From positions 1 through 64,000 of the forward strand of contig JARYLV010000002.1 of NCBI GenBank assembly GCA_029907465.1: a DNA stretch of 64,000 nucleotides, read 5' to 3'. Shown one piece after another: positions 1 through 64,000 of the stretch. How positions within the stretch are numbered: the first letter of the stretch is position 1; each line of letters starts with the position of its first letter. This stretch comes from Methanomassiliicoccales archaeon (GTDB lineage Archaea > Thermoplasmatota > Thermoplasmata > Methanomassiliicoccales > JACIVX01). Position numbers and translations under genes: made by a program. The notes under the pieces are model-generated. The model was not told the origin of the DNA. It searched no databases and saw only the letters and a list, made by a program, of their open reading frames with translations.

Positions 1-1
1 A

Positions 2-85
2 GCAATGGAAAAGGAGAAGAAGGAAGTCGAATCGATTGCTGAGGCCACAAAAAAAGATAGGGATCGAAACATCCAGATCGATTAG
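2..85 (+). CDS. C-terminal tail of an unidentified protein (cut by window edge)
   Basis: Only the last 27 codons and a TAG stop are inside the window. The tail is rich in Lys, Glu and Asp and ends in NIQID, so it is a charged, probably disordered or helical end. The reading frame is open from base 2 with no internal stop. Nothing in so short a stretch identifies the family. It is followed by about 120 bases before the convergent cytochrome b5-like gene. Confidence 0.4.
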   Translation, partial: AMEKEKKEVESIAEATKKDRDRNIQID

Positions 86-209
86 AATGGAGGCAAGAGG
101 ACTCCCTCTTACCCAAACTAAACCATATCTGGACTAATCGACGGGGAATTGTGCTATCCAATAGGCATGGCTAGTTCAATATCTTCTTTCCTAAAATCCA
201 ATACCTCGA

Positions 210-446
210 TCAGTCTTCCTTCAATGTGCCTACAATAGGAAAACGCTCAAGAACATCTTCATCATGAGGCGCATCGCCGATCTCGTTTGTGAGATCCATA
301 CCAGCATAGTGTTCGAATTGATGCTCACCGTCTTCCCATAATGAGCTCTTCGTCACGTCATAAACTTTGCCCTTTACGGCAATGTACGCTGGTTTCCCAT
401 TTTTGCCGTTAAATTCTTTCAGCTCCTCGCGCGTAAAGACCTTCAT
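210..446 (-). CDS. Small cytochrome b5-like heme-binding protein
   Basis: A 78-residue stand-alone protein with the short cytochrome b5-like heme/steroid-binding fold seen in archaea and anaerobic bacteria. Visible signature: AYIAVKGKVYDVT near residues 20-32, W37, then WEDGEH and EHYAGMDLT with His42 and His46, and APHDEDVLERFPIVG with His61. These histidines are the likely heme-ligand candidates. There is no signal peptide or membrane segment, so it should be cytosolic. The family probably moves electrons or binds heme, but its physiological partner is not shown by the neighbours, which are a glycosyltransferase and an unidentified gene. Confidence 0.85.
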   Translation of the reverse strand: MKVFTREELKEFNGKNGKPAYIAVKGKVYDVTKSSLWEDGEHQFEHYAGMDLTNEIGDAPHDEDVLERFPIVGTLKED

Positions 447-477
447 AGTTAATTATAATAAACTCGCAATCTTAAAT

Positions 478-1683
478 CTATTGTTCCAGAACCCCAAGCG
501 AACGATAAACAGACCGAACTATCGGAGCGTATATTCGCCAGTCGTATTTTTCCTCTACAAGTCGCCTTCCTTCTTTACCGATGGAAATCGCGAGATCACG
601 ATTTTCGATCAATTCTCGGATCGCGCGGACAAAAGCACCAGTATCATCTGCGATCATGATATTGCGGCGGTTTTCGACCATCAATCCCTCACATCCAATC
701 GATGTTGAAACAACGGGTTTGCACATTGCGAGATATTCCAAAATCTTTATTCGCGTTCCGCTCCCAAAGCGAAGCGGTGCTATGCAGACATCCGCATTTC
801 TCAGGACTTCCTTGATATCAGGTACAATCCCTAGAAAATCAACATTTTCTCGGCCACATTCAACATTCGGAATTGGGCCGCCGACAATTTGGAATCGAAT
901 TCTTTGATCGAATCGTGGTGCTATCTCCTTTATAATAGTTTGGACAGCATCGATATTTGGAGAATAATCCAATCTCCCGACAAATACAATATTACGGGTC
1001 TCCTCATTTGTTTTTCTGAATCTCTCAACCGGGTACTCGGTAGCATCGATGCAGTTAGGTATCACGGTTATTTTCTTTTCAAGCTCGGGGTATGCACAGA
1101 CAATGTGACTCTTATCGACCTCGGAAGTCACAAAGACAGCGTCTGCAGCATCTAAGCATCGGAGTTCAAATCTCCTCGCTCTGTCTAATAGCCAGATGGC
1201 TGCTGTTTTTCGAATAAAACGGTTTCTACCAACCGCCCCTCTAAAAAAGGGGGAATCGAACATCCCATACTTCAAAAGATTCCAGTACACATTATGCTCG
1301 TCTAATATTACTGGTTTCTTGTGCTTATTTAATGAATTGGCAAGAAAGAATAGATCTAGGCTCTCTACCTGAAAAGCTCCAATTGTCTCTATCCTATCCA
1401 ATAATGTTGTTGAAATCTTCACACGATCATTTCTGTAATAGTTGAACAACCGCGAAATCTTCGTTCTTACACCCTCTGCCACCTCAATATGCGTGGAATG
1501 TGAATTTCTAATACCGTCAATAATCAAAGGTAATCTCAGATTCGCAGCCGGTTTATCAACATCATTTTCGATATGAAAAATCTCTATAGGCGAGAAACTT
1601 GAAATCATCTGCACGAGAGAGCGAACTCTAACGCCCCAACCACGATCAACTCTTGTCCCGAAGGATACTAAACCGACTGTCAT
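478..1683 (-). CDS. GT4-family glycosyltransferase
   Basis: A 401-residue GT-B fold glycosyltransferase, probably transferring a sugar from a nucleotide-sugar donor during glycan or glycolipid synthesis. Seen: an N-terminal acceptor domain with a glycine-bearing loop near residue 15; a linker at VIPNCID (207-213); FVGRLDYSPN (234-243), which opens the donor domain; and GSGTRIKILEYLA from 307, with the Glu (316) that contacts the donor in GT4 enzymes. There are no membrane segments. It stands alone between the cytochrome b5 and VIT1 genes, so substrate and pathway cannot be given. The start is the first ATG, next to the hydrophobic strand VGLVSFG typical of the family. Confidence 0.85.
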   Translation of the reverse strand: MTVGLVSFGTRVDRGWGVRVRSLVQMISSFSPIEIFHIENDVDKPAANLRLPLIIDGIRNSHSTHIEVAEGVRTKISRLFNYYRNDRVKISTTLLDRIETIGAFQVESLDLFFLANSLNKHKKPVILDEHNVYWNLLKYGMFDSPFFRGAVGRNRFIRKTAAIWLLDRARRFELRCLDAADAVFVTSEVDKSHIVCAYPELEKKITVIPNCIDATEYPVERFRKTNEETRNIVFVGRLDYSPNIDAVQTIIKEIAPRFDQRIRFQIVGGPIPNVECGRENVDFLGIVPDIKEVLRNADVCIAPLRFGSGTRIKILEYLAMCKPVVSTSIGCEGLMVENRRNIMIADDTGAFVRAIRELIENRDLAISIGKEGRRLVEEKYDWRIYAPIVRSVYRSLGVLEQ

Positions 1684-1758
1684 CTACTTTCATTAGAACA
1701 ATAAGAATGGTGGTATTTCAATGAATGGATCGAAGAAACATCACTCAGACCATTTCAA

Positions 1759-2637
1759 CTATAGATTAATATTAAATAGTTCTCTCACAACGAATCCAAT
1801 AGCAAATGTCAATGCAGCGATGCCCAGACTTAATCCGGCCATTTCCACAAATCGCCTTTTGAAGGGGAGATCTTTTGCGATTGATATGTAATATGTAAAA
1901 ATGAAAATCACTATGATCGCATTAAGAATCGTAACTGAGAGCGCAACGAGAGAACTGCTGAACAATAAAAAAGGAATGATAAGCAAAAAAACCGTCAGCA
2001 TATAAGCAATCGTCGTATATCCTGAAGCCCTCATTGGATTCTTGCCATCATTATCCGCTTTTGTTGAAAGATATTCAGAAATCCCCATTGAAAAGGAGGC
2101 AGCAATCCCAGCAATCAATCCGGCCATTGCAATAATCTTTGTTTTTTCGAATGCGAGAGTAAATCCAGCTAGTGTGCCAGTCAGCTCAACCAAAGCATCG
2201 TTCAACCCCAAGACAATAGAGCCTGTATACTTCAATCGGTCTTCATCGATTAATGATATCAAGAGACTTTCGTGACGATCTTCATCTTCGATTATGTCTT
2301 TGACTTCTGGCATCAGATTTGATATTTTTTTATAAACGTCTTCAGCGCTGCGCTCATTTTTTTCCATCAGTTTTAATGCAAACGTTAAACCAAATATTTT
2401 TGATAAAAGGCAATATTTTGCAACCTGGTATTTATTAGGGAATGTATCTTTCCCAATTAGGGTTTTCAAGAATCTGTAATGTGTCAATTCGTCGTTTGCA
2501 ATCTCTTCCAATATTTTTCGATTATTTTCGCTTTTGCAGGTTTTTGCCAGTGTCTTGTAAACACAGTACTCAGTGATTTCTGTTCTTTGTGCTCGATTCA
2601 AAATCTTGGACATTTCGAGTTTAGAGTTTTCGTTCAT
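1759..2637 (-). CDS. Ferritin-like (rubrerythrin) domain fused to VIT1/CCC1 transporter
   Basis: A 292-residue fusion. The first ~130 residues are a ferritin-like/rubrerythrin helical bundle with metal-ligand-type motifs: EITEY near 19-23, EEIANDELTHYRF near 45-57, and EDEDRHESLL near 120. The rest is a VIT1/CCC1-type membrane protein with LNDALVELTGTLAGF and AGLIAGIAASFSMGISEYLS, then further hydrophobic helices. VIT1 relatives move Fe2+ or Mn2+ across membranes. The bacterial fusion MbfA exports iron, so iron export or homeostasis is the best inference. It is monocistronic here. The feoB uptake system lies 17 kb away in the same window. Confidence 0.88.
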   Translation of the reverse strand: MNENSKLEMSKILNRAQRTEITEYCVYKTLAKTCKSENNRKILEEIANDELTHYRFLKTLIGKDTFPNKYQVAKYCLLSKIFGLTFALKLMEKNERSAEDVYKKISNLMPEVKDIIEDEDRHESLLISLIDEDRLKYTGSIVLGLNDALVELTGTLAGFTLAFEKTKIIAMAGLIAGIAASFSMGISEYLSTKADNDGKNPMRASGYTTIAYMLTVFLLIIPFLLFSSSLVALSVTILNAIIVIFIFTYYISIAKDLPFKRRFVEMAGLSLGIAALTFAIGFVVRELFNINL

Positions 2638-2748
2638 GAACGCCAGTCAACATGGATAATTCCTCTCAAATACATTGCGTGCGAACCATCGCAAATTGAA
2701 AAGTTTTGCACTCATCCTTGTGATATTTTGTTCGGTTCTTCTTCCCCG

Positions 2749-4017
2749 TCAATAAGCTAGCCGTATCCTGACCGAATCAGCATGCGCATAAAGACCTTCT
2801 GCTCTCGCTATCTCTATAACAGTATCTGCGATCAAACCTAGGCCTTCTCTTGAGAGCGATTGCACGAATGAAGCCTTACAAAAATGACGGATATCAAGCC
2901 CAGAATAGATAGCTGCATAACCACCTGTCGGGAGAACGTGATTCGGTCCAGATGCATAGTCTCCGCAAGCAACTGCGGAATAAGAGCCGACGAAGATGGA
3001 ACCTGCATTGTGAACCATATCGACTAGCGATTCTGGGTTCTTTGTTTGGATTGATAGATGCTCGGGAGCAATTTTATCAACAATGGCCACAGCTTCCTCT
3101 AAGTTCCTAACAAGAATAGCTCCCATGTTCTTCAAAGCGTCCTGAATAATTTTCTTTCTTTCTGCTTTTTGAACCATCTCAATTATCAAGCGCTCCACAT
3201 TCACCAGCAATTCCTTATCCAAAGAGATAAGGAAACACATGGCATTTGGGTCATGTTCCGCTTGAGCTATGATATCAGCCGCAACGAATTGCGGACATGA
3301 GGTTTCATCTGCGATCACAACGATATCGGATGGACCAGCTGGAAAATCGATTCCGACTCGATCCATAACAAGGAGTTTAGCGGTCGTCACAAATATGTTG
3401 CCTGGACCAACAATCTTCTGTACTGGTCTAATACTCTCAGTCCCGAACGCCATCGCAGCTATTGCCTGAGCCCCGCCGATCTTGTACACCTCGTCGACGC
3501 CAGCAATTTCCAACGCAGCGAGCGTTGTATCGCTTACAGGAGGAGGTGAGCAACAACAGACTTCGTTTACGCCAGCAACCCTCGCTGGAACGACGCACAT
3601 CAGCGCTGTTGAGGGATAAGACGCTTTTCCACCAGGGATATATGCACCAATGCGTCTTAACGGAGTGAGTTTCATACCTAAAGAGATTCCCTTATCCACT
3701 TCTTTGAACCAGGACTGTCCTTCTAGCTGCATTTGATGAAATCGTTCAATGCGTAATTTTGCAATTTCTAGAGCTCGCATGAGTGATGGAGGAATATTTC
3801 TGAGGGCTCTTCTTCGCTCTTCTTTACTGACTTCGATCGACTCAATCTTTATCCCATCAAATCTCTCAGTCAATTCGATAAGCGCCTTGTTGCCCCCATT
3901 CTTCACTGCATCGAGGATTTCCATCACAGATGTCTTAACTACCCCAAATTTCTCACTTCTCTTCTTGAGCCACGCATCTAAATCAAGGGGCTGCCACATA
4001 AATCCCAGAACAACCAT
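2749..4017 (-). CDS. hisD: Histidinol dehydrogenase
   Basis: HisD catalyses the two NAD-dependent oxidations of L-histidinol to L-histidine, the last step of histidine synthesis, in the cytosol. The 422-residue length matches the family (about 430). Seen: PGGKASYPST, GPSDIVVIAD, AQAEHDPNA, IAPEHLS, ACGDYASGPNHVLPTGG and the late GLDIRHF. These carry the Zn-binding and catalytic Glu/His residues of the family. No other his gene is in the window, so it is an orphan here. An AT-rich TATA-like run lies about 30 bases upstream of the start near 4046-4056. An in-frame ATG six codons in is an alternative start. Confidence 0.95.
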   Translation of the reverse strand: MVVLGFMWQPLDLDAWLKKRSEKFGVVKTSVMEILDAVKNGGNKALIELTERFDGIKIESIEVSKEERRRALRNIPPSLMRALEIAKLRIERFHQMQLEGQSWFKEVDKGISLGMKLTPLRRIGAYIPGGKASYPSTALMCVVPARVAGVNEVCCCSPPPVSDTTLAALEIAGVDEVYKIGGAQAIAAMAFGTESIRPVQKIVGPGNIFVTTAKLLVMDRVGIDFPAGPSDIVVIADETSCPQFVAADIIAQAEHDPNAMCFLISLDKELLVNVERLIIEMVQKAERKKIIQDALKNMGAILVRNLEEAVAIVDKIAPEHLSIQTKNPESLVDMVHNAGSIFVGSYSAVACGDYASGPNHVLPTGGYAAIYSGLDIRHFCKASFVQSLSREGLGLIADTVIEIARAEGLYAHADSVRIRLAY

Positions 4018-4208
4018 CGAGTACTTCTGGTTTTTCCAGTGAATAATCGTTATATATTTTAATACATGATCCTTGGGTGTCTTGAAATTGATGATTGAGA
4101 CCTATAATAACCTCTGATTGTGATTAAATCTTTTCTAAAAAATAAAATCTTATTATTTTCTAACCTGAACCTCATCGCATGGTGATGGTATGACCAGACA
4201 AAAAGGAA

Positions 4209-4216
4209 TTTATAGA
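4209..4216 (+). promoter_or_regulatory. TATA-like element of the ferredoxin gene
   Basis: TTTATAGA lies 33-40 bases before the ferredoxin ATG, with a GAGGT ribosome-binding site at 4238-4242, six bases before the start. The spacing fits an archaeal TATA box with a short 5' leader. No transcription data support it. Confidence 0.45.
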
Positions 4217-4248
4217 CCTTTTCAATTACAAGCCGCAGAGGTATCATT

Positions 4249-4425
4249 ATGGTCGCGAAAGTGAACGCAGATGAATGCGTCGGATGTGGAGCTTGCGCTG
4301 ATGTTTGTCCGCAGGAATGCATTGAAGTCGAGGATGTGGCGATCGTTGACGAGTCAAAGTGCCTCGATTGTGGTTCCTGCGCCGATGAATGCCCGAACAA
4401 CTGTATCACAATCGAAAAGAAATGA
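4249..4425 (+). CDS. Short 2x[4Fe-4S] ferredoxin
   Basis: A 58-residue protein with two full clusters of the bacterial/clostridial ferredoxin kind: CVGCGACADVCP at residues 10-21 and CLDCGSCADECP at 38-49, each C-x2-C-x2-C-x3-C-P. It is a soluble low-potential electron carrier. Likely partners in this window are the KOR complex and the FNR-type flavoprotein at 5311-6246, though neither is in the same transcript. A GAGGT site six bases before the ATG fixes the start. The gene stands alone between divergent hisD and the co-directional PrsW gene 136 bases downstream. Confidence 0.92.
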   Translation: MVAKVNADECVGCGACADVCPQECIEVEDVAIVDESKCLDCGSCADECPNNCITIEKK

Positions 4426-4561
4426 AACGATCATCCATCACCCTATATCAAAATCATTTTTTCCATTAGGAATAAATCCAAACTTCAAAATCTTTCATGA
4501 CGTCATCATTTCTATTTTTTAACGATTAACATATAAATATCTGATCGCAATTCAGATATCA

Positions 4562-5302
4562 GTGGCATTAACACAGATACTTCAATTGATCATACTGATT
4601 TTCGCAGCAGTTGTTCCTTCCCTGATTTTCCTTTCATGGTTCAGATCTGCAAGTACCGGCAAAAGGGAATCCTGGTTGCAGCTATTGATTTTATTTCTTT
4701 ATGGAGCAATTATCGCCGTTGTTATTGCCATCTTAATTGAACTCCTCGCAATTACTCTACTCCTCAGCCCAGTTTTTAGAGAATACGAGATTCTTTCTAG
4801 GAATCCTTCACTCTTGTCACTCATTATTGTAGTGGTCATTGCTCCTTTCGCTGAGGAATTTGCAAAAATGCTAGGTTTACTCAAGTCGTCGACGAAATTA
4901 CGACAAACGAAAAGCGGATTCGTATTTGGCGCAGCGACGGGATTGGGGTTTGCCGCGACAGAAAATCTCCTTTACGAGAGCGTCGCGATGGCTGAGGGGG
5001 GCGTTTTAATGTTCCTAACAGTCGCCCTATTGCGCAGCTACTCTTCAGCACTTTTGCATGGGTCTGCAACGTCGATTGTTGGCTATGGTGTTGCAAAGAA
5101 GAGATTTGAAGGAAAATCGATAACTCCATATTACTTGTTTGCCGTGATGATGCATGGGGCTTTTAACCTACTCGTCTCTCTCGGTGGACTTTTTGATGAC
5201 AATCGTTCGATTATCGTTAGTGGTTTTGGTCTGTTTCTTTCTTTTGTCCTTGTTCTACTCGCGATTAAATTCATTAATTCAAAATTAAATAAAAAGATCT
5301 GA
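4562..5302 (+). CDS. PrsW-family intramembrane metalloprotease
   Basis: A 246-residue polytopic membrane protein with all four PrsW signatures: FAEEFAK (E-E-x3-K), GAATGLGFAATENLLY (the second Glu), HGSATSIVGYG and HGAFNLL. These Glu and His residues are thought to bind the catalytic metal within the membrane. About eight hydrophobic segments are visible. Bacterial PrsW cleaves an anti-sigma factor; archaeal substrates are unknown. The start is GTG, preceded closely by AT-rich sequence at 4526-4560 with little room for a leader, so the message may be almost leaderless. The convergent FNR-like gene ends nine bases after its stop. Confidence 0.85.
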   Translation: MALTQILQLIILIFAAVVPSLIFLSWFRSASTGKRESWLQLLILFLYGAIIAVVIAILIELLAITLLLSPVFREYEILSRNPSLLSLIIVVVIAPFAEEFAKMLGLLKSSTKLRQTKSGFVFGAATGLGFAATENLLYESVAMAEGGVLMFLTVALLRSYSSALLHGSATSIVGYGVAKKRFEGKSITPYYLFAVMMHGAFNLLVSLGGLFDDNRSIIVSGFGLFLSFVLVLLAIKFINSKLNKKI

Positions 5303-5310
5303 GACGCGAG

Positions 5311-6246
5311 CTATGACCAATAGGGCTTCATGATATACTTGTAAGCACTATTCGCAGCTGTTGCCGCCTCCCCACAAGCCGTAACTATCTGCTTGTATTT
5401 TCCCCTGTAGGTCACGACATCCCCGCATGCGAATACGCCTGGACGCGAGGTACGCATGGCCGTGTCCACCTTGATCAAGTTGTCTTCCAGTTCCACATTC
5501 CATCTCTGAATATCTTTTAGATCCGGGGTATAACCAATATTGATAACAACCACGTCGACGTCGAGGCTCACCTTTCGGTCGCCCCCAACCTTGATCGTAA
5601 CGCTGTTCACAGTTTGATCTCCTTTAATTTCCTCGAGTTCAGCGTTGAGTATTGTCTTTATACTTGATCGCTTCACTTTTTCAATAACAGACTCATCAGC
5701 TCTGAATTCGTTTCGTCGATGCACGATATATGTCTCCGCCACTTCAGATGCGATGAGAGCCATTTCTAGGGCGCTATTACCACCACCAACGAAAAGAACA
5801 CGCTTATCGACGAGGCTTTCCTTATCGGGAATTTTATAGAAAACCCCTTTATTCTCGAATTGATCCTCCCCTGGAATACCAAGCGTCTTTGGTTTGAAAA
5901 GCCCGATACCAGCGGCAATAATGACCGCCTTAGTCTCGTACTGCTGTTTGTCCGTGACAACGAGCAGTCGTCCGTCCTTCTCAAGGATATCATGGGCCAT
6001 TTCGTTCTCATGAAGCTCACAACCCATACTCAATGCATGTGTAACCATTCTCTTCGCGAGCTTTTCGGCCTGTGTTAGGACGCAACCTGGATAATTCTCA
6101 ATTCCTTTATCCGGATAAAGCGAGACCAATTGTCCACCGGCGCTGCCAGCTTCCAGGATCAGTGTCTTTAACTTGCGAGAACGCGCGTAAATTCCAGCCG
6201 TCAATCCAGCAGGTCCTGCACCAATGATGATTAAGTCGTAGGTCAT
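5311..6246 (-). CDS. Thioredoxin reductase-like ferredoxin/flavodoxin-NADP reductase
   Basis: A 311-residue FAD/NAD(P)-dependent flavoprotein of the thioredoxin reductase fold. Seen: FAD-binding GAGPAGLTAGIYA at 9-21, the ATG-like AAGIG motif, NAD(P)-binding GGGNSALEMA and the late GVFACGDVV. The redox CxxC of true thioredoxin reductases is missing: the matching stretch reads NKGVFYKIPDKESL with no cysteine. That pattern belongs to the YumC-like ferredoxin-NADP reductases (EC 1.18.1.2), so it probably exchanges electrons between ferredoxin and NADP(H) rather than reducing thioredoxin. It is convergent with the PrsW gene and divergent from the macro-domain gene. Confidence 0.85.
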   Translation of the reverse strand: MTYDLIIIGAGPAGLTAGIYARSRKLKTLILEAGSAGGQLVSLYPDKGIENYPGCVLTQAEKLAKRMVTHALSMGCELHENEMAHDILEKDGRLLVVTDKQQYETKAVIIAAGIGLFKPKTLGIPGEDQFENKGVFYKIPDKESLVDKRVLFVGGGNSALEMALIASEVAETYIVHRRNEFRADESVIEKVKRSSIKTILNAELEEIKGDQTVNSVTIKVGGDRKVSLDVDVVVINIGYTPDLKDIQRWNVELEDNLIKVDTAMRTSRPGVFACGDVVTYRGKYKQIVTACGEAATAANSAYKYIMKPYWS

Positions 6247-6365
6247 CTCTGATTGTGAATGACTTTCTCAACATAAGCATTTCTTTCTTCAAGGGAGGGG
6301 ATCTATTCTCTCTTGGTGCTTAAAGGGAGATATTCTTACATATATTCGCAGAAATAGAGGTTTTT

Positions 6366-6893
6366 ATGCAAAAGACGATCAAGGGAACTACCCTGAGAGT
6401 AGTTAGAGGCGATATCACCGAGATGGACACAGAAGCGATCGTTAATGCTGCAAACAATAGACTATGGATGGGTGCTGGCGTAGCTGGTGCAATTAAGAGA
6501 AAAGGTGGAAAAGAAATTGAGGAGGAGGCGGTGTCAAAAGGTCCGATTCCAGTTGGCGAAGCAATAGTCACTGGAGCTGGCCGGCTGAAAGCGAGGTATG
6601 TAATACATGCTGCCGGCATGGGCCAGGACTTGAAAACAGACGCCATGAAGATCGCTTCATGCACTTTAGCGAGCCTAAAAAGAGCAGATGAACTCGGGAT
6701 CGAGAGCATATCTTTCCCCGCAATAGGAACCGGTGTAGGAGGTTTTTCTATTGATGAGGCTGCCGAAGTGATGATTAACACGGTAATTGACTACATAAAG
6801 AAAGGTACAGGCTTGCAGTTGATTCAATTTGTATTATTTGATGAGGATGCGAAGAAAGCCTTCGAAAAAGTTCTTTCGAGAGTAGAGGATTGA
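6366..6893 (+). CDS. Macro-domain ADP-ribose-derivative hydrolase
   Basis: A 175-residue single macro domain of the MacroD/Appr1p-processing type. Seen: GDITEMDTEAIVNAANN, the glycine loop GAGVAGAI, VGEAIVTGAG, YVIHAAGM and FPAIGTGVGGF. These loops hold the adenine, distal ribose and phosphates of ADP-ribose. Known activities are hydrolysis of ADP-ribose 1''-phosphate, O-acetyl-ADP-ribose and protein mono-ADP-ribose. The stop is separated by one base from the ATG of the 2H phosphoesterase gene, so the two are cotranscribed and probably translationally coupled. A purine-rich stretch, AAATAGAGG, precedes the ATG. Confidence 0.9.
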   Translation: MQKTIKGTTLRVVRGDITEMDTEAIVNAANNRLWMGAGVAGAIKRKGGKEIEEEAVSKGPIPVGEAIVTGAGRLKARYVIHAAGMGQDLKTDAMKIASCTLASLKRADELGIESISFPAIGTGVGGFSIDEAAEVMINTVIDYIKKGTGLQLIQFVLFDEDAKKAFEKVLSRVED

Positions 6894-6894
6894 A

Positions 6895-7452
6895 ATGGCG
6901 AGATTTAGGGGTTTCATCGCGGTTGACCTAGAGACTAATGAGAAAATAACGAAAATCCTCAGAGAGCTTAAGACAACTCTGCCATCGCTCAAAATAGTTG
7001 ATCAAACAAACATGCATATCACCTTGAAATTCCTCGGAGATACTGATGACTCACAAATTCCGAGTATCATGGAAATTATTCAAAAGGCGACCGAAGGAAT
7101 GAGGCCATTTACAATCTCACTGGTAGGGACTGGCGCTTTTCCATCGAAATCGAAAATTCGTGTGATCTGGATTGGAATTAAGGATGCTGGACAGCTTGCT
7201 GTTATCGCAAAAAAAATCGATGAAGAATTACATTCGCTTGAATTTGAAAAGGAGAAGAGGGAATTTAGTCCTCATCTGACTCTTGCAAGGACAAAAGAGG
7301 TTACCTCATCCACGAAAATAGAGAAGCTTATAGACAAATACAGTAAGGAAGAATTTGGGGAAGAGGTAGTACGGTCGATCAGATTGAAGAAGTCTGTATT
7401 GACGCCAAAAGGACCTATTTATAGCACCATTGATGAAGTAAATTTGGCTTGA
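6895..7452 (+). CDS. thpR: RNA 2',3'-cyclic phosphodiesterase (2H superfamily)
   Basis: A 185-residue LigT/ThpR-type 2H phosphoesterase. The two diagnostic H-x-T-L motifs are visible: HITLKFLG near 41 and HLTLART near 126. Family members open 2',3'-cyclic phosphates to 2'-phosphates, and some ligate tRNA half-molecules in vitro; eukaryotic relatives open ADP-ribose 1'',2''-cyclic phosphate. It follows the macro-domain gene by one base, which suggests a joint role in nucleotide by-product clearance. The usual length is 180-190. The end is followed by about 125 bases before the pilin-like cassette. Confidence 0.92.
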   Translation: MARFRGFIAVDLETNEKITKILRELKTTLPSLKIVDQTNMHITLKFLGDTDDSQIPSIMEIIQKATEGMRPFTISLVGTGAFPSKSKIRVIWIGIKDAGQLAVIAKKIDEELHSLEFEKEKREFSPHLTLARTKEVTSSTKIEKLIDKYSKEEFGEEVVRSIRLKKSVLTPKGPIYSTIDEVNLA

Positions 7453-7577
7453 ACGATGCAGTTTGATTTATTGGGGGGTTTTCAAGCAAAACTGCCCTGA
7501 GACTTTATCGGAGTTATATTAGAAGTACTGATATCATTATTATCTTTTTTTGCCCCATCCAATCTCCGTGATACGAT

Positions 7578-8057
7578 ATGAAATTAAGGGGCAAGAAAAT
7601 CAAAAAAGATGCAGAAGGGGGCATTGAGGGTCTCCCATTGCAGCTGATCCTGATGGTGGTCATTGCTGGCATCGGGATGACAATGATCCTTGGTTGGATG
7701 ACCGGACTCGAAGCACCAAAAAGCATTGGTGCTGTTTATGCGTCACCTAGCGAGATCGTCGTTTCTGACGAAAATTCCGATGGATTGTACGAAAGGAGCG
7801 ATTTGACGCTCACGATCACTGTCGTCGATCAGAACGGAGATCCGATTCCAGGTGCCTCGGTAGTCCTCCAGGGAGCGAATATCGCCTTTGAGGATGGAAG
7901 GACAGCCCACGGCATAACGGATGCATCAGGAAAGGTCAAACTCAGTCAACTCTCAGTCTCACAGAGCGGTACGGCGGTCGGGTTCGTCACTGTGACTGTT
8001 GCAAAAAGCGGATATGGGACAGATTCGAGCCTCACGATACCAGTCATATCTGAGTGA
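7578..8057 (+). CDS. Pilin-like secreted protein with Ig-like (CNA-B type) domain
   Basis: A 159-residue protein with a charged start (lysine-rich, residues 1-11), then GGIEGLPLQL and one hydrophobic helix to about residue 42. This layout resembles prepilin/archaellin-type signal peptides cut before the helix. The remaining ~110 residues form a beta-rich domain: YERSDLTLTITVVDQNGDPIPGASV and ITDASGKVKLSQL are typical of Big_1/carboxypeptidase-regulatory Ig-like folds on cell surfaces. The next gene starts six bases later and shares the EGLPL motif, so the pair are probably subunits of one surface structure. No exact family is recognised. Confidence 0.65.
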   Translation: MKLRGKKIKKDAEGGIEGLPLQLILMVVIAGIGMTMILGWMTGLEAPKSIGAVYASPSEIVVSDENSDGLYERSDLTLTITVVDQNGDPIPGASVVLQGANIAFEDGRTAHGITDASGKVKLSQLSVSQSGTAVGFVTVTVAKSGYGTDSSLTIPVISE

Positions 8058-8063
8058 ATCGAC

Positions 8064-8543
8064 ATGAGAGCTTTTGACAGGAATGGACTAGAGGGGTTGC
8101 CCCTTAAACTTATGATCATTTTTCTTATCCTTTCCCTGACTGCGCCTATTCTTTTTGAAAATGCGGAATATTACGACACGCTAGTTATCGAAAAACAACT
8201 GCTTGTTGAAGCGGAAAAGATCCGCAGGACTGCATATTCAGCATATCTTTCCGGCCCTGGAAATACGAGGACGATCGAGGTCGAAGTCCCTAAAGGAACT
8301 TTTGGCCAGGTTAGCAGACTGGAATTTGGTGGCAGTCTTAATGACAGTGCTTCATTGACGATCAAATGTTTTATCAACGGCGTCCTCTGCGGTACAATAG
8401 TTCTCGACAACCCGAAAATTGTCATTGTTTCAGATTCTGGTCAACCAATAACAATTGAAAACGGAGGAACTAAGCTATCCCTTTCTTGCGCTGAGATCGG
8501 TCGCCTGAGGTTTGTTCAAGCGGAGGTGATATCATTTGATTGA
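8064..8543 (+). CDS. Pilin-like protein with EGLPL N-terminal helix
   Basis: A 159-residue protein starting with a basic/acidic leader, then GLEGLPLKLMIIFLIL, matching the upstream protein in placement of EGLPL before a single hydrophobic helix. After the helix come Glu/Lys-rich residues (VEAEKIRRTAYSAY), which in pilins continue the alpha-spine, and then a beta-rich region with FGGSLNDSASL and two cysteines, so a pseudopilin-like fold is plausible. The start lies six bases after the previous stop. Its 3' end overlaps the next gene by eight bases, indicating a three-gene operon. The function is inferred only from architecture. Confidence 0.6.
   Translation: MRAFDRNGLEGLPLKLMIIFLILSLTAPILFENAEYYDTLVIEKQLLVEAEKIRRTAYSAYLSGPGNTRTIEVEVPKGTFGQVSRLEFGGSLNDSASLTIKCFINGVLCGTIVLDNPKIVIVSDSGQPITIENGGTKLSLSCAEIGRLRFVQAEVISFD
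8522..8530 (+). promoter_or_regulatory. Strong Shine-Dalgarno for a TTG start
   Basis: GGAGGTGAT at 8522-8530 is an almost perfect complement to the 16S rRNA 3' end. It sits inside the end of the preceding coding region, five bases before a TTG at 8536. It decides the unusual TTG start of the third pilin-like gene. Confidence 0.75.
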
Positions 8544-8973
8544 ATTCTTGCTTTCACGATTTGCGGTTGGATTGTGCGGCTTCCTTATCATTTGTACCTT
8601 TTTATCTATGTTCAATTTGATGAATTCTGAGGTCGAGTCGATGAGCATCAAGAACTCCTTGGAAGAAATATGCGATCTCTTCCGTACTGTCCAGAATTAT
8701 CCATATGCGGTGCAGAAGATCTATATGAAGGATATATTGCCGTCTCCAGATTGTGTTCTCGTTATTAAAAAAGGATATGTCAAACTGATTACTGATGAGA
8801 GGGAGTTCACTTCATCCATACCAGACAATATCATTTTGAAGACTGATCAAAGTGAAAGCTCAAATGATTGTCTTGTTGACATGCTTTGTTTCGGTTACGG
8901 AGATACTCTCATTCTAAAGAATTTGGTGGTTGAAGACGGGAATATATTAGTCGTTCAGCTGGAAAAGATCTGA
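8536..8973 (+). CDS. Third protein of pilin-like cassette (membrane-anchored)
   Basis: A 145-residue protein with an N-terminal hydrophobic helix (AVGLCGFLIICTFLSMF, about residues 10-27) and then SIKNSLEEICDLFRTVQNYPYAVQKIYM, resembling the amphipathic spine of pilin-like proteins. The rest alternates beta-type residues. No homologous family is recognised. The TTG start is supported by a nearly perfect Shine-Dalgarno inside the preceding gene, and the eight-base overlap implies coupled translation. The last 19 bases overlap the convergent cysteine desulfurase-like gene. It is probably a minor subunit of the structure made by the two upstream genes. Confidence 0.6.
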   Translation: MIEFLLSRFAVGLCGFLIICTFLSMFNLMNSEVESMSIKNSLEEICDLFRTVQNYPYAVQKIYMKDILPSPDCVLVIKKGYVKLITDEREFTSSIPDNIILKTDQSESSNDCLVDMLCFGYGDTLILKNLVVEDGNILVVQLEKI

Positions 8974-10166
8974 ACAATTTCTTGAACGGCCTGTACAAAA
9001 GTCTGACACTCCTCTACAGTATTGTAAATATAAAAAGAGGCACGAGCACAACCATTACATCCCCTCTTCAAGAAAAAAGGATGGGCACAATGCATGCCGG
9101 ACCTGATCATGATTCTTTTCATTTGATCGAGCATCATTGCGACATCGTGTGAGCCCAGGCCCTTTATGTTGAATGAAAAAATATTGCCTCTAAGCTTGTG
9201 ATCAAGAGGCCCGAGGATCTCAATTGCCCGATTATCGCGCAGGCCCGCAGTTACTTCGCCATTAAGTCTGCACACGTGTTTTGAGATTGATTCTAGGCCG
9301 ATTTCATTTATATAATCGATTGCGGCAGACGATCCTATTATGCCAGAGTAATTTAAGAGACCAGATTCAAATCTGTCTGGCAATGGCAAAAACTCGACAT
9401 CATCCAGAGAAGCTACACTCACCGCTCCGCCCCCAGTGATCAGCGGATCGAGCTTCTTTAGAAGACCTTCCTTACCGTAAAGTACTCCAACGCCCGATGG
9501 TCCCAACATTTTGTGCATCGAGAACGCATAAAAGTCTGCATCCAATTCTTTAACATCTACTCGCATATGAGGCGCTGCCTGCGCTCCGTCCAGCACAACA
9601 ATTGCCCCGTAATCATGCGCGATCTCAGTCACATCTTTGGCAGGAATACTCGTCCCTACAACATTATTCGCATGAGCAAAACTGACGACCTTGATATCCT
9701 TTGACATCACTGTTTTGAATTTCTCGAGATCAAAAATCCCATCATTTGAAGTCTCAATGAATTTTCGTTTAATCCCTCTGAATTTGGCAACCTGCATCCA
9801 TGGAATGTGATTACTGTTGTGCTCGATGTCAGTTGTTAATACCACGTCTCCCTTTTTCAAATCAAGACCCTTTGCAACGAGGTTAAGAGCCTCTGTGCAA
9901 TTCTTCGTAAAGATGATTTCCATTGGAGAAGATGAATTGATGAACCTAGCGATTTTCTCACGAGCTTCGTCGATCTTGATCGAGACTTCCGTCGCAAAGC
10001 GATGTACACTGCGACCAGCACATGCGGGGTACTTCAAATAATACTCGTTCAAAGCATCAATCACTTGCCTCGGACGAAGAGTTTGGCACGCATTATCAAA
10101 ATACACTGGATCGTTATTTTCTCCCGTATAAACAGGAAAGTCCTTGCGTATTTTGTAAACATCCAT
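8955..10166 (-). CDS. SufS-type cysteine desulfurase / class V aminotransferase
   Basis: A 403-residue PLP enzyme of the SufS/Csd group. Seen: VYFDNACQTLRP; EHNSNHIPW with its PLP-stacking His; VLDGAQAAPH; the PLP lysine in SMHKMLGPSGVGVL; and the catalytic-loop cysteine in RSGMHCAHP. It should convert cysteine to alanine, delivering persulfide sulfur for Fe-S clusters or thio-cofactors. The late motif LKRGCNGCARASFYIYNT differs slightly from the usual SARASF and adds two cysteines. No suf scaffold gene is adjacent. The start is the first in-frame ATG, with an AT-rich promoter region between 10170 and 10275 shared with divergent pyrD. Confidence 0.87.
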   Translation of the reverse strand: MDVYKIRKDFPVYTGENNDPVYFDNACQTLRPRQVIDALNEYYLKYPACAGRSVHRFATEVSIKIDEAREKIARFINSSSPMEIIFTKNCTEALNLVAKGLDLKKGDVVLTTDIEHNSNHIPWMQVAKFRGIKRKFIETSNDGIFDLEKFKTVMSKDIKVVSFAHANNVVGTSIPAKDVTEIAHDYGAIVVLDGAQAAPHMRVDVKELDADFYAFSMHKMLGPSGVGVLYGKEGLLKKLDPLITGGGAVSVASLDDVEFLPLPDRFESGLLNYSGIIGSSAAIDYINEIGLESISKHVCRLNGEVTAGLRDNRAIEILGPLDHKLRGNIFSFNIKGLGSHDVAMMLDQMKRIMIRSGMHCAHPFFLKRGCNGCARASFYIYNTVEECQTFVQAVQEIVQIFSS

Positions 10167-10275
10167 ATTTCTGTCCTCAATCGTCTTCGCTCTATTTCAT
10201 GATTGTCGATAGCGATAAATGAGATACAACTCGCTGATCAATTTTAATATCTCAATATTAACATAACCCAATTGA

Positions 10276-11190
10276 ATGATCTCATTGCAGACGAAACTGA
10301 GTAACCTTGTACTCTCAAACCCTACAATACTCGCATCTGGTATTCTTGGTGAGACGGCTGGTTGCATCAATGCTGTGGCAAAATCTGGTGTTGGTGCCAT
10401 TGTAACGAAGTCGATTGGTAGTGTACCAAAAGAGGGTTATCCAAATCCAACTGTAGTCGAGCTCGAGTTCGGTTATATTAACGCAATGGGCTTGCCAAAT
10501 CCAGGCATCGATGAATTCGAAAAGGAGATAATAGATTCAATCAGTTGTGGCGTCCCGATTATTGGTAGCATTTTTGCATCGGACGAAACGGAATTCACTT
10601 ATCTGGGCAAAAGAATGGAAAAAATAGGTGTTGCAGCGCTTGAGCTCAATCTAAGTTGTCCTCATGCAAAGGGCTATGGGATGGAGATTGGGATCGACCC
10701 AGAAATCGTAAGAAAAATCGTCTCGAAAATCAAAGATGAAATTCGGATCCCCGTTTTCGCAAAATTGACACCCAATACACATCGATTGATTGATGTTGCA
10801 AAGGCTGTGGAGGAAGCTGGTGGTGACGGCGTCGTCGCTATCAACACTGTCAAAGCTATGTCGATTTCAATCGATCTTAAGCGACCTGTCCTTGCAAACA
10901 GATATGGAGGGTTGTCTGGACCGGCTATTAGGCCAATTGGCATTAGATGTGTCTACGAGCTTTACGAGGCACTCAATATTCCTATCATAGGGGTCGGAGG
11001 GATAGTGACTTGGAAGGATGCGGTGGAATATCTTATGGCAGGGGCGACCGCATTGCAGATTGGTAGTGCTGTTCAAAAAAAGGGTTTGAGGGTTTTCAAG
11101 GACATAAACAATGGTCTGAGAAAATTCTTAGAAAGAGAGGGATACAGTGCGGTTAACGAAATCGTGGGGGTCGCGCATGAGCTTCCCTGA
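10276..11190 (+). CDS. pyrD: Dihydroorotate dehydrogenase, catalytic subunit (class 1B)
   Basis: A 304-residue FMN enzyme oxidising dihydroorotate to orotate in pyrimidine synthesis. Seen: PTILASGILGETA; the catalytic base cysteine in LNLSCPHAKG, which is typical of family 1; AKLTPN; INTVKAMSI; and IIGVGGI followed by GATALQIGSA for FMN phosphate binding. The class 1B assignment rests on the partner gene pyrK, which overlaps its 3' end by 14 bases. PyrK passes electrons to NAD through FAD and a 2Fe-2S cluster. The length is normal. Confidence 0.95.
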   Translation: MISLQTKLSNLVLSNPTILASGILGETAGCINAVAKSGVGAIVTKSIGSVPKEGYPNPTVVELEFGYINAMGLPNPGIDEFEKEIIDSISCGVPIIGSIFASDETEFTYLGKRMEKIGVAALELNLSCPHAKGYGMEIGIDPEIVRKIVSKIKDEIRIPVFAKLTPNTHRLIDVAKAVEEAGGDGVVAINTVKAMSISIDLKRPVLANRYGGLSGPAIRPIGIRCVYELYEALNIPIIGVGGIVTWKDAVEYLMAGATALQIGSAVQKKGLRVFKDINNGLRKFLEREGYSAVNEIVGVAHELP

Positions 11191-11950
11191 AGCGGTCACT
11201 ATAAAAGAAGTCGTGACGGAAGCTGATGGCGTTAAGACATTGAGGTTCTCTCTAAAAAGAAAATGTCTACCTGGCCAGTTCCTCATGATCTGGATTCCAG
11301 GTATTGACGAGATTCCCATGTCGCTTTCTTATATAGACAACCTTAAAGGTATTACTGTTAGGGAGGTGGGCGAGGCGACGAGGGCGCTATGCTCGCTTCG
11401 CCCTGGTGATCTGCTAGGCGTACGAGGCCCTTATGGCAGAGGTTTTTCACTCAGCAAAGGACGAGTTCTATGCGTCGGTGGGGGAAATGGAATTGCGCCG
11501 CTAATGCCTGCCGCGGAGGCGTTGAGAAGAGACTCGGTGGATTTCGCAATCGGTGCAAAAACTGAAACAGAACTGGTCTTTGTGGAAAGAGCGAAGAAAT
11601 GCTCCAATTATGTTGCTATTTCAACAGATGATGGGACGAAGGGACTTAGGGGAACGGTTGTCGAACTGGCCGCAAAGATGCTGAATAAAGAGAAGTATGA
11701 TATGATGCTGGCATGCGGTCCTGAGCCGATGCTCTCTCAATTATTCGATCTCTGCAAGAAACACGACATTGATTGCCAGTTTTCACTAGAAAGGTTCATG
11801 AAATGTGGCATTGGGATATGCGGATCGTGCGCGATTGACGGCAAGAGAGTATGCAAGGAAGGCCCAGTTTTTTCCAGAAGAGAACTCGAATCACTCATTG
11901 AATTTGGCAAGTTCAGAAGGGATGCATCAGGAATGCGAATCACATTTTGA
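11177..11950 (+). CDS. pyrK: Dihydroorotate dehydrogenase electron-transfer subunit
   Basis: A 257-residue FAD/2Fe-2S subunit that carries electrons from PyrD to NAD. Seen: the flavin-binding pattern PMSLSYID near 46; GPYGRGFSL; the NAD-binding GGGNGIAPL; ACGPEPML; and the cluster ligands near the C terminus in FMKCGIGICGSCAIDGKRVC. I chose the ATG at 11177 (MSFPEAVT) rather than the upstream in-frame GTG at 11147, because the family begins there and the start then overlaps pyrD by 14 bases. The convergent leuA-like gene overlaps its last 11 bases. Confidence 0.93.
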   Translation: MSFPEAVTIKEVVTEADGVKTLRFSLKRKCLPGQFLMIWIPGIDEIPMSLSYIDNLKGITVREVGEATRALCSLRPGDLLGVRGPYGRGFSLSKGRVLCVGGGNGIAPLMPAAEALRRDSVDFAIGAKTETELVFVERAKKCSNYVAISTDDGTKGLRGTVVELAAKMLNKEKYDMMLACGPEPMLSQLFDLCKKHDIDCQFSLERFMKCGIGICGSCAIDGKRVCKEGPVFSRRELESLIEFGKFRRDASGMRITF

Positions 11951-13145
11951 CTTCATTTAAGACCTTTTCGACTAATTGAGCAAACTCAGCATCCGTGACG
12001 CGACCTTTCTGTTCCCCAATCATTTTGACGAGCTGAAGGATTCTTTGAATCTGTTCATTAGTAGCATTGATATTCATTTCTTCTAGGCGCTTTTTCACAA
12101 ACGTCATCCCGGTATGCTTGCCCATGAGAAGGCGTCTTCGATTTCCGACGGCTTCTGGAGGGATACACTCATAAGTCATAGGGCAATTGAGAATCGCAGC
12201 GACGTGAATCCCAGATTCATGTGCAAAGGCATTTTCGCCGACGAGGGGATGGTGTGGAGAAAGCTGGCATTTTGAAAACCTCGCGACGGTATCTGATAGT
12301 TCCTTCAGCCGTGTGCAGTCGATACCGAGATCACAACCGTAAATGAATTTCATGACTGATACGAACTGTTCGAGCGGAACATTACCCGATCTTTCACCAA
12401 TTCCATTCACAGTCGTTGTCACAGCCGACGCCCCAGCTTTAACAGCAGCGATCGCATTTGCAAGCGCGAGGCCGAAATCGTTGTGGAGATGAATCGAGAT
12501 AGGTTTCTTAACGTTAGAAGCAACGGAAGACACGACGAAGGAAACAGCCTCTGGCGAAGCGCATCCAACGGTGTCCGTAATACCCAATCTTGAAGCACCC
12601 GCTTCCTCAGCAGTCTTCATGAATTTGATCAAAAAATCGAGATCTGTTCTCATACTATCTTCGGAGCTAACGCTAGCCGGAACACCCCGTTCTCTGCAGT
12701 AATCTAGTGCATCCACCACCCTGCTCAGAACTTGTTCTTTATTCATCTTTAATTTATACTTGAGATGAAGATCTGAAGTTGCGATAAAAAGCAAAACAAG
12801 ATCGACACCTGCATCGACCGCTGCGTCGATATCGCTTTTCAGGACTCGAGAGAGTGCTAGAATCTTTGCTCTCAGACCAAGTGAGGTAATCTCCTTGATA
12901 ATTTGCTGCTCAGACTCAGATACTGCTGGGAATCCTGCCTCAATCTGCGGAACACGTGCATCATCGAGTAACCTTGCAATTGTAATTTTCTGTTCGGCGT
13001 TGAACGCGACGCCAGGCATTTGTTCTCCATCGCGCAGGGTCGAATCATAAACAATAATGTTGTTAAACCTTTGCTTGACATTGTATGGACTGAGTGCAAT
13101 GAATTCTGTTTGCGAGGGCATACCTGGTACATTCCTAGAAGGCAA
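11940..13145 (-). CDS. Homocitrate/2-isopropylmalate/citramalate synthase family enzyme
   Basis: A 401-residue DRE-TIM metallolyase condensing acetyl-CoA with a 2-oxoacid. Seen: [14 protein letters not shown] near residues 33-46; [22 protein letters not shown]; and [11 protein letters not shown], which carry the divalent-metal ligands and catalytic Arg. [17 protein letters not shown] and GKHTG form the subdomains after the barrel. The C-terminal regulatory LeuA domain of full isopropylmalate synthases is absent, so it resembles AksA/NifV-type homocitrate synthases or citramalate synthase. The exact oxoacid cannot be read from the sequence. No leuB, leuC or leuD gene is in the window. An ATG eight codons in is an alternative start. 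Confidence 0.85.
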
Positions 13146-13244
13146 TATGTAGTTTTTGAAAATACTGAGGGCGGACTGCGGTTCCTCTCAAATGAATTTG
13201 GGATAGGTCTCAAGACTGTTCATATCTAATAACTATTCAGAAGA

Positions 13245-14117
13245 TTATTTGGTATCACGATCTATTTCTTTGTTTTCCTGAGCCGCAAGAAGCGCCATGA
13301 GTGCGCTTTTAACCTCCTCAATTGTAGTGCCCCAAGGGACAGCCACCACATGATTCTTCAGTTCATAACCTGATTTTACCTTGCAACATTTTACAATTGT
13401 CGGTGTCCCGTCGGGGTGCACATGACTCCGAGGGCATATATCAATAAATTCCACTTCCCCCTTGTACAAAGATTTGAAGATCCTTCTCGAAAGATCGCAG
13501 CCAATGAGCGTTGATTCAACACTTATTTCTGGCGCTTGATCGAGGAAATATACGACTTTATCGCAAGAGACCCCCGATGCTTTACATGGGAAGATTACGC
13601 CCTTTGTTTTCAACGAGGAGGCAATTGATTCCAGATCAATCTCAATGTGATTAGCTATTATTGGCGCGTTGATCAGACCCATCGAAATGATTCTCTCAAC
13701 CATCACCGATAATTTCGATGGTCTAGGCGGCACCGTATCAATAACATTGATCCTGATAAACTGTTCATCTCTTACGAAAGAAATGTGATTGAACATTCCC
13801 TTAACAACCACAAGCTTTCCTTTGTATTGTTGGGAGAGTTTTGCCATTTGGGTGCGATTGATGACATCGATTGTGTGGTCTTCAATAAAAACCGTTTCAT
13901 CAGGCAATGATAGAATTTCAAACGATTCTATGTTGCGAAAAAGCCCATTTCCGTTTTCCTTTTTTATGGAAATAACGGCGTACTGGTCTTGATTTTTCAA
14001 GATATAATACTTTGTTCTCGTGTATGCCTTTTTTCCCTTGACGACTTCTGCGATTTTACTAGGTGTCAACGGGAAATCCACATCACGAACGGAAACTTCT
14101 TTGCAATGCTCGGGCAT
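13245..14117 (-). CDS. Conserved-looking unknown protein with cysteine/histidine motifs
   Basis: I do not recognise this ~290-residue protein. It is soluble, with no signal peptide or membrane segment. The second half holds possible metal ligands: FPCKASGVSC, DICPRSHVHPDG and IVKCCK. An acidic-basic patch sits near VKGKKAYTRTKYY in the first half. The C terminus is a short helix with AALMALLAAQENKE. The chosen start is the third ATG of an ATGATGATG run, because AGGA lies six bases before it; an upstream ATG at 14141 would add eight residues. It stands alone between the leuA-like gene and tRNA-Cys. Confidence 0.7.
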   Translation of the reverse strand: MPEHCKEVSVRDVDFPLTPSKIAEVVKGKKAYTRTKYYILKNQDQYAVISIKKENGNGLFRNIESFEILSLPDETVFIEDHTIDVINRTQMAKLSQQYKGKLVVVKGMFNHISFVRDEQFIRINVIDTVPPRPSKLSVMVERIISMGLINAPIIANHIEIDLESIASSLKTKGVIFPCKASGVSCDKVVYFLDQAPEISVESTLIGCDLSRRIFKSLYKGEVEFIDICPRSHVHPDGTPTIVKCCKVKSGYELKNHVVAVPWGTTIEEVKSALMALLAAQENKEIDRDTK

Positions 14118-14421
14118 CATCATTCCTAGGAATATGCTCATTGTTCAGATATTTTGCCATTCAAATCGCAGAACCGAGCGAACTCCATTGGTGGAACTCA
14201 TTATGGAAGAAATTTGACCATAGCTCTCTTAACAAACCTCTTACTAACAGTTCGTCTAAACAAGATAGCTTTGCGCCATCTATTATGAACAAGTTTGTCT
14301 TAGGTTCCGCTGCAATCGAACAAATTCATCCCTGTCTTGGACGATCGGTTCAGAGATTTCTTTTCAATTCCATTATTGGCCATAAAATAGAAATATGGAT
14401 TAACTGAATTACTTTGAAAAC

Positions 14422-14511
14422 GCCGGGATGACAGAGCGGCCATGTGGCGGACTGCAGTCATTTTGCTGCAGAGATCCGCAGACTCGAGTTCAAATCTCGA
14501 TCCCGGCTCCA
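14422..14511 (+). tRNA. tRNA-Cys(GCA) with a 16-nt intron
   Basis: The acceptor stem GCCGGGA/TCCCGGC, T-arm TCGAG-TTCAAAT-CTCGA and the encoded TCCA end are clear. The anticodon stem GCGGA/TCCGC encloses 23 bases instead of seven. Removing 16 bases (14458-14473) restores the loop CTGCAGA with anticodon GCA at 14454-14456, the form known in archaeal tRNA-Cys. Across the junctions, CTGC (32-35) pairs with GCAG in the intron, leaving three-base bulges A-G^T and A-G^A, as expected for the archaeal splicing endonuclease. The D-stem is weak. The gene lies 145 bases before cysK. Confidence 0.92.
14458..14473 (+). other. 16-nt tRNA-Cys intron (position 37/38)
   Basis: The intron lies after G37 and before A38. 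The central four-base-pair helix and both three-base bulges are present. The distal helix is poor, so this is a relaxed bulge-helix-loop rather than a full bulge-helix-bulge motif. Shifting the cut by one base on both sides gives the same mature sequence. Confidence 0.8.
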
Positions 14512-14656
14512 GTACCTCAATCTTCACCGAACATCGCCATGAAAGTTAGCAACCTTGGAAGTTCGAAAGATTTTGGTTTTTATTCAATGAAAACCGTAAT
14601 GTTCATCTTTACGACAATGCTATCTATCGATCATATATTAACGATGGTGAAACCAA

Positions 14657-15571
14657 ATGATATATGACAACATTCTCGGCACAATCGGTCGAACACCGAT
14701 CGTTAAATTACAGAATCTTATCGGAGAGGATTCTGCGGAAATTTACTGTAAACTCGAATCGTTCAACCCGATGTCTTCTGTTAAGGACAGAATTGCCTTG
14801 GCAATGATTGAAGACGCTGAGAAGTCAGGACGCCTGAAGAAAGGGATGACGGTTGTTGAGCCGACATCCGGCAATACCGGCATCGGCCTCGCGATGGTCT
14901 GCGCGGTCAAGGGCTACAGGCTCATCCTCACGATGCCAGAGTCGATGAGCATTGAAAGGAGAAAGTTACTGAAAGCGTTTGGTGCAGAATTGATTCTCAC
15001 ACCAGCAGAAGAAGGAATGAACGGGGCGGTAATTCGCGCCAAGGAAATTCTCAAGGAAAACGACAATTGCTTCATGCCCCAACAGTTCGAAAACCCGTCA
15101 AACCCAGAGGTTCATATGAAGACAACAGCCAGGGAAATATTGAACGATGTCCCAGATCTTGACGCATTTGTTGCTGGAGTCGGAACTGGTGGGACTATTA
15201 CCGGCGTTGGGAAAGTGCTCAAATCAACTAAACCGAATGTGAAAATCGTCGCAGTCGAACCCTTTAGGTCTGCAGTACTGTCAGGTAGTAAACCGGGGCC
15301 GCATCAAATACAGGGAATAGGTGCTGGATTTATACCGAAAGTATTGGATTTGTCTGTCATAGATCGCATCATAACCGTGAAAGACGAAGAAGCAAAATCA
15401 ATGGTGAGAGAGCTTGTTCGAAAGGAGGGGATATTTGCGGGTATTTCATCTGGAGCAGCACTACATGCTGCATTGAAGATCGGCAGGGAATTAGGTCCGA
15501 GAAAAAAAGTAGTGGTCATCCTTCCAGACACGGGAGAAAGATATTTGAGTACTGATATGTTTTCCGAGTGA
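14657..15571 (+). CDS. cysK: Cysteine synthase A (O-acetylserine sulfhydrylase)
   Basis: A 304-residue fold-type II PLP enzyme making L-cysteine from O-acetylserine and sulfide. Seen: the PLP lysine in [12 protein letters not shown], the Asn/Ser/Thr loop in [23 protein letters not shown], the phosphate-cup loop [11 protein letters not shown] and, near the end, GISSGAA. It is followed 11 bases later by cysE, whose product supplies O-acetylserine, then cysS, so the operon makes cysteine and charges it. The tRNA-Cys gene lies immediately upstream. The ATG start sits beside [14 protein letters not shown], normal for the family. Confidence 0.96.
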
Positions 15572-15581
15572 GCGCGTATAC

Positions 15582-16226
15582 ATGAGCTGGAAAGACGACG
15601 TTTATACAGTCCTTGAGCGCGATCCCGCACCGAAGTCGTTCAAGGAAGCCCTTTTATTTAGTCCAGGGCTTCATGCAATCCTCCTTCATCGAATCTCGCA
15701 CAGATTGTACCTCAAAGGCCAGTATCTTCTGGCTAGAGCTATCAACTATTTCGCGCGGATTTTAACGGGTGCTGATATCCATCCAGGCGCGAAGATCGGT
15801 AAAGGCTTCTTTATCGATCATGCGACTGGAGTAGTGATCGGCGAGACTGCTGAGATCGGCGATAATGTGTGCATCTTTCAAGGTGTAACGCTTGGCGGGG
15901 TGAGCACTGAAAAGGGAAAAAGGCATCCTACAATCGGCAACAACGTCGTAATCGGTGCGAACGCTACCATCCTTGGTAATATAAAGATCGGTGATAATGT
16001 CAAGATAGGCGCTGGGTCTGTTGTTGTTAAGGATGTACCGCCGAATTCAACGGTTGTTGGCGTGCCTGGCAAAGTGGTCAAGAAGGACGGTATGACAAAA
16101 ATCGATTTGAGACATGATTTGTTACCAGATCCTGTTGTCGATGCATTTATGAACATTTCAAACAGCATCGCAGAGTTGGAGCATAGAGTTGCCGAATTGG
16201 AGAGATTGGTAAGAAAAGAAAAATAA
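15582..16226 (+). CDS. cysE: Serine O-acetyltransferase
   Basis: A 214-residue left-handed beta-helix acetyltransferase that forms O-acetylserine from serine and acetyl-CoA. The N-terminal helical part (about 1-65) holds [15 protein letters not shown]. The hexapeptide-repeat part includes [32 protein letters not shown], with the catalytic Asp/His pair, and [18 protein letters not shown]. The C terminus is a coiled coil ([16 protein letters not shown]) instead of the longer bacterial tail that binds CysK and mediates feedback. The start is the first ATG after cysK. Confidence 0.95.
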
Positions 16227-16260
16227 TGGCGAATCCCATCGCGATTCGAGGCAGAGAATC

Positions 16261-17658
16261 ATGGCTTTAAAGGTTTTTAATACACTGACAAAGAGGAAGG
16301 AGGAATTCGTTCCGATCGAAGACAATAAGGTCAAAATGTACGTCTGCGGCGTGACTGTATATGATGATCTCCATATGGGCCACGCAAGGCATATCATCGT
16401 GTTCGATATGATTGTAAGATATCTGAGATATCGCGGCTACCAGGTGACCCATGTGACTAATTTTACTGATGTCGATGACAAAATCATCAACCGAGCTAAG
16501 GAGCTCGGAATCCAGCCGCTCCAGCTGTCTAATATGTATATCGAACGGTATTTCAAGGAGATCGAAATGCTCGGCGTAAAGAAGGCCGATTTCTATCCAC
16601 GTGCAAGTGAGTTCATACCACAAATAATTGATATGATACAGAGAATCGAGAACGCTGGTTATGCATATAGGACAGATGATGGTAGCGTTTACTTCAGCAT
16701 GGACAGAATTAAGGAGTACGGAATCCTTTCGGGCGCAAAACCAGAGGAACTTTTGGCTGGTGCACGGATCACTATCGATGAGATGAAGCGCAACCCCGCT
16801 GACTTCGCCTTGTGGAAGGGGGCTAAGCCCGGTGAAATCTCATGGCCGAGTCCATGGGGCCACGGCAGACCTGGTTGGCACATCGAGTGCTCAGCCATGT
16901 GTCTGAATCTGCTTGGGGAAATGATCGACATTCATGGTGGTGGCAACGACCTGATTTTTCCACACCACGAAAATGAGATTCTCCAATCAAAGGTCGTAAC
17001 GGGGAAAATCCCAGCAAAGTACTGGTTGCATAATGGAATGTTACAGGTTCAAGAGGAAAAGATGTCAAAGTCGCTCAAGAATTTTTTTACTGTAAAGCAA
17101 GTACTTGAAAATCATACGAAAGAAGAGATCCGCTTCTTCATCCTAAATACGCATTACAGAGGTCCCTTATCTTATAGCGATTCGGCTCTAAAAGAGGCTG
17201 CTGCGAGTTTGAAAAGATTACACAATGCATATGCTGAGCTGAAATCGGTAGTCGGGACTTTGAAGGGAGATAATGACGCTCGGGAACTGATCTCTAGCGC
17301 AAAGGAGAATTTCATAAGGCAAATGGATGATGATTTCAATACTCGTGGCGCAATCGCGGTCCTATTTGATTTCATTAGAGAGGTCAACAAACTACTTTCG
17401 GATGGCTCGTTAAGCAATGAAGGGGCAAGTAATGCGATTTCTTTTCTGGAAGAAGTTGATGAGGTTCTTGGAATCTTGCCAAGAATTCCAGTTGCTAAGG
17501 AATCAACCGATGATCTGATCCAGATCCTCATTGATGTGCGCCAGGAACTTAGAAAGAGAAAGATCTTCGACTTGGCAGACATGATAAGAGAGAGATTGAC
17601 AGAAAAAGGGATCAAGTTAGAGGATACAGGTGAGGGGGTTAAGTGGAAACGCGTTTGA
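16261..17658 (+). CDS. cysS: Cysteinyl-tRNA synthetase
   Basis: A 465-residue class I synthetase that joins cysteine to tRNA-Cys. Seen: the Zn ligand and first motif in YVCGVTVYDDLHMGHARH (HMGH replaces HIGH); further Zn ligands in HIECSAMC and FPHHENE; HNGMLQVQ; and KMSKS in EEKMSKSLKNF. A helical anticodon-binding region follows. A canonical CysRS, with cysK and cysE beside it, means this lineage does not need the SepRS/SepCysS route of many methanogens. The 3' end overlaps the radical SAM gene by 16 bases. Confidence 0.96.
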   Translation: MALKVFNTLTKRKEEFVPIEDNKVKMYVCGVTVYDDLHMGHARHIIVFDMIVRYLRYRGYQVTHVTNFTDVDDKIINRAKELGIQPLQLSNMYIERYFKEIEMLGVKKADFYPRASEFIPQIIDMIQRIENAGYAYRTDDGSVYFSMDRIKEYGILSGAKPEELLAGARITIDEMKRNPADFALWKGAKPGEISWPSPWGHGRPGWHIECSAMCLNLLGEMIDIHGGGNDLIFPHHENEILQSKVVTGKIPAKYWLHNGMLQVQEEKMSKSLKNFFTVKQVLENHTKEEIRFFILNTHYRGPLSYSDSALKEAAASLKRLHNAYAELKSVVGTLKGDNDARELISSAKENFIRQMDDDFNTRGAIAVLFDFIREVNKLLSDGSLSNEGASNAISFLEEVDEVLGILPRIPVAKESTDDLIQILIDVRQELRKRKIFDLADMIRERLTEKGIKLEDTGEGVKWKRV

Positions 17659-18686
17659 ATGAACTCGCGATGAAAAAAGCGATACTGATCACCGGCGGGG
17701 CTGTGAAGGTTCCACACGATCTCGAGCTTCCGTTTCGCTTGAGCAGGTCGACTGCTGGACCGGGTGCAGGCACACTTGCGCTCGTCTTGTCATTTCAGGG
17801 GTTAAGAGTTAAAAAAGCAATCTCAAGAGATCAGGGCGAATTTGAGCTCACTCGGAAGGATGGCAAGTTCGCACTCACAAGAAATGGGGAACCTTTCCTC
17901 GACTCTGTCGAGATCCAACCAACACTATATCATTCACCTGAGCAGGCATTCTTTAATATTGAAACTTCTTGCATCTACGACTGCAAATTCTGTGTATCGA
18001 AGAAACTCGACCCCCGTATTGTGAAATGCCTTGACCCAGAAAAAATCGTAGAAATGATTATTAACGCCTCAAGGCGCCACGATTTCAAGGCGGTTGCATT
18101 GACAAGTGCTGTCGTCGGATCACCGAGCGAGACCGTAGAGAAGATGGCCTACATTGTTTCACGAGTAAGGGAGCAACTCGATCCTGAAATTCCAATCGGA
18201 GTGGAGCCATATGTGGATAGCTATGAACAAATCGAAATGCTCAAGGCCGCAGGCGCAGACGAAATCAAGATCAACATCGAAACGTTTGATAGGGATATAT
18301 TCAAAAAGGTCTGCAATAAGCTTGAATTTGACACGATAATTCGTATGATACGATACGCGGTTAGGATTTTCGGAACCGGTAAAGTCTGCTCCAATATCAT
18401 TGTTGGATTGGGAGAGACTGATGAAAACGTCCTCGAGGGTGTGGAACATTTGGCAAAGCTCGGATGCGTTGCAACGATAAGACCTCTAAAGATTAACGAT
18501 TTGAATAGGAACGAATTGGAGGAGGCCCTTGGCTATCCTTTAAGACCAGTATCACCAGAAAGGCTTGTCCGACTTGCAAGTGAACAGAAGATGATCCTTG
18601 AATTATACCAGCTTTCGACTTTGAGCTTCAAAACGATGTGTCACGCGTGCACGTGTTGCGACATCGTTCCATTTCGGGACCTCTGA
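17643..18686 (+). CDS. Radical SAM protein of unknown substrate
   Basis: A ~347-residue radical SAM protein. The 4Fe-4S/SAM motif is CIYDCKFC (C-x3-C-x2-C) within ETSCIYDCKFCVSKK near residue 105. Downstream barrel features include LTSAVVGSPSET, IGVEPYVDSYEQI and NIIVGLGETDENV, resembling biotin synthase/lipoyl-like barrels. The C terminus has a second cysteine group, MCHACTCCDIVPF, that may hold an auxiliary cluster. The GTG start has the purine-rich GGTGAGGGGG directly upstream and overlaps cysS by 16 bases; an ATG at 17670 is an alternative. Its place beside cysS suggests co-regulation with cysteine supply, but the substrate is unknown. Confidence 0.8.
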   Translation: METRLNELAMKKAILITGGAVKVPHDLELPFRLSRSTAGPGAGTLALVLSFQGLRVKKAISRDQGEFELTRKDGKFALTRNGEPFLDSVEIQPTLYHSPEQAFFNIETSCIYDCKFCVSKKLDPRIVKCLDPEKIVEMIINASRRHDFKAVALTSAVVGSPSETVEKMAYIVSRVREQLDPEIPIGVEPYVDSYEQIEMLKAAGADEIKINIETFDRDIFKKVCNKLEFDTIIRMIRYAVRIFGTGKVCSNIIVGLGETDENVLEGVEHLAKLGCVATIRPLKINDLNRNELEEALGYPLRPVSPERLVRLASEQKMILELYQLSTLSFKTMCHACTCCDIVPFRDL

Positions 18687-18786
18687 AGCACGGTGAACCA
18701 ATACAGTATCGAATCATCGAGCAAATGGAGCTAATATTTTTAGGGAATCCGAAAATTTCAATATAGTTAAAACGATATCAATCTCG

Positions 18787-19455
18787 ATGCTGAGCAGAAA
18801 AATTGAGGAATATCTCGAGTGTATTTATGAGATTACGAGAGGCGGGAAACCAGCTAAGACGAATCATATCGCAAAGTGTATGAAGGTCTCGCCAGCATCC
18901 GTCACAGAGATGCTACGAAGACTTGCTGATGAGGGTTACATTGACTACGAAAAATACCGGGGGGCTTCTCTCACCGATAAGGGCATGAATGTTGCCCTAA
19001 AAATCAAGAGAAAACACCGCCTCCTCGAATCGTTCCTCGTCAGGATTCTGGGCATGAAAAGGGAAGAGAGCCATGCAGAAGCTTGCAGGCTTGAACACAT
19101 GCTCTCGGATGAATCAGAAAAGAGGATATGCCAGATGATGAATAATCCTCAATTCTGCCCGGATGGGGAGCCAATCCCTAGGTGCGAGGAGGAATGTAAG
19201 CTCTGCACAAGTGATCCTTCATTACCGCTCACAGAGCTAGACATCGGAGAAACGGGCATCATTTCCCATCTCAGTTGTGACGAGAATCCATCAAAAATCA
19301 GACGGCTCATATCCATGGGATTCGTGCCTGGGAGGACCCTAATTCTAGAAGAGGGGGTTCCTGCTGGAGGTCCGCTTATTGTGAAGCTTGGCGAAAGCCG
19401 CATCGCCGTCGGACGGGAATATGCATCACTTGTGCATGTCAAAAGGTGCGACTAA
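18787..19455 (+). CDS. DtxR-family metalloregulator fused to FeoA domain
   Basis: A 222-residue transcription factor. Residues 1-65 form the DtxR winged helix (IEEYLECIYEI, TNHIAKCMKVSPASVTEMLRRL, GYIDYEKYRGASLTDKG). Residues 70-140 form the metal-binding dimerisation domain with HRLLESFLVRILG and EACRLEHMLS. A cysteine-bearing linker (FCPDGEPIPRCEEECKLC) leads to a FeoA/SH3-like domain (GETGIISHL, IRRLISMGFVPGRTL, IAVGREYASLVHV). It probably senses Fe2+ or Mn2+ and represses the downstream feoB. The stop TAA overlaps the feoB ATG as TAATG. Confidence 0.92.
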   Translation: MLSRKIEEYLECIYEITRGGKPAKTNHIAKCMKVSPASVTEMLRRLADEGYIDYEKYRGASLTDKGMNVALKIKRKHRLLESFLVRILGMKREESHAEACRLEHMLSDESEKRICQMMNNPQFCPDGEPIPRCEEECKLCTSDPSLPLTELDIGETGIISHLSCDENPSKIRRLISMGFVPGRTLILEEGVPAGGPLIVKLGESRIAVGREYASLVHVKRCD

Positions 19456-21362
19456 TGCATGTCGCGTTGATAGGCAACCCAAATGTCGGAAAGTCTGTAC
19501 TTTTCAGTCGGATCACAGGGATCGGTGTCATCTCTTCAAATTATCCCGGAACAACGGTTGAATTTGAAGAAGGACGGATTACCTATCGCGGCGAAACTAT
19601 CGTTTTTTATGATCTTCCAGGGACTTATTCTTTATCAGGAACATCTGAGGATGAATTAGTTGCAACCAAGCTCCTCGCTGAAAAGAAATTAGATGTTGTC
19701 GTTGCTGTTGCGGATGCGACTAGGCTGGTACAGAGTCTCGTCTTAATCTTTCAACTAATTGAACTTGGATATCGCGTTGTTGTCGCGCTGAATTTCATGG
19801 ACATAGCACGCAGACGTTATCGCATAGACGTCGAAAAACTTGCTAACATTCTCGAGATTCCAGTGGTGCCAACGGTTGCAATCACGGGTGAAGGTGTTGA
19901 TGAGCTAATCGGAATTATCGCCGAACGCGAGTTTTCAAGGTCGGGTTTCGTGGTAAGATACGACGCTCATATTGAAAACATCATTGAGAAACTGAGCGGC
20001 GATGTAGTAGAATGGCAACAACCTTTCCCATTACGAGGAGCGTTGTTGAAACTACTGGAAGGAAACGAGCAATTTGCACAGCTGTTCACACGCCAAATTA
20101 GAGAAAATGCGGAGGAGTTCAGAAAAAAATTCAACGAGGAACATCACGAGAGCATTGATGTCCATATTGCTCGCGATCGATACGGCGAGGCTGGAAGAAT
20201 TGTATCTGAGGTCACGGGGAAACTTGAAACACACGAATCGCTTGGCGACAGGATCTCACGATTGACGCTAACCCCTTTGTCAGGAATTGCAATTTTGCTC
20301 TCCATTCTCGCACTCGTCTTTTTCACAATCGTCTACATAGGAGGTGCAATTGAATCAGGCCTTGGAGATGCATACCAGTACATCGTAGGCGGTTTTTTTG
20401 ACAGACTTGCTGAGTTAATTGGTGGCAACGCTGGCGTAGCTATATCAAGGGGTATTGATCTCAGTCTGCAAGCGATCCTTTCGATCGTGATACCGTACAT
20501 ACTCGTTTTCTACCTTATACTAGGCATACTTGAGGACTCGGGGTATCTGCCAAGAGCTGTCACTCTTCTCGATGGCGTCATGCATAAGATCGGACTTCAC
20601 GGGCGAGCAATTATCCCTATGATCGTAGGCGTCGGGTGCAATGTGCCTGCGATACTTGCCACAAGGGTGTTAGAATCAAGACGTGAAAGGTTGATTCTCG
20701 CAACTCTTACGATTATGTGTATCCCTTGCTCCGCACAGTTGGCAATAATTTTCGGCGTTGTAGGACATTTCGGAGGACTTATTTACGCTGTGATGATATT
20801 CGTTATTTTATTCTCCATCCTGCTCTTACTCGGACGATTGCTTCACGTTTTCCTCAGATTTGAGCCATCAACAATTGCGATCGAGATACCTGACCTTACG
20901 ATTCCCAGTCCTCGAAATGTACTATATAAAACATACATTCGTGTAAAAGACTTTTTTATCGTCGCATTTCCCATTTTGTTTGTCGGAAGCTTGATTTTGG
21001 AATTGTTGATAGAATTCGGTATTCTCAACAAGCTTGTCGAACCTCTCTCAATTTTCACCGTCGGACTTCTGGGATTACCCGCAATAACAATCATCGCATT
21101 GATTTTCGGCGTACTGCGAAAAGAAATGGCCTTTCAACTCTTGGTCGTGCTATTTGGAACAACGAACCTCGCAACGGTTTTTTCTCCAGCTCAACTCTTC
21201 GTATTTGGGCTTGTGATGGCAACATATATGCCCTGTTTATCTGCGCTCGCCGTGCTACTGAGGGAATTTGGCGCGAAAGATGCAATCACCATAACCATCA
21301 GCTCGCTTACACTTTCATTAACACTTGGAACTATTGCAAATCTCATTTTCAACCTAGTCTGA
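19455..21362 (+). CDS. feoB: Ferrous iron transporter B
   Basis: A ~635-residue polytopic Fe2+ uptake protein. The N-terminal GTPase domain has G1 GNPNVGKS near residue 8, the G3 region DLPGTYSLSG and G4 NFMD. After a helical spacer there are two gate-type membrane blocks including IVGVGCNVPAILATRVL and IPCSAQLAIIFG, whose Cys residues are conserved in FeoB. I chose the ATG at 19455, which overlaps the regulator stop, over a GTG nine bases upstream. A separate FeoA is not needed here because the regulator carries that domain. Confidence 0.95.
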   Translation: MHVALIGNPNVGKSVLFSRITGIGVISSNYPGTTVEFEEGRITYRGETIVFYDLPGTYSLSGTSEDELVATKLLAEKKLDVVVAVADATRLVQSLVLIFQLIELGYRVVVALNFMDIARRRYRIDVEKLANILEIPVVPTVAITGEGVDELIGIIAEREFSRSGFVVRYDAHIENIIEKLSGDVVEWQQPFPLRGALLKLLEGNEQFAQLFTRQIRENAEEFRKKFNEEHHESIDVHIARDRYGEAGRIVSEVTGKLETHESLGDRISRLTLTPLSGIAILLSILALVFFTIVYIGGAIESGLGDAYQYIVGGFFDRLAELIGGNAGVAISRGIDLSLQAILSIVIPYILVFYLILGILEDSGYLPRAVTLLDGVMHKIGLHGRAIIPMIVGVGCNVPAILATRVLESRRERLILATLTIMCIPCSAQLAIIFGVVGHFGGLIYAVMIFVILFSILLLLGRLLHVFLRFEPSTIAIEIPDLTIPSPRNVLYKTYIRVKDFFIVAFPILFVGSLILELLIEFGILNKLVEPLSIFTVGLLGLPAITIIALIFGVLRKEMAFQLLVVLFGTTNLATVFSPAQLFVFGLVMATYMPCLSALAVLLREFGAKDAITITISSLTLSLTLGTIANLIFNLV

Positions 21363-21375
21363 TGACATTCTTGCA

Positions 21376-23082
21376 TTAGGTATGTGTAAAAACGGCCTTA
21401 ATAAAAGGAGTGACTGCTTCGATTCTCACAAACGCGAAACGCTCAAATTGAATCACATTCCCGACTTCACTGGACGGAATTGGTTCTGAAAGACCTTCCT
21501 TCTTTGATCCATCTGGCATTTCAACGACTGTCTTGATACCATATTCTGGAACCCAGTGGACAATTCTGATTCCTTCCCTCAACACTGAAAGGTCATTGCC
21601 AACATAGATTGCAATATTTCCTTCGACCTCAATATTGCACAAATCTTTGAGCCGGAGTCTTCCTCTCGACCCAATAGACTCGAGATCATTTCTATTCAGG
21701 TATACCCTGATGGGGCTGCCCTTCAGTTTTAGTCGTCTCATGCCTCGTTCTGGGTAATTTGGATGAAGTGGAGCATGCGACTCCAGCTCTTCAGCGCCTT
21801 CGATGCTGATAAGCACGGGATCCCAAACGAAAAAATACCTATTTGCCAGATGGTCAATTCGTTGCTTGTTGAACGCATACAGTGTATCCCAAGAAAACTG
21901 GATATCCACGTCCTTGATTCCGCAATCGAGCCAGTAATCTCGAATCGCTTCGGGAGTAATGCCTCGCCTCTTCAACGCCTTTACCGTACCTAGCCGCACA
22001 TCGTCCCATCCTGAATACTCACCAGCCTTAATCCCCCGTGCGACAATCGATGTCTTGAGTATTGATTCTGGAACTGACACAAGACCATAGTGGTGATACC
22101 ATGGAATTTTCCATCCAAAATACCTGAAAATGTACTCTTGCCGCTGCGTGTTATTCAAATGGTCTTTCCCCCGGAGGACATGTGTCATACCTAGAAAATG
22201 ATCGTCAATCGCCACACTAAAATTCATCATTGGATAGACTCTGTACCGGTCACCAGTACGTGGATGAGGGACTGAATCGACAATGCGCAGGCCAACGAAA
22301 TCCCTAATCGCAGGATTTGGATGGTTAAGGTCCGTTTTCACGACGAGAACAGCGGCTTCCTCGGGATAATGACCAGAAAGCATACGATCGAACTCTTCGT
22401 GTTGGACCTCTTTCGGAAGTTCCCGATGGGGGCACGCCTTACCATATTCCTTCAATTTTCTCCATTCCTCCACCGGGCATGTGCAGACATAGGCCTTCCC
22501 CATATCGATGAGTTTTCTCGCGATATCATAATAAAGTTCCATACGGGAACTTTGTATCACGGTCTGGTGGACCTTTACGCCAAGCCATTCGAGATCTTCT
22601 GGGATCGTATCATATGCCTCAGGATCGATTTTTTCGGGATTTGTGTCTTCAATTCTGTTTATAAATGTCCCTTCGTAACGTTTCACATACTCATCGTTAA
22701 GAATTGCAACCCTCGTATGGCCTATATGCAGAGGACCAGATGGGCCGGGCGCAAACCGCATGACGACCTTTCCTTTTTCCGCTCCCGGCAATTCTGGGAG
22801 AGGATGCTCTTTTTCGATTTTCGCTTTTTTCTTTAAAAGGGAGGAATCAATCAACTCAAGCTCTTTTCGCTGTGCCTCGATCGACATTTGGTTGATCTTT
22901 TGAACCTGTTCTGCTACGATAGCTGAGATCTCTTTTGCTCTGGGCCTGAGATCCGGTTGCTCCGCAAGAACTTTCCCCATCACCGCCTTAACATCGGCCT
23001 TTCCGCCATACATAATCGCGTTCTGCAGCGTGTATTTCCGGACGAGTTCGCTGATTCGATCGAGATCCATGAGGCCTGGCAT
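21376..23082 (-). CDS. gltX: Glutamyl-tRNA synthetase (archaeal type)
   Basis: A 568-residue class I synthetase of the archaeal/eukaryotic branch. Seen: the HIGH motif in FAPGPSGPLHIGHTRVAILND near residue 110; NRIEDTNPEKI; CTCPVEEW; and, in the KMSKS position, SILKTSIVARG. A C-terminal beta-barrel anticodon-binding part follows, with KLKGSPIRVYLNRNDLE. Archaeal enzymes of this class often charge both tRNA-Glu and tRNA-Gln, which GatDE then amidates; no gat gene is in this window. It ends 13 bases from the convergent feoB stop. Confidence 0.95.
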   Translation of the reverse strand: MPGLMDLDRISELVRKYTLQNAIMYGGKADVKAVMGKVLAEQPDLRPRAKEISAIVAEQVQKINQMSIEAQRKELELIDSSLLKKKAKIEKEHPLPELPGAEKGKVVMRFAPGPSGPLHIGHTRVAILNDEYVKRYEGTFINRIEDTNPEKIDPEAYDTIPEDLEWLGVKVHQTVIQSSRMELYYDIARKLIDMGKAYVCTCPVEEWRKLKEYGKACPHRELPKEVQHEEFDRMLSGHYPEEAAVLVVKTDLNHPNPAIRDFVGLRIVDSVPHPRTGDRYRVYPMMNFSVAIDDHFLGMTHVLRGKDHLNNTQRQEYIFRYFGWKIPWYHHYGLVSVPESILKTSIVARGIKAGEYSGWDDVRLGTVKALKRRGITPEAIRDYWLDCGIKDVDIQFSWDTLYAFNKQRIDHLANRYFFVWDPVLISIEGAEELESHAPLHPNYPERGMRRLKLKGSPIRVYLNRNDLESIGSRGRLRLKDLCNIEVEGNIAIYVGNDLSVLREGIRIVHWVPEYGIKTVVEMPDGSKKEGLSEPIPSSEVGNVIQFERFAFVRIEAVTPFIKAVFTHT

Positions 23083-23243
23083 GGACAGACGGTGTATTTT
23101 ATTTTTCGTATTCTAACAATATCCCGAGTTTTTGCAGAAATTTCAGATTGAATATAGAAATAGGAAGCTGTCCACCAAAAGAGCGCTGGTCATGCTGAAA
23201 CGATCGGATGAGTATTATATCGGCCCAGATTAATTACAGGTTC

Positions 23244-25882
<2,639 letters not shown>

Positions 25883-25904
25883 TCAACGAACGACGACGTC
25901 TCCA

Positions 25905-27011
25905 TCACTTAGCAATTTCATCAATCCTCTCCATGACTTCCTTAAGCGAAAGATCTGTCTTGATGCCCCGTGGAGAAAAGTGCGTTCTCGACGCTTTTCC
26001 AGATTTTCGCAATTCTTCGAGAACATCATTCAAAGGAGGCGGTGAAATCTTCATGATCGACGAGATCTCGTCTATATCATAGAAATAGGGCAATTCATCG
26101 ATCTCTTCCTTCCAGATCTCGAGATACTTGGCACATCGATTCCTGCAATGAAGAAAATCGTGCGGAACCATTCGAGTGAGGAGCTCTTTGTCAAAGAGCT
26201 TCCCGATCCAAAGTGGGCCGATTTGCCTGAGATCATCAGTTGCCGGAAATTTCCGCTCCTTTGAATTTTCATCATAGCCGATCAATCCTAATGTGCGCAA
26301 CGATTGATCAGCATATCGAGCACCTTCAAGAAACTGCGCATGAATCCTGAAATAATGATCCGCGTAGAAACAAAGGAGTGGTTTGATCCCTCTATCAAAT
26401 TTCGCGGCTTCTCTGACAAGATGTCCAATCAAAATCCGCAAGCCTATTTCATGCCCAAACGCGCAGCGCAATGGTTTCGCTCCATACCTTCTGATGCATT
26501 TATCTGGGTAGGTACCAGCGAGTGGCGCCGTGTCCGTCGCAGTGATGCTAATAATGCCTCTTCGTTTGCACCCTTGGATCCCTGATTGAATGAAAAATAC
26601 TGGCGAGCCAAATGGATCAATGTCGATGTAGTCGTATGTTCGTTCACAGAGGAGGATTCTTATGTCTGACTGGCAGGGAATACAATTTTTCAAGCCATTG
26701 AGTTCAATGTTCCTCTTGATGTATTCGAAAGCTTCCCTGCTCCTATCATTGATGATAAATTCGAAGTTCCCTGGAGACTCATTGGCTATTCTAATAGCTC
26801 TAACCCCCGTTCCTGCAAGTCCGTCCAGAGCCGTTCCTTTGAACCTCAAGGCTTCGAAGAACATAACGCTTATGTCCCTGCTAAAAGCGGCCTGCTGATT
26901 ATAGAAGACCTCACCGACACGCTTACCAGGGCCTTTCAGCGTGTATTCTTTGGGAACGAGAACTCTTGTTTTCCCTTCTATAATTTCAACTGCAGGTGAT
27001 ATCTCACTCAC
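25905..27011 (-). CDS. trm1: tRNA (guanine26-N2)-dimethyltransferase
   Basis: A 368-residue SAM-dependent enzyme that methylates G26 of tRNAs. Seen: KRVGEVFYNQQAAFSRDISVMF near 30-52; the SAM-binding GLAGTGVRAIRIAN; the catalytic DIDPFGSPVFF; and TATDTAPLAGTYPDKCIRRYGAKPL. A C-terminal Trm1-type domain (CAKYLEIWKEEIDELPYFYDIDEI) follows and binds tRNA. The start ATG overlaps the stop of the upstream THEP1 gene as ATGA, so the two are coupled. Both tRNAs in this window have G at position 26, the substrate base. Confidence 0.94.
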   Translation of the reverse strand: MSEISPAVEIIEGKTRVLVPKEYTLKGPGKRVGEVFYNQQAAFSRDISVMFFEALRFKGTALDGLAGTGVRAIRIANESPGNFEFIINDRSREAFEYIKRNIELNGLKNCIPCQSDIRILLCERTYDYIDIDPFGSPVFFIQSGIQGCKRRGIISITATDTAPLAGTYPDKCIRRYGAKPLRCAFGHEIGLRILIGHLVREAAKFDRGIKPLLCFYADHYFRIHAQFLEGARYADQSLRTLGLIGYDENSKERKFPATDDLRQIGPLWIGKLFDKELLTRMVPHDFLHCRNRCAKYLEIWKEEIDELPYFYDIDEISSIMKISPPPLNDVLEELRKSGKASRTHFSPRGIKTDLSLKEVMERIDEIAK

Positions 27012-27553
27012 AGGAGTTCTCCTTTCATCAACTTCATGATCTTATATGGCAACAGATTCCGATTGATTGGCGTTACTTCTAGAATCCTTACATCATCCCT
27101 TCTCCGTATGTCTTGGAGAAGGGGATTCCTTGATTTCTTGTGCAAGGTCAACAATAGAGGTTTTTCAATTTCCAGTGCCGCTTTAACAGCATTGACAAAT
27201 TTTTCGCTTTCAACCTCCATTTTTCCAACCTCATCGATTACAACAACATCTGCAGTCTCACACGCTTTCAGTATCGCTTCAACACCGACTTCCTCCAAGG
27301 CGCTGAGATCGACGCCAAATTTCCCAACCATGAATTTGCTTCGAATCTCCGTACTCGCCAGTATTGCTTTCCGTTTTGTTTGCCAGTCGATTACATAAAA
27401 GCCGAGCCGCTTGTTATCTTCAATGATTGGTTCAGTGATCATTCCCCCTACTTTCATCTCACTGGCTTCAAGCATCTCGATAACTTTGAGAAGGGCGTGC
27501 GTTTTACCAGCGCCAGGTAATCCAGTAATACCAATTTTTATTCCCTTGCTCAT
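27008..27553 (-). CDS. THEP1-type nucleoside triphosphatase
   Basis: A ~181-residue P-loop NTPase of the THEP1 (YME/NTPase_1) family. Seen: Walker A GLPGAGKTHALLK near residue 8, Walker B VVVIDEVGKMEVES near 95, and TLHKKSRNPLLQDIRRRDDV. Family members hydrolyse several NTPs slowly in vitro; the cell role is unknown. The ATG at 27553 (MSKGIKIG) is preferred because GGTGG precedes it; an upstream ATG at 27589 adds 12 hydrophobic residues that do not match the family. Its end overlaps trm1 by four bases. Confidence 0.9.
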   Translation of the reverse strand: MSKGIKIGITGLPGAGKTHALLKVIEMLEASEMKVGGMITEPIIEDNKRLGFYVIDWQTKRKAILASTEIRSKFMVGKFGVDLSALEEVGVEAILKACETADVVVIDEVGKMEVESEKFVNAVKAALEIEKPLLLTLHKKSRNPLLQDIRRRDDVRILEVTPINRNLLPYKIMKLMKGELL

Positions 27554-27681
27554 TATTTCCACCGAAATTTCAAATATTATATCATACAACTAGGTAGTGA
27601 ATGTACCAATCCGTATGGCAATTCAATGTTTATTATCTTTTTGTTGAATTAAAAAAGCTAAACGCCAGCATAAGCGCGGTC

Positions 27682-28068
27682 TCATAACGTTTCAATGATT
27701 TCTTTGATAAACATAAGCGGATAATTTAGTTCTTCAATATATTTCATTTCGGCAATAACTTTTACCTCATCAATTCTGATCACGACACTTACTTCTAGCA
27801 TTTGCCCAGTGAGGGTCTGATAATCATACTCATTGCGCTTTTTTCTCAGACCCTTGCGATCGATCCTCACGCTCACCTCTTCAACGAATGGTTGCACACG
27901 AACACCGTCCTCAATAGCCCTTTCGAGGCTCTCAACATTCGACGAGCTGATCGGTGTTCCGACGAATTGATGATAGATCGTTCCCAACTTGATCCCAGCC
28001 TCAAAAGCAGCCCGTTCTCTCTTCGTGCATTTGAAGTACTTCGATGCGAGTTCATCCCTACTTGTCAA
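27682..28068 (-). CDS. mptD: Archaeal dihydroneopterin aldolase
   Basis: A 128-residue protein of the archaeal MptD family (formerly DUF372). It cleaves 7,8-dihydroneopterin to 6-hydroxymethyl-7,8-dihydropterin and glycolaldehyde on the way to methanopterin or tetrahydrofolate-type cofactors. Seen: FEAGIKLGTIYHQFVGTPISSSNVE, the conserved pterin-site segment; YDYQTLTGQMLEVSVVIRI; and YIEELNYPLMFIK. Length and motif order match the family. It is not in an obvious pterin operon. The acyl-CoA synthetase gene lies 46 bases upstream on the same strand. Confidence 0.9.
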   Translation of the reverse strand: MTSRDELASKYFKCTKRERAAFEAGIKLGTIYHQFVGTPISSSNVESLERAIEDGVRVQPFVEEVSVRIDRKGLRKKRNEYDYQTLTGQMLEVSVVIRIDEVKVIAEMKYIEELNYPLMFIKEIIETL

Positions 28069-28114
28069 CCAATCGCCCCACGATTTTCAATGAATGATCT
28101 CATAATCAAATATA

Positions 28115-28774
28115 TCAATTAAGAGGTTCCAATACGAGTTTCGCATCAATTACGATCGTATCGTATTCTCTCACAAAAACTGGATTGAGATCGAGCTGAT
28201 TAATATGCTCCTCATACTCGTCACCAAATCTTGCAACCTTCACCAGAAGATTGAGGAGCGATTCTCTATCTGTTTTCACGTTTCTGAAGCCGCGAAAAAG
28301 CTTCTGTGCCTTGATTTCATCGATCATTTCTTCAGCATCAAATCTGGTGATGGGGACAAGTCTGAAGGAAACATCATTGTATAGTTCAGTTAATACCCCA
28401 CCAATTCCAAACATGATACTCATGCCAAATGTCTTATCCTTGACGAGTCCTACAATGACTTCAACTCCTGGCTTTTCCATCGGTTCAACGAGGACGGACG
28501 CACCAGGAAATCTTGACGTAATGATATCGTGATATCGACGAAGTTCCTCTCGGTTTCTTACATTTAAGAAAACACCGCCAACATCGGTCTTGTGCATGAT
28601 GTCTGAAGAACAGACTTTGACCGCCACAGGAAAATTGATTTCAGCTGATTCGATTTGATCGCGACTCAATATAGTGAAGTTCGTCGTCTTTATACCGTAA
28701 TCCCTCAGTATTGTTTTTACCTCATATTCTGAAAGGTTTCTTCGTCCTTGCTGTCTCAGCTCTACTATGTCCAT
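28115..28774 (-). CDS. ADP-forming acyl-CoA synthetase beta (ATP-grasp) subunit
   Basis: A 219-residue stand-alone ATP-grasp subunit of the acetyl-CoA synthetase (ADP-forming) type. Seen: LRDYGIKT; FPVAVKVCSSDIMHKTDVGGVFLNV, including the conserved His and Lys; VLVEPMEKPGVEVIVGLVKD; FGMSIMFGIGGVLTELYNDVSFRL; and LDLNPVFV. It makes ATP while releasing CoA from an acyl-CoA, together with an alpha subunit not present in this window. Its place just after korC suggests succinyl-CoA or a similar acyl-CoA as substrate. That substrate is an inference from position. Confidence 0.9.
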   Translation of the reverse strand: MDIVELRQQGRRNLSEYEVKTILRDYGIKTTNFTILSRDQIESAEINFPVAVKVCSSDIMHKTDVGGVFLNVRNREELRRYHDIITSRFPGASVLVEPMEKPGVEVIVGLVKDKTFGMSIMFGIGGVLTELYNDVSFRLVPITRFDAEEMIDEIKAQKLFRGFRNVKTDRESLLNLLVKVARFGDEYEEHINQLDLNPVFVREYDTIVIDAKLVLEPLN

Positions 28775-28805
28775 GTTATTCCCCAGCCACGGGCAACAAC
28801 TTCAT

Positions 28806-28860
28806 GGATATTATCTTTTACCCGCGTGTTTTTTGGCAACTTCGAATAAGGATAATATCC
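28806..28860. repeat. 10-bp inverted repeat upstream of the acyl-CoA synthetase gene
   Basis: GGATATTATC at 28806-28815 and its exact complement GATAATATCC at 28851-28860 are separated by 35 bases. The second arm is itself part of the short palindrome GGATAATATCC. They lie just upstream of the start of the gene at 28115-28774, so they could be operator half-sites. No regulator is known. Confidence 0.4.
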
Positions 28861-28938
28861 CTATGGAAAAGTGGAAAATCTGAATGCTAGGTTGATGGAA
28901 GATTGGATGGTAGTGTTGATTTCAAATGATTCTGATTC

Positions 28939-29493
28939 TCAATGTAGAGCTGTTAAAGCCTTTCCAAGCTTGAAACCGATGTCAAAGGCCTCTCTGTTCA
29001 ATTCAAACGTTCCTGACGGTGAAATGTCCCGCAATGACTGAATCATCGATCTTTTGCTGATGATTTTGGAGAGATAGACAAACGCTCCGAGCATAATGAT
29101 ATTTGCAATAATTGGCTTTTGCAATTCTCTCGCTTTTCTGATAGCAGGTACCTCGTAATACCTAAGATCGGGCCTCGCCACAACTGCATCAGCGTCGAGG
29201 ACTACAATCGTGTCAGATTTTGTATCCTGGATAAACTGCTCATACGCTGGTTGTGACATCAAAACTAGAAAATCAGGTTTTTCGACAAAGGGGTAAAATT
29301 CGGCTCGGTTTGAAATTCTGACATCGCATTTTGCAGTCCCACCTCGTGCCTCGGGCCCGTAGGACTGGGTCTGCACAGCAAATAGCTCTTTCCCTCCTTT
29401 CTTTTCATAAAGGGCGGCAGCTCTTGCAAGCGCAATACCTGAGAAAATGATTCCTTGGCCCCCTACACCCCCAAATCGGACAGAAATTAACAT
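28939..29493 (-). CDS. korC: 2-oxoglutarate:ferredoxin oxidoreductase gamma subunit
   Basis: A 184-residue gamma subunit of a 2-oxoacid:ferredoxin oxidoreductase. Seen: [21 protein letters not shown] near residues 5-25, [15 protein letters not shown] near 40-54, and [11 protein letters not shown]. The complex oxidises 2-oxoglutarate (or a similar oxoacid) with CoA, reducing ferredoxin. The alpha, beta and ferredoxin-like subunits are encoded 1-3 kb upstream on the same strand, but the superoxide dismutase gene lies between on the other strand, so korC must have its own promoter in the 115 bases shared with that gene. Confidence 0.92.
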
Positions 29494-29608
29494 CCCAACA
29501 TGTAATTCTCAATCAGATTCATATAGGTCACTGAGATCAAATAGGCGCGATGATAGGCCAAAAGATGAAATAGGAGCAGCTTCCATTGAAACTATTGGTG
29601 TGGATCTT

Positions 29609-30220
29609 ATGGAAGGCAACGGGTTTTACTCGCTTCCAAAATTGAAATATGGATATCAGGAGCTAGCACCGAATATCTCGGAAGAACAACTGACTATACA
29701 CCACGACAAACATCATCAGGCATATGTCACTGGTGCAAATACAATTCTTGAAAGGCTGGATAAAGCAAGAAGGGAGAATGTTGAAATCGATATGAAATCA
29801 ACGCTAAAGGAATTATCTTTTCATATCGGCGGGCACGTCCTCCATTCTTTGTTCTGGGACAATTTGGCCCCGGCACCAAAAGGAGGGGGATCGCCGGGTG
29901 GGCGCTTGGCTGATGTACTTATGAAAGAATTTGGCAGCATTGAGCGTTTCAAGAAGGAATTTTCACAGGCGGCGAACAGCGTAGAAGGATCTGGATGGGC
30001 AGCACTTGTCTTTTGCAGATTGACGAAACGTCCCCTCATTATGCAAATTGAGAAGCACAACGTTAACATTTATCCTGGATTTCGGATTCTAATGGTACTC
30101 GACCTTTGGGAGCATGCTTACTACATAGATTACAGGAATGTCCGGGCTAAATTCGTAGATGCATTTTGGAACATCGTCAACTGGGATGAAGTGGAGAAGA
30201 GACTGTCTGAGGCCCTCTAG
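29609..30220 (+). CDS. sod: Fe/Mn superoxide dismutase
   Basis: A ~203-residue superoxide dismutase. Seen: [19 protein letters not shown]; the ligand-bearing [24 protein letters not shown] with a second ligand His; GSGWAALV; and [15 protein letters not shown] with the ligand Asp and His. It turns superoxide into peroxide and oxygen, protecting oxygen-sensitive enzymes. The reading frame is open further upstream, but the family starts near [12 protein letters not shown], so I chose the ATG at 29609. It stands on the strand opposite to the kor genes and between korC and korB. Confidence 0.93.
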
Positions 30221-30459
30221 ATAAAAGAGATGGAAAAAATCCAAGGACGGTCTTCTCGCACAACTTCAAAGACTGGTCACGAGTACTATTCGACATAACA
30301 CATCGTCAATGGCATAGATCGATTCTGGACCAAGACAACAATGCTCCGTCTATTCCCATCGCTCACCAGATATCGAATGGTGCTATAATTGGGTATAGAG
30401 ACTCGTAATATTGATTGCAGGCTTGCAGCGCGATAACCCAGTAAGATTATCGAACAATT

Positions 30460-31293
30460 TCATACCTGAACAGCATCCGATTTCACTGATCTCAAAACCT
30501 CAGCGAGAGAAGGTCGGTCCCGTTCAACGAACTCTCCAACAGTGATTTGCCCTTTGATGTTCAAATCGACTGGGTCGAGATCCCATAATCTCGTTTTCTC
30601 TCTTCGGACTGTCTTGACTCTCAACCATTCGTACATCTGTTTTGGATCTCCCATCTTGTTCCGTCTACCGAAACCAGTGGGACAAGGGGAGACGATCTCA
30701 ACGAACGAGAATCCCTTTTTCGTAAGCGCTTTTTTCATAGAGCCAATGATTTCTTTTACATTTCTGACAGTCCACCTCGCGACAAAATTCGCACCCGCGG
30801 TGACGGCAAGTTCCGCAAGATCGAATGGATATTCTTTGTTGCCGTATGGGGTAGTAGTACTGAATGCGTTATACGGTGTCGTCGTTGACGCTTGGCCACC
30901 AGTCATGCCATATATATTGTTGTTGATACAAAAGACGGTCATTTCTGCGTTCCTTCTGCTCGCATTGATAAAATGATTCCCTCCTATCGCGCCGAGATCT
31001 CCGTCCCCGGTGAAAACAATGACTTTTAGATCTGGATTCGCCAAATTGATCCCTGTCGCAACGGCAAGAGCCCGGCCATGGGTCGTGTGTATTGAATCTG
31101 CGCGGATATATCCCGGGACTCTCGAACTACAGCCAACACCCGAAACAAAAACAACTCGATCCTGGTTTAAATTCAATTCCGAAAACGCCCTATAGAAACA
31201 ATTCATGACTGTGCCTATCCCACATCCAGGACAAAATATCGTGGGCCACCGATCCTTTCTATACAAATCAAAAAAATCTTCCAAATCAACCAC
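30460..31293 (-). CDS. korB: 2-oxoglutarate:ferredoxin oxidoreductase beta subunit
   Basis: A ~277-residue TPP-binding beta subunit. Seen: TIFCPGCGIGTVMN with two cluster-type cysteines, FVSGVGCSSRVPGYI, HTTHGRALAVATGI, the TPP/Mg motif FTGDGDLGAIGGNH followed by NNNIYGMTGGQASTTT, and EIVSPCPTGFGRRN. It carries the active site for oxoacid decarboxylation. The frame is open upstream to 31338, inside korA, but no start there is convincing. I propose the GTG at 31293, which overlaps the korA stop; a TTG at 31284 with GGGTGG upstream is also possible. Confidence 0.92.
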   Translation of the reverse strand: MVDLEDFFDLYRKDRWPTIFCPGCGIGTVMNCFYRAFSELNLNQDRVVFVSGVGCSSRVPGYIRADSIHTTHGRALAVATGINLANPDLKVIVFTGDGDLGAIGGNHFINASRRNAEMTVFCINNNIYGMTGGQASTTTPYNAFSTTTPYGNKEYPFDLAELAVTAGANFVARWTVRNVKEIIGSMKKALTKKGFSFVEIVSPCPTGFGRRNKMGDPKQMYEWLRVKTVRREKTRLWDLDPVDLNIKGQITVGEFVERDRPSLAEVLRSVKSDAVQV

Positions 31294-32404
31294 CCTTGAG
31301 AAACTTCGCAATTTCCTCCGGAGTGTGGACTTCCCCACCCAATTTTGAAAACAACCTTACCTTAGTACACCCTGCCGTGCACGCGATCCTCTGAATTTCG
31401 CGATAGAGCTGCCCCATGTTCATTTCGAGAACTATGATTTCCGTTGCGTGCTCGGCAATCTCAATAATCTGTTTTTCAGGGGTCGGCCATATAGTCTTGA
31501 GCTGGAGTAGTCCAATTGACCCATTGTATTTGAGCACCTCTCTCGCTGCGAGGGCCGGAGACCCATATGCCACAATGAATTTTTCGGCGTTCTCATTGAA
31601 AATTTGGGTACGGCAAATTTTGTCTCTGTTTTTAAGGATTTTTTCCGAGAGTCTCATAACGAGTTCCTGGTGAACTTCGGGGTCATTTCTGGGATATCCA
31701 GCGATATCGTGTGAAAGACCTGTGACGTGTACGCGGAATCCCCTGCCAAAAACTGGGAATTTTGGAACTAGTGAATCGTCATAAGCAAATCCATCATGCC
31801 AAACCCTATCCGTTCGGATTTTTCGATTGATGACCTCGAGTTTCTCAGGAACCTTGACTTTTCCACGCATGTGGCCGACTTCCGCATCTGAGAGGACGAT
31901 AACAGGTACGCGGTATTCCTCTGAGAGGTTGAATGCCTCAACCGTCATATCGAACATATCCTGAACCGTAGCTGGAGCGAGGGCGATGATCTCGTAGTCG
32001 CCATGAGATCCAAACTTCGCCTGCATGACATCTCCTTGTGAGGGGAGGGTTGGCAATCCTGTTGATGGCCCGCCTCGCATCACGTTCACGACAACAAGTG
32101 GCGTTTCAGTCATCGCCGCATAACCGATACTCTCCTGCATAAGGCTAAACCCAGGACCTGAAGTTGCAGTCATTGCTTTTGCGCCGACCCACGAAGCACC
32201 GATGACGGCGGAAATGGAGGCGATTTCGTCCTCCATTTGTATAAAAATCCCATCCTCCTCAGGGAGTCTGAGTGCCAACCTTTCTGCGATTTCTGTTGAA
32301 GGAGTTATGGGATACCCAGCAAAAAATCGTAGACCGGCGGCAATAGCGCCCTCTGCACATGCCTCGTTACCCTGCAGAAAATATGTACCCTCAGGCAGCC
32401 TCAT
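31286..32404 (-). CDS. korA: 2-oxoglutarate:ferredoxin oxidoreductase alpha subunit
   Basis: A ~372-residue alpha subunit. Seen: LQGNEACAEGAIAAGLRFFAGYPITPSTEIAE near the N terminus, EDEIASISAVIGASW, TATSGPGFSLMQE, RGGPSTGLPT, and SDAEVGHMRG. These belong to the pyrimidine-binding and transketolase-like parts that pair with KorB. The ATG at 32404 overlaps the korD stop as ATGA, so I prefer it to the in-frame ATG at 32473. KorA, rather than the related VorB or PorA, is inferred from the YPITPSTEIAE form and the korD-A-B order. Confidence 0.92.
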   Translation of the reverse strand: MRLPEGTYFLQGNEACAEGAIAAGLRFFAGYPITPSTEIAERLALRLPEEDGIFIQMEDEIASISAVIGASWVGAKAMTATSGPGFSLMQESIGYAAMTETPLVVVNVMRGGPSTGLPTLPSQGDVMQAKFGSHGDYEIIALAPATVQDMFDMTVEAFNLSEEYRVPVIVLSDAEVGHMRGKVKVPEKLEVINRKIRTDRVWHDGFAYDDSLVPKFPVFGRGFRVHVTGLSHDIAGYPRNDPEVHQELVMRLSEKILKNRDKICRTQIFNENAEKFIVAYGSPALAAREVLKYNGSIGLLQLKTIWPTPEKQIIEIAEHATEIIVLEMNMGQLYREIQRIACTAGCTKVRLFSKLGGEVHTPEEIAKFLKGG

Positions 32405-32649
32405 CGGTCTTTTCCTCCTGGTGTGTCCCAATCGAGCGCGTGATCGGGGCAGGTCAAAATGCACATCTCGCACACCGCCTTTTTCTTATCTTTTCGCTCC
32501 CAGTTCGCGCACTTCTCAGGAGAATCAACAACTGGAAGAAAATACCCTCTTTCGCTAAGTGAAGAGCCTTGTTTAAAAACACGCCGAGGGCAAACCAATA
32601 TACAAAGCCCACATCCCTTGCAATATTCAGGATTGACTCGGACTTGCAT
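32401..32649 (-). CDS. korD: 2-oxoglutarate:ferredoxin oxidoreductase delta (ferredoxin-like) subunit
   Basis: An 82-residue polyferredoxin subunit that passes electrons from the KOR active site to soluble ferredoxin. It has CKGCGLCILVCP at 10-21 and a second group, KCANWERKDKKKAVCEMCILTCP, in which the first cysteine is set apart by an insert. It opens the korD-korA-korB transcript, and its stop overlaps the korA start by four bases. The region upstream (32650-32833) is a divergent promoter region shared with the aldo/keto reductase gene. Confidence 0.92.
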   Translation of the reverse strand: MQVRVNPEYCKGCGLCILVCPRRVFKQGSSLSERGYFLPVVDSPEKCANWERKDKKKAVCEMCILTCPDHALDWDTPGGKDR

Positions 32650-32801
32650 GGTTTCCGCTCTAATCTACCAATCATCCTCGTGCGATTTATACATTTACAC
32701 GTGATACAAAGACCCTGGCTACCCGCTATCCAGACATTTTCTTGTGATTTGTGGTAACTCGAGGTTTCCAACTTATACCATGCCGACGGAGGTAAGAATC
32801 G

Positions 32802-32810
32802 TTTTTTTAA
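32802..32810 (+). promoter_or_regulatory. TATA-like box of a probably leaderless aldo/keto reductase gene
   Basis: TTTTTTAAG lies 24-32 bases before the GTG at 32834, the distance from a TATA box to the transcription start in archaea. No ribosome-binding site is seen before that GTG, so transcription and translation may begin together. Confidence 0.4.
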
Positions 32811-32833
32811 GAGATATCACGATATTCCCACCC

Positions 32834-33769
32834 GTGGAGTATAGGCAGCTTGGGAAAAGCGATCTGAAGATTTCCGCGATCAGTCTAGGGGCATGGCAAT
32901 GGGGCATGGGCTTGTACTGGGGATACAAAAAGATGCTCAGAAAAGATGATATCTTCCTTGCGAAAGAGAAGGCAGTTGAATTGGGAGTCAACTTTATTGA
33001 CACTGCGGAAGTTTACGGGTGGGGGGCTTCAGAGAGGGTTATCGGCGAAATCATTTCGAGAAAAGATGGGATGTTTATCGCCACAAAGTACTTTCCTTTC
33101 AGGCTCACCTCAGATGCCGTATTTCGGGCGGTAGAAAAGAGTTTGCGAAGGTTGAGGACTAATACCATTGACTTGTATCAAATTCATTTTCCCAATCCAC
33201 TCCAGTCCATTTCGAGACTCATGAGAAATATGGAGCTCCTGATTAAGCGGGGGAAAATTCGGTACATTGGTGTGAGCAATTATGGAATACAGTGGCTTGA
33301 AAAGGCCCGAGAAGCGCTCTCTTTCAGCGATATCGTATCGAATCAAATCCATTACAGCTTGATCTACAGATATCCAGAAACAAATGGATTGCTTGATTAT
33401 TGTAAGAAAAATAGGATTGGCGTTATCGCTTACAGTCCGCTCGAGCAGGGACTTCTTTCAGGGAGATATCTCACAAGTGGAAAGATCACTGGATTGAGGC
33501 GCCTCAAACCTTCGTTTTCTCGAAGAAATATAAGAAGGTTGGAACCCTTGATTGCGGCATTAGAAAAGGCGGCATCTGCTCATTCCAAATCAATCGCGCA
33601 GGGAGCGCTCAACTGGGTTATTCGTGATAAGAATATCATTGCAATTCCTGGTGCAAGAAATGCAGAGCAGATTGAATCAAATTGCGGAGCCGTTGGCTGG
33701 AGCTTTACCGATGAAGAGTTATTTTCAATCGAAAGAGCTTATCAACGCTACGCCCGCTTGCGGGGCTAA
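32834..33769 (+). CDS. Aldo/keto reductase
   Basis: A ~311-residue NADP-dependent aldo/keto reductase of the beta-subunit/YghZ-like group. Seen: RQLGKSDLKISAISLGAWQWG at the N terminus, FIDTAEVYGWGASERVIGE with the catalytic Asp and Tyr, the Lys in FIATKYFP, DLYQIHFP with the catalytic His, and GVSNYG. It reduces aldehydes or ketones; the natural substrate is unknown. The open frame begins at 32744, but family members begin at M-E-Y-R-Q-L, matching the GTG at 32834. It is divergent from the kor operon. Confidence 0.88.
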   Translation: MEYRQLGKSDLKISAISLGAWQWGMGLYWGYKKMLRKDDIFLAKEKAVELGVNFIDTAEVYGWGASERVIGEIISRKDGMFIATKYFPFRLTSDAVFRAVEKSLRRLRTNTIDLYQIHFPNPLQSISRLMRNMELLIKRGKIRYIGVSNYGIQWLEKAREALSFSDIVSNQIHYSLIYRYPETNGLLDYCKKNRIGVIAYSPLEQGLLSGRYLTSGKITGLRRLKPSFSRRNIRRLEPLIAALEKAASAHSKSIAQGALNWVIRDKNIIAIPGARNAEQIESNCGAVGWSFTDEELFSIERAYQRYARLRG

Positions 33770-33871
33770 CTGGATATTTATTAGGCGTCCATCGAAAAAC
33801 CATCAGGATAGACCGTTTCAATACTTCAGAGGCAAGCAACTTTTTATACGATGCCTCTTATCCGAGGAAAG

Positions 33872-34780
33872 ATGTCTGAGCGGGAACGTATCCTTGAATT
33901 GAAAAAGGAAAAGAATGCCGTAATTCTCGCACATAACTACCAGAGACCAGAAGTTCAAGATATCGCAGACTTCGTCGGAGATTCGCTCGGACTCTCCAAG
34001 GAAGCTTCTAAAGTCGAAGCCGATGTGATCGTCTTTTGTGGTGTGGACTTTATGGCGGAAAGTGCTAAGATTCTTAACCCACAAAAGATCGTTGTGCATC
34101 CTGAGCCAAAGGCAAAATGTCCGATGGCAGCGATGTGTGAAGTAGAAGAGTTGATCGATTTAAAGAGAAAGCACCCATCTGCGAAAGTCGTGGGCTACGT
34201 AAATACAACGGCCGCTTGCAAGACAGAAATGGACATCTGTTGTACATCATCGAATGCCGTAAAAGTCGTTGGCGCATTGCCTGAAAAAGAGATCATCTTC
34301 GTACCAGATGAAAACCTTGGAAAATATGTTCAACGGTTCGTGAAGGATAAGAATATCATTTTGTGGCCAGGATTCTGCCCCACTCATGATTCAATCACAC
34401 CCGATCAGGTCAAGAAAGCAAAAGAAATGCATCCTGATGCCGTTGTCATTGTACATCCTGAGTGCCGCCCTGAGGTCATCGATCTTGCAGATGCTGTGAA
34501 ATCGACCGAGGGGATGGTCAAGTTCGTGAAGGCCTCCAGCACAAGAGAATTTATTATCGTGACAGAAAAAGAGCTCATTTATCGACTGAAGAAAGAAAAT
34601 CCTGAAAAGACGTTCTACAGTATTCCTGGGGCCGTCTGCCCGACAATGAAAATGATCACTTTATCGTCAGTCTTGAGGGCGCTAGAGAATCTCGAACCGC
34701 GCGTCGAGCTCGACGAAGAAACATTAAGAAAAGCAAGATCTCCTCTCGAAAGGATGATGGAGATAGGTCGGGGAGACTGA
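33872..34780 (+). CDS. nadA: Quinolinate synthase A
   Basis: A ~302-residue 4Fe-4S enzyme condensing iminoaspartate with dihydroxyacetone phosphate to quinolinate in NAD synthesis. Seen: ILAHNYQRPEVQDIADFVGDSLGLS near the N terminus, FCGVDFMAESAKIL, the first cluster ligand in AKCPMAAMC, VNTTAACKTEMD, LWPGFCPTHDSI, VHPECRPEV and the last ligand in PGAVCPTMKMITL. The ATG at 33872, four bases after GAGGAAAG, is preferred over one at 33851. nadB and nadC are not in this window. Confidence 0.95.
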   Translation: MSERERILELKKEKNAVILAHNYQRPEVQDIADFVGDSLGLSKEASKVEADVIVFCGVDFMAESAKILNPQKIVVHPEPKAKCPMAAMCEVEELIDLKRKHPSAKVVGYVNTTAACKTEMDICCTSSNAVKVVGALPEKEIIFVPDENLGKYVQRFVKDKNIILWPGFCPTHDSITPDQVKKAKEMHPDAVVIVHPECRPEVIDLADAVKSTEGMVKFVKASSTREFIIVTEKELIYRLKKENPEKTFYSIPGAVCPTMKMITLSSVLRALENLEPRVELDEETLRKARSPLERMMEIGRGD

Positions 34781-34878
34781 GGATATTCTATAAGAAAACC
34801 GTTTCTGATGGCACTATTTTTGAACATTGAAAAAAATCGTTCTCCAAAATTCTACTTTAGCTCTTGCGGAGCTCTCTC

Positions 34879-35511
34879 TTAAACGATTCTTGCGATCGAA
34901 CTGAGTATGAAATAGAGGCCAAAAAATATCATTATTAGCCCTGAAGTTATGAACAAATATCGATGCTTCTTCTCATCCCATAGCTTTTTCGATTTGTAAA
35001 TAAAGGTGGATACGAACTGGTACCAAGCAAAGTCGCAACTGATATGGACGATTGCAAAAATCGGTAGCATGATGAGACCGAATTGTATCGCACCGATGAT
35101 AAGCGCTGCACCAACTGTTGCCCACCATAGCAAAAAATAGGGATTGATTGCAGTTGTTATCATCCCTGACACAAATGAGCCGTAAATGGGAGTGTTTCTA
35201 TCTTCGAGTGCGACCGTCTTTGGTGGAAACAATAGATCCTTGCTCATATAAAAGAGGAGGATACCACCAAGGAGACCGATGGCTGTAAAGACCAGATCAT
35301 CTTTGAAAATGGTATCTAAACCGAAGAAAATAGCAGCAATCAGAGGGAATTCCACTGCCGCGTGACCGCTGGCAATTTTTATACCGGCCTTAAAGTCTTC
35401 GTAACCCTTTGCAATTGTTATTGCAAATACGGGACCTGGCATGATGACACCAGACAAGCTTATGAGGACGACTGTCGCCAAAAAGACAATAGGCGAGTCT
35501 GTTTGTATCAT
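34879..35511 (-). CDS. LysE/RhtB-type membrane exporter
   Basis: A ~210-residue membrane protein with about six hydrophobic helices. The N-terminal signature SGVIMPGPVFAITIAKGYEDFKAGIKIASGHAAVE matches LysE-family amino-acid exporters (PGP followed by the G-x-A-x-G loop). NPYFLLWWATVGAALI is the family's mid-protein asparagine motif. It probably exports an amino acid or a related small solute. I prefer the internal ATG at 35511 over the first ATG at 35595, which adds 28 polar residues not typical of the family. Confidence 0.85.
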   Translation of the reverse strand: MIQTDSPIVFLATVVLISLSGVIMPGPVFAITIAKGYEDFKAGIKIASGHAAVEFPLIAAIFFGLDTIFKDDLVFTAIGLLGGILLFYMSKDLLFPPKTVALEDRNTPIYGSFVSGMITTAINPYFLLWWATVGAALIIGAIQFGLIMLPIFAIVHISCDFAWYQFVSTFIYKSKKLWDEKKHRYLFITSGLIMIFFGLYFILSSIARIV

Positions 35512-35728
35512 ATACGAAGCAAGCAATCGAATGATCGTATAAATTTTTTCGATGCTAGCGGGGAAAGGATGAATCAACTTGTGTCGCAAAAACAAATACA
35601 GATTGATTGTGGAATCCCAGTTCTATTCTCTGCTGTTCGCATTTTTGAATCAAAGAAGACCTAAAGAGCACGAAGTCAATGAAAACATGTGGGGACAATC
35701 TTGTTGAGGAAATTAGGATATGGAACGT

Positions 35729-36403
35729 TTACAGATACCATTGCCTGCACCGGTTAAAGTAATCAACTGGATCAGTTTCCTTGACTGCGCCCCTCTCTAC
35801 ATCGATTATAAAGACGCTGTGGATTCTCGAGTTATATATCTCTTCGATACTGACTGGCGGGTTTGAATAATACATATCGCAATATCGTTTGATCTCGAGA
35901 ACCTCTTCTTCTGTCCTAAACCGCGGAGGCCTTATGAAACACTCTGGTATCGGGAGAATATAGTGGGGAGGGGTGCCAAGCGAGAACTTGTTGCAATAGT
36001 TACTATACCTTGCAATTTTACTAGCAATTCTTGCTTTGATGTAATCGGTAGGATCGAGAGCATGTGATGGTGGTACATATCCCGTCTCTATCTCGACGAT
36101 GAGAGTTCCCAGTCCTTTGACTGCCCAAATATCACAAGCTAGATTTTCCCTAATGTCGTATTCGAGCTTGACCTCATATCCATTCAAGATAAGGTTTTTT
36201 GCAACGACGAGTTCAAGGACAGAATGATTAATCTTCAACATATTTTGATTTCTGAGCTCGATTAGTCGAGTAACAAGACTGAGAAGTTTGTCCCTCGCTT
36301 CGACTGGTGTGTTAGCCACAAGACGACCAAAAAGAACTTCGAGGTCCTTCTCAAACTCGTTCAGGGAATCACCGTCGATCGATTGGATAATTCTGTGAAA
36401 CAT
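35729..36403 (-). CDS. Unknown protein with possible PD-(D/E)XK nuclease-like core
   Basis: A 224-residue soluble protein I do not recognise with certainty. An N-terminal helical part (about 1-60) with ELRNQNMLKINHSVLELVVAKNLILNGYEVKLEYDI leads to ACDIWAVKGLGTLIVEIETGYVPP near 90-112. That D-x10-14-E-x-E layout after a helix and a beta hairpin resembles restriction-endonuclease-like folds, with Asp91 and the paired Glu residues as candidate metal ligands. The C-terminal half has PRFRTEEEVLEIKRYC and FIIDVERGAVKETDP. It is monocistronic. The neighbours (LysE exporter, RAM domain) give no hint of function. Confidence 0.65.
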   Translation of the reverse strand: MFHRIIQSIDGDSLNEFEKDLEVLFGRLVANTPVEARDKLLSLVTRLIELRNQNMLKINHSVLELVVAKNLILNGYEVKLEYDIRENLACDIWAVKGLGTLIVEIETGYVPPSHALDPTDYIKARIASKIARYSNYCNKFSLGTPPHYILPIPECFIRPPRFRTEEEVLEIKRYCDMYYSNPPVSIEEIYNSRIHSVFIIDVERGAVKETDPVDYFNRCRQWYL

Positions 36404-36448
36404 GATGGGGCCATGGATACAGGCCTGTAATCTTTATTCTAATATCTT

Positions 36449-36688
36449 TCATTTTCCTCGTCTGCTAACAATCAGCGTGAGAGTTGATCGAATCGCACCA
36501 ATCTGTCTTATCTTTTGAGTAATGAGGCCTTCAAGACTTTCCATTGTTTCAGAATCTAGTTTTGCGACGACATCATATACACCGTACACCAGGTAAATTT
36601 CTTTGACCTCAGGGAGTTTCGAAAGCGAATCAATAACTTCGCCCTCTTTTCCAATTTCTGTATTTATCAACACAATTGCACTTAGCAT
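36449..36688 (-). CDS. Stand-alone RAM (Lrp/AsnC ligand-binding) domain
   Basis: A 79-residue protein that is only the ligand-binding and dimerisation domain of Lrp/AsnC regulators: AIVLINTEIGKEGEVIDSLSKLPEVKEIYLVYGVYDVVAKLD, then a helix and ITLTLIVSRR-like strand. There is no DNA-binding helix-turn-helix, so by itself it cannot bind an operator. Such proteins form ring-like oligomers that may bind amino acids or modulate full-length Lrp proteins. It is a single gene followed by a TATA-rich region. Confidence 0.9.
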   Translation of the reverse strand: MLSAIVLINTEIGKEGEVIDSLSKLPEVKEIYLVYGVYDVVAKLDSETMESLEGLITQKIRQIGAIRSTLTLIVSRRGK

Positions 36689-36944
36689 TTTATCGGTAAC
36701 ATATTACTCTCCTCGCAATATTTATATTGCTCTAGATTCGCAATAGATAAGAACTGGGCTGACTCGTTAATAATTTGAACAATCAACTAATTCAACCATA
36801 ATTGACAATCATATTTTCTCGGAGAATTGCAGAATATTGAAATACTGGGAGGGGCATAAATTTTGGTTCACGCATAGCATCGAAAAGCGTTCGATGTTTC
36901 GTTCGCTTGTTGTGAATAAGCGGTCATGATTGGAGGTTTGCGAA

Positions 36945-38135
36945 ATGAGTGGACAGAGCAATGAGGCGAAAAAGATAGTCAAAGAGATCATCGAAGATTT
37001 GAAGCGCGGAAAGAAAGTAGCGGAAGTTAAGGAACGGTTCAAGCAAGTCCTATCCAAAGTTGATAGAGGCGATATTACAATCATTGAAGATGCACTCGTT
37101 AAAGAAGGCGTACCGATCGAGGACGTTAAGAGATTGTGCGAAGTGCACGTGGCAGTCTCGCGTGAAATATCGGATGAGAGGCCCATGGTTGGACCAGGCC
37201 ATCCGATTTTCATTCTATTGGAAGAACACAAATATGTGAAAGATGTCGCAGACGAGATTTCCAGATTGCTTCCTTCATTATTAAAAGAGAATGAGGTAGA
37301 GGAAACAGTCAGGCGTCTCAGAGAAATAGTAGAGCACCTTAAAGAATATAACAAGCATAAGGTCAGAGAAGAGAATGCACTTTTCCCTATGATTGAAAAA
37401 CACGGTGTGACCCAGCCGCCTGCTGTAATGTGGTCTGAACACGATCAGCAGAGAGCACTTATAAAAGAGATTGCTGCACTGCTCAACCAAAATGATGTGT
37501 CCTCATTGGACACGCAGAAACTTGCGTCGGCGCTACGCTCAATCTCGGAAATGGTCATGGCTCATTTCTATAAAGAGGAAAATATACTATTTCCGACCGC
37601 TTTGAAACTCATCAATGAAACCGAATGGAAACAGATCAAAGAATCGATGGACGATCTAGGGTACTGCTACTTCACACCGAGCCAAGCTATTGGCACTGTT
37701 GAAGGGGCAGTAGCTGTCAGAGAAGTCAAAGGTGCCGAGATTACACTCGAAACCGGGACTCTTACACTTGAACAACTGGAGGCTATCTTTGCTCACTTAC
37801 CTATCGACATCACATTCGTCGATGATAAAGACTCGGTGCGATTTTTCAATCAGACCCGTGAAAGGATATTTCCGAGAACAAAGGCCATCATAGGCCGCAA
37901 AGTGCAGAAGTGCCATCCACAGAAGAGTGTTGAAATTGTTGAAAGAATCCTCAATGACTTCAGAGCGGGAGCAAGGGACTCAGCGAAATTCTGGATTCAT
38001 TTGGGGGACAGGTACGTCCTCATACAGTACTTCGCTGTGAGGGGCAAAGACAATAGATACCTTGGTTGCCTCGAAGTGACACAAGATATCGCACCTATAA
38101 AGAAAATAGAGGGTGAAAAGAGACTCCTAGATTAG
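36945..38135 (+). CDS. DUF438-hemerythrin-PAS sensor protein
   Basis: A ~396-residue soluble protein. Residues 1-90 are a DUF438 helical domain (KKIVKEIIEDLKRGKKVAEVKERF and ALVKEGVPIEDVKRLC). A hemerythrin-like helical bundle follows to about 250, with HPIFILLEEHKY, EHLKEYNKHKVREENALFP, EHDQQRALI and MAHFYKEENILFP carrying candidate di-iron His and Glu ligands. The C-terminal ~120 residues are a PAS fold (LPIDITFVDDKDSVRFFNQ, RTKAIIGRKVQKCHP). It probably senses oxygen, NO or redox state. No output domain is fused. GGAGGT six bases before the ATG fixes the start. Confidence 0.9.
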   Translation: MSGQSNEAKKIVKEIIEDLKRGKKVAEVKERFKQVLSKVDRGDITIIEDALVKEGVPIEDVKRLCEVHVAVSREISDERPMVGPGHPIFILLEEHKYVKDVADEISRLLPSLLKENEVEETVRRLREIVEHLKEYNKHKVREENALFPMIEKHGVTQPPAVMWSEHDQQRALIKEIAALLNQNDVSSLDTQKLASALRSISEMVMAHFYKEENILFPTALKLINETEWKQIKESMDDLGYCYFTPSQAIGTVEGAVAVREVKGAEITLETGTLTLEQLEAIFAHLPIDITFVDDKDSVRFFNQTRERIFPRTKAIIGRKVQKCHPQKSVEIVERILNDFRAGARDSAKFWIHLGDRYVLIQYFAVRGKDNRYLGCLEVTQDIAPIKKIEGEKRLLD

Positions 38136-38358
38136 TGGACCAAATGCAATTGAGAATATGGACTAAATAGAGGGGTAAACAACTGCGGGAACCGATATGA
38201 TTAATAGGTGCGATATTTCTATATATGGCCACGTATATAAAACAATACAAGAGGGGCCCGATATTCCAGGATGAAGAGAAGAGGGTCAGCTGATCCCGCT
38301 TGGGACATGATGAACCCTATGAGTGCAGATTTCTGGGCCTCTCATCCATTTTCTCCAA

Positions 38359-38904
38359 CTATTGTCGGAGTCGTCTTACAGCAATGCGTACACCTGGCGA
38401 CTCTCTGTCAACCGCGTAACGTTTCTTTGTAATGATCGACACGACCTGGGAATCATCTGGAATTAATACTTTAGCCAATCCATCCAAAACTGTCCTGACG
38501 AGTTTGTCGACATCAGGCCTTCTTGTATTGAGAATTATCTTTTTCGGGAGACTCTTTGGCCTCTGAAAAACAAACTCAGCTTCGACCTCATATCCAAATC
38601 GCGGATCAGGGGAATAAAAGGATACCGCTCTCTTTTCATTCGCGTGTTGCGCTTCCGTTGCGATCCTCAGCTGCCATTTTTTCGTGTCCTTGTTGCCATG
38701 TATCGTTACAACCCTGTCAATTTTCTTCACGTAATAAGAGCGGGTACTTCCCTGGGGCTTCGGGTCTCCGCAAACAAAAAATTCGATAAAGTCCTCATTC
38801 TCATCTGGAGGCAGATAATGATCGATGTCGTCAGCTGGACTCGCTTCATATGCCTGATCCATCTGCCCATCCTTGTTTTCACGGCCAGCCATTATGAGGG
38901 ACAC
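38359..38904 (-). CDS. RusA-like Holliday junction resolvase
   Basis: A 181-residue protein whose last ~140 residues match RusA-type endonucleases. Seen: FFVCGDPKPQGSTRS, the basic stretch KKIDRVVTIHG, NKDTKKWQLRIATEA and the catalytic RRPDVDKLVRTVLDGLAKVL-type segment with paired Asp residues, then PDDSQVV. RusA resolves Holliday junctions and is mostly found in phages and prophages, while archaea normally use Hjc. The first ~40 residues are acidic and not conserved. The GTG start directly follows the stop of the membrane glycosyltransferase gene (TGAGTG); an ATG five codons in is also possible. Confidence 0.82.
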   Translation of the reverse strand: MSLIMAGRENKDGQMDQAYEASPADDIDHYLPPDENEDFIEFFVCGDPKPQGSTRSYYVKKIDRVVTIHGNKDTKKWQLRIATEAQHANEKRAVSFYSPDPRFGYEVEAEFVFQRPKSLPKKIILNTRRPDVDKLVRTVLDGLAKVLIPDDSQVVSIITKKRYAVDRESPGVRIAVRRLRQ

Positions 38905-40170
38905 TCAGTTTGACGAACCATTAAACTTTCTATTGGTAGATATTTGAGACTTTTCATATTCCGTGTTTCTTTCAATAAAGGGCGTTGTCCTGAGAGCGAG
39001 CCTAACGGTATCAAGGAGCATGACTGTCCCGATGAACACGAGAATAAACCCTGCAATCCAGCTCCAAGGGTAATCAAACAACGGAACCCCATTGACATTA
39101 TTCTTGCTGAATGCTAAAGCCGCAAAAAATGGGACGTAGGTGGTAAAACAACGGAACGCCACTTTTTTGTTCTCGACCGCCCACACGATCAGCATTAGAA
39201 TCGGAAAGATGTAGTATCCCATTGCAGTCCTCGGATAAAACAGAAGAAATGCCACAACAATAACAAGAGTCCCGCTCCAAAAGCCGAGTTTTTTCTTTGC
39301 TACGTAATAAATCGAGATTGACAGCGCAATAGCGAGTGTGATCAGGAGAACGCTACGAGGGATGGAGAGGCCGCCCATCGCAAGAAACCCCCATAAACTA
39401 TCCCCGCCCGCAGGGCCAGTACCCCCTTCTAGAAAATAATAACTGGGGAAGGACAGAAACTCGCCAGGTGTAACGATCAAAAAAGGTATGGAAATCACAA
39501 TAGAAACAATGACGATAATCAAAAGATGGGCCAAGCGCTCCCGCCGCTTTTTTACAGCGAGAAACAAACTTGGATAAAGCATCACCGAAAACACCTTGGT
39601 CCAAATGCCAATTGCAACCAGCGCTGCTGATAGTTTGAAACGCCTGTGAAGAGCCAAAATCGCTGAAAGGAAGAAAAGAAAAACGACGATCGATTCATCT
39701 TGTATACCAAAAGTCGATTCAACCGTTTCAAATGGTACTGCATAAATGAGGAGTGCACACGCAAAAGCCTTGTAATCATCCCATTTTCTCAACCCATAGT
39801 AAAACAAAAGTGCAGTTAAAATCTGATATGAAGAAAAATAGATTTCGTAGATCCAGTCTTCACCGCCGAGTAACTGGGCGGGTAGCATAAAATAAACGAT
39901 GAGGGGTGGAGACTCGCATCTGATGTCGCGATAAAGCCATCCTCCGTCGAGCACGGTCTGAGTCCGTTCCCTGTAATAAGGAACATCTGGCGTGGGTCCG
40001 ACAATCTCTGTTAATGGCTCCCTTACAATCAGTTGATCGACCGTGATGAGGGCGCCGAGATAGACGATACCGACTAAAAGAATCACATATGCTCTTCTAT
40101 CGGGTTCAACCGAGCGCAATTTTTCCTGAAGGGCGTCTAGTTTTTTGTTCAATACCTGATTATATGACAC
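38905..40170 (-). CDS. GT-C type membrane glycosyltransferase
   Basis: A 421-residue polytopic protein with about ten hydrophobic segments and a Lys/Arg-rich N terminus. The first lumenal loop, DVPYYRERTQTVLDGGWLYRDIRCESPPLIVYF, resembles the acidic active-site loop of GT-C (DUF2029/mannosyltransferase-like) enzymes that use lipid-linked sugars. WTKVFSVMLYPSLFLAVK and later DYPWSWIAGFILVF lie in membrane segments. It likely glycosylates a lipid or surface protein. Its stop codon is directly followed by the rusA-like start, so the two are one transcript despite unrelated roles. Confidence 0.75.
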   Translation of the reverse strand: MSYNQVLNKKLDALQEKLRSVEPDRRAYVILLVGIVYLGALITVDQLIVREPLTEIVGPTPDVPYYRERTQTVLDGGWLYRDIRCESPPLIVYFMLPAQLLGGEDWIYEIYFSSYQILTALLFYYGLRKWDDYKAFACALLIYAVPFETVESTFGIQDESIVVFLFFLSAILALHRRFKLSAALVAIGIWTKVFSVMLYPSLFLAVKKRRERLAHLLIIVIVSIVISIPFLIVTPGEFLSFPSYYFLEGGTGPAGGDSLWGFLAMGGLSIPRSVLLITLAIALSISIYYVAKKKLGFWSGTLVIVVAFLLFYPRTAMGYYIFPILMLIVWAVENKKVAFRCFTTYVPFFAALAFSKNNVNGVPLFDYPWSWIAGFILVFIGTVMLLDTVRLALRTTPFIERNTEYEKSQISTNRKFNGSSN

Positions 40171-40269
40171 GACTCCTCACCTCTCCCATTTATTAGGACA
40201 CGACTGCTTGTTTGATGTGCTGTATCCTCTTTGGCAATCACCGCGGCCTTTCAATCCCAGTCCTGTTTG

Positions 40270-41589
40270 TCATGGGGAAAGACGATTTCTGTCCCTCGGG
40301 AAGAGAATCGTCTCCCTGATATTCGGGAGGTTCAACATCTTCTGGATGAGGCGCTCTAGCCCTATCCCCCACCCTCCATGAGGTGGCATCCCATATGCAA
40401 ATGCATTCAAGTAAAATTCAAACGACGCAACATTAAGTCCCTTTTTCGTCATTCTCTCAACAAGTCGGTCATAACGATGCTCTCGTTGACCTCCCGACGC
40501 AATTTCCTGGCCCTTATAATCAAGGTCAAATGAATGGGAAAAGGGCGTGCCGTCCTTTTCCATAATATAGAAAGGTTTCAGTTTCTCTGGATACTCGATT
40601 ATCCAATACATCTCATAACCCTTGGACATCATCACCTCGCCAAGTAGCTTCTCCTCTTCTGTACCGATATCCTCCCCTTCCTCAATATCTCTACCCTCTG
40701 ATGATAGAATATCTAGAACTTCAGTATACGTAAGTACAGGATAGGGGGACCTGGGGATAGTGACGGTTGTCCCGATCAGCTCGATGAGATCCTTGCAAGA
40801 ATCAGCGATATTTTTGATCACGTATTGCATACAGCCCTCGATTACATTTAAAACGTCTCGTTGAGAGTCGATAAATGCCATTTCTCCATCAAAGCTGATG
40901 AATTCAGAGACATGCCTTACCGTGTCGGAAGGCTCAGCACGAAATGCTGGCGCAATTTCATACACACGATCAAGGCCGGTTGACATGAGCATTTGTTTAT
41001 AGAGTTGCGGACTCTGCGCAAGATAGGCAATCTTATCGAAGTACTGGATGGGGAATAGAGTTGCACCCCCTTCTGCTCCGGATGCAACAATCTTCGGCGT
41101 GAAAACTTCAACAAAGTCATTATCTACAAGATATTTATCGATAAGCTGCGCCACGATCGATTTGATCTGAAAAATGGCCCTTATTTCCGGTTTTCTTAAA
41201 TCAAGGAACCTGTTGTTGAATCTTGTTTCCATCTCAACGTTCACTTTATCGACAACCCCCATGGGCAGGGGCGCCATCGCTTTGCTGAGGATCTCGCAGC
41301 TTTTCGGAACGATTTCAAACCCCATTCTCGCCTGCTTACTTTCTTTAACAGTGCCGTAAATGGACACTACGGATTCCCTGGTGATTCCAGTGAGTGTTTC
41401 ATACAAATCCTGAGGAGTGTCTTTTTTCCGCATGGCAATCTGAAGGGTACCATATCTATCCCTCAAAATAACAAACGAAATGCCACCGAGATTCCTGATT
41501 TCCTGCACCCATCCCCTGACAACGACTTCCTTCCCCAGATCACTAGCGCTTATCGACCTCGAACTCCTCAACATCGATTGTCCGTTCAT
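40270..41589 (-). CDS. aspS: Aspartyl-tRNA synthetase (archaeal, probably non-discriminating)
   Basis: A 439-residue class II synthetase of the archaeal type. The N-terminal OB fold has VVVRGWVQEIRNLGGISFVILRDRYG for anticodon binding. Motif 1 lies around FRFQSI-like FNNRFLDLRKPEI; motif 2 is YEIAPAFRAEPSDTVRHVSEF; motif 3 is GGWGIGLERLIQKML. The flipping-loop region FTPKIVASGAEGGATLFP is typical. Archaeal AspRS without a separate AsnRS often also charges tRNA-Asn. Whether this one does cannot be judged without the rest of the genome. A second in-frame ATG (MLRSS) lies five codons in. Confidence 0.95.
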   Translation of the reverse strand: MNGQSMLRSSRSISASDLGKEVVVRGWVQEIRNLGGISFVILRDRYGTLQIAMRKKDTPQDLYETLTGITRESVVSIYGTVKESKQARMGFEIVPKSCEILSKAMAPLPMGVVDKVNVEMETRFNNRFLDLRKPEIRAIFQIKSIVAQLIDKYLVDNDFVEVFTPKIVASGAEGGATLFPIQYFDKIAYLAQSPQLYKQMLMSTGLDRVYEIAPAFRAEPSDTVRHVSEFISFDGEMAFIDSQRDVLNVIEGCMQYVIKNIADSCKDLIELIGTTVTIPRSPYPVLTYTEVLDILSSEGRDIEEGEDIGTEEEKLLGEVMMSKGYEMYWIIEYPEKLKPFYIMEKDGTPFSHSFDLDYKGQEIASGGQREHRYDRLVERMTKKGLNVASFEFYLNAFAYGMPPHGGWGIGLERLIQKMLNLPNIRETILFPRDRNRLSP

Positions 41590-41767
41590 CTCAATACCGT
41601 GCCGGAAATGTGTTCCCGGAATATATAAATGGTAAAGTCTGCGAGAAATCCGAGGAACTTTGGATTGAAGGATACAAGTTGATAGAGAACTTCACAACGC
41701 CAGATTTGAATTTCAATTTAAACAAAAACCGAAAACAATAATATCCTTTCGTTCCATAACACATCTC

Positions 41768-41998
41768 ATGTCTCCAAAAGTAGATATCGATAGGGAAGAA
41801 TGTACTGGCTGTGGCCTCTGCTATAATGACGAGTGCCCAGAAGTTTTTGTTGAGGGTGACGATGGCCTTTCAGATGTCCAAGAAAAATATCGTGCAGGTG
41901 AGCCGGGACAGGGGCAGATTCCAGAGGAATTAAAAGACTGCGCAAAGAGAGCAGCAGAGGCTTGTCCTGTTAACGCAATCGTGGTGCTGGAAGATTAA
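41768..41998 (+). CDS. Single-cluster [4Fe-4S]/[3Fe-4S] ferredoxin
   Basis: A 76-residue ferredoxin with CTGCGLCYNDECPEVF at residues 12-27 and a final cysteine in AAEACPVNAI near 66. The first motif is C-x2-C-x2-C-x4-C, one residue longer than the usual x3. The cysteine in LKDCAKRA is extra and may form a disulfide with it. An acidic, glycine-rich insert (EGDDGLSDVQEKYRAGEPGQGQIPEE) lies between. It should carry low-potential electrons. It is a single gene next to the fbp-tpiA pair. Confidence 0.88.
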   Translation: MSPKVDIDREECTGCGLCYNDECPEVFVEGDDGLSDVQEKYRAGEPGQGQIPEELKDCAKRAAEACPVNAIVVLED

Positions 41999-42180
41999 AT
42001 CGTTCGAATGTATCACCTTTTTTTAATCCTTTTTCGACGATAAAGTCTAGCGAGTTAAACCCAAATTTAGAAGTATAGAATGAGCATGCACTGCTATCTT
42101 TACTGTCTAAAACAGCAACACAATGTAAATGTTTTATACAGACGGTTGTATTTTCGGATTGCAGAGGATTGGGATTGGAA

Positions 42181-43323
42181 ATGACGAACAAAGTCACAGT
42201 TTCTGTTATAAAAGCGGATGTCGGATCGGTTGCTGGACACTCTCGTCCCCACCCAAAGATGATGGAGAAATGCAGGGAAACATTGATGAATGGCGTCAAG
42301 AGCGGTGTAATCGAGGACTTTTATGTCACGAGAGTTGGCGATGATATCAATCTCTTCATATCTCACCGAAGGGGTGAAAACAACAGCGAAGTTCATCATC
42401 TAGCCTGGGAAGCTTTTCAAGAAGCTGCCCGAATTGCAAAGGATATGAGGTTATATGCGGCTGGCCAGGACATTCTAAAGGAGGCGTTTAGTGGCAACAT
42501 TAGGGGAGCGGGGCCTGGGGCTGCGGAAATGGAGTTTACAGAAAGACCGTCAGAGCCGGTGCTGTTTTTTATGGCTGATAAGACTGAACCTTCCTCGTTT
42601 TCGCTCCCACTGGCGAGAATCTTCATGGACCCGTTCACTACAACAGGCCTCGTAATCGACCCTCGTGTACACCTCGGGTTCAAATTTGAAATTGTCGATC
42701 TATATGAATCAAAGAAGATAATCATGAGTGCACCCGAGGAGAGCTATGACATTTTAAGCCTCCTGGGCGATACAACCAGATACGCGATTAAGAGAGTTTA
42801 CAGCAGGATCGATGAAATTGGTATAGCGGCTGTCGTTAGCACGGAGAAACTCAATTTTGCCGCTGGAAAATATGTCGGAAAGGATGATCCCGTCATGATC
42901 GTTCGCTGTCAAAGCGGATTGCCAGCGGTTGGAGAGGTACTACAACCCTTCATGTTCCCGCAGCTCGTAGCTGGATGGATGCGCGGTTCCCATTACGGTG
43001 CTTGGTATCCATGTTCAGTCGAGGACTCTGATCCCTCATTCTTCGATGGCCCGCCACGCATCGTTTGCCTCGGCTTCCAAATAAGTAATGGAAGATTTCA
43101 AGGTGTTGAAGAACCAGGTTCGCCGGCTGGCGTCCACACGCCTATTGATTATTTTGCTGGAAGCGTTTGGGATGAGGCAAGAAGAAGAGCCATCAGAGTA
43201 AGCGTCTACATGAGAGGACATGGACCATTCATGCCGGGTATTTTATCTCCTGAGGAAATGGAATACACAACGAAGCCGTCTGTTCTGAAGAAGCTCAAGG
43301 AAAGGATGGTCGATGCCGACTAA
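42181..43323 (+). CDS. fbp: Bifunctional fructose-1,6-bisphosphate aldolase/phosphatase
   Basis: A ~380-residue archaeal FBPA/P that joins triose phosphates and dephosphorylates the product to fructose 6-phosphate, driving gluconeogenesis. Seen: TVSVIKADVGSVAGHSRPHPKM with metal-ligand Asp and His, GDDINLFISHRRG, AAGQDILKEAFSGNIRGAGPG, EFTERPSEP, DPFTTTGLVIDPRVHLGF and GSHYGAWYPCSVEDSDPSFFDGPPR. The ATG at 42181 is chosen over a TTG 12 bases upstream; a TATA-like TTTATA lies at 42132-42137. The 3' end overlaps tpiA by 11 bases. Confidence 0.95.
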   Translation: MTNKVTVSVIKADVGSVAGHSRPHPKMMEKCRETLMNGVKSGVIEDFYVTRVGDDINLFISHRRGENNSEVHHLAWEAFQEAARIAKDMRLYAAGQDILKEAFSGNIRGAGPGAAEMEFTERPSEPVLFFMADKTEPSSFSLPLARIFMDPFTTTGLVIDPRVHLGFKFEIVDLYESKKIIMSAPEESYDILSLLGDTTRYAIKRVYSRIDEIGIAAVVSTEKLNFAAGKYVGKDDPVMIVRCQSGLPAVGEVLQPFMFPQLVAGWMRGSHYGAWYPCSVEDSDPSFFDGPPRIVCLGFQISNGRFQGVEEPGSPAGVHTPIDYFAGSVWDEARRRAIRVSVYMRGHGPFMPGILSPEEMEYTTKPSVLKKLKERMVDAD

Positions 43324-43993
43324 GATCTCGACTCCAGCGATCGTCGTTAACTTCAAAACGTACAAAGAGGTGGAAGGCTATCGGGCTCTTTCGATTGCAA
43401 GGACCTGTCAAGAAGTTTCAAAGAGTATGGGTGTTTGTATCCCGGTGTGCCCCCCTATCGTCGAGCTCTCATTGATCGCCTCTTCGGTAAACATCCCTGT
43501 CCTATCCCAACATGTGGATCCGATTGATGCTGGAGCGCAAACGGGATGGGTTACCCCATCGAGCGTTAAAGCGGCCGGAGCGGCTGGTTCCTTACTGAAC
43601 CATTCAGAAAGGAAGATGATCTTCTCCGACATCGCAAAGGCAATTTCTATGTGCAGGGAAGCTGGTCTCCAAACCATCGCCTGCGCAGACACAGCTGAAG
43701 CGGCGGGTGCAATTGCATTCTTCAGACCAGACTTTATTGCGGTGGAACCTCCGGAGTTGATTGGCGGGGATGTGTCGGTCACGACTGCTAAGCCCGATAT
43801 CGTCACTAACGCGATCGCCTCAGTGAAAAGAGTTAACGAAAAAATACCAGTATTTTGTGGTGCAGGGGTTAAGACAGGAGAAGACGTCAAAAAGGCTATT
43901 GAACTTGGAGCAGACGGGGTGTTATTAGCCTCTGGTGTAGTCAAATCCTCTGATGTAAGGGGCTCTCTTGAAAATCTAATCAGGTATCTTTGA
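43313..43993 (+). CDS. tpiA: Triosephosphate isomerase
   Basis: A 226-residue archaeal-type TIM (bacterial ones are about 250). Seen: VVNFKTYKE with the catalytic Lys; VLSQHVDP; LLNHSERK with the catalytic His; the catalytic Glu in AVEPPELIG; PVFCGAGVKTGEDVKKAIELGADGVLLASGV for phosphate binding. It interconverts the two triose phosphates used by FBPA/P, so the 11-base overlap with that gene makes metabolic sense. The ATG start lies within the end of fbp. Confidence 0.96.
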   Translation: MPTKISTPAIVVNFKTYKEVEGYRALSIARTCQEVSKSMGVCIPVCPPIVELSLIASSVNIPVLSQHVDPIDAGAQTGWVTPSSVKAAGAAGSLLNHSERKMIFSDIAKAISMCREAGLQTIACADTAEAAGAIAFFRPDFIAVEPPELIGGDVSVTTAKPDIVTNAIASVKRVNEKIPVFCGAGVKTGEDVKKAIELGADGVLLASGVVKSSDVRGSLENLIRYL

Positions 43994-44143
43994 ATGCAAT
44001 TTCCATTTACACGGAGATCATTTTCAGCGCCCTCCTCCTATTGTTCAAAAACGGTCCAATGAGTGACATCTAAATCAGATCTAGAGAAGATTAAGATTAA
44101 CTGTATACGGCTTAATTAAAATCTGGATTCTCGATTTGAATCA

Positions 44144-46282
44144 ATGATGAGAGGCCGAAAAACCTCATTCACCTCAGTCCTCCTCCCCCTCCTAATTCTT
44201 GGCCTCTCGTCTTCTCAATTACTGATTTCATACGATATTCAAAATTCCGAAATGGATGACGATGATCAGTCTTGCTCAGAATTTTCTCAACTGATGGCAG
44301 AAACTTGCGAAATCAAAGGAGAAACAGATGATACATCAGTCGTTTCAAGAAACCCCTTTTGTTTACTTATTACGGAAATTGCTCCTTCCTTTTTCTCTGA
44401 ATACGTCGTCATTGGTAATCCACTCGATATGGATATTTCTCTCCTGGACTGGTCGATCTCAGATCGAGAGGGTCAATTGAAATTCGCAATCGATTTTATG
44501 ATCAAAGGAAATGAAGAAATTATCCTGACCTGGAATAGATCCTCAGTTGAAAACATCTACCCTCAAAAAAGAGTTATCGAAATCAATGAAGCTAATTTTT
44601 TGAAGTCCGGTAGATTTCAACTAGCTGATATTGGCGACGAGGTCCTTCTCATCGATCGAGAAGGGCATGTCGTTGACGTTATCACCTATGGAAATTCCGC
44701 GTATACGGGAAGTGGCTGGGATGGCGATCCAGTCTCAAAAATAGGAAACAAAGAAGCCGCGATCAGGCGCCAGCCCTGGCCAGATACGAACACATCTACT
44801 GATTGGCGAATTGAGCCGCCAGGGCGATCACATCTTTCTGGAATAGAGAGGTCCGGAGTAATCGAACCATTTGTGGCGCCTGAAGAGGCAAGGACAAGGA
44901 TCATCCGAGAATTGAAACACGCCGCCCGATCAGTGAAGGTGTCCCTTTATGAATTAAACGATAAACTGATTGTAGAAGAACTTTGCAACTGTTCAATGAG
45001 AGGCTTGGACGTTCGTGTTTTACTTGAGGGACAACCGGTTGGTGGCCTGTCTAGGAATACAGCAGAAAGCGTCATGAAATTAATCGATTGTGGGGCTCAA
45101 GTCCACTTCTTAGTTTCAAACAATGGGTTTAAAAGATACAAATATCTCCATAACAAGTATGCCATCTTAGACGAGCGGCGGATAATCGTCATGTCAGAAA
45201 ACTGGGTTACAGAAGGGCTTGACAATAATCGGGGCTGGGGGGTCACAGTTGAGGATCAAACACTTGCATCATATTTTTCTCAGATGTTTGAAGAAGATTT
45301 TCGTCTCTCAATGGCAGATATTTGCACCGCTCAAGAATATCTTTCACTTTCCGGAAATACTGGAGCTCAAATGACAGCAGAAAGCGCTTTATATATGAGT
45401 TCCCAGGGGACATTGAGCGATATCTCGGTGTTCAGGGGGATCGTAAGACCGATCGTTTCTCCCGATTTCTCTTATGGCCGTTTGATTGAACTCATCAATA
45501 ACGCCAAATCAAGAATCCTCATCGAACAATTCTACTGCGATCCTTGCTGGCTAAATGATAGTGAGATCTTATCTTCAATTCTTATCGCTGCAAATCGAGG
45601 GATTACCGTGCGGTTCTTGCTCGATTCTTCGTGGTTCAACGCACAGAATGGGAAAGATAATGTTGCAGTCTGCCAGAAGTTGAATGAAATCGGAGAATCA
45701 TTATCAGCCGACTTTGAGACGAGACTTGTCTCTCAGTATCAACCATTCAGACTCCTTCACAATAAAGGGATCATTATAGACGATACCGTTGTTGTTTCGA
45801 GCATGAACTGGGTAAATACTTCGTTCTGGGACAATAGAGAAGTCGGTTTGGAAATCAAATCACGAGAGGTTGCTGAATACTTTGCCACCTTGTTCTGGAA
45901 AGACTGGAGTATTGACCCATATCCCCCAGTAATAGTAGTCCCGTGGAAATTGATCAATGTTACAGCTGGAACCCTCATTGTTTTTGATGCGTCGGCTTCG
46001 TATGACAATTCCAGAATCTTAAGGTATCTATGGGATTTAGGGGGTGACGGAATCGTTGAGTGGAATGGAACGAGGTGGCTAACGACGCTGGAGCCAGGAA
46101 GAAAGGTTGTCATTCTCACATTGGCTGATGCGTATAACAATACCGCTAGCACTAAAATATACCTAAATGTAAAGCCAGCCGATCAGGAGAGAAGTTCAAA
46201 CGTAGCAGTAGGTGCAATGCTAACTGGAGGTTGTGGAACTATCTTATATTTCGTATACAAAAAGATTAAGTCAACCAGATGA
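44144..46282 (+). CDS. Secreted lamin-tail / double phospholipase D / PKD-domain protein
   Basis: A 712-residue cell-surface protein. Residues 1-33 are a signal peptide (basic start, then LLPLLILGLSSSQLLI). Residues ~65-200 form a lamin-tail-type beta domain (LLITEIAPSFFSEYVVIGNP, SLLDWSISD). Two phospholipase D modules follow, each with an intact H-x-K-x4-D motif: HNKYAILD near 335 and HNKGIIID near 539. A PKD-like Ig domain (GTLIVFDASASYDNSRILRYLWDLGGDG) near 610-680 and a C-terminal membrane anchor complete it. The PLD pair probably cuts phosphodiesters of DNA or lipids outside the cell. Confidence 0.85.
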   Translation: MMRGRKTSFTSVLLPLLILGLSSSQLLISYDIQNSEMDDDDQSCSEFSQLMAETCEIKGETDDTSVVSRNPFCLLITEIAPSFFSEYVVIGNPLDMDISLLDWSISDREGQLKFAIDFMIKGNEEIILTWNRSSVENIYPQKRVIEINEANFLKSGRFQLADIGDEVLLIDREGHVVDVITYGNSAYTGSGWDGDPVSKIGNKEAAIRRQPWPDTNTSTDWRIEPPGRSHLSGIERSGVIEPFVAPEEARTRIIRELKHAARSVKVSLYELNDKLIVEELCNCSMRGLDVRVLLEGQPVGGLSRNTAESVMKLIDCGAQVHFLVSNNGFKRYKYLHNKYAILDERRIIVMSENWVTEGLDNNRGWGVTVEDQTLASYFSQMFEEDFRLSMADICTAQEYLSLSGNTGAQMTAESALYMSSQGTLSDISVFRGIVRPIVSPDFSYGRLIELINNAKSRILIEQFYCDPCWLNDSEILSSILIAANRGITVRFLLDSSWFNAQNGKDNVAVCQKLNEIGESLSADFETRLVSQYQPFRLLHNKGIIIDDTVVVSSMNWVNTSFWDNREVGLEIKSREVAEYFATLFWKDWSIDPYPPVIVVPWKLINVTAGTLIVFDASASYDNSRILRYLWDLGGDGIVEWNGTRWLTTLEPGRKVVILTLADAYNNTASTKIYLNVKPADQERSSNVAVGAMLTGGCGTILYFVYKKIKSTR

Positions 46283-46730
46283 GATCAATAAAAAGTTGAT
46301 ATTAAGACGCTTCAACATTACCGATCTTCCCCAGGTTTATGACCTTGCGTGTGCCGAGCTAAAGGAAAGATACACACCAGAGCTCTTTCTCAATGTCTTT
46401 TCTTGCTGGGCTGATGGTTTTATCGTAATCGAGGAAAACAAACAAATTCAGGGATTCATTCTGGGAATAACGATTTCAAAAAGAGAAGCAAGAATTTTGA
46501 TGCTGGCTGTTAGACACGATGTGAAAAGAAGAGGACTTGGTACTATCCTTTTTCGGGAATTTTGTTCAAAATGCGCGTTGAGAGGGATTCGATATATTAC
46601 ACTAGAAGTGAGAAAAAGTAATTACCCAGCGATTAGTTTTTACAGAAAACTGGGGTTCGAAATCGCAGGCGAAATCGATCATTATTATTCAGACGGTGAA
46701 AGTGCGTATCGGATGCATTTATTCCTCTAG
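46233..46730 (+). CDS. RimI-like GNAT acetyltransferase
   Basis: A ~165-residue GNAT acetyltransferase resembling RimI N-alpha-acetyltransferases. Seen: LILRRFNITDLPQVYDLA; FIVIEENKQIQGFILG; the acetyl-CoA loop VRHDVKRRGLGTILFREF; ITLEVRKSNYPAISFYRKLGFEIAGEI. These give an intact cofactor site. The GTG start with GGAGG just upstream lies 50 bases inside the end of the preceding gene. Archaeal RimI/ArdI acetylates protein N termini. The exact substrate is unknown. Confidence 0.85.
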   Translation: MELSYISYTKRLSQPDEINKKLILRRFNITDLPQVYDLACAELKERYTPELFLNVFSCWADGFIVIEENKQIQGFILGITISKREARILMLAVRHDVKRRGLGTILFREFCSKCALRGIRYITLEVRKSNYPAISFYRKLGFEIAGEIDHYYSDGESAYRMHLFL

Positions 46731-48265
46731 TAGAACATTTGATCTCGATCATGGTGTTCATTCCAGAAATAGTACGGTGAACGTTCCTTTTGAGAAGTCG
46801 TGATATCAGCAGATAAACCCCTCTGATACGAACCGTATCGGTCTTTGATTTGCTCTTCAACGGGCCGACAGTGCTTCAATGCCGCTACGATATGCTTTTC
46901 CTCAATGAATTCATCGCCGTTGATAATTGCAAGATCACCTGCGGAACGAATCAGGCCTCCCAGTTCTCTCAACCTCAATGTGAGTGCGTTGGTCTTTCCA
47001 TCAATGATCTTTGCACGTCTTCGTGCCTCGTTGATAATTGCATCGATAGCTGAACGCGATGCATGGGGGATCCTACCGTCGATCGAGATTTCTTGTGCAA
47101 CAAATTGCGCGAGGAGCGCCCTGTTACACTCATTGTCCTCCATGGTCGTTTCCATGAGAATCTCATATCCATTTCCGCTGATCCTCGATCGGAGTGGTGA
47201 TAGTATCTGTTCCAGATCCTGAATATTGCAAGCACCGACGAAAATAAAGTCGCATGGTACATTGTCGACCCTAACACTTGCCCCTGCGCTCTGAGGATTC
47301 CGACCAGAAATCGGGAATCGTTTCTCTTGCATGGCTGTGAGGATGAATCTCTGCAGATGTCCAAGATGCGGCAATTCATCCAAGAAGAGAACACCCTCAT
47401 GTGCTTCATGGATCGCGCCCGGGACGACCCTCTCATAGGGCGGTGTTCCCAGGGATGGATGTCCGCCGTACGGATCGTGCCTTACATCACCAAGGAGCTC
47501 GGTTTCACTTGCACCTGTCGCAAGGACGAACGGATTTCTTTCCAACGGGACGAGGACCTTCCGCGGACTTATTTTTTCGAATTCTCGCCTTTTTTCTAAC
47601 GCCTCTTGGTCAAGAACCCGGATCATTTCACCGCATCTCTCGAAGACAATCACTTCCTCCTTCCCGAGGCGTTTCCTCGTCGTTGTGACCCTGTCATTCA
47701 TTCCTGGAAGACCAGACATTCCTGCTGCGCCAATTGTCACCTCGAAAAGCCCGCCAATGAGATCCCCAAACGGATTCGTTGTCGAGATTTCACCGATCTT
47801 TAGTCGCTGGCACTTGGGACAATAACGATCTCTTGGTGATGAATAGGTACCGCAATTCTTGCAGCGATAGCCGAGTTTCTCAGCAACATTGATCGGTGCG
47901 TCCTTGGGATCAATGAGTTCGCCTTCTGCAAACTCTCTCGACGCCAATTCGCGTCGGACATCCTCTGCTTTTTTTATTTCGACAAATGGTCTCTCCGGAT
48001 TTTCTGGATTGTGAACGATTCGAATTTCCTCAGTCGGCCGCGGCAGATGTAGTGCAATTGCTTGAGCGATCATCGATTTTCCAGTACCTGGCGGACCGAC
48101 AAGTAGCAAATGTCTCCGCTGCTTGGCCGCTATCCTCGAAAGTTTAACTGCTTCTTCTTGGCCTATCACTCTCATTAATGGATCATTAGGAATCGCGATG
48201 TCATTCGTTGACTGTATCGAATTGAGATCAGGCTCGCGCCTCAGATCGATTTTTTCCTCTATCAT
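46727..48265 (-). CDS. Lon-like AAA+ ATPase with zinc ribbon and no peptidase domain
   Basis: A ~512-residue AAA+ ATPase resembling archaeal LonB in its motor but not in its ends. Seen: Walker [14 protein letters not shown] near 55, a zinc ribbon [18 protein letters not shown], a Lon-like [38 protein letters not shown] (Walker B and substrate loop), and sensor region [19 protein letters not shown]. The two membrane helices and the C-terminal Ser-Lys peptidase of LonB are missing. The start overlaps the dnaG stop as ATGA; an in-frame ATG at 48289 is an alternative. It may remodel protein complexes rather than degrade them. Confidence 0.85.
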
Positions 48266-49539
48266 CCGCTCAAATCTTCCTTCGTCCATACTTCTATCGA
48301 TACTGGCTGTTTCGTTACGTTGGCCATCTTTGTGCCAACTACTGTTTGAATCTTCTTTTCAGCAGCAAGATCGAGGATTCTTTGTGTGACAACTCCATCA
48401 AAAACAATCGCAGCGACGTCTTTTATATCTTCCTTCAAAACGTTGACGAGATCCTTGCTTGGGACTTCTTTGATTACGTTCCCCTTTTCATCGAGAAGAC
48501 GAGCGTTCAAAGTCGATGAAAGTTCTGCTAGCATTTCCTTATACTTTTGCTGAATTGGAGAGAGTTTCTTAGCATTTTGTGTCTTTCTATCATCGATATC
48601 ATCGCGCTCAATAAGAATTTCTGGTTTCTCGACCCTCTCGATTTTCTCAAACCGCTCGGTCCTCCCCTGAGGGTGATAAGTGCTGTTTGACTGGGCAACT
48701 TCACCACCGAGACCATACATCTCAATGTACTGCTCCGCCGGGATTTTGTTTCTTAAACACTTCATGATCTGTTTTTGAGTCAATTCTTCTACTTCCTGAC
48801 CTCGTGGAGCTCTTGCGACAAAGTCGACCTCAGCCACCTGGAAAAGTTCACGCAATATCAGTTCTCCGCCGCGGTCGCCATCAACGAATGCTGTAACAAT
48901 ACGTTCCTTTGACAAATCGCTTATCGTTTTGGGAATGTTTGTCCCCTCTACAGCAATTGCGTTTTTTATGCCAGCTCTCAAAAGATTGAGAACGTCTGAC
49001 CGGCCTTCTACAACTATAATTGCATCAGAATCTGGTACGTTTGGACCGGCAGTCAATCGTTCTTTGCCGTAGTATATGACTTCCTCAGTCTGCACAGACT
49101 GACGAACACTTTCTGTAAGATCGATTCCAGTACTCTTTGACTGCCTAATAAGATCTGATAATAACTCTTTCGCCCTCTCAATGATCTTTGCTCTTTTCGT
49201 GATCCGTACATCCTCGATTGACTCTACATTAATTCTAGCTTTGCATGGTCCTACCCGGTCAATCGTCTCCAAAGCCGCAGCGAGAATAACCGTTTCGACT
49301 TGATCTAAACTCGATGGGATAAGAATCTCTCCTTCTGATTTCCCCTGCCTAGAACTCACTTCAACTTCGATGCGACCGATCCGGCCGCTTTTTTGGAGAT
49401 CGCGTAGATCTAGTTCATCACCAAGCAATCCCTCTGTTTGACCAAAAATAGCCCCCACCACATCAGGTTTCTCGACGATGCCATCAGCCTGTAATTTAGC
49501 TTTTATGAGATACTTGGTGGTGCTGGGATCGATGTTCAT
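48262..49539 (-). CDS. dnaG: Archaeal DnaG primase-like protein
   Basis: A ~425-residue archaeal DnaG homologue. The N-terminal part has [31 protein letters not shown] and [18 protein letters not shown]. The Toprim core has [19 protein letters not shown] and [15 protein letters not shown], with metal-binding Glu and Asp residues. A C-terminal coiled region with [24 protein letters not shown] follows. In archaea DnaG associates with the RNA exosome and has some primase activity. An ATG at 49539 with AGGTGA upstream is preferred to one at 49581. Its end overlaps the Lon-like gene by four bases. Confidence 0.93.
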
Positions 49540-49928
49540 TTCATTCACCTCTTGACCAATCTGGAAAAACAGGGGGCACAATTACTCAAACCACTCTCAG
49601 CATCCACTACCCTCTAAGAGTAGTTGAGCTTCCTCGATCGGGTTTTAACACCCATAGGGTTTTAATAACCCACATTAACCATTCTTTGAAGTATCCTATT
49701 AGAGGATATGATGAATGGATGATAGTGATCATTACATTCAACAGGCCCTGCCCGTTTTTCCAGCCCTCTACAGACTATAATAGCTTAAATATTTTTCGAA
49801 TTTTTTCATACTTAAACGACAACTTGATTTCGAAAACCAAACATCCTTGATGCAAATCTCAAAAGTTGAATTATTTCTGATCGACCACAACAATCGCGTT
49901 TCTCGAGAAGAAGAAGTCAACTGAACTC
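49540..49928. other. Intergenic region between dnaG and the small modifier gene
   Basis: A 389-base stretch with no gene I can support. It is AT-rich with T-runs near 49785-49810. It holds two tandem copies of a GGGTTTTAA-A-CCC palindrome at 49640-49653 and 49657-49671, and an inverted repeat CTACCCTCT/AGAGTAG just dnaG-proximal. The dnaG promoter should lie here, on the minus strand. Confidence 0.6.
49640..49671. promoter_or_regulatory. Tandem palindromic repeats, possible dnaG operator
   Basis: GGGTTTTAACACCC at 49640-49653 and GGGTTTTAATAACCC at 49657-49671 share GGGTTTTAA and end in CCC, each with a GGG/CCC dyad. They lie 100-130 bases before the dnaG start. On the dnaG strand they include TTATTAAAACC, which could also be a TATA box. 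Function is inferred only. Confidence 0.4.
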
Positions 49929-50153
49929 TCAACCGCCCGAGGCAACTCGTATAATCTTGACCCTATCTCCATCTTTCAGAGTCTCCGTGATTGGGATCGG
50001 AGTCCGCGATTTGAGAACGATGCATTCATCAGGAACAAATCCAAGAAATCTAAGCAATTGCTCAACAGTCGAATATTCGTCGATCTCAACTACTTGTGTG
50101 TCCTTCTGCTCGTTTCTTCCTAGCTCGACCGTAATTGATATCCTCTGATACAT
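49929..50153 (-). CDS. ThiS/MoaD-like ubiquitin-fold protein (SAMP candidate)
   Basis: A 74-residue beta-grasp protein ending in ASGG. Seen: ITVELGRNEQKDTQVVEIDEYSTVEQLLRFLGF and PITETLKDGDRVKIIRVASGG, matching ThiS/MoaD/SAMP proteins whose C-terminal GG is adenylated by an E1-like enzyme. Possible roles are sulfur carrier for thiamine, molybdopterin or tRNA thiolation, or a protein modifier. No E1-like or MoaE gene is adjacent, so these roles cannot be separated. It stands alone between the dnaG region and tRNA-Ser. Confidence 0.88.
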   Translation of the reverse strand: MYQRISITVELGRNEQKDTQVVEIDEYSTVEQLLRFLGFVPDECIVLKSRTPIPITETLKDGDRVKIIRVASGG

Positions 50154-50289
50154 TCAATCCGAAGCAAAAATTGATTGGATTCATATAAATCTTATTTGTT
50201 TTTGACGGGGGTCCGTGCCGCTGCTGGAGTCATCCCCCGTTAAACTGAGTAAAGGTAAAAATAAGAGAAGCGTATTGGCGCTTAACAAC

Positions 50290-50394
50290 GCCGAGGTAGC
50301 CTAGTCCGGAAAGGCGGTAGCCTCGAGTGTATTCGGATCGCCGGGTAAGCTACTGGCGGTCACCGCCTCGGGAGTTCAAATCTCCTCCTCGGCG
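50290..50394 (+). tRNA. tRNA-Ser(CGA) with a 20-nt intron
   Basis: The acceptor GCCGAGG/CCTCGGC, D-stem GCCT/AGGC, long variable arm GGCGG-TCA-CCGCC and T-arm GGGAG-TTCAAAT-CTCCT make a class II tRNA with discriminator G73, matching serine. The anticodon stem GTAGC/GCTAC encloses 27 bases. Removing 20 (50328-50347) gives the loop CTCGAGA with anticodon CGA. CTCG (32-35) pairs with intron CGGG, with three-base bulges A-G^T and T-A^A on each side, a full bulge-helix-bulge. CCA is not encoded. Confidence 0.92.
50328..50347 (+). other. 20-nt tRNA-Ser intron (position 37/38)
   Basis: The intron lies between G37 and A38. Beyond the central helix a further hairpin forms (GT/GC then AT/AT around TCGG, with one bulged base), so the splicing motif has both flanking helices. 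Confidence 0.8.
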
Positions 50395-51372
50395 CTTCAA
50401 ATTGATGAATTTTGCCCAACCAAAATTCCAAGAGACTTCCATTCTCAGATTTCCGGAATTGCCAATTTTATCAAATCCCACGTTTCAGAGGCCCGAAAAC
50501 AAGAAAAGTATGCTTTTTTCGTTTAATGATCTGATGGACCATGAATGCCTTCGACCTTCCGTTTGTGAAGGCTATTAAAGAGATCAAGTAGCCAGTCATT
50601 TATAACCATGTTAAAGAAGGAATAGGTACTCACTAGCTGATCAAGCGGGCCACTGTGTCTCCAGCTCGCAAAAAGCCAGTAATATCTCCGACAGCCAAAA
50701 GGCTCCAATGTACCAGAGAAGGATTAGTTCAATACCTGCAGCACCTTACTTGAGCTGGCACCGTATACTATCAATCTCAAATTCACGACCCACATGGTGG
50801 AAATCCTGGGGAAAAACTCAACGGTCTACCCCTAACTCGAGAATGTGTATGAAACAATACTTATTTTCCTCAAGCAATTGGCCGGTGCATTTTTGGCCTA
50901 TTATGGGTCGTTTTTTATTGAGGGAAAAGACGCATCAGATTTCAAGCTCGCCATCTTGGTCAGAGCAGGAATGGTCAATTTCGGAAATATAATCTGACCC
51001 TCAATAAAGCCCCCTAGTGTTGTGCTCTGGGGAATATTTCAAATGTATGAGGCTTCTACATTTTTGGTATGCCACCAGAAGTTGATTCATACTTGACGTA
51101 CTCTCCTATCCACAGAGGGTGAACTGGGAAAGAAAGTTCTTGCGTCCAACATCCACAATGTGGGGCTCATACCGATTAGAATCATGTGGTCTACACAAAT
51201 ACATGACCGGATCCCACTTTCACCAACATTATACGATCTATTTTTGATAATGCGCCCATTTGATCTAGTGCATCCGGCCAGCAGATTCGCGCCGTCCAGG
51301 TATTAGGCTATGTGCATCGACCGATTTATTAATTTAGATGATTAATACAGTACAGAGGAGTCAGCGAAGGAT
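50395..51372 (+). pseudogene. Non-coding or decayed-gene region upstream of tldD
   Basis: Nearly 1 kb without an intact gene. On the plus strand, stretches of protein-like sequence appear in different frames: LELAPYTINLKFTTHMVEIL near 50751-50820, then NVYETILIFLKQLAGAFLAYYG near 50840-50910, continuing to GMVNFGNII and a stop at 50995, and ASNIHNVGLIPIRIMWSTQI near 51145-51205. Frame changes and stops interrupt them. They look like the remains of one or two soluble proteins, but I recognise no family and codon bias was not measured. The last ~70 bases hold AT-rich promoter-like sequence for tldD. Confidence 0.35.
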
Positions 51373-52818
51373 ATGATAGACTTTGAAGATTATCTAAAAA
51401 TGATCATTGACCTTGCGTCCGAGAAAGGCGCATCATACGCAGAAGCACGGTTCCAAGAAGATGCTTTCGAATCAACTCTTCTCAAAAACGGTATTCCAGA
51501 AGTGACCTCCTTCGACACGAAGAGAGGAATTTCTATCCGCGTTATCGTTGATGGTGCCCTGGGCTTTGGTGCGACGAACAGGATGAACAAAAACGATATC
51601 AGAAATCTCGTCGCAAAAGTGGTCTCATCCGCCAAAGAAGCATCGAGGATGCGAGAATCAAAGATTCGATTTGAAGAGGGGGCTACAGGAAAGGAAAGAT
51701 TCGAGATCAAACCGAGGATCAAATTTGAGTCAGTTTCGACAGAATCGAGAATAGAGCTCCTAAGGGAGGCGGATACTGCCGCAATTGAAGCCGCACGAAG
51801 TATCGGAATAAATTTACCTGGCAGGTACATCTCATTAGACACGGCAATTACTACAAAGATCATAATCACATCGGACGGAGCGGATGTTCGCAGCAGCATT
51901 CCCCGGGTCTCAATCGATTCTATACTGACAGCTTTTGACCCGCAAAAGGGTTATGCACAAAGAACCATTTCTCTTGGTGAATCATCTGGATGGGAAGCCG
52001 TCGAACGCTGGGATTTGCCAGTTAGACTCAGAAATGAATCGACTAGTCTCGGGCAGACGCTTTTGAACGCGGAGTCTTTTGAAAGCGGAAGATATGATGT
52101 CGTTCTTGGTCCAGAGGTTGTTGGAATCGTCAGCCATGAGTCTGCAGGTCATCCAGCGGAAGCTGATAGAATTTTGGGAAGAGAATCGGCGCAGGCAGGT
52201 GAGACCTACCTCACGAAGGAGTCGGTTGGTATTAAGGTTGGCTCAGAGGTCATCAACGTCGTCGACGATCCGACAATACCGCACTCATTTGGATATTACC
52301 TATATGATGACGAAGGTGTCAGAGCACGGAGAAGGTATCTGATAAAAAATGGCAGGATTCACGAATTCTTGCATAATAGGGAGACCGCTCATGAATTTGG
52401 AACGGAAAGTAATGCTTCCTCACGCTCCGTCTCATACGACAGAGAACCGATCGTGCGTATGTCAAACACATTTGTTGAACCCGGCGAGTACTCATTCGAA
52501 GAACTGATTGAAGGAATCTCCAATGGAATATACATCAAGAATTTCATGGAATGGAATATAGACGACCGCCGTTATAATCAGAAATATGTTGGCCTGGAAG
52601 CTTACAAGATCGAGAACGGTACACTGGCAAAGAGGATCAGAAACCCAGTGATCGAAATCACGACGCCCAGTCTGTGGTCGGCAGTTGATGCAGTCGGGAA
52701 AGATCTTGAATTTTCTGCCGCGACCTGCGGGAAAGGTGATCCGATGCAAGGGATTCCCGTCTGGACAGGTGGACCTCATCTCAGACTGCGAGGCATTTTC
52801 GTGGGGGGATCAGCATGA
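51373..52818 (+). CDS. tldD: TldD-type metalloprotease
   Basis: A 481-residue TldD subunit. The zinc-binding motif is HESAGHPAEAD (H-E-x3-H form) near 257. Other features are GASYAEARFQ, FDTKRGISIRVIVDGALGFGATN, and GRESAQAGETYLT. TldD and TldE form a dimeric metalloprotease that cleaves unfolded peptides inside the cell and matures some microcins in bacteria. The start is an ATG with a purine-rich leader (GAGGAGTCAGCGAAGG) upstream. The stop overlaps the tldE ATG by four bases (ATGA). Confidence 0.94.
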   Translation: MIDFEDYLKMIIDLASEKGASYAEARFQEDAFESTLLKNGIPEVTSFDTKRGISIRVIVDGALGFGATNRMNKNDIRNLVAKVVSSAKEASRMRESKIRFEEGATGKERFEIKPRIKFESVSTESRIELLREADTAAIEAARSIGINLPGRYISLDTAITTKIIITSDGADVRSSIPRVSIDSILTAFDPQKGYAQRTISLGESSGWEAVERWDLPVRLRNESTSLGQTLLNAESFESGRYDVVLGPEVVGIVSHESAGHPAEADRILGRESAQAGETYLTKESVGIKVGSEVINVVDDPTIPHSFGYYLYDDEGVRARRRYLIKNGRIHEFLHNRETAHEFGTESNASSRSVSYDREPIVRMSNTFVEPGEYSFEELIEGISNGIYIKNFMEWNIDDRRYNQKYVGLEAYKIENGTLAKRIRNPVIEITTPSLWSAVDAVGKDLEFSAATCGKGDPMQGIPVWTGGPHLRLRGIFVGGSA

Positions 52819-54146
52819 GAGATGAAGACATCTGCCAATTCGTACTTGACCTTTGCAGAAACGAAGGGGCTACAGATGCTTCCGTTATGGTGATGGAAAA
52901 TGAAGAAAAGATGATCCGCTTCTCGAATAACCAGATTACAGTTATTAAGGATCTAGATGAGACATCTGCAAGCATTTTTGTCCAGATAAAAGAAAGAAAG
53001 GTAGGAATAAATGTCTATGATCTTTCGAGGAGGAAACTAAAGGCGGCAGTAAAAAGGGCTGTTGAGACCGCTGCAAAGAGCCAGCCTGGTGATATTTATG
53101 CACCGCTTCCCAAGGGTCCGTTCAAGTACGACGACCGATTAATGAACCAGAGGGAGATTTTACTAGATTCAGAAGAGCTCGTGGGCAGTGTGCAAGAAGC
53201 GGTAGATGCTGCACTTAAAGAAGGTGGCAAGAGAATTGCTGGCTCTCTAATCGGGAGGAACGTGCAAGTCACTATCATGACCAGCGGTGACGTGTTCGCG
53301 AGAACAAAAAAATCAACACTTGAACTCTCCGTTAGGGCCTTTGTAAATGAGCATGCCTCTGGACATTCACTTTCAATCGCTTCAAAACCAGAGGATTTCG
53401 ACCCGAAATCCGCAGGTGCTGAAGCAGGGACATTGGCCAAGCTCTCGTCGAACCCCGTGCAAGGAACCCCTGGCAAATTCACCGCGATCCTCGGTCCCAT
53501 GGTCTTTGCAGATCTCGCAAACCAAATTGGGAGATTCGCATCGGCGTTCTATGTGGATGCGGGCATATCGTTTCTCGGCGATAAGATTGGTGAGAAGATC
53601 GCGTCAGAAGTTGTCAGCATCTCTGATGACCCGTCAGCTGCTGGAACCTATGGCGCATTTCCATTTGATGCAGAAGGGTTGCCAACGAAACGAACACCAA
53701 TCCTGGAAAAAGGTGTCCTCAAGAACTACTTACATAATAGCACAACAGCGAAGAAATTCAATACAGAGAGCACGGCCAATGCAGGTCTAATCGTACCTCA
53801 TCCTTTCAACCTGATTGTTGAACCATGTAATTCAAGCGTTGAGAAAATGATCAACTCGATCGATGATGGCCTCTACTTGACGAATAATTGGTACCTGAGA
53901 TATCAAAACTACAAAACTGGAGATTTCTCGACGATTCCCAGAGACGCCATGTTTCTAATAAGAAAAGGGGAGATCGAGAGGGCTGTAAGAGAATTGAGAA
54001 TCAGCGACAATATTCTGCGGATTCTCAAAAACGTGAAAGAACTGTCGCGAGAAAGAAAATGGGTCAAGTGGTGGGAGGTCGACGTCCCAACTCTTACGCC
54101 GGCAGTGCTCGTCGAACAGGTTAATTTTACAAAATCGACAAATTGA
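52815..54146 (+). CDS. tldE: TldE/PmbA-type protease partner
   Basis: A 443-residue TldE/PmbA homologue, partner of TldD in the heterodimeric peptidase. Seen: NEGATDASVMVMENEEKMIRFSNNQITV, the family N-terminal pattern, GDVFARTKKSTLELSVRAFV, and AGTYGAFPFDAEGLPTKRTPILEKGVLKNYLHNSTTAKKFNTES. The H-E-x3-H zinc motif of TldD is absent, as expected. The start overlaps the tldD stop by four bases. After the stop, 259 bases precede the larE end. Confidence 0.93.
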   Translation: MRDEDICQFVLDLCRNEGATDASVMVMENEEKMIRFSNNQITVIKDLDETSASIFVQIKERKVGINVYDLSRRKLKAAVKRAVETAAKSQPGDIYAPLPKGPFKYDDRLMNQREILLDSEELVGSVQEAVDAALKEGGKRIAGSLIGRNVQVTIMTSGDVFARTKKSTLELSVRAFVNEHASGHSLSIASKPEDFDPKSAGAEAGTLAKLSSNPVQGTPGKFTAILGPMVFADLANQIGRFASAFYVDAGISFLGDKIGEKIASEVVSISDDPSAAGTYGAFPFDAEGLPTKRTPILEKGVLKNYLHNSTTAKKFNTESTANAGLIVPHPFNLIVEPCNSSVEKMINSIDDGLYLTNNWYLRYQNYKTGDFSTIPRDAMFLIRKGEIERAVRELRISDNILRILKNVKELSRERKWVKWWEVDVPTLTPAVLVEQVNFTKSTN

Positions 54147-54308
54147 GCATCCTACCTATGTTGAGAAACAGGACGAGGCAATTCACAGCATGAGCTCCGA
54201 TTTCAAATTGAACAACTTCGCGGGAATCGAGGAAATACAACCTTTCCGATTCTATGTGAGCAAGATGAAGTAGAATAAATATTAAATTGAAATATAATTA
54301 AATAATGG

Positions 54309-54327
54309 CTCGTGGTGACCGCACGAG
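54309..54327. repeat. Short hairpin between tldE and larE
   Basis: CTCGTG at 54309-54314 and its complement CACGAG at 54322-54327 enclose seven bases. The position between the ends of the convergent tldE and larE genes, in an otherwise AT-rich region, would suit a 3'-end structure; there is no T-run next to it. Confidence 0.3.
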
Positions 54328-54405
54328 ATGAAATTCATATGTTTGGATCTCCTTAATGCGCCTAAAGCCAAAGATAGTTGCTTCTCAGATTCTTTGGGTC
54401 AATCA

Positions 54406-55224
54406 TTAAGAATCATTCTGATGGTCAAGCATGATTGACAGACTGCCGCTCCTGAACCCCTCTAAGTCCATGGTTACATAAATGAATCCAAGTTCTTTGA
54501 AGCTACTTACGATTTCGCGCCTTTTTTTGACGATGATCTCCATATCATCTGGCTCAACTTCTATACGTGCCGTAACACCATGATGTCTCACGCGCACTTG
54601 TCTGACCCCCATATCTCTGATAACAGTTTCCGCCTTATCGATCATAACAAGTTTCTCAAGAGTGATTCTCTCATTGAATGGGATTCTTGTCGCAAGGCAG
54701 GCATTTGACGGTTTGTAAGCAGTTGGCAATCCCATTTCTCGTGAGATCGCCCTTATTTCCTCTTTAGTCAATCCGACCTCCGCTAGTGGGCTCCTGACCC
54801 CCATTTCTCTCGCTGCCTTTGAACCCCATTTGTGAGATATAATATCATCCGCATTGTTCCCATCGATGACTGTTGAAAACCCCTCTTCCTGGGCTATTGT
54901 TTTAATTGCTTGGAAAAGATGGCGCTTGCAGATATAGCAGCGATCAACGGGGTTTGAAACATATTGAGGGTCATTGAGTGGATCAACATTAATTTGTTTC
55001 AATCTCACTCCAAATTTCTCAGCTATTTCGACGACATTGTTTCTATCGCAAGAAGGTGTGATTGATGAGATATTCGTGATTGCTAATACACGATCTCCTA
55101 GCACCTCCGATGCCACTCTCAAGAGGAGTGTGCTATCGACTCCACCTGAGAAAGCGATCACGACACTCCCAGTTTTCTCTAGCGTTTCTCTTAACAATCT
55201 CAGTTTTGTTTCTTTGGTTGTCAC
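54406..55224 (-). CDS. larE: LarE-type sacrificial sulfur transferase
   Basis: A ~272-residue PP-loop ATP pyrophosphatase. Seen: FSGGVDSTLLLRVASE; ITPSCDRNNVVEIAEKFGV; the characteristic NPVDRCYICKRHLF; GNNADDIISHKWGSKAAREMGVRSPLAEVGLTKEEIR; NACLATRIPFNERIT, whose Cys aligns with the sulfur donor of LarE. LarE adds sulfur to the nickel-pincer nucleotide precursor. The frame is open to 55320, but family length and the start of homology fit the GTG at 55224. Divergent to larB. Confidence 0.92.
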   Translation of the reverse strand: MTTKETKLRLLRETLEKTGSVVIAFSGGVDSTLLLRVASEVLGDRVLAITNISSITPSCDRNNVVEIAEKFGVRLKQINVDPLNDPQYVSNPVDRCYICKRHLFQAIKTIAQEEGFSTVIDGNNADDIISHKWGSKAAREMGVRSPLAEVGLTKEEIRAISREMGLPTAYKPSNACLATRIPFNERITLEKLVMIDKAETVIRDMGVRQVRVRHHGVTARIEVEPDDMEIIVKKRREIVSSFKELGFIYVTMDLEGFRSGSLSIMLDHQNDS

Positions 55225-55367
55225 GATAGTTAAAAAACATTTATCAGATATGAACGTTGTTGATTTTTCAACCATCAGATTGAATTTGAAGTGATTTTCT
55301 TCGAATTGATTAACGCGCACATTTTCGATGGAAAAGAAAAAGAAGACGATCGTGGATATGACAACCG

Positions 55368-56144
55368 ATGAAGATTCGTGAAATACTGGCGCAGTTCAAA
55401 AGAGGGGAAATCAGTATTGAAGAAGCAGAGAGACTACTCAAATTGGACTTCCTTGAGCGGATTGGCGACCACACGATCTTTGATCATGCCCGGGAAGCCC
55501 GTCGTGGCATTCCAGAGATCATACTGGGAGAGAGTAAACCTCCAGAGGTCGTGTCGGAGATTATCCGCAGGGTGATGGAAAACAAGAGAGTCATCATCGT
55601 CTCGAGGGCATCAAGGGCCCATTTTGACGCGGTCGTCGATGCAATAGGATCTGAGGGAGTCAAATGGGAAGAAAGAGCAAAAATGATCGTTATAAATCGG
55701 GGTGGGCTCTGCGCAAAAGAGGGGATAATAGGAATACTTGCGGCAGGAACTTCCGACATTTCTGTAGCTGAGGAAGCTCGGATCGTGGCTGAGACGATGG
55801 GATGCCATGTCATGACTGCATACGATGTAGGGATCGCCGCTTTTCATCGTTTTGTTGATCCATTGGAGTCGATGCTAAAAAATGGCTGTGATGCAATTGT
55901 TGTCGTCGCGGGAATGGAAGGGGCGCTCGCTTCCGTTGTTTCAAGTCTCAGCGATGTACCTGTTATTGGCGTTCCTACATCAGTGGGTTATGGGATGGGA
56001 GGAAAAGGCGAGGCCGCACTCCTTTCAATGCTTCAGACGTGTTCTCCTGGGCTTGTAGTTGTCAATATCGATAACGGAGTTGGAGCCGGTGCGACTGCCG
56101 CCCTGATTAGCCTCCGCTCAAGACGTTCGAAGAGCGAAAAGTGA
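55368..56144 (+). CDS. larB: LarB-type carboxylase/hydrolase (pyridinium biscarboxylate synthase)
   Basis: A 258-residue LarB (PurE-related) protein that carboxylates and hydrolyses nicotinic acid adenine dinucleotide, the first step of nickel-pincer nucleotide synthesis. Seen: GRE-like LDFLERIGDHTIFDHAREARRGIPEIILGE, SRASRAHFDAVV, GILAAGTSDISVAEEAR, VVAGMEGALASVVSSLSDVPVIGVPTSVGYG and NIDNGVGAGATAAL. The nearest relative of its C-terminal half is PurE. LarC, which inserts nickel, and LarA, the racemase that uses the cofactor, are not in the window. Confidence 0.93.
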   Translation: MKIREILAQFKRGEISIEEAERLLKLDFLERIGDHTIFDHAREARRGIPEIILGESKPPEVVSEIIRRVMENKRVIIVSRASRAHFDAVVDAIGSEGVKWEERAKMIVINRGGLCAKEGIIGILAAGTSDISVAEEARIVAETMGCHVMTAYDVGIAAFHRFVDPLESMLKNGCDAIVVVAGMEGALASVVSSLSDVPVIGVPTSVGYGMGGKGEAALLSMLQTCSPGLVVVNIDNGVGAGATAALISLRSRRSKSEK

Positions 56145-56234
56145 GGCGCAATATGAGCCAAAAACGGAATATCTGTGATCCACTGATCGAATAAAGTCAC
56201 ATGCAACCGCACGAAAGAGGAGATATGGTTCAGA

Positions 56235-57209
56235 ATGTTTAGCAGGTCCTTGGGAAAGGAGGAACTCATAATTCGGGAGATGAAATTGCAGGACATCGAA
56301 AAAGCTCGAGAAATGGCACAGAAAGCATGGTCCGACATGGCGACTCGAGATGCGGGACGAAGGATCAGCTATCCAATGAGATCCAAGAAGATTATCGAAG
56401 CTTACATCTGGAAAGAACCGAAAGGTTGCTTTGTTGCTGAGAAATGCGAATCAATCGTTGGTGCAGCTTATTCACATGTGTGGGGTAAATTAGGATGGAT
56501 AGGTCCGATTGAAGTTTTGCCGGAATTTCAAAATCGTGGGATAGGTCGCGCATTGCTCTCGGAATGTGAGGACTTTTTGAGAAGATCTGGCTGTGAGACT
56601 ATTGGCATTGAAACGATGTCGCATCTTCCGAAAAATCTACATTTCTATTTGTCCAACGGATACCGTCCAGATGCCTTGACCGTAATCGCTGAAAAACCGC
56701 TTACTCAAAAGCAACAGGTGAGACTGCAGGAATACAATGAGATTGAAGAGATTAAACATGACCCAATAAGTATTAGAGAAGCGGTCAGAAGGATCGGATC
56801 GAAGATTTCTGATGGTCTCGACCCATTCAAAGACATCGAAATGATCGTGGAAAGGAAGTTAGGCTCGGTCTTTGTATGGCGTATGAAACGACAGATCATA
56901 GGCTTCGGTTTGCTCCACACCTACTTGAAAGATGAAGAGGGGGATTACGCATCCATAAGAGTTATTCTTGTTGATCCTGACTATATTGGATCCGAAATTG
57001 GCTTCGACGCGCTTGTTAGAACTTGTGAAAATGAATCACTCATGAATGGGAAAAAGAGGATTTTTGCAAGATTTCCCGTAATCAATGACCTAATTTATAA
57101 GAAAATGGCAATGAACGGTTATGTAATCAAAGGGGCGAATATCAGGATGTTCAAGGGCTCCTCCTTCAATCAGAGAGGCGATTATACCATACTTTCCCTA
57201 GCTGGCTGA
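56235..57209 (+). CDS. Double GNAT acetyltransferase
   Basis: A 324-residue protein with two GNAT domains. The first (10-150) has the acetyl-CoA loop VLPEFQNRGIGRALLSECEDFL. The second (about 165-324) has VFVWRMKRQIIGFGLLH and VDPDYIGSEIGFDALVRTC but a degenerate loop with no R-x2-G-x-G/A, so it may be structural. N-terminal VAEKCESIVGAAYSHVWGK is typical. The substrate is unknown. It starts with ATG after a purine-rich leader and lies 77 bases before nre. Confidence 0.85.
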   Translation: MFSRSLGKEELIIREMKLQDIEKAREMAQKAWSDMATRDAGRRISYPMRSKKIIEAYIWKEPKGCFVAEKCESIVGAAYSHVWGKLGWIGPIEVLPEFQNRGIGRALLSECEDFLRRSGCETIGIETMSHLPKNLHFYLSNGYRPDALTVIAEKPLTQKQQVRLQEYNEIEEIKHDPISIREAVRRIGSKISDGLDPFKDIEMIVERKLGSVFVWRMKRQIIGFGLLHTYLKDEEGDYASIRVILVDPDYIGSEIGFDALVRTCENESLMNGKKRIFARFPVINDLIYKKMAMNGYVIKGANIRMFKGSSFNQRGDYTILSLAG

Positions 57210-57286
57210 GTTAATAATTGAGCGATTTTCGCAGACCTCGTCGCAAGAATAAAATAAGCGGGACGTGAGTTAAATAGCGAGTATTC

Positions 57287-58576
57287 ATGATTGGGCAGAG
57301 AGAAGCCATGATAAATATGTTTAAAGATCCAGCCTTTTTCATCGGGAAAAAAACATCTGGATCTCTCTGTGTTTTGTGTAAGGGATCAAAATTGCTCTGT
57401 GGGAAAGACCGATGTCCATTAATGCTCAAATTCTACTCCCACGCAAAGACTAAGAGACTCATCGACGGCATCGATCTATTTGGCGATTCACCACCAGGGG
57501 TATTTGTTGGTCGGTATGGATATCCAAAGGTAGACATCGGTCCCCTCGTGCCTCCGTTATCTGGTGATACATCGATTATGGATACTCCTGAGTTATGGGT
57601 TGGAAAAACGATTGAAGAGATCGTAGATTTCAGGTTTTCCCTGGTCAGAGGGAAATACAAGATTGATGTCGCAGATATCAGCTCGCCATCAAGAATCGTT
57701 GATCAAACGAGGGAGCTCGCTCTTGCGATCAATCCAATCGGTGTGGAAGCAAAATTCGAAAAACCACCATCAGGTAGAATTGTGCTTGATGATGAGGTTC
57801 AGCCATTCGGACCATCTGGAAAACTAAAAAAACTCAGCATTGAATATCCAAAGTTCGATCAAAAGATCGAAAAGGCATACTATGATACAGATCTGCGCGC
57901 GGTAGAAGCGGTAGTTGGTCTCTATCAACAGGGAGTTATGATATCCCGGATACAGAAGGCATTCAGTGTTGGGGCTTTTGGAATCGAAAGGAACAGAAGG
58001 TTTGTTCCAACCCGATGGAGCATCACTGCCGTAGATGACTTAATAGGGAAAGCTCTCCTCAAAAAAACAAAAACCTATCCATTGATTGACGAATTCCGAA
58101 TTTATGACTGGGAACAACTCGACAACCGCTGGATCGTGCTGTTACTTCCTACTACGTGGAGATATGAGTTAATTGAAGCATGGTATCCTAATACCGCATG
58201 GAATCCATCGGGGAAACAGATTGAGATTATAAGTGACCACGAATTTTACAACGGCAGGAAAGAATATGCACAGATCGGAGGTTGCTATTATGCAGCACGT
58301 CTTGCTGTTAACGAATTACTTGAAAGGGAGAGGAGACAAGCGGGAGCTGTAATTTTCAGGGAAGCACATCCGGGTTACATCATGCCCGTTGGTGTCTGGA
58401 ATGTGAGGGAAAATGTTAGGATGGCATTAAACCAGCGACCGTTTAGATTCAGCAGACTCGAAGATGCCCTTAGATACATTTCTTCGCGAATGGACATTCC
58501 GATTGATGTCTGGATCAAACACAGCGAGATCCTCAGAGACACACTGCATCAGCGGAGAATTGAAGAGTATGTATGA
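57287..58576 (+). CDS. nre: Archaeal Nre-family DNA repair protein
   Basis: A 429-residue Nre protein (DUF650/DUF651). Seen: an N-terminal zinc finger CVLCKGSKLLCGKDRC (Cys28, 31, 38, 43); GVFVGRYGYPKVDIGPLVPP; TPELWVGKTIEEIVDFRFSLVRG; and LLLPTTWRYELIEAWYPNTAWNP. Haloarchaeal NreA/NreB help repair mitomycin-type damage and NreA binds PCNA by a C-terminal PIP motif. The tail here ends in RRIEEYV with no clear PIP. The 3' end overlaps the radical SAM gene by eight bases, so the two are coupled. Confidence 0.9.
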   Translation: MIGQREAMINMFKDPAFFIGKKTSGSLCVLCKGSKLLCGKDRCPLMLKFYSHAKTKRLIDGIDLFGDSPPGVFVGRYGYPKVDIGPLVPPLSGDTSIMDTPELWVGKTIEEIVDFRFSLVRGKYKIDVADISSPSRIVDQTRELALAINPIGVEAKFEKPPSGRIVLDDEVQPFGPSGKLKKLSIEYPKFDQKIEKAYYDTDLRAVEAVVGLYQQGVMISRIQKAFSVGAFGIERNRRFVPTRWSITAVDDLIGKALLKKTKTYPLIDEFRIYDWEQLDNRWIVLLLPTTWRYELIEAWYPNTAWNPSGKQIEIISDHEFYNGRKEYAQIGGCYYAARLAVNELLERERRQAGAVIFREAHPGYIMPVGVWNVRENVRMALNQRPFRFSRLEDALRYISSRMDIPIDVWIKHSEILRDTLHQRRIEEYV

Positions 58577-59417
58577 CCTTTATTCGTTCGAAAATGGAAA
58601 TCCAATTCGTAGTGCCAATTTCCCTACTATAAGAGAAAAGATATGCAAATCATCTCTTGTTCCTTCAAGACTCCCTGGTTTAAATTATGCGCTGAATCCA
58701 TACAGAGGATGTGAGCACGGATGCCTCTACTGTTACGGACCATCTGTGCTCAAACTCAAAAGAGGATCATGGGCGACTGAAATTGAGGTCAAGATCAATT
58801 TGCCGGATATTTTAAGACGAGAGATCGTCAATAAGACAGGTATCGTTGGAATTGGAACTGTAACTGATCCATATCAGCCAATTGAACGCAATTACTGCAT
58901 CACAAGAAAAAGTCTCGAGATCATTTCACGTTCGGAATTAAAAGCGAGCATACTGACCAAATCTGACCTTATATTAAGGGATGCGGATTTAATTTCTAGA
59001 ATGTGCGGTGCTGAGGCGGGGATCACAATTACGACAATCGATGATGATTTTGCAAGTCAGTTCGAACCGCATGCCCCTCCACCGTCCAAAAGAATTGAGA
59101 CTTTAAAGAAGCTATCGGAATTAGAGATCGACACCTATGCCATGATCGGACCGATACTACCTATTGTCACAGAAGATCGCCTAGGGGCCCTCATCTCGGA
59201 GATTGCGTCGACAGGCACTAAACGCGTTATGGTTGACAAGTTGCGTTTGAGACCGGATATGATGGAAACACTTATTTCATGTGATTTGATGGAGGATTCT
59301 CATTTTAAAGAGGAGTTCCTTAATAAAGCACGTTCAAATTCCTTCTATCAGAGAATTCAACGGGAAATTTTCGGGCTTTGCAAGAAAAATCAAATCCACT
59401 TTGAAAGGGCATTCTAG
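58569..59417 (+). CDS. Spore-photolyase-like radical SAM protein
   Basis: A ~282-residue radical SAM protein of the SplB/Rv2578c group. The cluster motif is CEHGCLYCYGP near 55, after LNYALNPYRG. Other features: VGIGTVTDPYQPIERNYCITRKSLEI, ILTKSDLILRD and AGITITTIDDDFASQFEPHAPPPSKRIETLKKL. True spore photolyases repair the spore thymine dimer, but archaeal relatives are uncharacterised and may act on other lesions. The chosen ATG at 58569 lies within the last codons of nre. The upstream open frame (to 58464) is only the overlap with nre. Confidence 0.85.
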   Translation: MYDLYSFENGNPIRSANFPTIREKICKSSLVPSRLPGLNYALNPYRGCEHGCLYCYGPSVLKLKRGSWATEIEVKINLPDILRREIVNKTGIVGIGTVTDPYQPIERNYCITRKSLEIISRSELKASILTKSDLILRDADLISRMCGAEAGITITTIDDDFASQFEPHAPPPSKRIETLKKLSELEIDTYAMIGPILPIVTEDRLGALISEIASTGTKRVMVDKLRLRPDMMETLISCDLMEDSHFKEEFLNKARSNSFYQRIQREIFGLCKKNQIHFERAF

Positions 59418-59573
59418 ATTCAACTCTTGATTCATTCTCGATAAGATGTTGGCTGAACTGAGGGATTAATCAGCATTCAATAAAAAACATACTGGATCAA
59501 TCGTTCTATACTGAAACTAACGGCATCGAACTCCTGTCGAAGCACTCCCAGAAACTCACTCATCAATGCAATA

Positions 59574-59611
59574 CTTCATATAGAAGTACCAAAATACCGC
59601 CGCACAGGAGG
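59574..59611 (+). promoter_or_regulatory. Thermosome promoter and Shine-Dalgarno region
   Basis: CTTCATATAG at 59574-59583 is a TATA-like element 25-30 bases before a purine-rich start region. AGGAGG at 59606-59611 is a strong ribosome-binding site, seven bases before the ATG at 59619. The thermosome message thus has a short leader with a perfect binding site. Confidence 0.55.
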
Positions 59612-59618
59612 CTATTTA

Positions 59619-61289
59619 ATGGCATATTCTATGGGACAGGGTCAACCGATCATCGTACTCAGAGAAGGTACGGAAAGAAGTCGGAACCGCGAAGCACAGT
59701 CAAATAATATTGCTGCTGCACGCGCAGTTGCCGATTCAGTTCGATCGACCCTTGGGCCGAAAGGCATGGATAAAATGCTCGTTGACTCGATGGGCGACAT
59801 CGTCGTCACTAACGACGGTGTGACGATTCTTAAGGAAATGGACGTCCAGCATCCAGCTGCGAAAATGGTTGTTGAGGTTGCGAAAACGCAGGATTCGGAG
59901 TGCGGGGATGGCACAACAACCTCAGTCATCCTCGCAGGTGAACTGTTGAAAAAAGCAGAAGCATTGCTCGACCAGAAGGTCCATCCAACAATCGTTGTGA
60001 ATGGATATAGGATGGCTGCAGCAGAGGCCGTTAATACATTAGAGAAGATTGCAATCGATGTTAAGGCCGATAATGAAGAGCTGCTCATGAAGATCGCAAG
60101 TACGGCAATGATGGGTAAGAGCGTTGGTGGTCAAAAGGAAAAGCTCGCTCAATTAGCCGTTCAGGCCGTCAAAGCGGTCGCGGAAAACCGTGATGGAAAG
60201 ACCGTTGTCGATATCGATAATATCAAGGTCGCTAAGAAAGTCGGCGGCTCGATTGCCGATACTGAGCTGATCAGGGGAATCGTCATTGATAAGGAACGTG
60301 TTCATCCCCGGATGCCAAAGTCCGTTAAGAATCCGAAAATCGCTTTGTTGAGCGCGGCACTTGAGATCAAGAAGACCGAGGTTGAGGCAAAAATCCAGAT
60401 AAGTGATCCTGAATCGATGCAGAAATTCCTCGATGAAGAAGAAGCGTCGTTGAAGAAAATGGTCGAGAAGATCAAGGCATCTGGTGCGAACGTGGTTTTC
60501 TGCCAAAAAGGAATCGACGATCTCGTGCAGCACTATCTTGCCAAAGCGGAGATCTACGCAGTTCGAAGAGTCAAGGAGTCCGATATGGACAAACTAGCAA
60601 AAGCAACTGGTGGAAATATCGTTGGCAACCTTGACCAACTGGAGGCTTCTGACCTTGGGACTGCTGAACTTGTTGAGCAGAGAAAAGTTGGCGAAGAAGA
60701 TATGACTTTCATCACGGGCTGCAAAAACCCAAAGTCTGTCTCCATCATCATTCGCGGTGGAACTGAACATGTCATCGACGAAGTGGAGAGGTCCCTGCAC
60801 GATGCGCTTCGTGTTGTCGGAGTGACGCTCGAGGACGGAAAGGCTGTCGCTGGCGGCGGAGCTCCTGAAATCGAGGTTGCATTGCATCTAGCCAATTACG
60901 CCTCCTCCATTGGGGGCCGCGAGCAATTGGCTATTGAAGCTTTCGCTGACGCGCTGGAAATCATTCCGTGGGTACTGGCAGAAAACGCTGGTCACGACGC
61001 AATTGATGTTGTTCTCAAACTAAAGAGCGTACACAAGAGCAACAAAAAGGGATCGCAATACTTTGGAGTTGATTTGAATAGCACCGAGCCATCCAACATG
61101 CTCGAGCAGAACGTCATCGAACCGCTAAGAGTCAAAACACAAGCGATCAAATCATCGGCCGAAGTCGCAGGCATGATACTTAGAATCGATGACGTCATCG
61201 CTGCGAAGAGAACTGCACCACCTGAGGGCGGACCAGGGGGACAGTACGGGGAAATGCCAGGCGGACCCATGGGTCCGGGAATGATGTAA
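59619..61289 (+). CDS. Thermosome (group II chaperonin) subunit
   Basis: A 556-residue group II chaperonin that folds proteins in an ATP-driven double ring in the cytosol. Seen: [25 protein letters not shown] and [22 protein letters not shown] near residues 20-75, the ATP motif GDGTTTS, the apical helical-protrusion region, and the equatorial [13 protein letters not shown] and [14 protein letters not shown]. The tail is rich in Gly, Pro and Met ([17 protein letters not shown]). Strong SD and a T-rich terminator bracket it. One subunit is in this window; others may be elsewhere. Confidence 0.97.
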
Positions 61290-61304
61290 GAGAATAGATC
61301 CCAC

Positions 61305-61332
61305 ATTTCTCTTTTTCTTATTTTCTTTTTTA
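61305..61332 (+). terminator. T-rich terminator of the thermosome gene
   Basis: Four T-runs (ATTTCT, CTTTTTC, ATTTTC, CTTTTTTA) follow the thermosome stop within 45 bases. Archaeal polymerase stops at such oligo-T tracts without a hairpin. Position and composition make this the clearest terminator in the window. Confidence 0.6.
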
Positions 61333-61397
61333 ATAACAAACCCGAAAGGTTCTAATACAGACCAAGTAATTGATTCAAAACAGCTGGGAGGAGTCAG

Positions 61398-62744
61398 ATG
61401 AAACAGCGTTTTATTGAAATTTCGATTTTCGTGGCTCTCGTCTGTGTTCTCTCTGTTTCGGTGCCGTCGGTCGTATCCGCGCAAGCTGAAGCCCCAGAGT
61501 GGCAAGAAGGGGACAGATGGGCGATTGGATCGGAATACAATTTCACTCCAGATTTGCAGGATGTTCAATCCGATCTCGAAGATCTTCTATCGCAAGCGAA
61601 CGTGACCCTGACAAGGTTCGATGTGGAAGGCACTGGTGGCTTTTGGGTTCTTTGGGAAGTGACTGATGTCACAAACACCGAATACCTGGTAACAATAAAG
61701 GTGGGTGCCAAGATGGCATCTGAATTGCATATCGCTGTCGAGGGCAGTCTGCCATCTGCTGGGACTTATGATGTTGGAAACCCAGCAATTTGGATTTTGT
61801 CAGGAATGCCAGGTGTGCCTAAACAGCATAAGGAAATAAGTCTCGATTTTGACGAGGATTTCGCCATTTTTTCTATGGGAGAACTAACCCTGGACAAAGA
61901 GACGTTAGCAATCAAGACCATAGACTGGCAGATCAAGAGCAGTTCAATAATTGATCTCGAAGCCAAAAATATTCCCTCCTTGGAGGCAGAGGGCAGCAAC
62001 GTGACCATCAGTTACGACAACTATGATATTTCAGTTCGATTCAATCTGAATGCCAACATTGACATAGAATTCGGACCATATCTTGACATCTACCAGTTCC
62101 CATTCGACACAGGTGATAGCTGGTCGGTTGATTCGACCGCAGTCGTTTCTGGTACAATAGACGGGTTCCTAGATATCCAAGGGTTGCCAGATGAGGTAGA
62201 GGAGGAGATCTTCTCGGAGGAATTCGTGGAAAGAACGGGTATCGCGGACTTCCCTATAGAATTTGACAAGCTCACGATTGAGGATGGAGATGTCAATATT
62301 CACGACGGAGTTATAGAGAGCTTCGAAGTTCCCATCCACCTGGAACTGCATTGCATAGAAAAAAGGAACATCCAGTTAGGGAATTTCGGAACAATAGAGG
62401 TCTACGTCATCAAGGTTAATGATGGTCGCGAGAGAATTTATTACTCTACTGGGATCAAATTCCTAGCCAAGGCAACAACGGAACTAAGCTTTATCGAGAT
62501 GCCATCAGAAATCCCATATGATCCTTTCCAGGGCACAGAAGTTGAGGCAACTTTGGCTGAGCCAGAGATGGCCGAGTCGCAACTTGAGCAAATCGAAAGT
62601 TACGAGGCGTCGATTTCTGATGAGGTGACCGGTGGGGGATCTGGTGGCTTGTCTAACTGGGCCGCTCTCCTTGTGATTGCAATCGTGATCGCAGCTGCAT
62701 TCATCGTCGTCATCCTTGTGTTTACCCGCAGAAAGAGAACGTGA
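61398..62744 (+). CDS. Membrane-anchored secreted protein of unknown function
   Basis: A 448-residue protein with a signal peptide (basic start, ISIFVALVCVLSVSVPSVVSAQA, cut about residue 31) and a C-terminal anchor (WAALLVIAIVIAAAFIVVILVFTRRKRT). Between them lies a beta-rich exterior domain starting WQEGDRWAIGSEYNF. An unstructured acidic and Gly-rich linker (EVTGGGSGGLS) precedes the anchor. There is no catalytic motif I recognise. It follows the thermosome by 108 bases with its own GGAGGAGT ribosome-binding site. It is probably a cell-envelope protein. Confidence 0.75.
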   Translation: MKQRFIEISIFVALVCVLSVSVPSVVSAQAEAPEWQEGDRWAIGSEYNFTPDLQDVQSDLEDLLSQANVTLTRFDVEGTGGFWVLWEVTDVTNTEYLVTIKVGAKMASELHIAVEGSLPSAGTYDVGNPAIWILSGMPGVPKQHKEISLDFDEDFAIFSMGELTLDKETLAIKTIDWQIKSSSIIDLEAKNIPSLEAEGSNVTISYDNYDISVRFNLNANIDIEFGPYLDIYQFPFDTGDSWSVDSTAVVSGTIDGFLDIQGLPDEVEEEIFSEEFVERTGIADFPIEFDKLTIEDGDVNIHDGVIESFEVPIHLELHCIEKRNIQLGNFGTIEVYVIKVNDGRERIYYSTGIKFLAKATTELSFIEMPSEIPYDPFQGTEVEATLAEPEMAESQLEQIESYEASISDEVTGGGSGGLSNWAALLVIAIVIAAAFIVVILVFTRRKRT

Positions 62745-62911
62745 ACTTCTCAAACCCTTTTGCTCCTTTTTATCATATTTCATTTTCTTGATAAATTCCA
62801 GCAAATTGCCTCGATTCATTCAGGAAGAAATCTTCAATGGCGAATTGAAATGAGATTTCCAAATTTTATTTAGTTCGTATCGCAATTAAAGATAAAAAAT
62901 GCGTATATTTA

Positions 62912-63337
62912 TTAATTTTCTATCTCTATTCTGCCCCTCCTCCCCCGCATAATATCGATTCCAAAATCTGAGATCTTCACGAAACAATTGATCAACTTTA
63001 ATTTTGTGCCAACCTTTATTCCAATTCTTTCCGGCAGGTCGACATCATCATCCCAGAGCACAAGACGAGCTCCACCTGTCCCGTCTTCAATCTCTATATT
63101 CCTCACTCTGCCATTTGATCCATCTGATTTCTTGAATTCTCTTATGCCGAAGATTCTACTGACTATTGCTTCAACCGATGCTTCTTCGCGGTCTCTCAGG
63201 TCGGACACACATTTCATATTCATTATTAGTAGACCTTCTTCATCCAAAATCAATCTTCTGAGTGCCTCGTCGTCTAATAGGTTTCCGAATTCCTGCCTCA
63301 ATTCTGCAATCCTGGCCTTGAGCTCTTCCTCGTTCAA
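62912..63337 (-). CDS. Single OB-fold, RPA-like nucleic-acid binding protein
   Basis: A 141-residue protein with an N-terminal helix pair (EELKARIAELRQEFGNLLDDEALRRLIL) and one OB fold: MKCVSDLRDREEASVEAIVSRIFGIREFKKSDGSNGRVRNIEIEDGTGGARLVLWDDDVDLPERIGIKVGTKLKLINCFVK in broken segments, typical of RPA-type single-stranded DNA binding (VRNIEIEDGTGGARLVLWDD). It may be a single-strand binding or replication accessory protein. The C terminus is basic (MRGRRGRIEI). It stands alone before the recombinase. Confidence 0.82.
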   Translation of the reverse strand: MNEEELKARIAELRQEFGNLLDDEALRRLILDEEGLLIMNMKCVSDLRDREEASVEAIVSRIFGIREFKKSDGSNGRVRNIEIEDGTGGARLVLWDDDVDLPERIGIKVGTKLKLINCFVKISDFGIDIMRGRRGRIEIEN

Positions 63338-63494
63338 TGGGCGATAAATCGTTCAATGATTATTTAATCAAACTTATTGCTCAGACATTAAATCAGAAAG
63401 CTTGTAACGATATCTATTAACAAAATTGCGTTCAATGAATTACACATTATCGGGCAGTACCTCGACAAATTCTTATATCGCACAGTAATATATG

Positions 63495-63510
63495 TCTGAC
63501 AGTTGTCAGA
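63495..63510. repeat. 16-bp palindrome upstream of the serine recombinase
   Basis: TCTGACA at 63495-63501 and TGTCAGA at 63504-63510 are perfect arms around a GT spacer. It lies 60 bases before the recombinase start and just after TATA-like CTTATAT at 63473-63479, so it could be an autoregulatory operator. A symmetric site with a two-base centre also fits the crossover geometry of serine recombinases. Confidence 0.5.
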
Positions 63511-63570
63511 TAATGTGGATGGGAGCATCCTATCCAGATATTAAATTCAACAATGCTGGAGAGGATGTAG

Positions 63571-64000
63571 CTGAGAGCTGCACTCTATGTTAGGGTATCA
63601 ACCGAAGACCAGGCGAAGGAAGGTTTCAGCATACCCGCCCAACTCAAACGATTGCATTCTTATTGCAAAGCTCGCGGATGGGAGATTGCCGGTGAATATG
63701 TTGATAGTGGCTATAGTGGCCGAGATGTCAAACGCCCTTCATATCAAAAAATGATGCAGGAAAAGGATAAATGGGACGTTATTGTCGTTCTAAAGATGGA
63801 CAGGATACACCGTAACAGCAAGAATTTTGCGACAATGATGGAGGATCTCAGGAGATGGGGGAAGGAGTTCAATTCCATGCAGGAGTCCTTCGATACAACG
63901 AGTGCTATAGGACGATTTGTCATGGATATAATCCAGCGCATTGCTCAATTGGAGAGCGAGCAGATCGGAGAACGAGTTAAGATAGGCATGACCCAGAAAG
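63571..64000 (+). CDS. Large serine recombinase (N-terminal catalytic domain; cut by window edge)
   Basis: An open frame of 143 codons runs off the window. The resolvase domain has AALYVRVSTEDQAKEGFSI with the catalytic Ser, IPAQLKRLHSYCKARGWEI, YVDSGYSGRDVKRPSYQKM, and VIVVLKMDRIHRN with the catalytic Arg. This is the serine-integrase/resolvase family that integrates phages and mobile elements. No ATG, GTG or TTG is in frame upstream; a TAG at 63568 precedes. The best start is CTG at 63571 with GGAGAGG six bases upstream, or the N terminus has been lost by a frameshift. Confidence 0.85.
   Translation, partial: MRAALYVRVSTEDQAKEGFSIPAQLKRLHSYCKARGWEIAGEYVDSGYSGRDVKRPSYQKMMQEKDKWDVIVVLKMDRIHRNSKNFATMMEDLRRWGKEFNSMQESFDTTSAIGRFVMDIIQRIAQLESEQIGERVKIGMTQK

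Follow-up and report, generated by a model that had tools for sequence, protein, structure and literature searches.

In the window analysed here, a stretch of 64,000 nucleotides from a Methanomassiliicoccales-like MAG, an nre gene and a radical SAM gene overlap at their ends (Table 1). We read them, with a probability of about 0.5, as an operonic pair made of a PCNA-linked Nre protein and a radical SAM enzyme of the spore photoproduct lyase (SPL) fold that acts on a DNA lesion. The eight-base overlap noted in the sequence-only reading was confirmed, with both open reading frames in place and the ATG of the radical SAM gene (58569) situated within the 3' end of nre. A GGAG at 58554-58557, ahead of this start, suggests from sequence that translation of the two genes could be coupled. 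At other loci, the two genes also overlap or are separated by gaps of a few bases.

Table 1. Features of the nre/radical SAM locus (positions in the window).
Feature	Coordinates	Strand	Basis
GNAT-family gene, 324 aa	56235..57209	+	upstream context; probably outside the pair
nre gene, 429 aa	57287..58576	+	Pfam Nre_N/Nre_C over cut-off; clade II in both trees
Nre N-terminal Cys4 motif (C28, C31, C38, C43)	57368..57415	+	at least 90% of A2
PIP-like Nre C-terminus QRRIEEYV	58550..58573	+	fits QxxhxxA; ends in a non-aromatic V
nre end/radical SAM start overlap, 8 bp	58569..58576	+	sequence
SPL-like radical SAM gene, 282 aa	58569..59417	+	Pfam Radical_SAM; best solved fold is spore photoproduct lyase
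CxxxCxYCY cluster motif (C48, C52, Y54, C55, Y56)	58710..58736	+	39-row alignment
TVTDPYQ motif, residues 97-103	58857..58877	+	T97 at SPL hydrogen-donor cysteine position by anchor spacing

Archaeal nreB genes located beside, and sometimes overlapping, splB-like genes were reported in 2016 (Giroux and MacNeill 2016, via PMC4929162), and the 2016 review PMC4929162 both speculates on crosslink repair and raises the questions of whether the two genes still work together or are left over from evolution, and which function the SplB-like proteins of archaea have. The pair and the crosslink idea are thus already known from that text. Added here are the phylum-wide count, the clade specificity, the missing cysteine and the glycosylase insertion. 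In comparison with the pair as described in that text, the window nre encodes the only Nre found in its genome and ends in a PIP-like C-terminus.

The survey of the pair covered Thermoplasmatota. Among 292 genomes, both genes were found in 161, Nre alone in 45, the radical SAM gene alone in 8 and neither in 78 (counts made with no correction for descent). Both genes were among the matches listed for 130 genomes, and in 116 of these nre was followed directly by the radical SAM gene on the same strand. Given such recurrence across the phylum, the pairing is not due to chance, and the concern that it might be confined to this one genome was removed. In 20 genomes outside the order (about 10 kb each), the pair was present without any other of the window genes searched for, and the genes flanking it vary between lineages. 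In some lineages, a thermosome gene also stays downstream, and there the pair is therefore not the sole conserved link. The linkage is not obligate either: loci L052 and L053 keep nre with no radical SAM gene found at the locus, G156 keeps a clade II nre with no radical SAM gene detected genome-wide, and G145 keeps the radical SAM gene at the same locus with no nre detected. The listed radical SAM match was either far away from nre or located on a different contig in G001, G162, G253, G256 and G281 and, judged from the listing alone, in G080 and G140. Natural fusions of the two genes were looked for in genomes with long open frames around nre (G017, G107, G251) and rejected, as the two genes have separate frames in each. 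In three genomes of two families (loci L091, L094 and L097), a uracil-DNA glycosylase gene separates nre from the radical SAM gene; at L097 it overlaps both neighbours by 4 bp on each side. This insertion supports a role in DNA repair, the best reading of the pair.

The linkage follows one branch of the Nre family. The Nre tree is split into two clades with support of 100/98, and the window Nre is placed in clade II. In this clade, the radical SAM gene is adjacent to nre in 57 rows and within 2 kb in 7 more, that is, in 64 of 79 rows (which include two repeats of a gene), while in clade I it is linked in 0 of 17. The four genomes that were seen with copies of both clades (G034, G068, G198 and G230, the Nre copy of the last being a long branch) have the radical SAM gene next to the clade II copy in every case. 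Clade I groups with the NreA of Halomarina and hence with the haloarchaeal NreA side, as judged by this sole reference on a long branch. The window Nre does not group with it, scores 245.9 bits against the curated 700 of the haloarchaeal NreA equivalog NF041387 (NCBIfam) and is encoded beside an SplB-like gene; as a member of the radical-SAM-linked clade, it is probably of the NreB type.

Membership of the window protein in the Nre family is clear, with both domains over the curated scores in the scan with Pfam PF04894/PF04895 (Nre_N, E 8.8e-102, 341 bits against a cut-off of 25; Nre_C, E 8.2e-42, 142 bits against 27). The N-terminal Cys4 pattern was found in 73 of the 79 rows of clade II and in 15 of the 17 rows of clade I; truncated proteins account for some of the misses. 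The C-terminus was compared with the PIP motif QxxhxxAA as defined in PMC4929162. It fits at positions 1, 4 and 7 and has V at position 8. With h and A read slightly wider than in that definition, QxxhxxA was found within the last 32 residues in 71 of the 79 rows of clade II and in 12 of the 17 rows of clade I, whereas the full QxxhxxAA occurs in 14 rows of clade II and in none of clade I. Searches by sequence gave no solved relative of Nre at E of 1 or less for the single protein, nor at 5 or less for the profile; Foldseek against PDB and viral models gave no match at E 0.001 or better. In VIA-align, residues 60-190 matched OB-fold-like entries (best Z 6.7 over 88 residues, rmsd 3.9), and residues of about 242-390 matched MutL, YicC and LpxC (best Z 5.9, 5.9 and 6.1, respectively). 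These matches are a lead only, since Z values below 8 may reflect a common arrangement. The weak fold matches and the lack of the last aromatic residue in the window PIP box were counted against the preferred reading.

The radical SAM protein matches Pfam Radical_SAM (E 1.1e-9), with CxxxCxYC at residues 48-55. C48, C52, Y54 and C55 are conserved in 39/39 rows; position 56 is Y in 36 and F in 3. The best solved fold for the predicted model is SPL (4k9r, Z 20.6 over 252 residues, 15-17% identity), followed by a next fold family at Z 17.3. A profile comparison with SPL gave E 3.5e-12, and a profile search for solved relatives returned SPL at 0.0025, while a search with the single sequence gave no solved relative with E up to 1. 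With SplB of B. subtilis (PDB 4fhc, 4k9r), the protein thus has in common the fold, the CxxxCxxC motif and tyrosines at the positions of the relay residues Y97 and Y99 (Y54 and Y56). It differs in length (282 aa against about 340) and in having no conserved hydrogen-donor cysteine. By sequence placement rather than structural residue pairs, the position of C141 of B. subtilis appears to be taken by T97 (T in 37/39 rows, V and S in one each, Cys in 0/39), and the position inferred for C74 of C. acetobutylicum by R34 (Cys in 0/39). In hhalign, C141 was unpaired, opposite a gap after T112. The last fifth of the model is mostly helical, at the place where SPL presumably has its DNA-contacting hairpin. 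Four NCBIfam models were matched, each below its cut-off; the best were PA0069 (154.4 bits), Rv2578c (127.2) and rSAM_mob_pairB (110.2), far under the required 360, 430 and 410.

Most radical SAM families have substrates other than DNA. It is therefore conceivable, although we consider it rather unlikely, that the protein modifies tRNA, rRNA, a cofactor or another protein, and that the two genes merely stay together in an operon passed on by descent, with no joint function. The persistence of each gene without the other in some genomes agrees with this possibility, and the titles and abstract openings of the papers found on PA0069, Rv2578c or COG1533 gave no function, the first two being families that the protein resembles. 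However, the gene order is held where the other window neighbours are absent and the flanks differ, the linkage is tied to one of the two Nre clades, a glycosylase gene occurs within the pair in two families, and no solved fold is nearer than that of SPL.

It is common for a radical SAM enzyme to act on a protein encoded by a neighbouring gene, and the enzyme might mature Nre itself by modifying or crosslinking one of its conserved residues. Confinement of the linkage to one Nre clade, with 17 columns conserved in clade II yet not in clade I, would fit such a role. Against it stand the clade II Nre with no detected enzyme and the enzyme with no detected Nre (G156 and G145), as well as the fold, since protein- and peptide-modifying enzymes reached Z 17.3 or less; we regard it as quite unlikely. 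That the protein is a true SPL acting on UV-induced thymine dimers is highly improbable: the fold, the CxxxCxYCY motif with both relay tyrosines and the lack of any photolyase found in the window genome speak for it, but cysteine is missing at both donor positions, all four NCBIfam scores are under the cut-offs, and no archaeal spore photoproduct was known to the 2016 review (PMC4929162). The missing cysteine in itself is no proof against SPL, since it is also missing in one of six SPL-family proteins aligned.

The idea that the pair is a repair module therefore stands in part. The conserved pair and the SPL-like fold were found and repair is the best reading of its role, while repair of the spore photoproduct is unlikely because no donor cysteine is conserved; the target lesion is probably a different one.

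The upstream acetyltransferase, proposed as a further member of the module, was discarded as such. Its gene ends 77 bp ahead of nre in the window and is found upstream of nre at loci of Methanomassiliicoccales, at distances of up to about 4 kb. It is directly upstream of nre at L052 and L053, where the radical SAM gene is missing from the locus, and the 20 genomes outside the order gave no copy of it close to the pair. It thus tracks the gene block of the order rather than the radical SAM gene and is probably an order-level neighbour. Its description as a double GNAT holds for the N-terminal domain (Acetyltransf_1, E 1.2e-20, 74.4 bits against 20.7). The C-terminal part scanned alone scored below the same cut-off (E 0.0017, 19.1 bits), so a second domain is likely, not proven.

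A repair function had been assigned to Nre as such. NreA of Haloferax volcanii (HVO_0734) is of the same family as the window Nre and has a C-terminal PCNA box, to which the PIP-like end of the window protein may correspond; the window protein shares core residues with a haloarchaeal NreA. However, this mitomycin-tested NreA is on the opposite side of the Nre split (judged by the one Halomarina NreA) and acts with UvrABC, whereas neither UvrA nor UvrB was found over the cut-off in the window genome; the transfer of its function to the window Nre is not supported. Haloarchaeal NreA also lacks the Cys4 motif, according to PMC4929162, while the window Nre has it. No full UvrB was found among 39 genomes examined of the window's order. 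In the phylum, the radical SAM gene and UvrB are anti-correlated (both in 48 genomes, radical SAM only in 121, UvrB only in 104, neither in 19), a pattern that follows large clades with no correction for descent and so is no test of replacement; its use as proof was rejected. A PCNA-tethered, anaerobic direct-reversal pathway with non-SPL chemistry, doing part of the work of UvrABC in lineages that lack it, is offered as a speculation to which we give little weight.

The preferred reading, a DNA-directed pair, would work as follows. Nre of the NreB-like clade would bind the sliding clamp PCNA via its C-terminal box, and probably DNA as well. The radical SAM protein would be a direct-acting enzyme of the SPL fold, whose [4Fe-4S] cluster would cleave AdoMet to give a 5'-deoxyadenosyl radical, and this radical would attack a modified, dimerised or cross-linked base in DNA brought by Nre. 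The physical interaction of the two proteins, the DNA substrate and direct reversal are what we infer. The clade-specific linkage throughout the phylum, kept without shared neighbours and with an occasional glycosylase gene, favours a working partnership. Given the missing cysteine, the chemistry probably differs from that of spore photoproduct lyase, and if the substrate is indeed DNA, the protein would be a rare direct-reversal enzyme tied to the sliding clamp.

The nre gene in the window scored far above the Pfam cut-off in both Nre domains, and the eight-base overlap with the downstream radical SAM gene that the sequence-only reading had described was borne out. The gene order is tldD, pmbA, larE (on the opposite strand), larB, GNAT, nre, radical SAM and thermosome. 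We found one Nre and one protein of the pair's radical SAM kind in the assembly holding the window (1.72 Mb, 96% complete; window on contig C2), a MAG placed near Methanomassiliicoccales by its nearest named relatives.

Across 292 Thermoplasmatota genomes, Nre_C was present in 206 and the radical SAM profile A1 was matched in 169, with both genes in 161 genomes, Nre only in 45, radical SAM only in 8 and neither in 78 (Fisher p 3e-29, a statistic that ignores shared descent). Positions were compared in the 130 genomes that had both genes among the matches listed. The radical SAM match was directly downstream of nre (<200 bp between matches) on the same strand in 116 of these 130 genomes, farther away on the same contig in 8 (7 of them within 2 kb and on the same strand) and on a different contig in 6. 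The pair is genuine and occurs widely across Thermoplasmatota, and the concern that it might be confined to this genome was answered by its recurrence. Overlaps or very short gaps were common at the junctions elsewhere; since the start nearest to -8 was favoured in start selection, the overlap counts are biased that way and were not used as evidence. At four loci, L052, L053, L069 (genome G156) and L108 (G145), we observed single losses at the same locus, with either nre or the radical SAM gene lying upstream of the thermosome gene and its partner gone.

Two trees of Nre, one of 97 proteins and a careful one of 54 with the longest branches left out, both divided the family in two, with support of 100/98 for the clade of the window protein (clade II). 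Clade I fell on the same side of the split branch as Halomarina NreA, opposite clade II. The radical SAM gene was adjacent in 57 of 79 clade II rows (2 of the 57 being repeats of a gene already counted), near in 7 and not linked in 15, three of which (L024, L032 and L056) are cut off by a contig edge; the respective count for clade I was 0 of 17. Genomes G034, G068, G198 and G230 each showed one copy per clade, and in every one of them it was the clade II copy that had the radical SAM gene next to it (the copy in G230 forms a long branch and was excluded from the careful tree). G019 carried two copies, both of clade II, and linkage was seen for one. The rule is not strict, however: G227 and G281 showed a clade I copy only and yet have radical SAM matches, none seen beside it, and clade II Nre of f5, a family of the same class as the window genome, occurs without a radical SAM gene (L070, L072).

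The N-terminal Cys4 motif occurs in 73 of the 79 clade II rows and in 15 of the 17 clade I rows, with truncated proteins accounting for some of the misses, and the C-terminus matched QxxhxxA in 71 of 79 and 12 of 17 rows, respectively. The window Nre ends in QRRIEEYV, with valine where the last aromatic residue is expected. Forty-nine columns were conserved across both clades, including R243, W244, E297, Y334, Y335, R358, R374 and E375. Structure comparison of the predicted Nre model (pLDDT 79.5, pTM 0.81) gave no clear relative.

The confident model of the radical SAM protein (pLDDT 91.4) had spore photoproduct lyases (SPL) as the nearest solved structures (Foldseek E 2e-10). In VIA-align the comparison with SPL gave Z 20.6 and rmsd 3.3 over 252 residues, versus 17.3 for the next family, and the profile matched six SPL-family proteins at E 3.5e-12. 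In B. subtilis SPL, according to PMC5368176, C141 is the hydrogen donor to the substrate radical, and Y99 and Y97 relay the radical; the corresponding cysteine of C. acetobutylicum SPL is given there as C74. Both relay tyrosines are shared, with Y54 in 39 of 39 aligned family proteins and Y56 in 36 (phenylalanine in 3). Two anchors, the invariant Asp and Lys, served to place the cysteine. Their spacing is 31 residues in both (D144/K175 in SPL, D100/K131 here), and the TDP motif reads CYTDP in 4 of 6 SPL-family rows versus T(V/S)TDP in the radical SAM family; by anchor spacing, C141 would be placed at T97, a position with threonine in 37 of 39 proteins and cysteine in none. The likely equivalent of C74, deduced from an S76C mutant in a PDB title and from sequence alignment, is R34, again with cysteine in 0 of 39. 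Against the T97 placement, hhalign gaps the region otherwise and leaves C141 unpaired, after T112. One of the six SPL-family proteins has no C141 cysteine either. Non-cluster cysteines were common at columns 26 (31/39), 115 (34/39; serine in the window protein) and 271 (25/39), none of them invariant, and the hydrogen donor could still be among them.

Within the window's order, and among some relatives, the thermosome gene also lies 3' of the pair. About 10 kb was fetched from each of 20 genomes lying outside that order, and no other window gene included in the search (tldD, pmbA, larE, larB, the thermosome gene, the RPA-like gene, the gene for the 448-aa protein and the GNAT gene, which had been tentatively joined to the pair) was found near the pair. 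The neighbours there vary and include FG-GAP repeats, ribosomal S3Ae, Toprim, OsmC, phosphate and amino-acid transporters, an FAD oxidase and others, as identified from a scan of 20 of the 170 listed flanking ORFs. The replication-factor-A-like protein of the window was seen near the same gene block in several Methanomassiliicoccales loci too.

In seven Nre rows the radical SAM gene was non-adjacent but <2 kb away, and in three of them a uracil-DNA glycosylase gene (PF03167, 120-134 bits) stood between the partners. A sodium symporter gene was the insertion in L095, while L096 had no same-strand ORF of at least 50 aa in between. L086 (G201) carries tandem nre genes (53% and 63% identity to that of the window) followed by the radical SAM gene.

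Coordinates of the pair, of genes inserted between the partners and of nearby genes
Locus	Coordinates	Feature	Remark
Window	54406-56144	LarE and LarB genes	nickel-pincer cofactor proteins; divergently encoded; adjoin the GNAT gene
Window	57287-58576 (+)	nre	429 aa
Window	58569-59417 (+)	SPL-like radical SAM gene	282 aa
Window	62912-63337	protein similar to a portion of replication factor A	141 aa; best NCBIfam 60.5 bits, far below cut-off
L091	2335-3042	uracil-DNA glycosylase superfamily gene between partners	same family as L094
L094	2545-3657	uracil-DNA glycosylase superfamily gene between partners	same family as L091
L097	1608-2156	uracil-DNA glycosylase superfamily gene between partners	different family; 4-bp overlap with both partners
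L093	3166-5564	macrodomain gene and an ORF between partners	ORF SIR2-like by eye (no Pfam hit)
L098	488-1027	macrodomain gene	just upstream of nre

In the window genome we found no UvrA over the cut-off (19 partial matches fell below it) and no photolyase. A strong UvrB match was present in 152 of 292 genomes at the E 1e-80 limit (147 over the curated cut-off), and full UvrB in 0 of 39 examined genomes of the window's order, where the best matches were ~1e-10. In f5, UvrB was found in 13 of 13 genomes and the radical SAM gene in 1 of 13. Overall the radical SAM gene and UvrB were anti-correlated (both 48, radical SAM only 121, UvrB only 104, neither 19), a pattern that follows large clades.

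The mitomycin phenotype, as described in PMC4929162 and PMC7776575, belongs to Haloferax NreA, working with UvrABC and PCNA. Judged by one haloarchaeal reference, this protein would sit across the split from the window Nre, and the phenotype transfers to the latter only weakly. By neighbour gene, with no named NreB in the tree, the window Nre corresponds to NreB of the review PMC4929162, where the arrangement is already known and crosslink repair has been suggested. A literature search covering few subscription papers showed no functional study of the pair among the matches listed. We favour, with a probability of about 0.5, the reading that the pair would be a PCNA-linked DNA-lesion enzyme.
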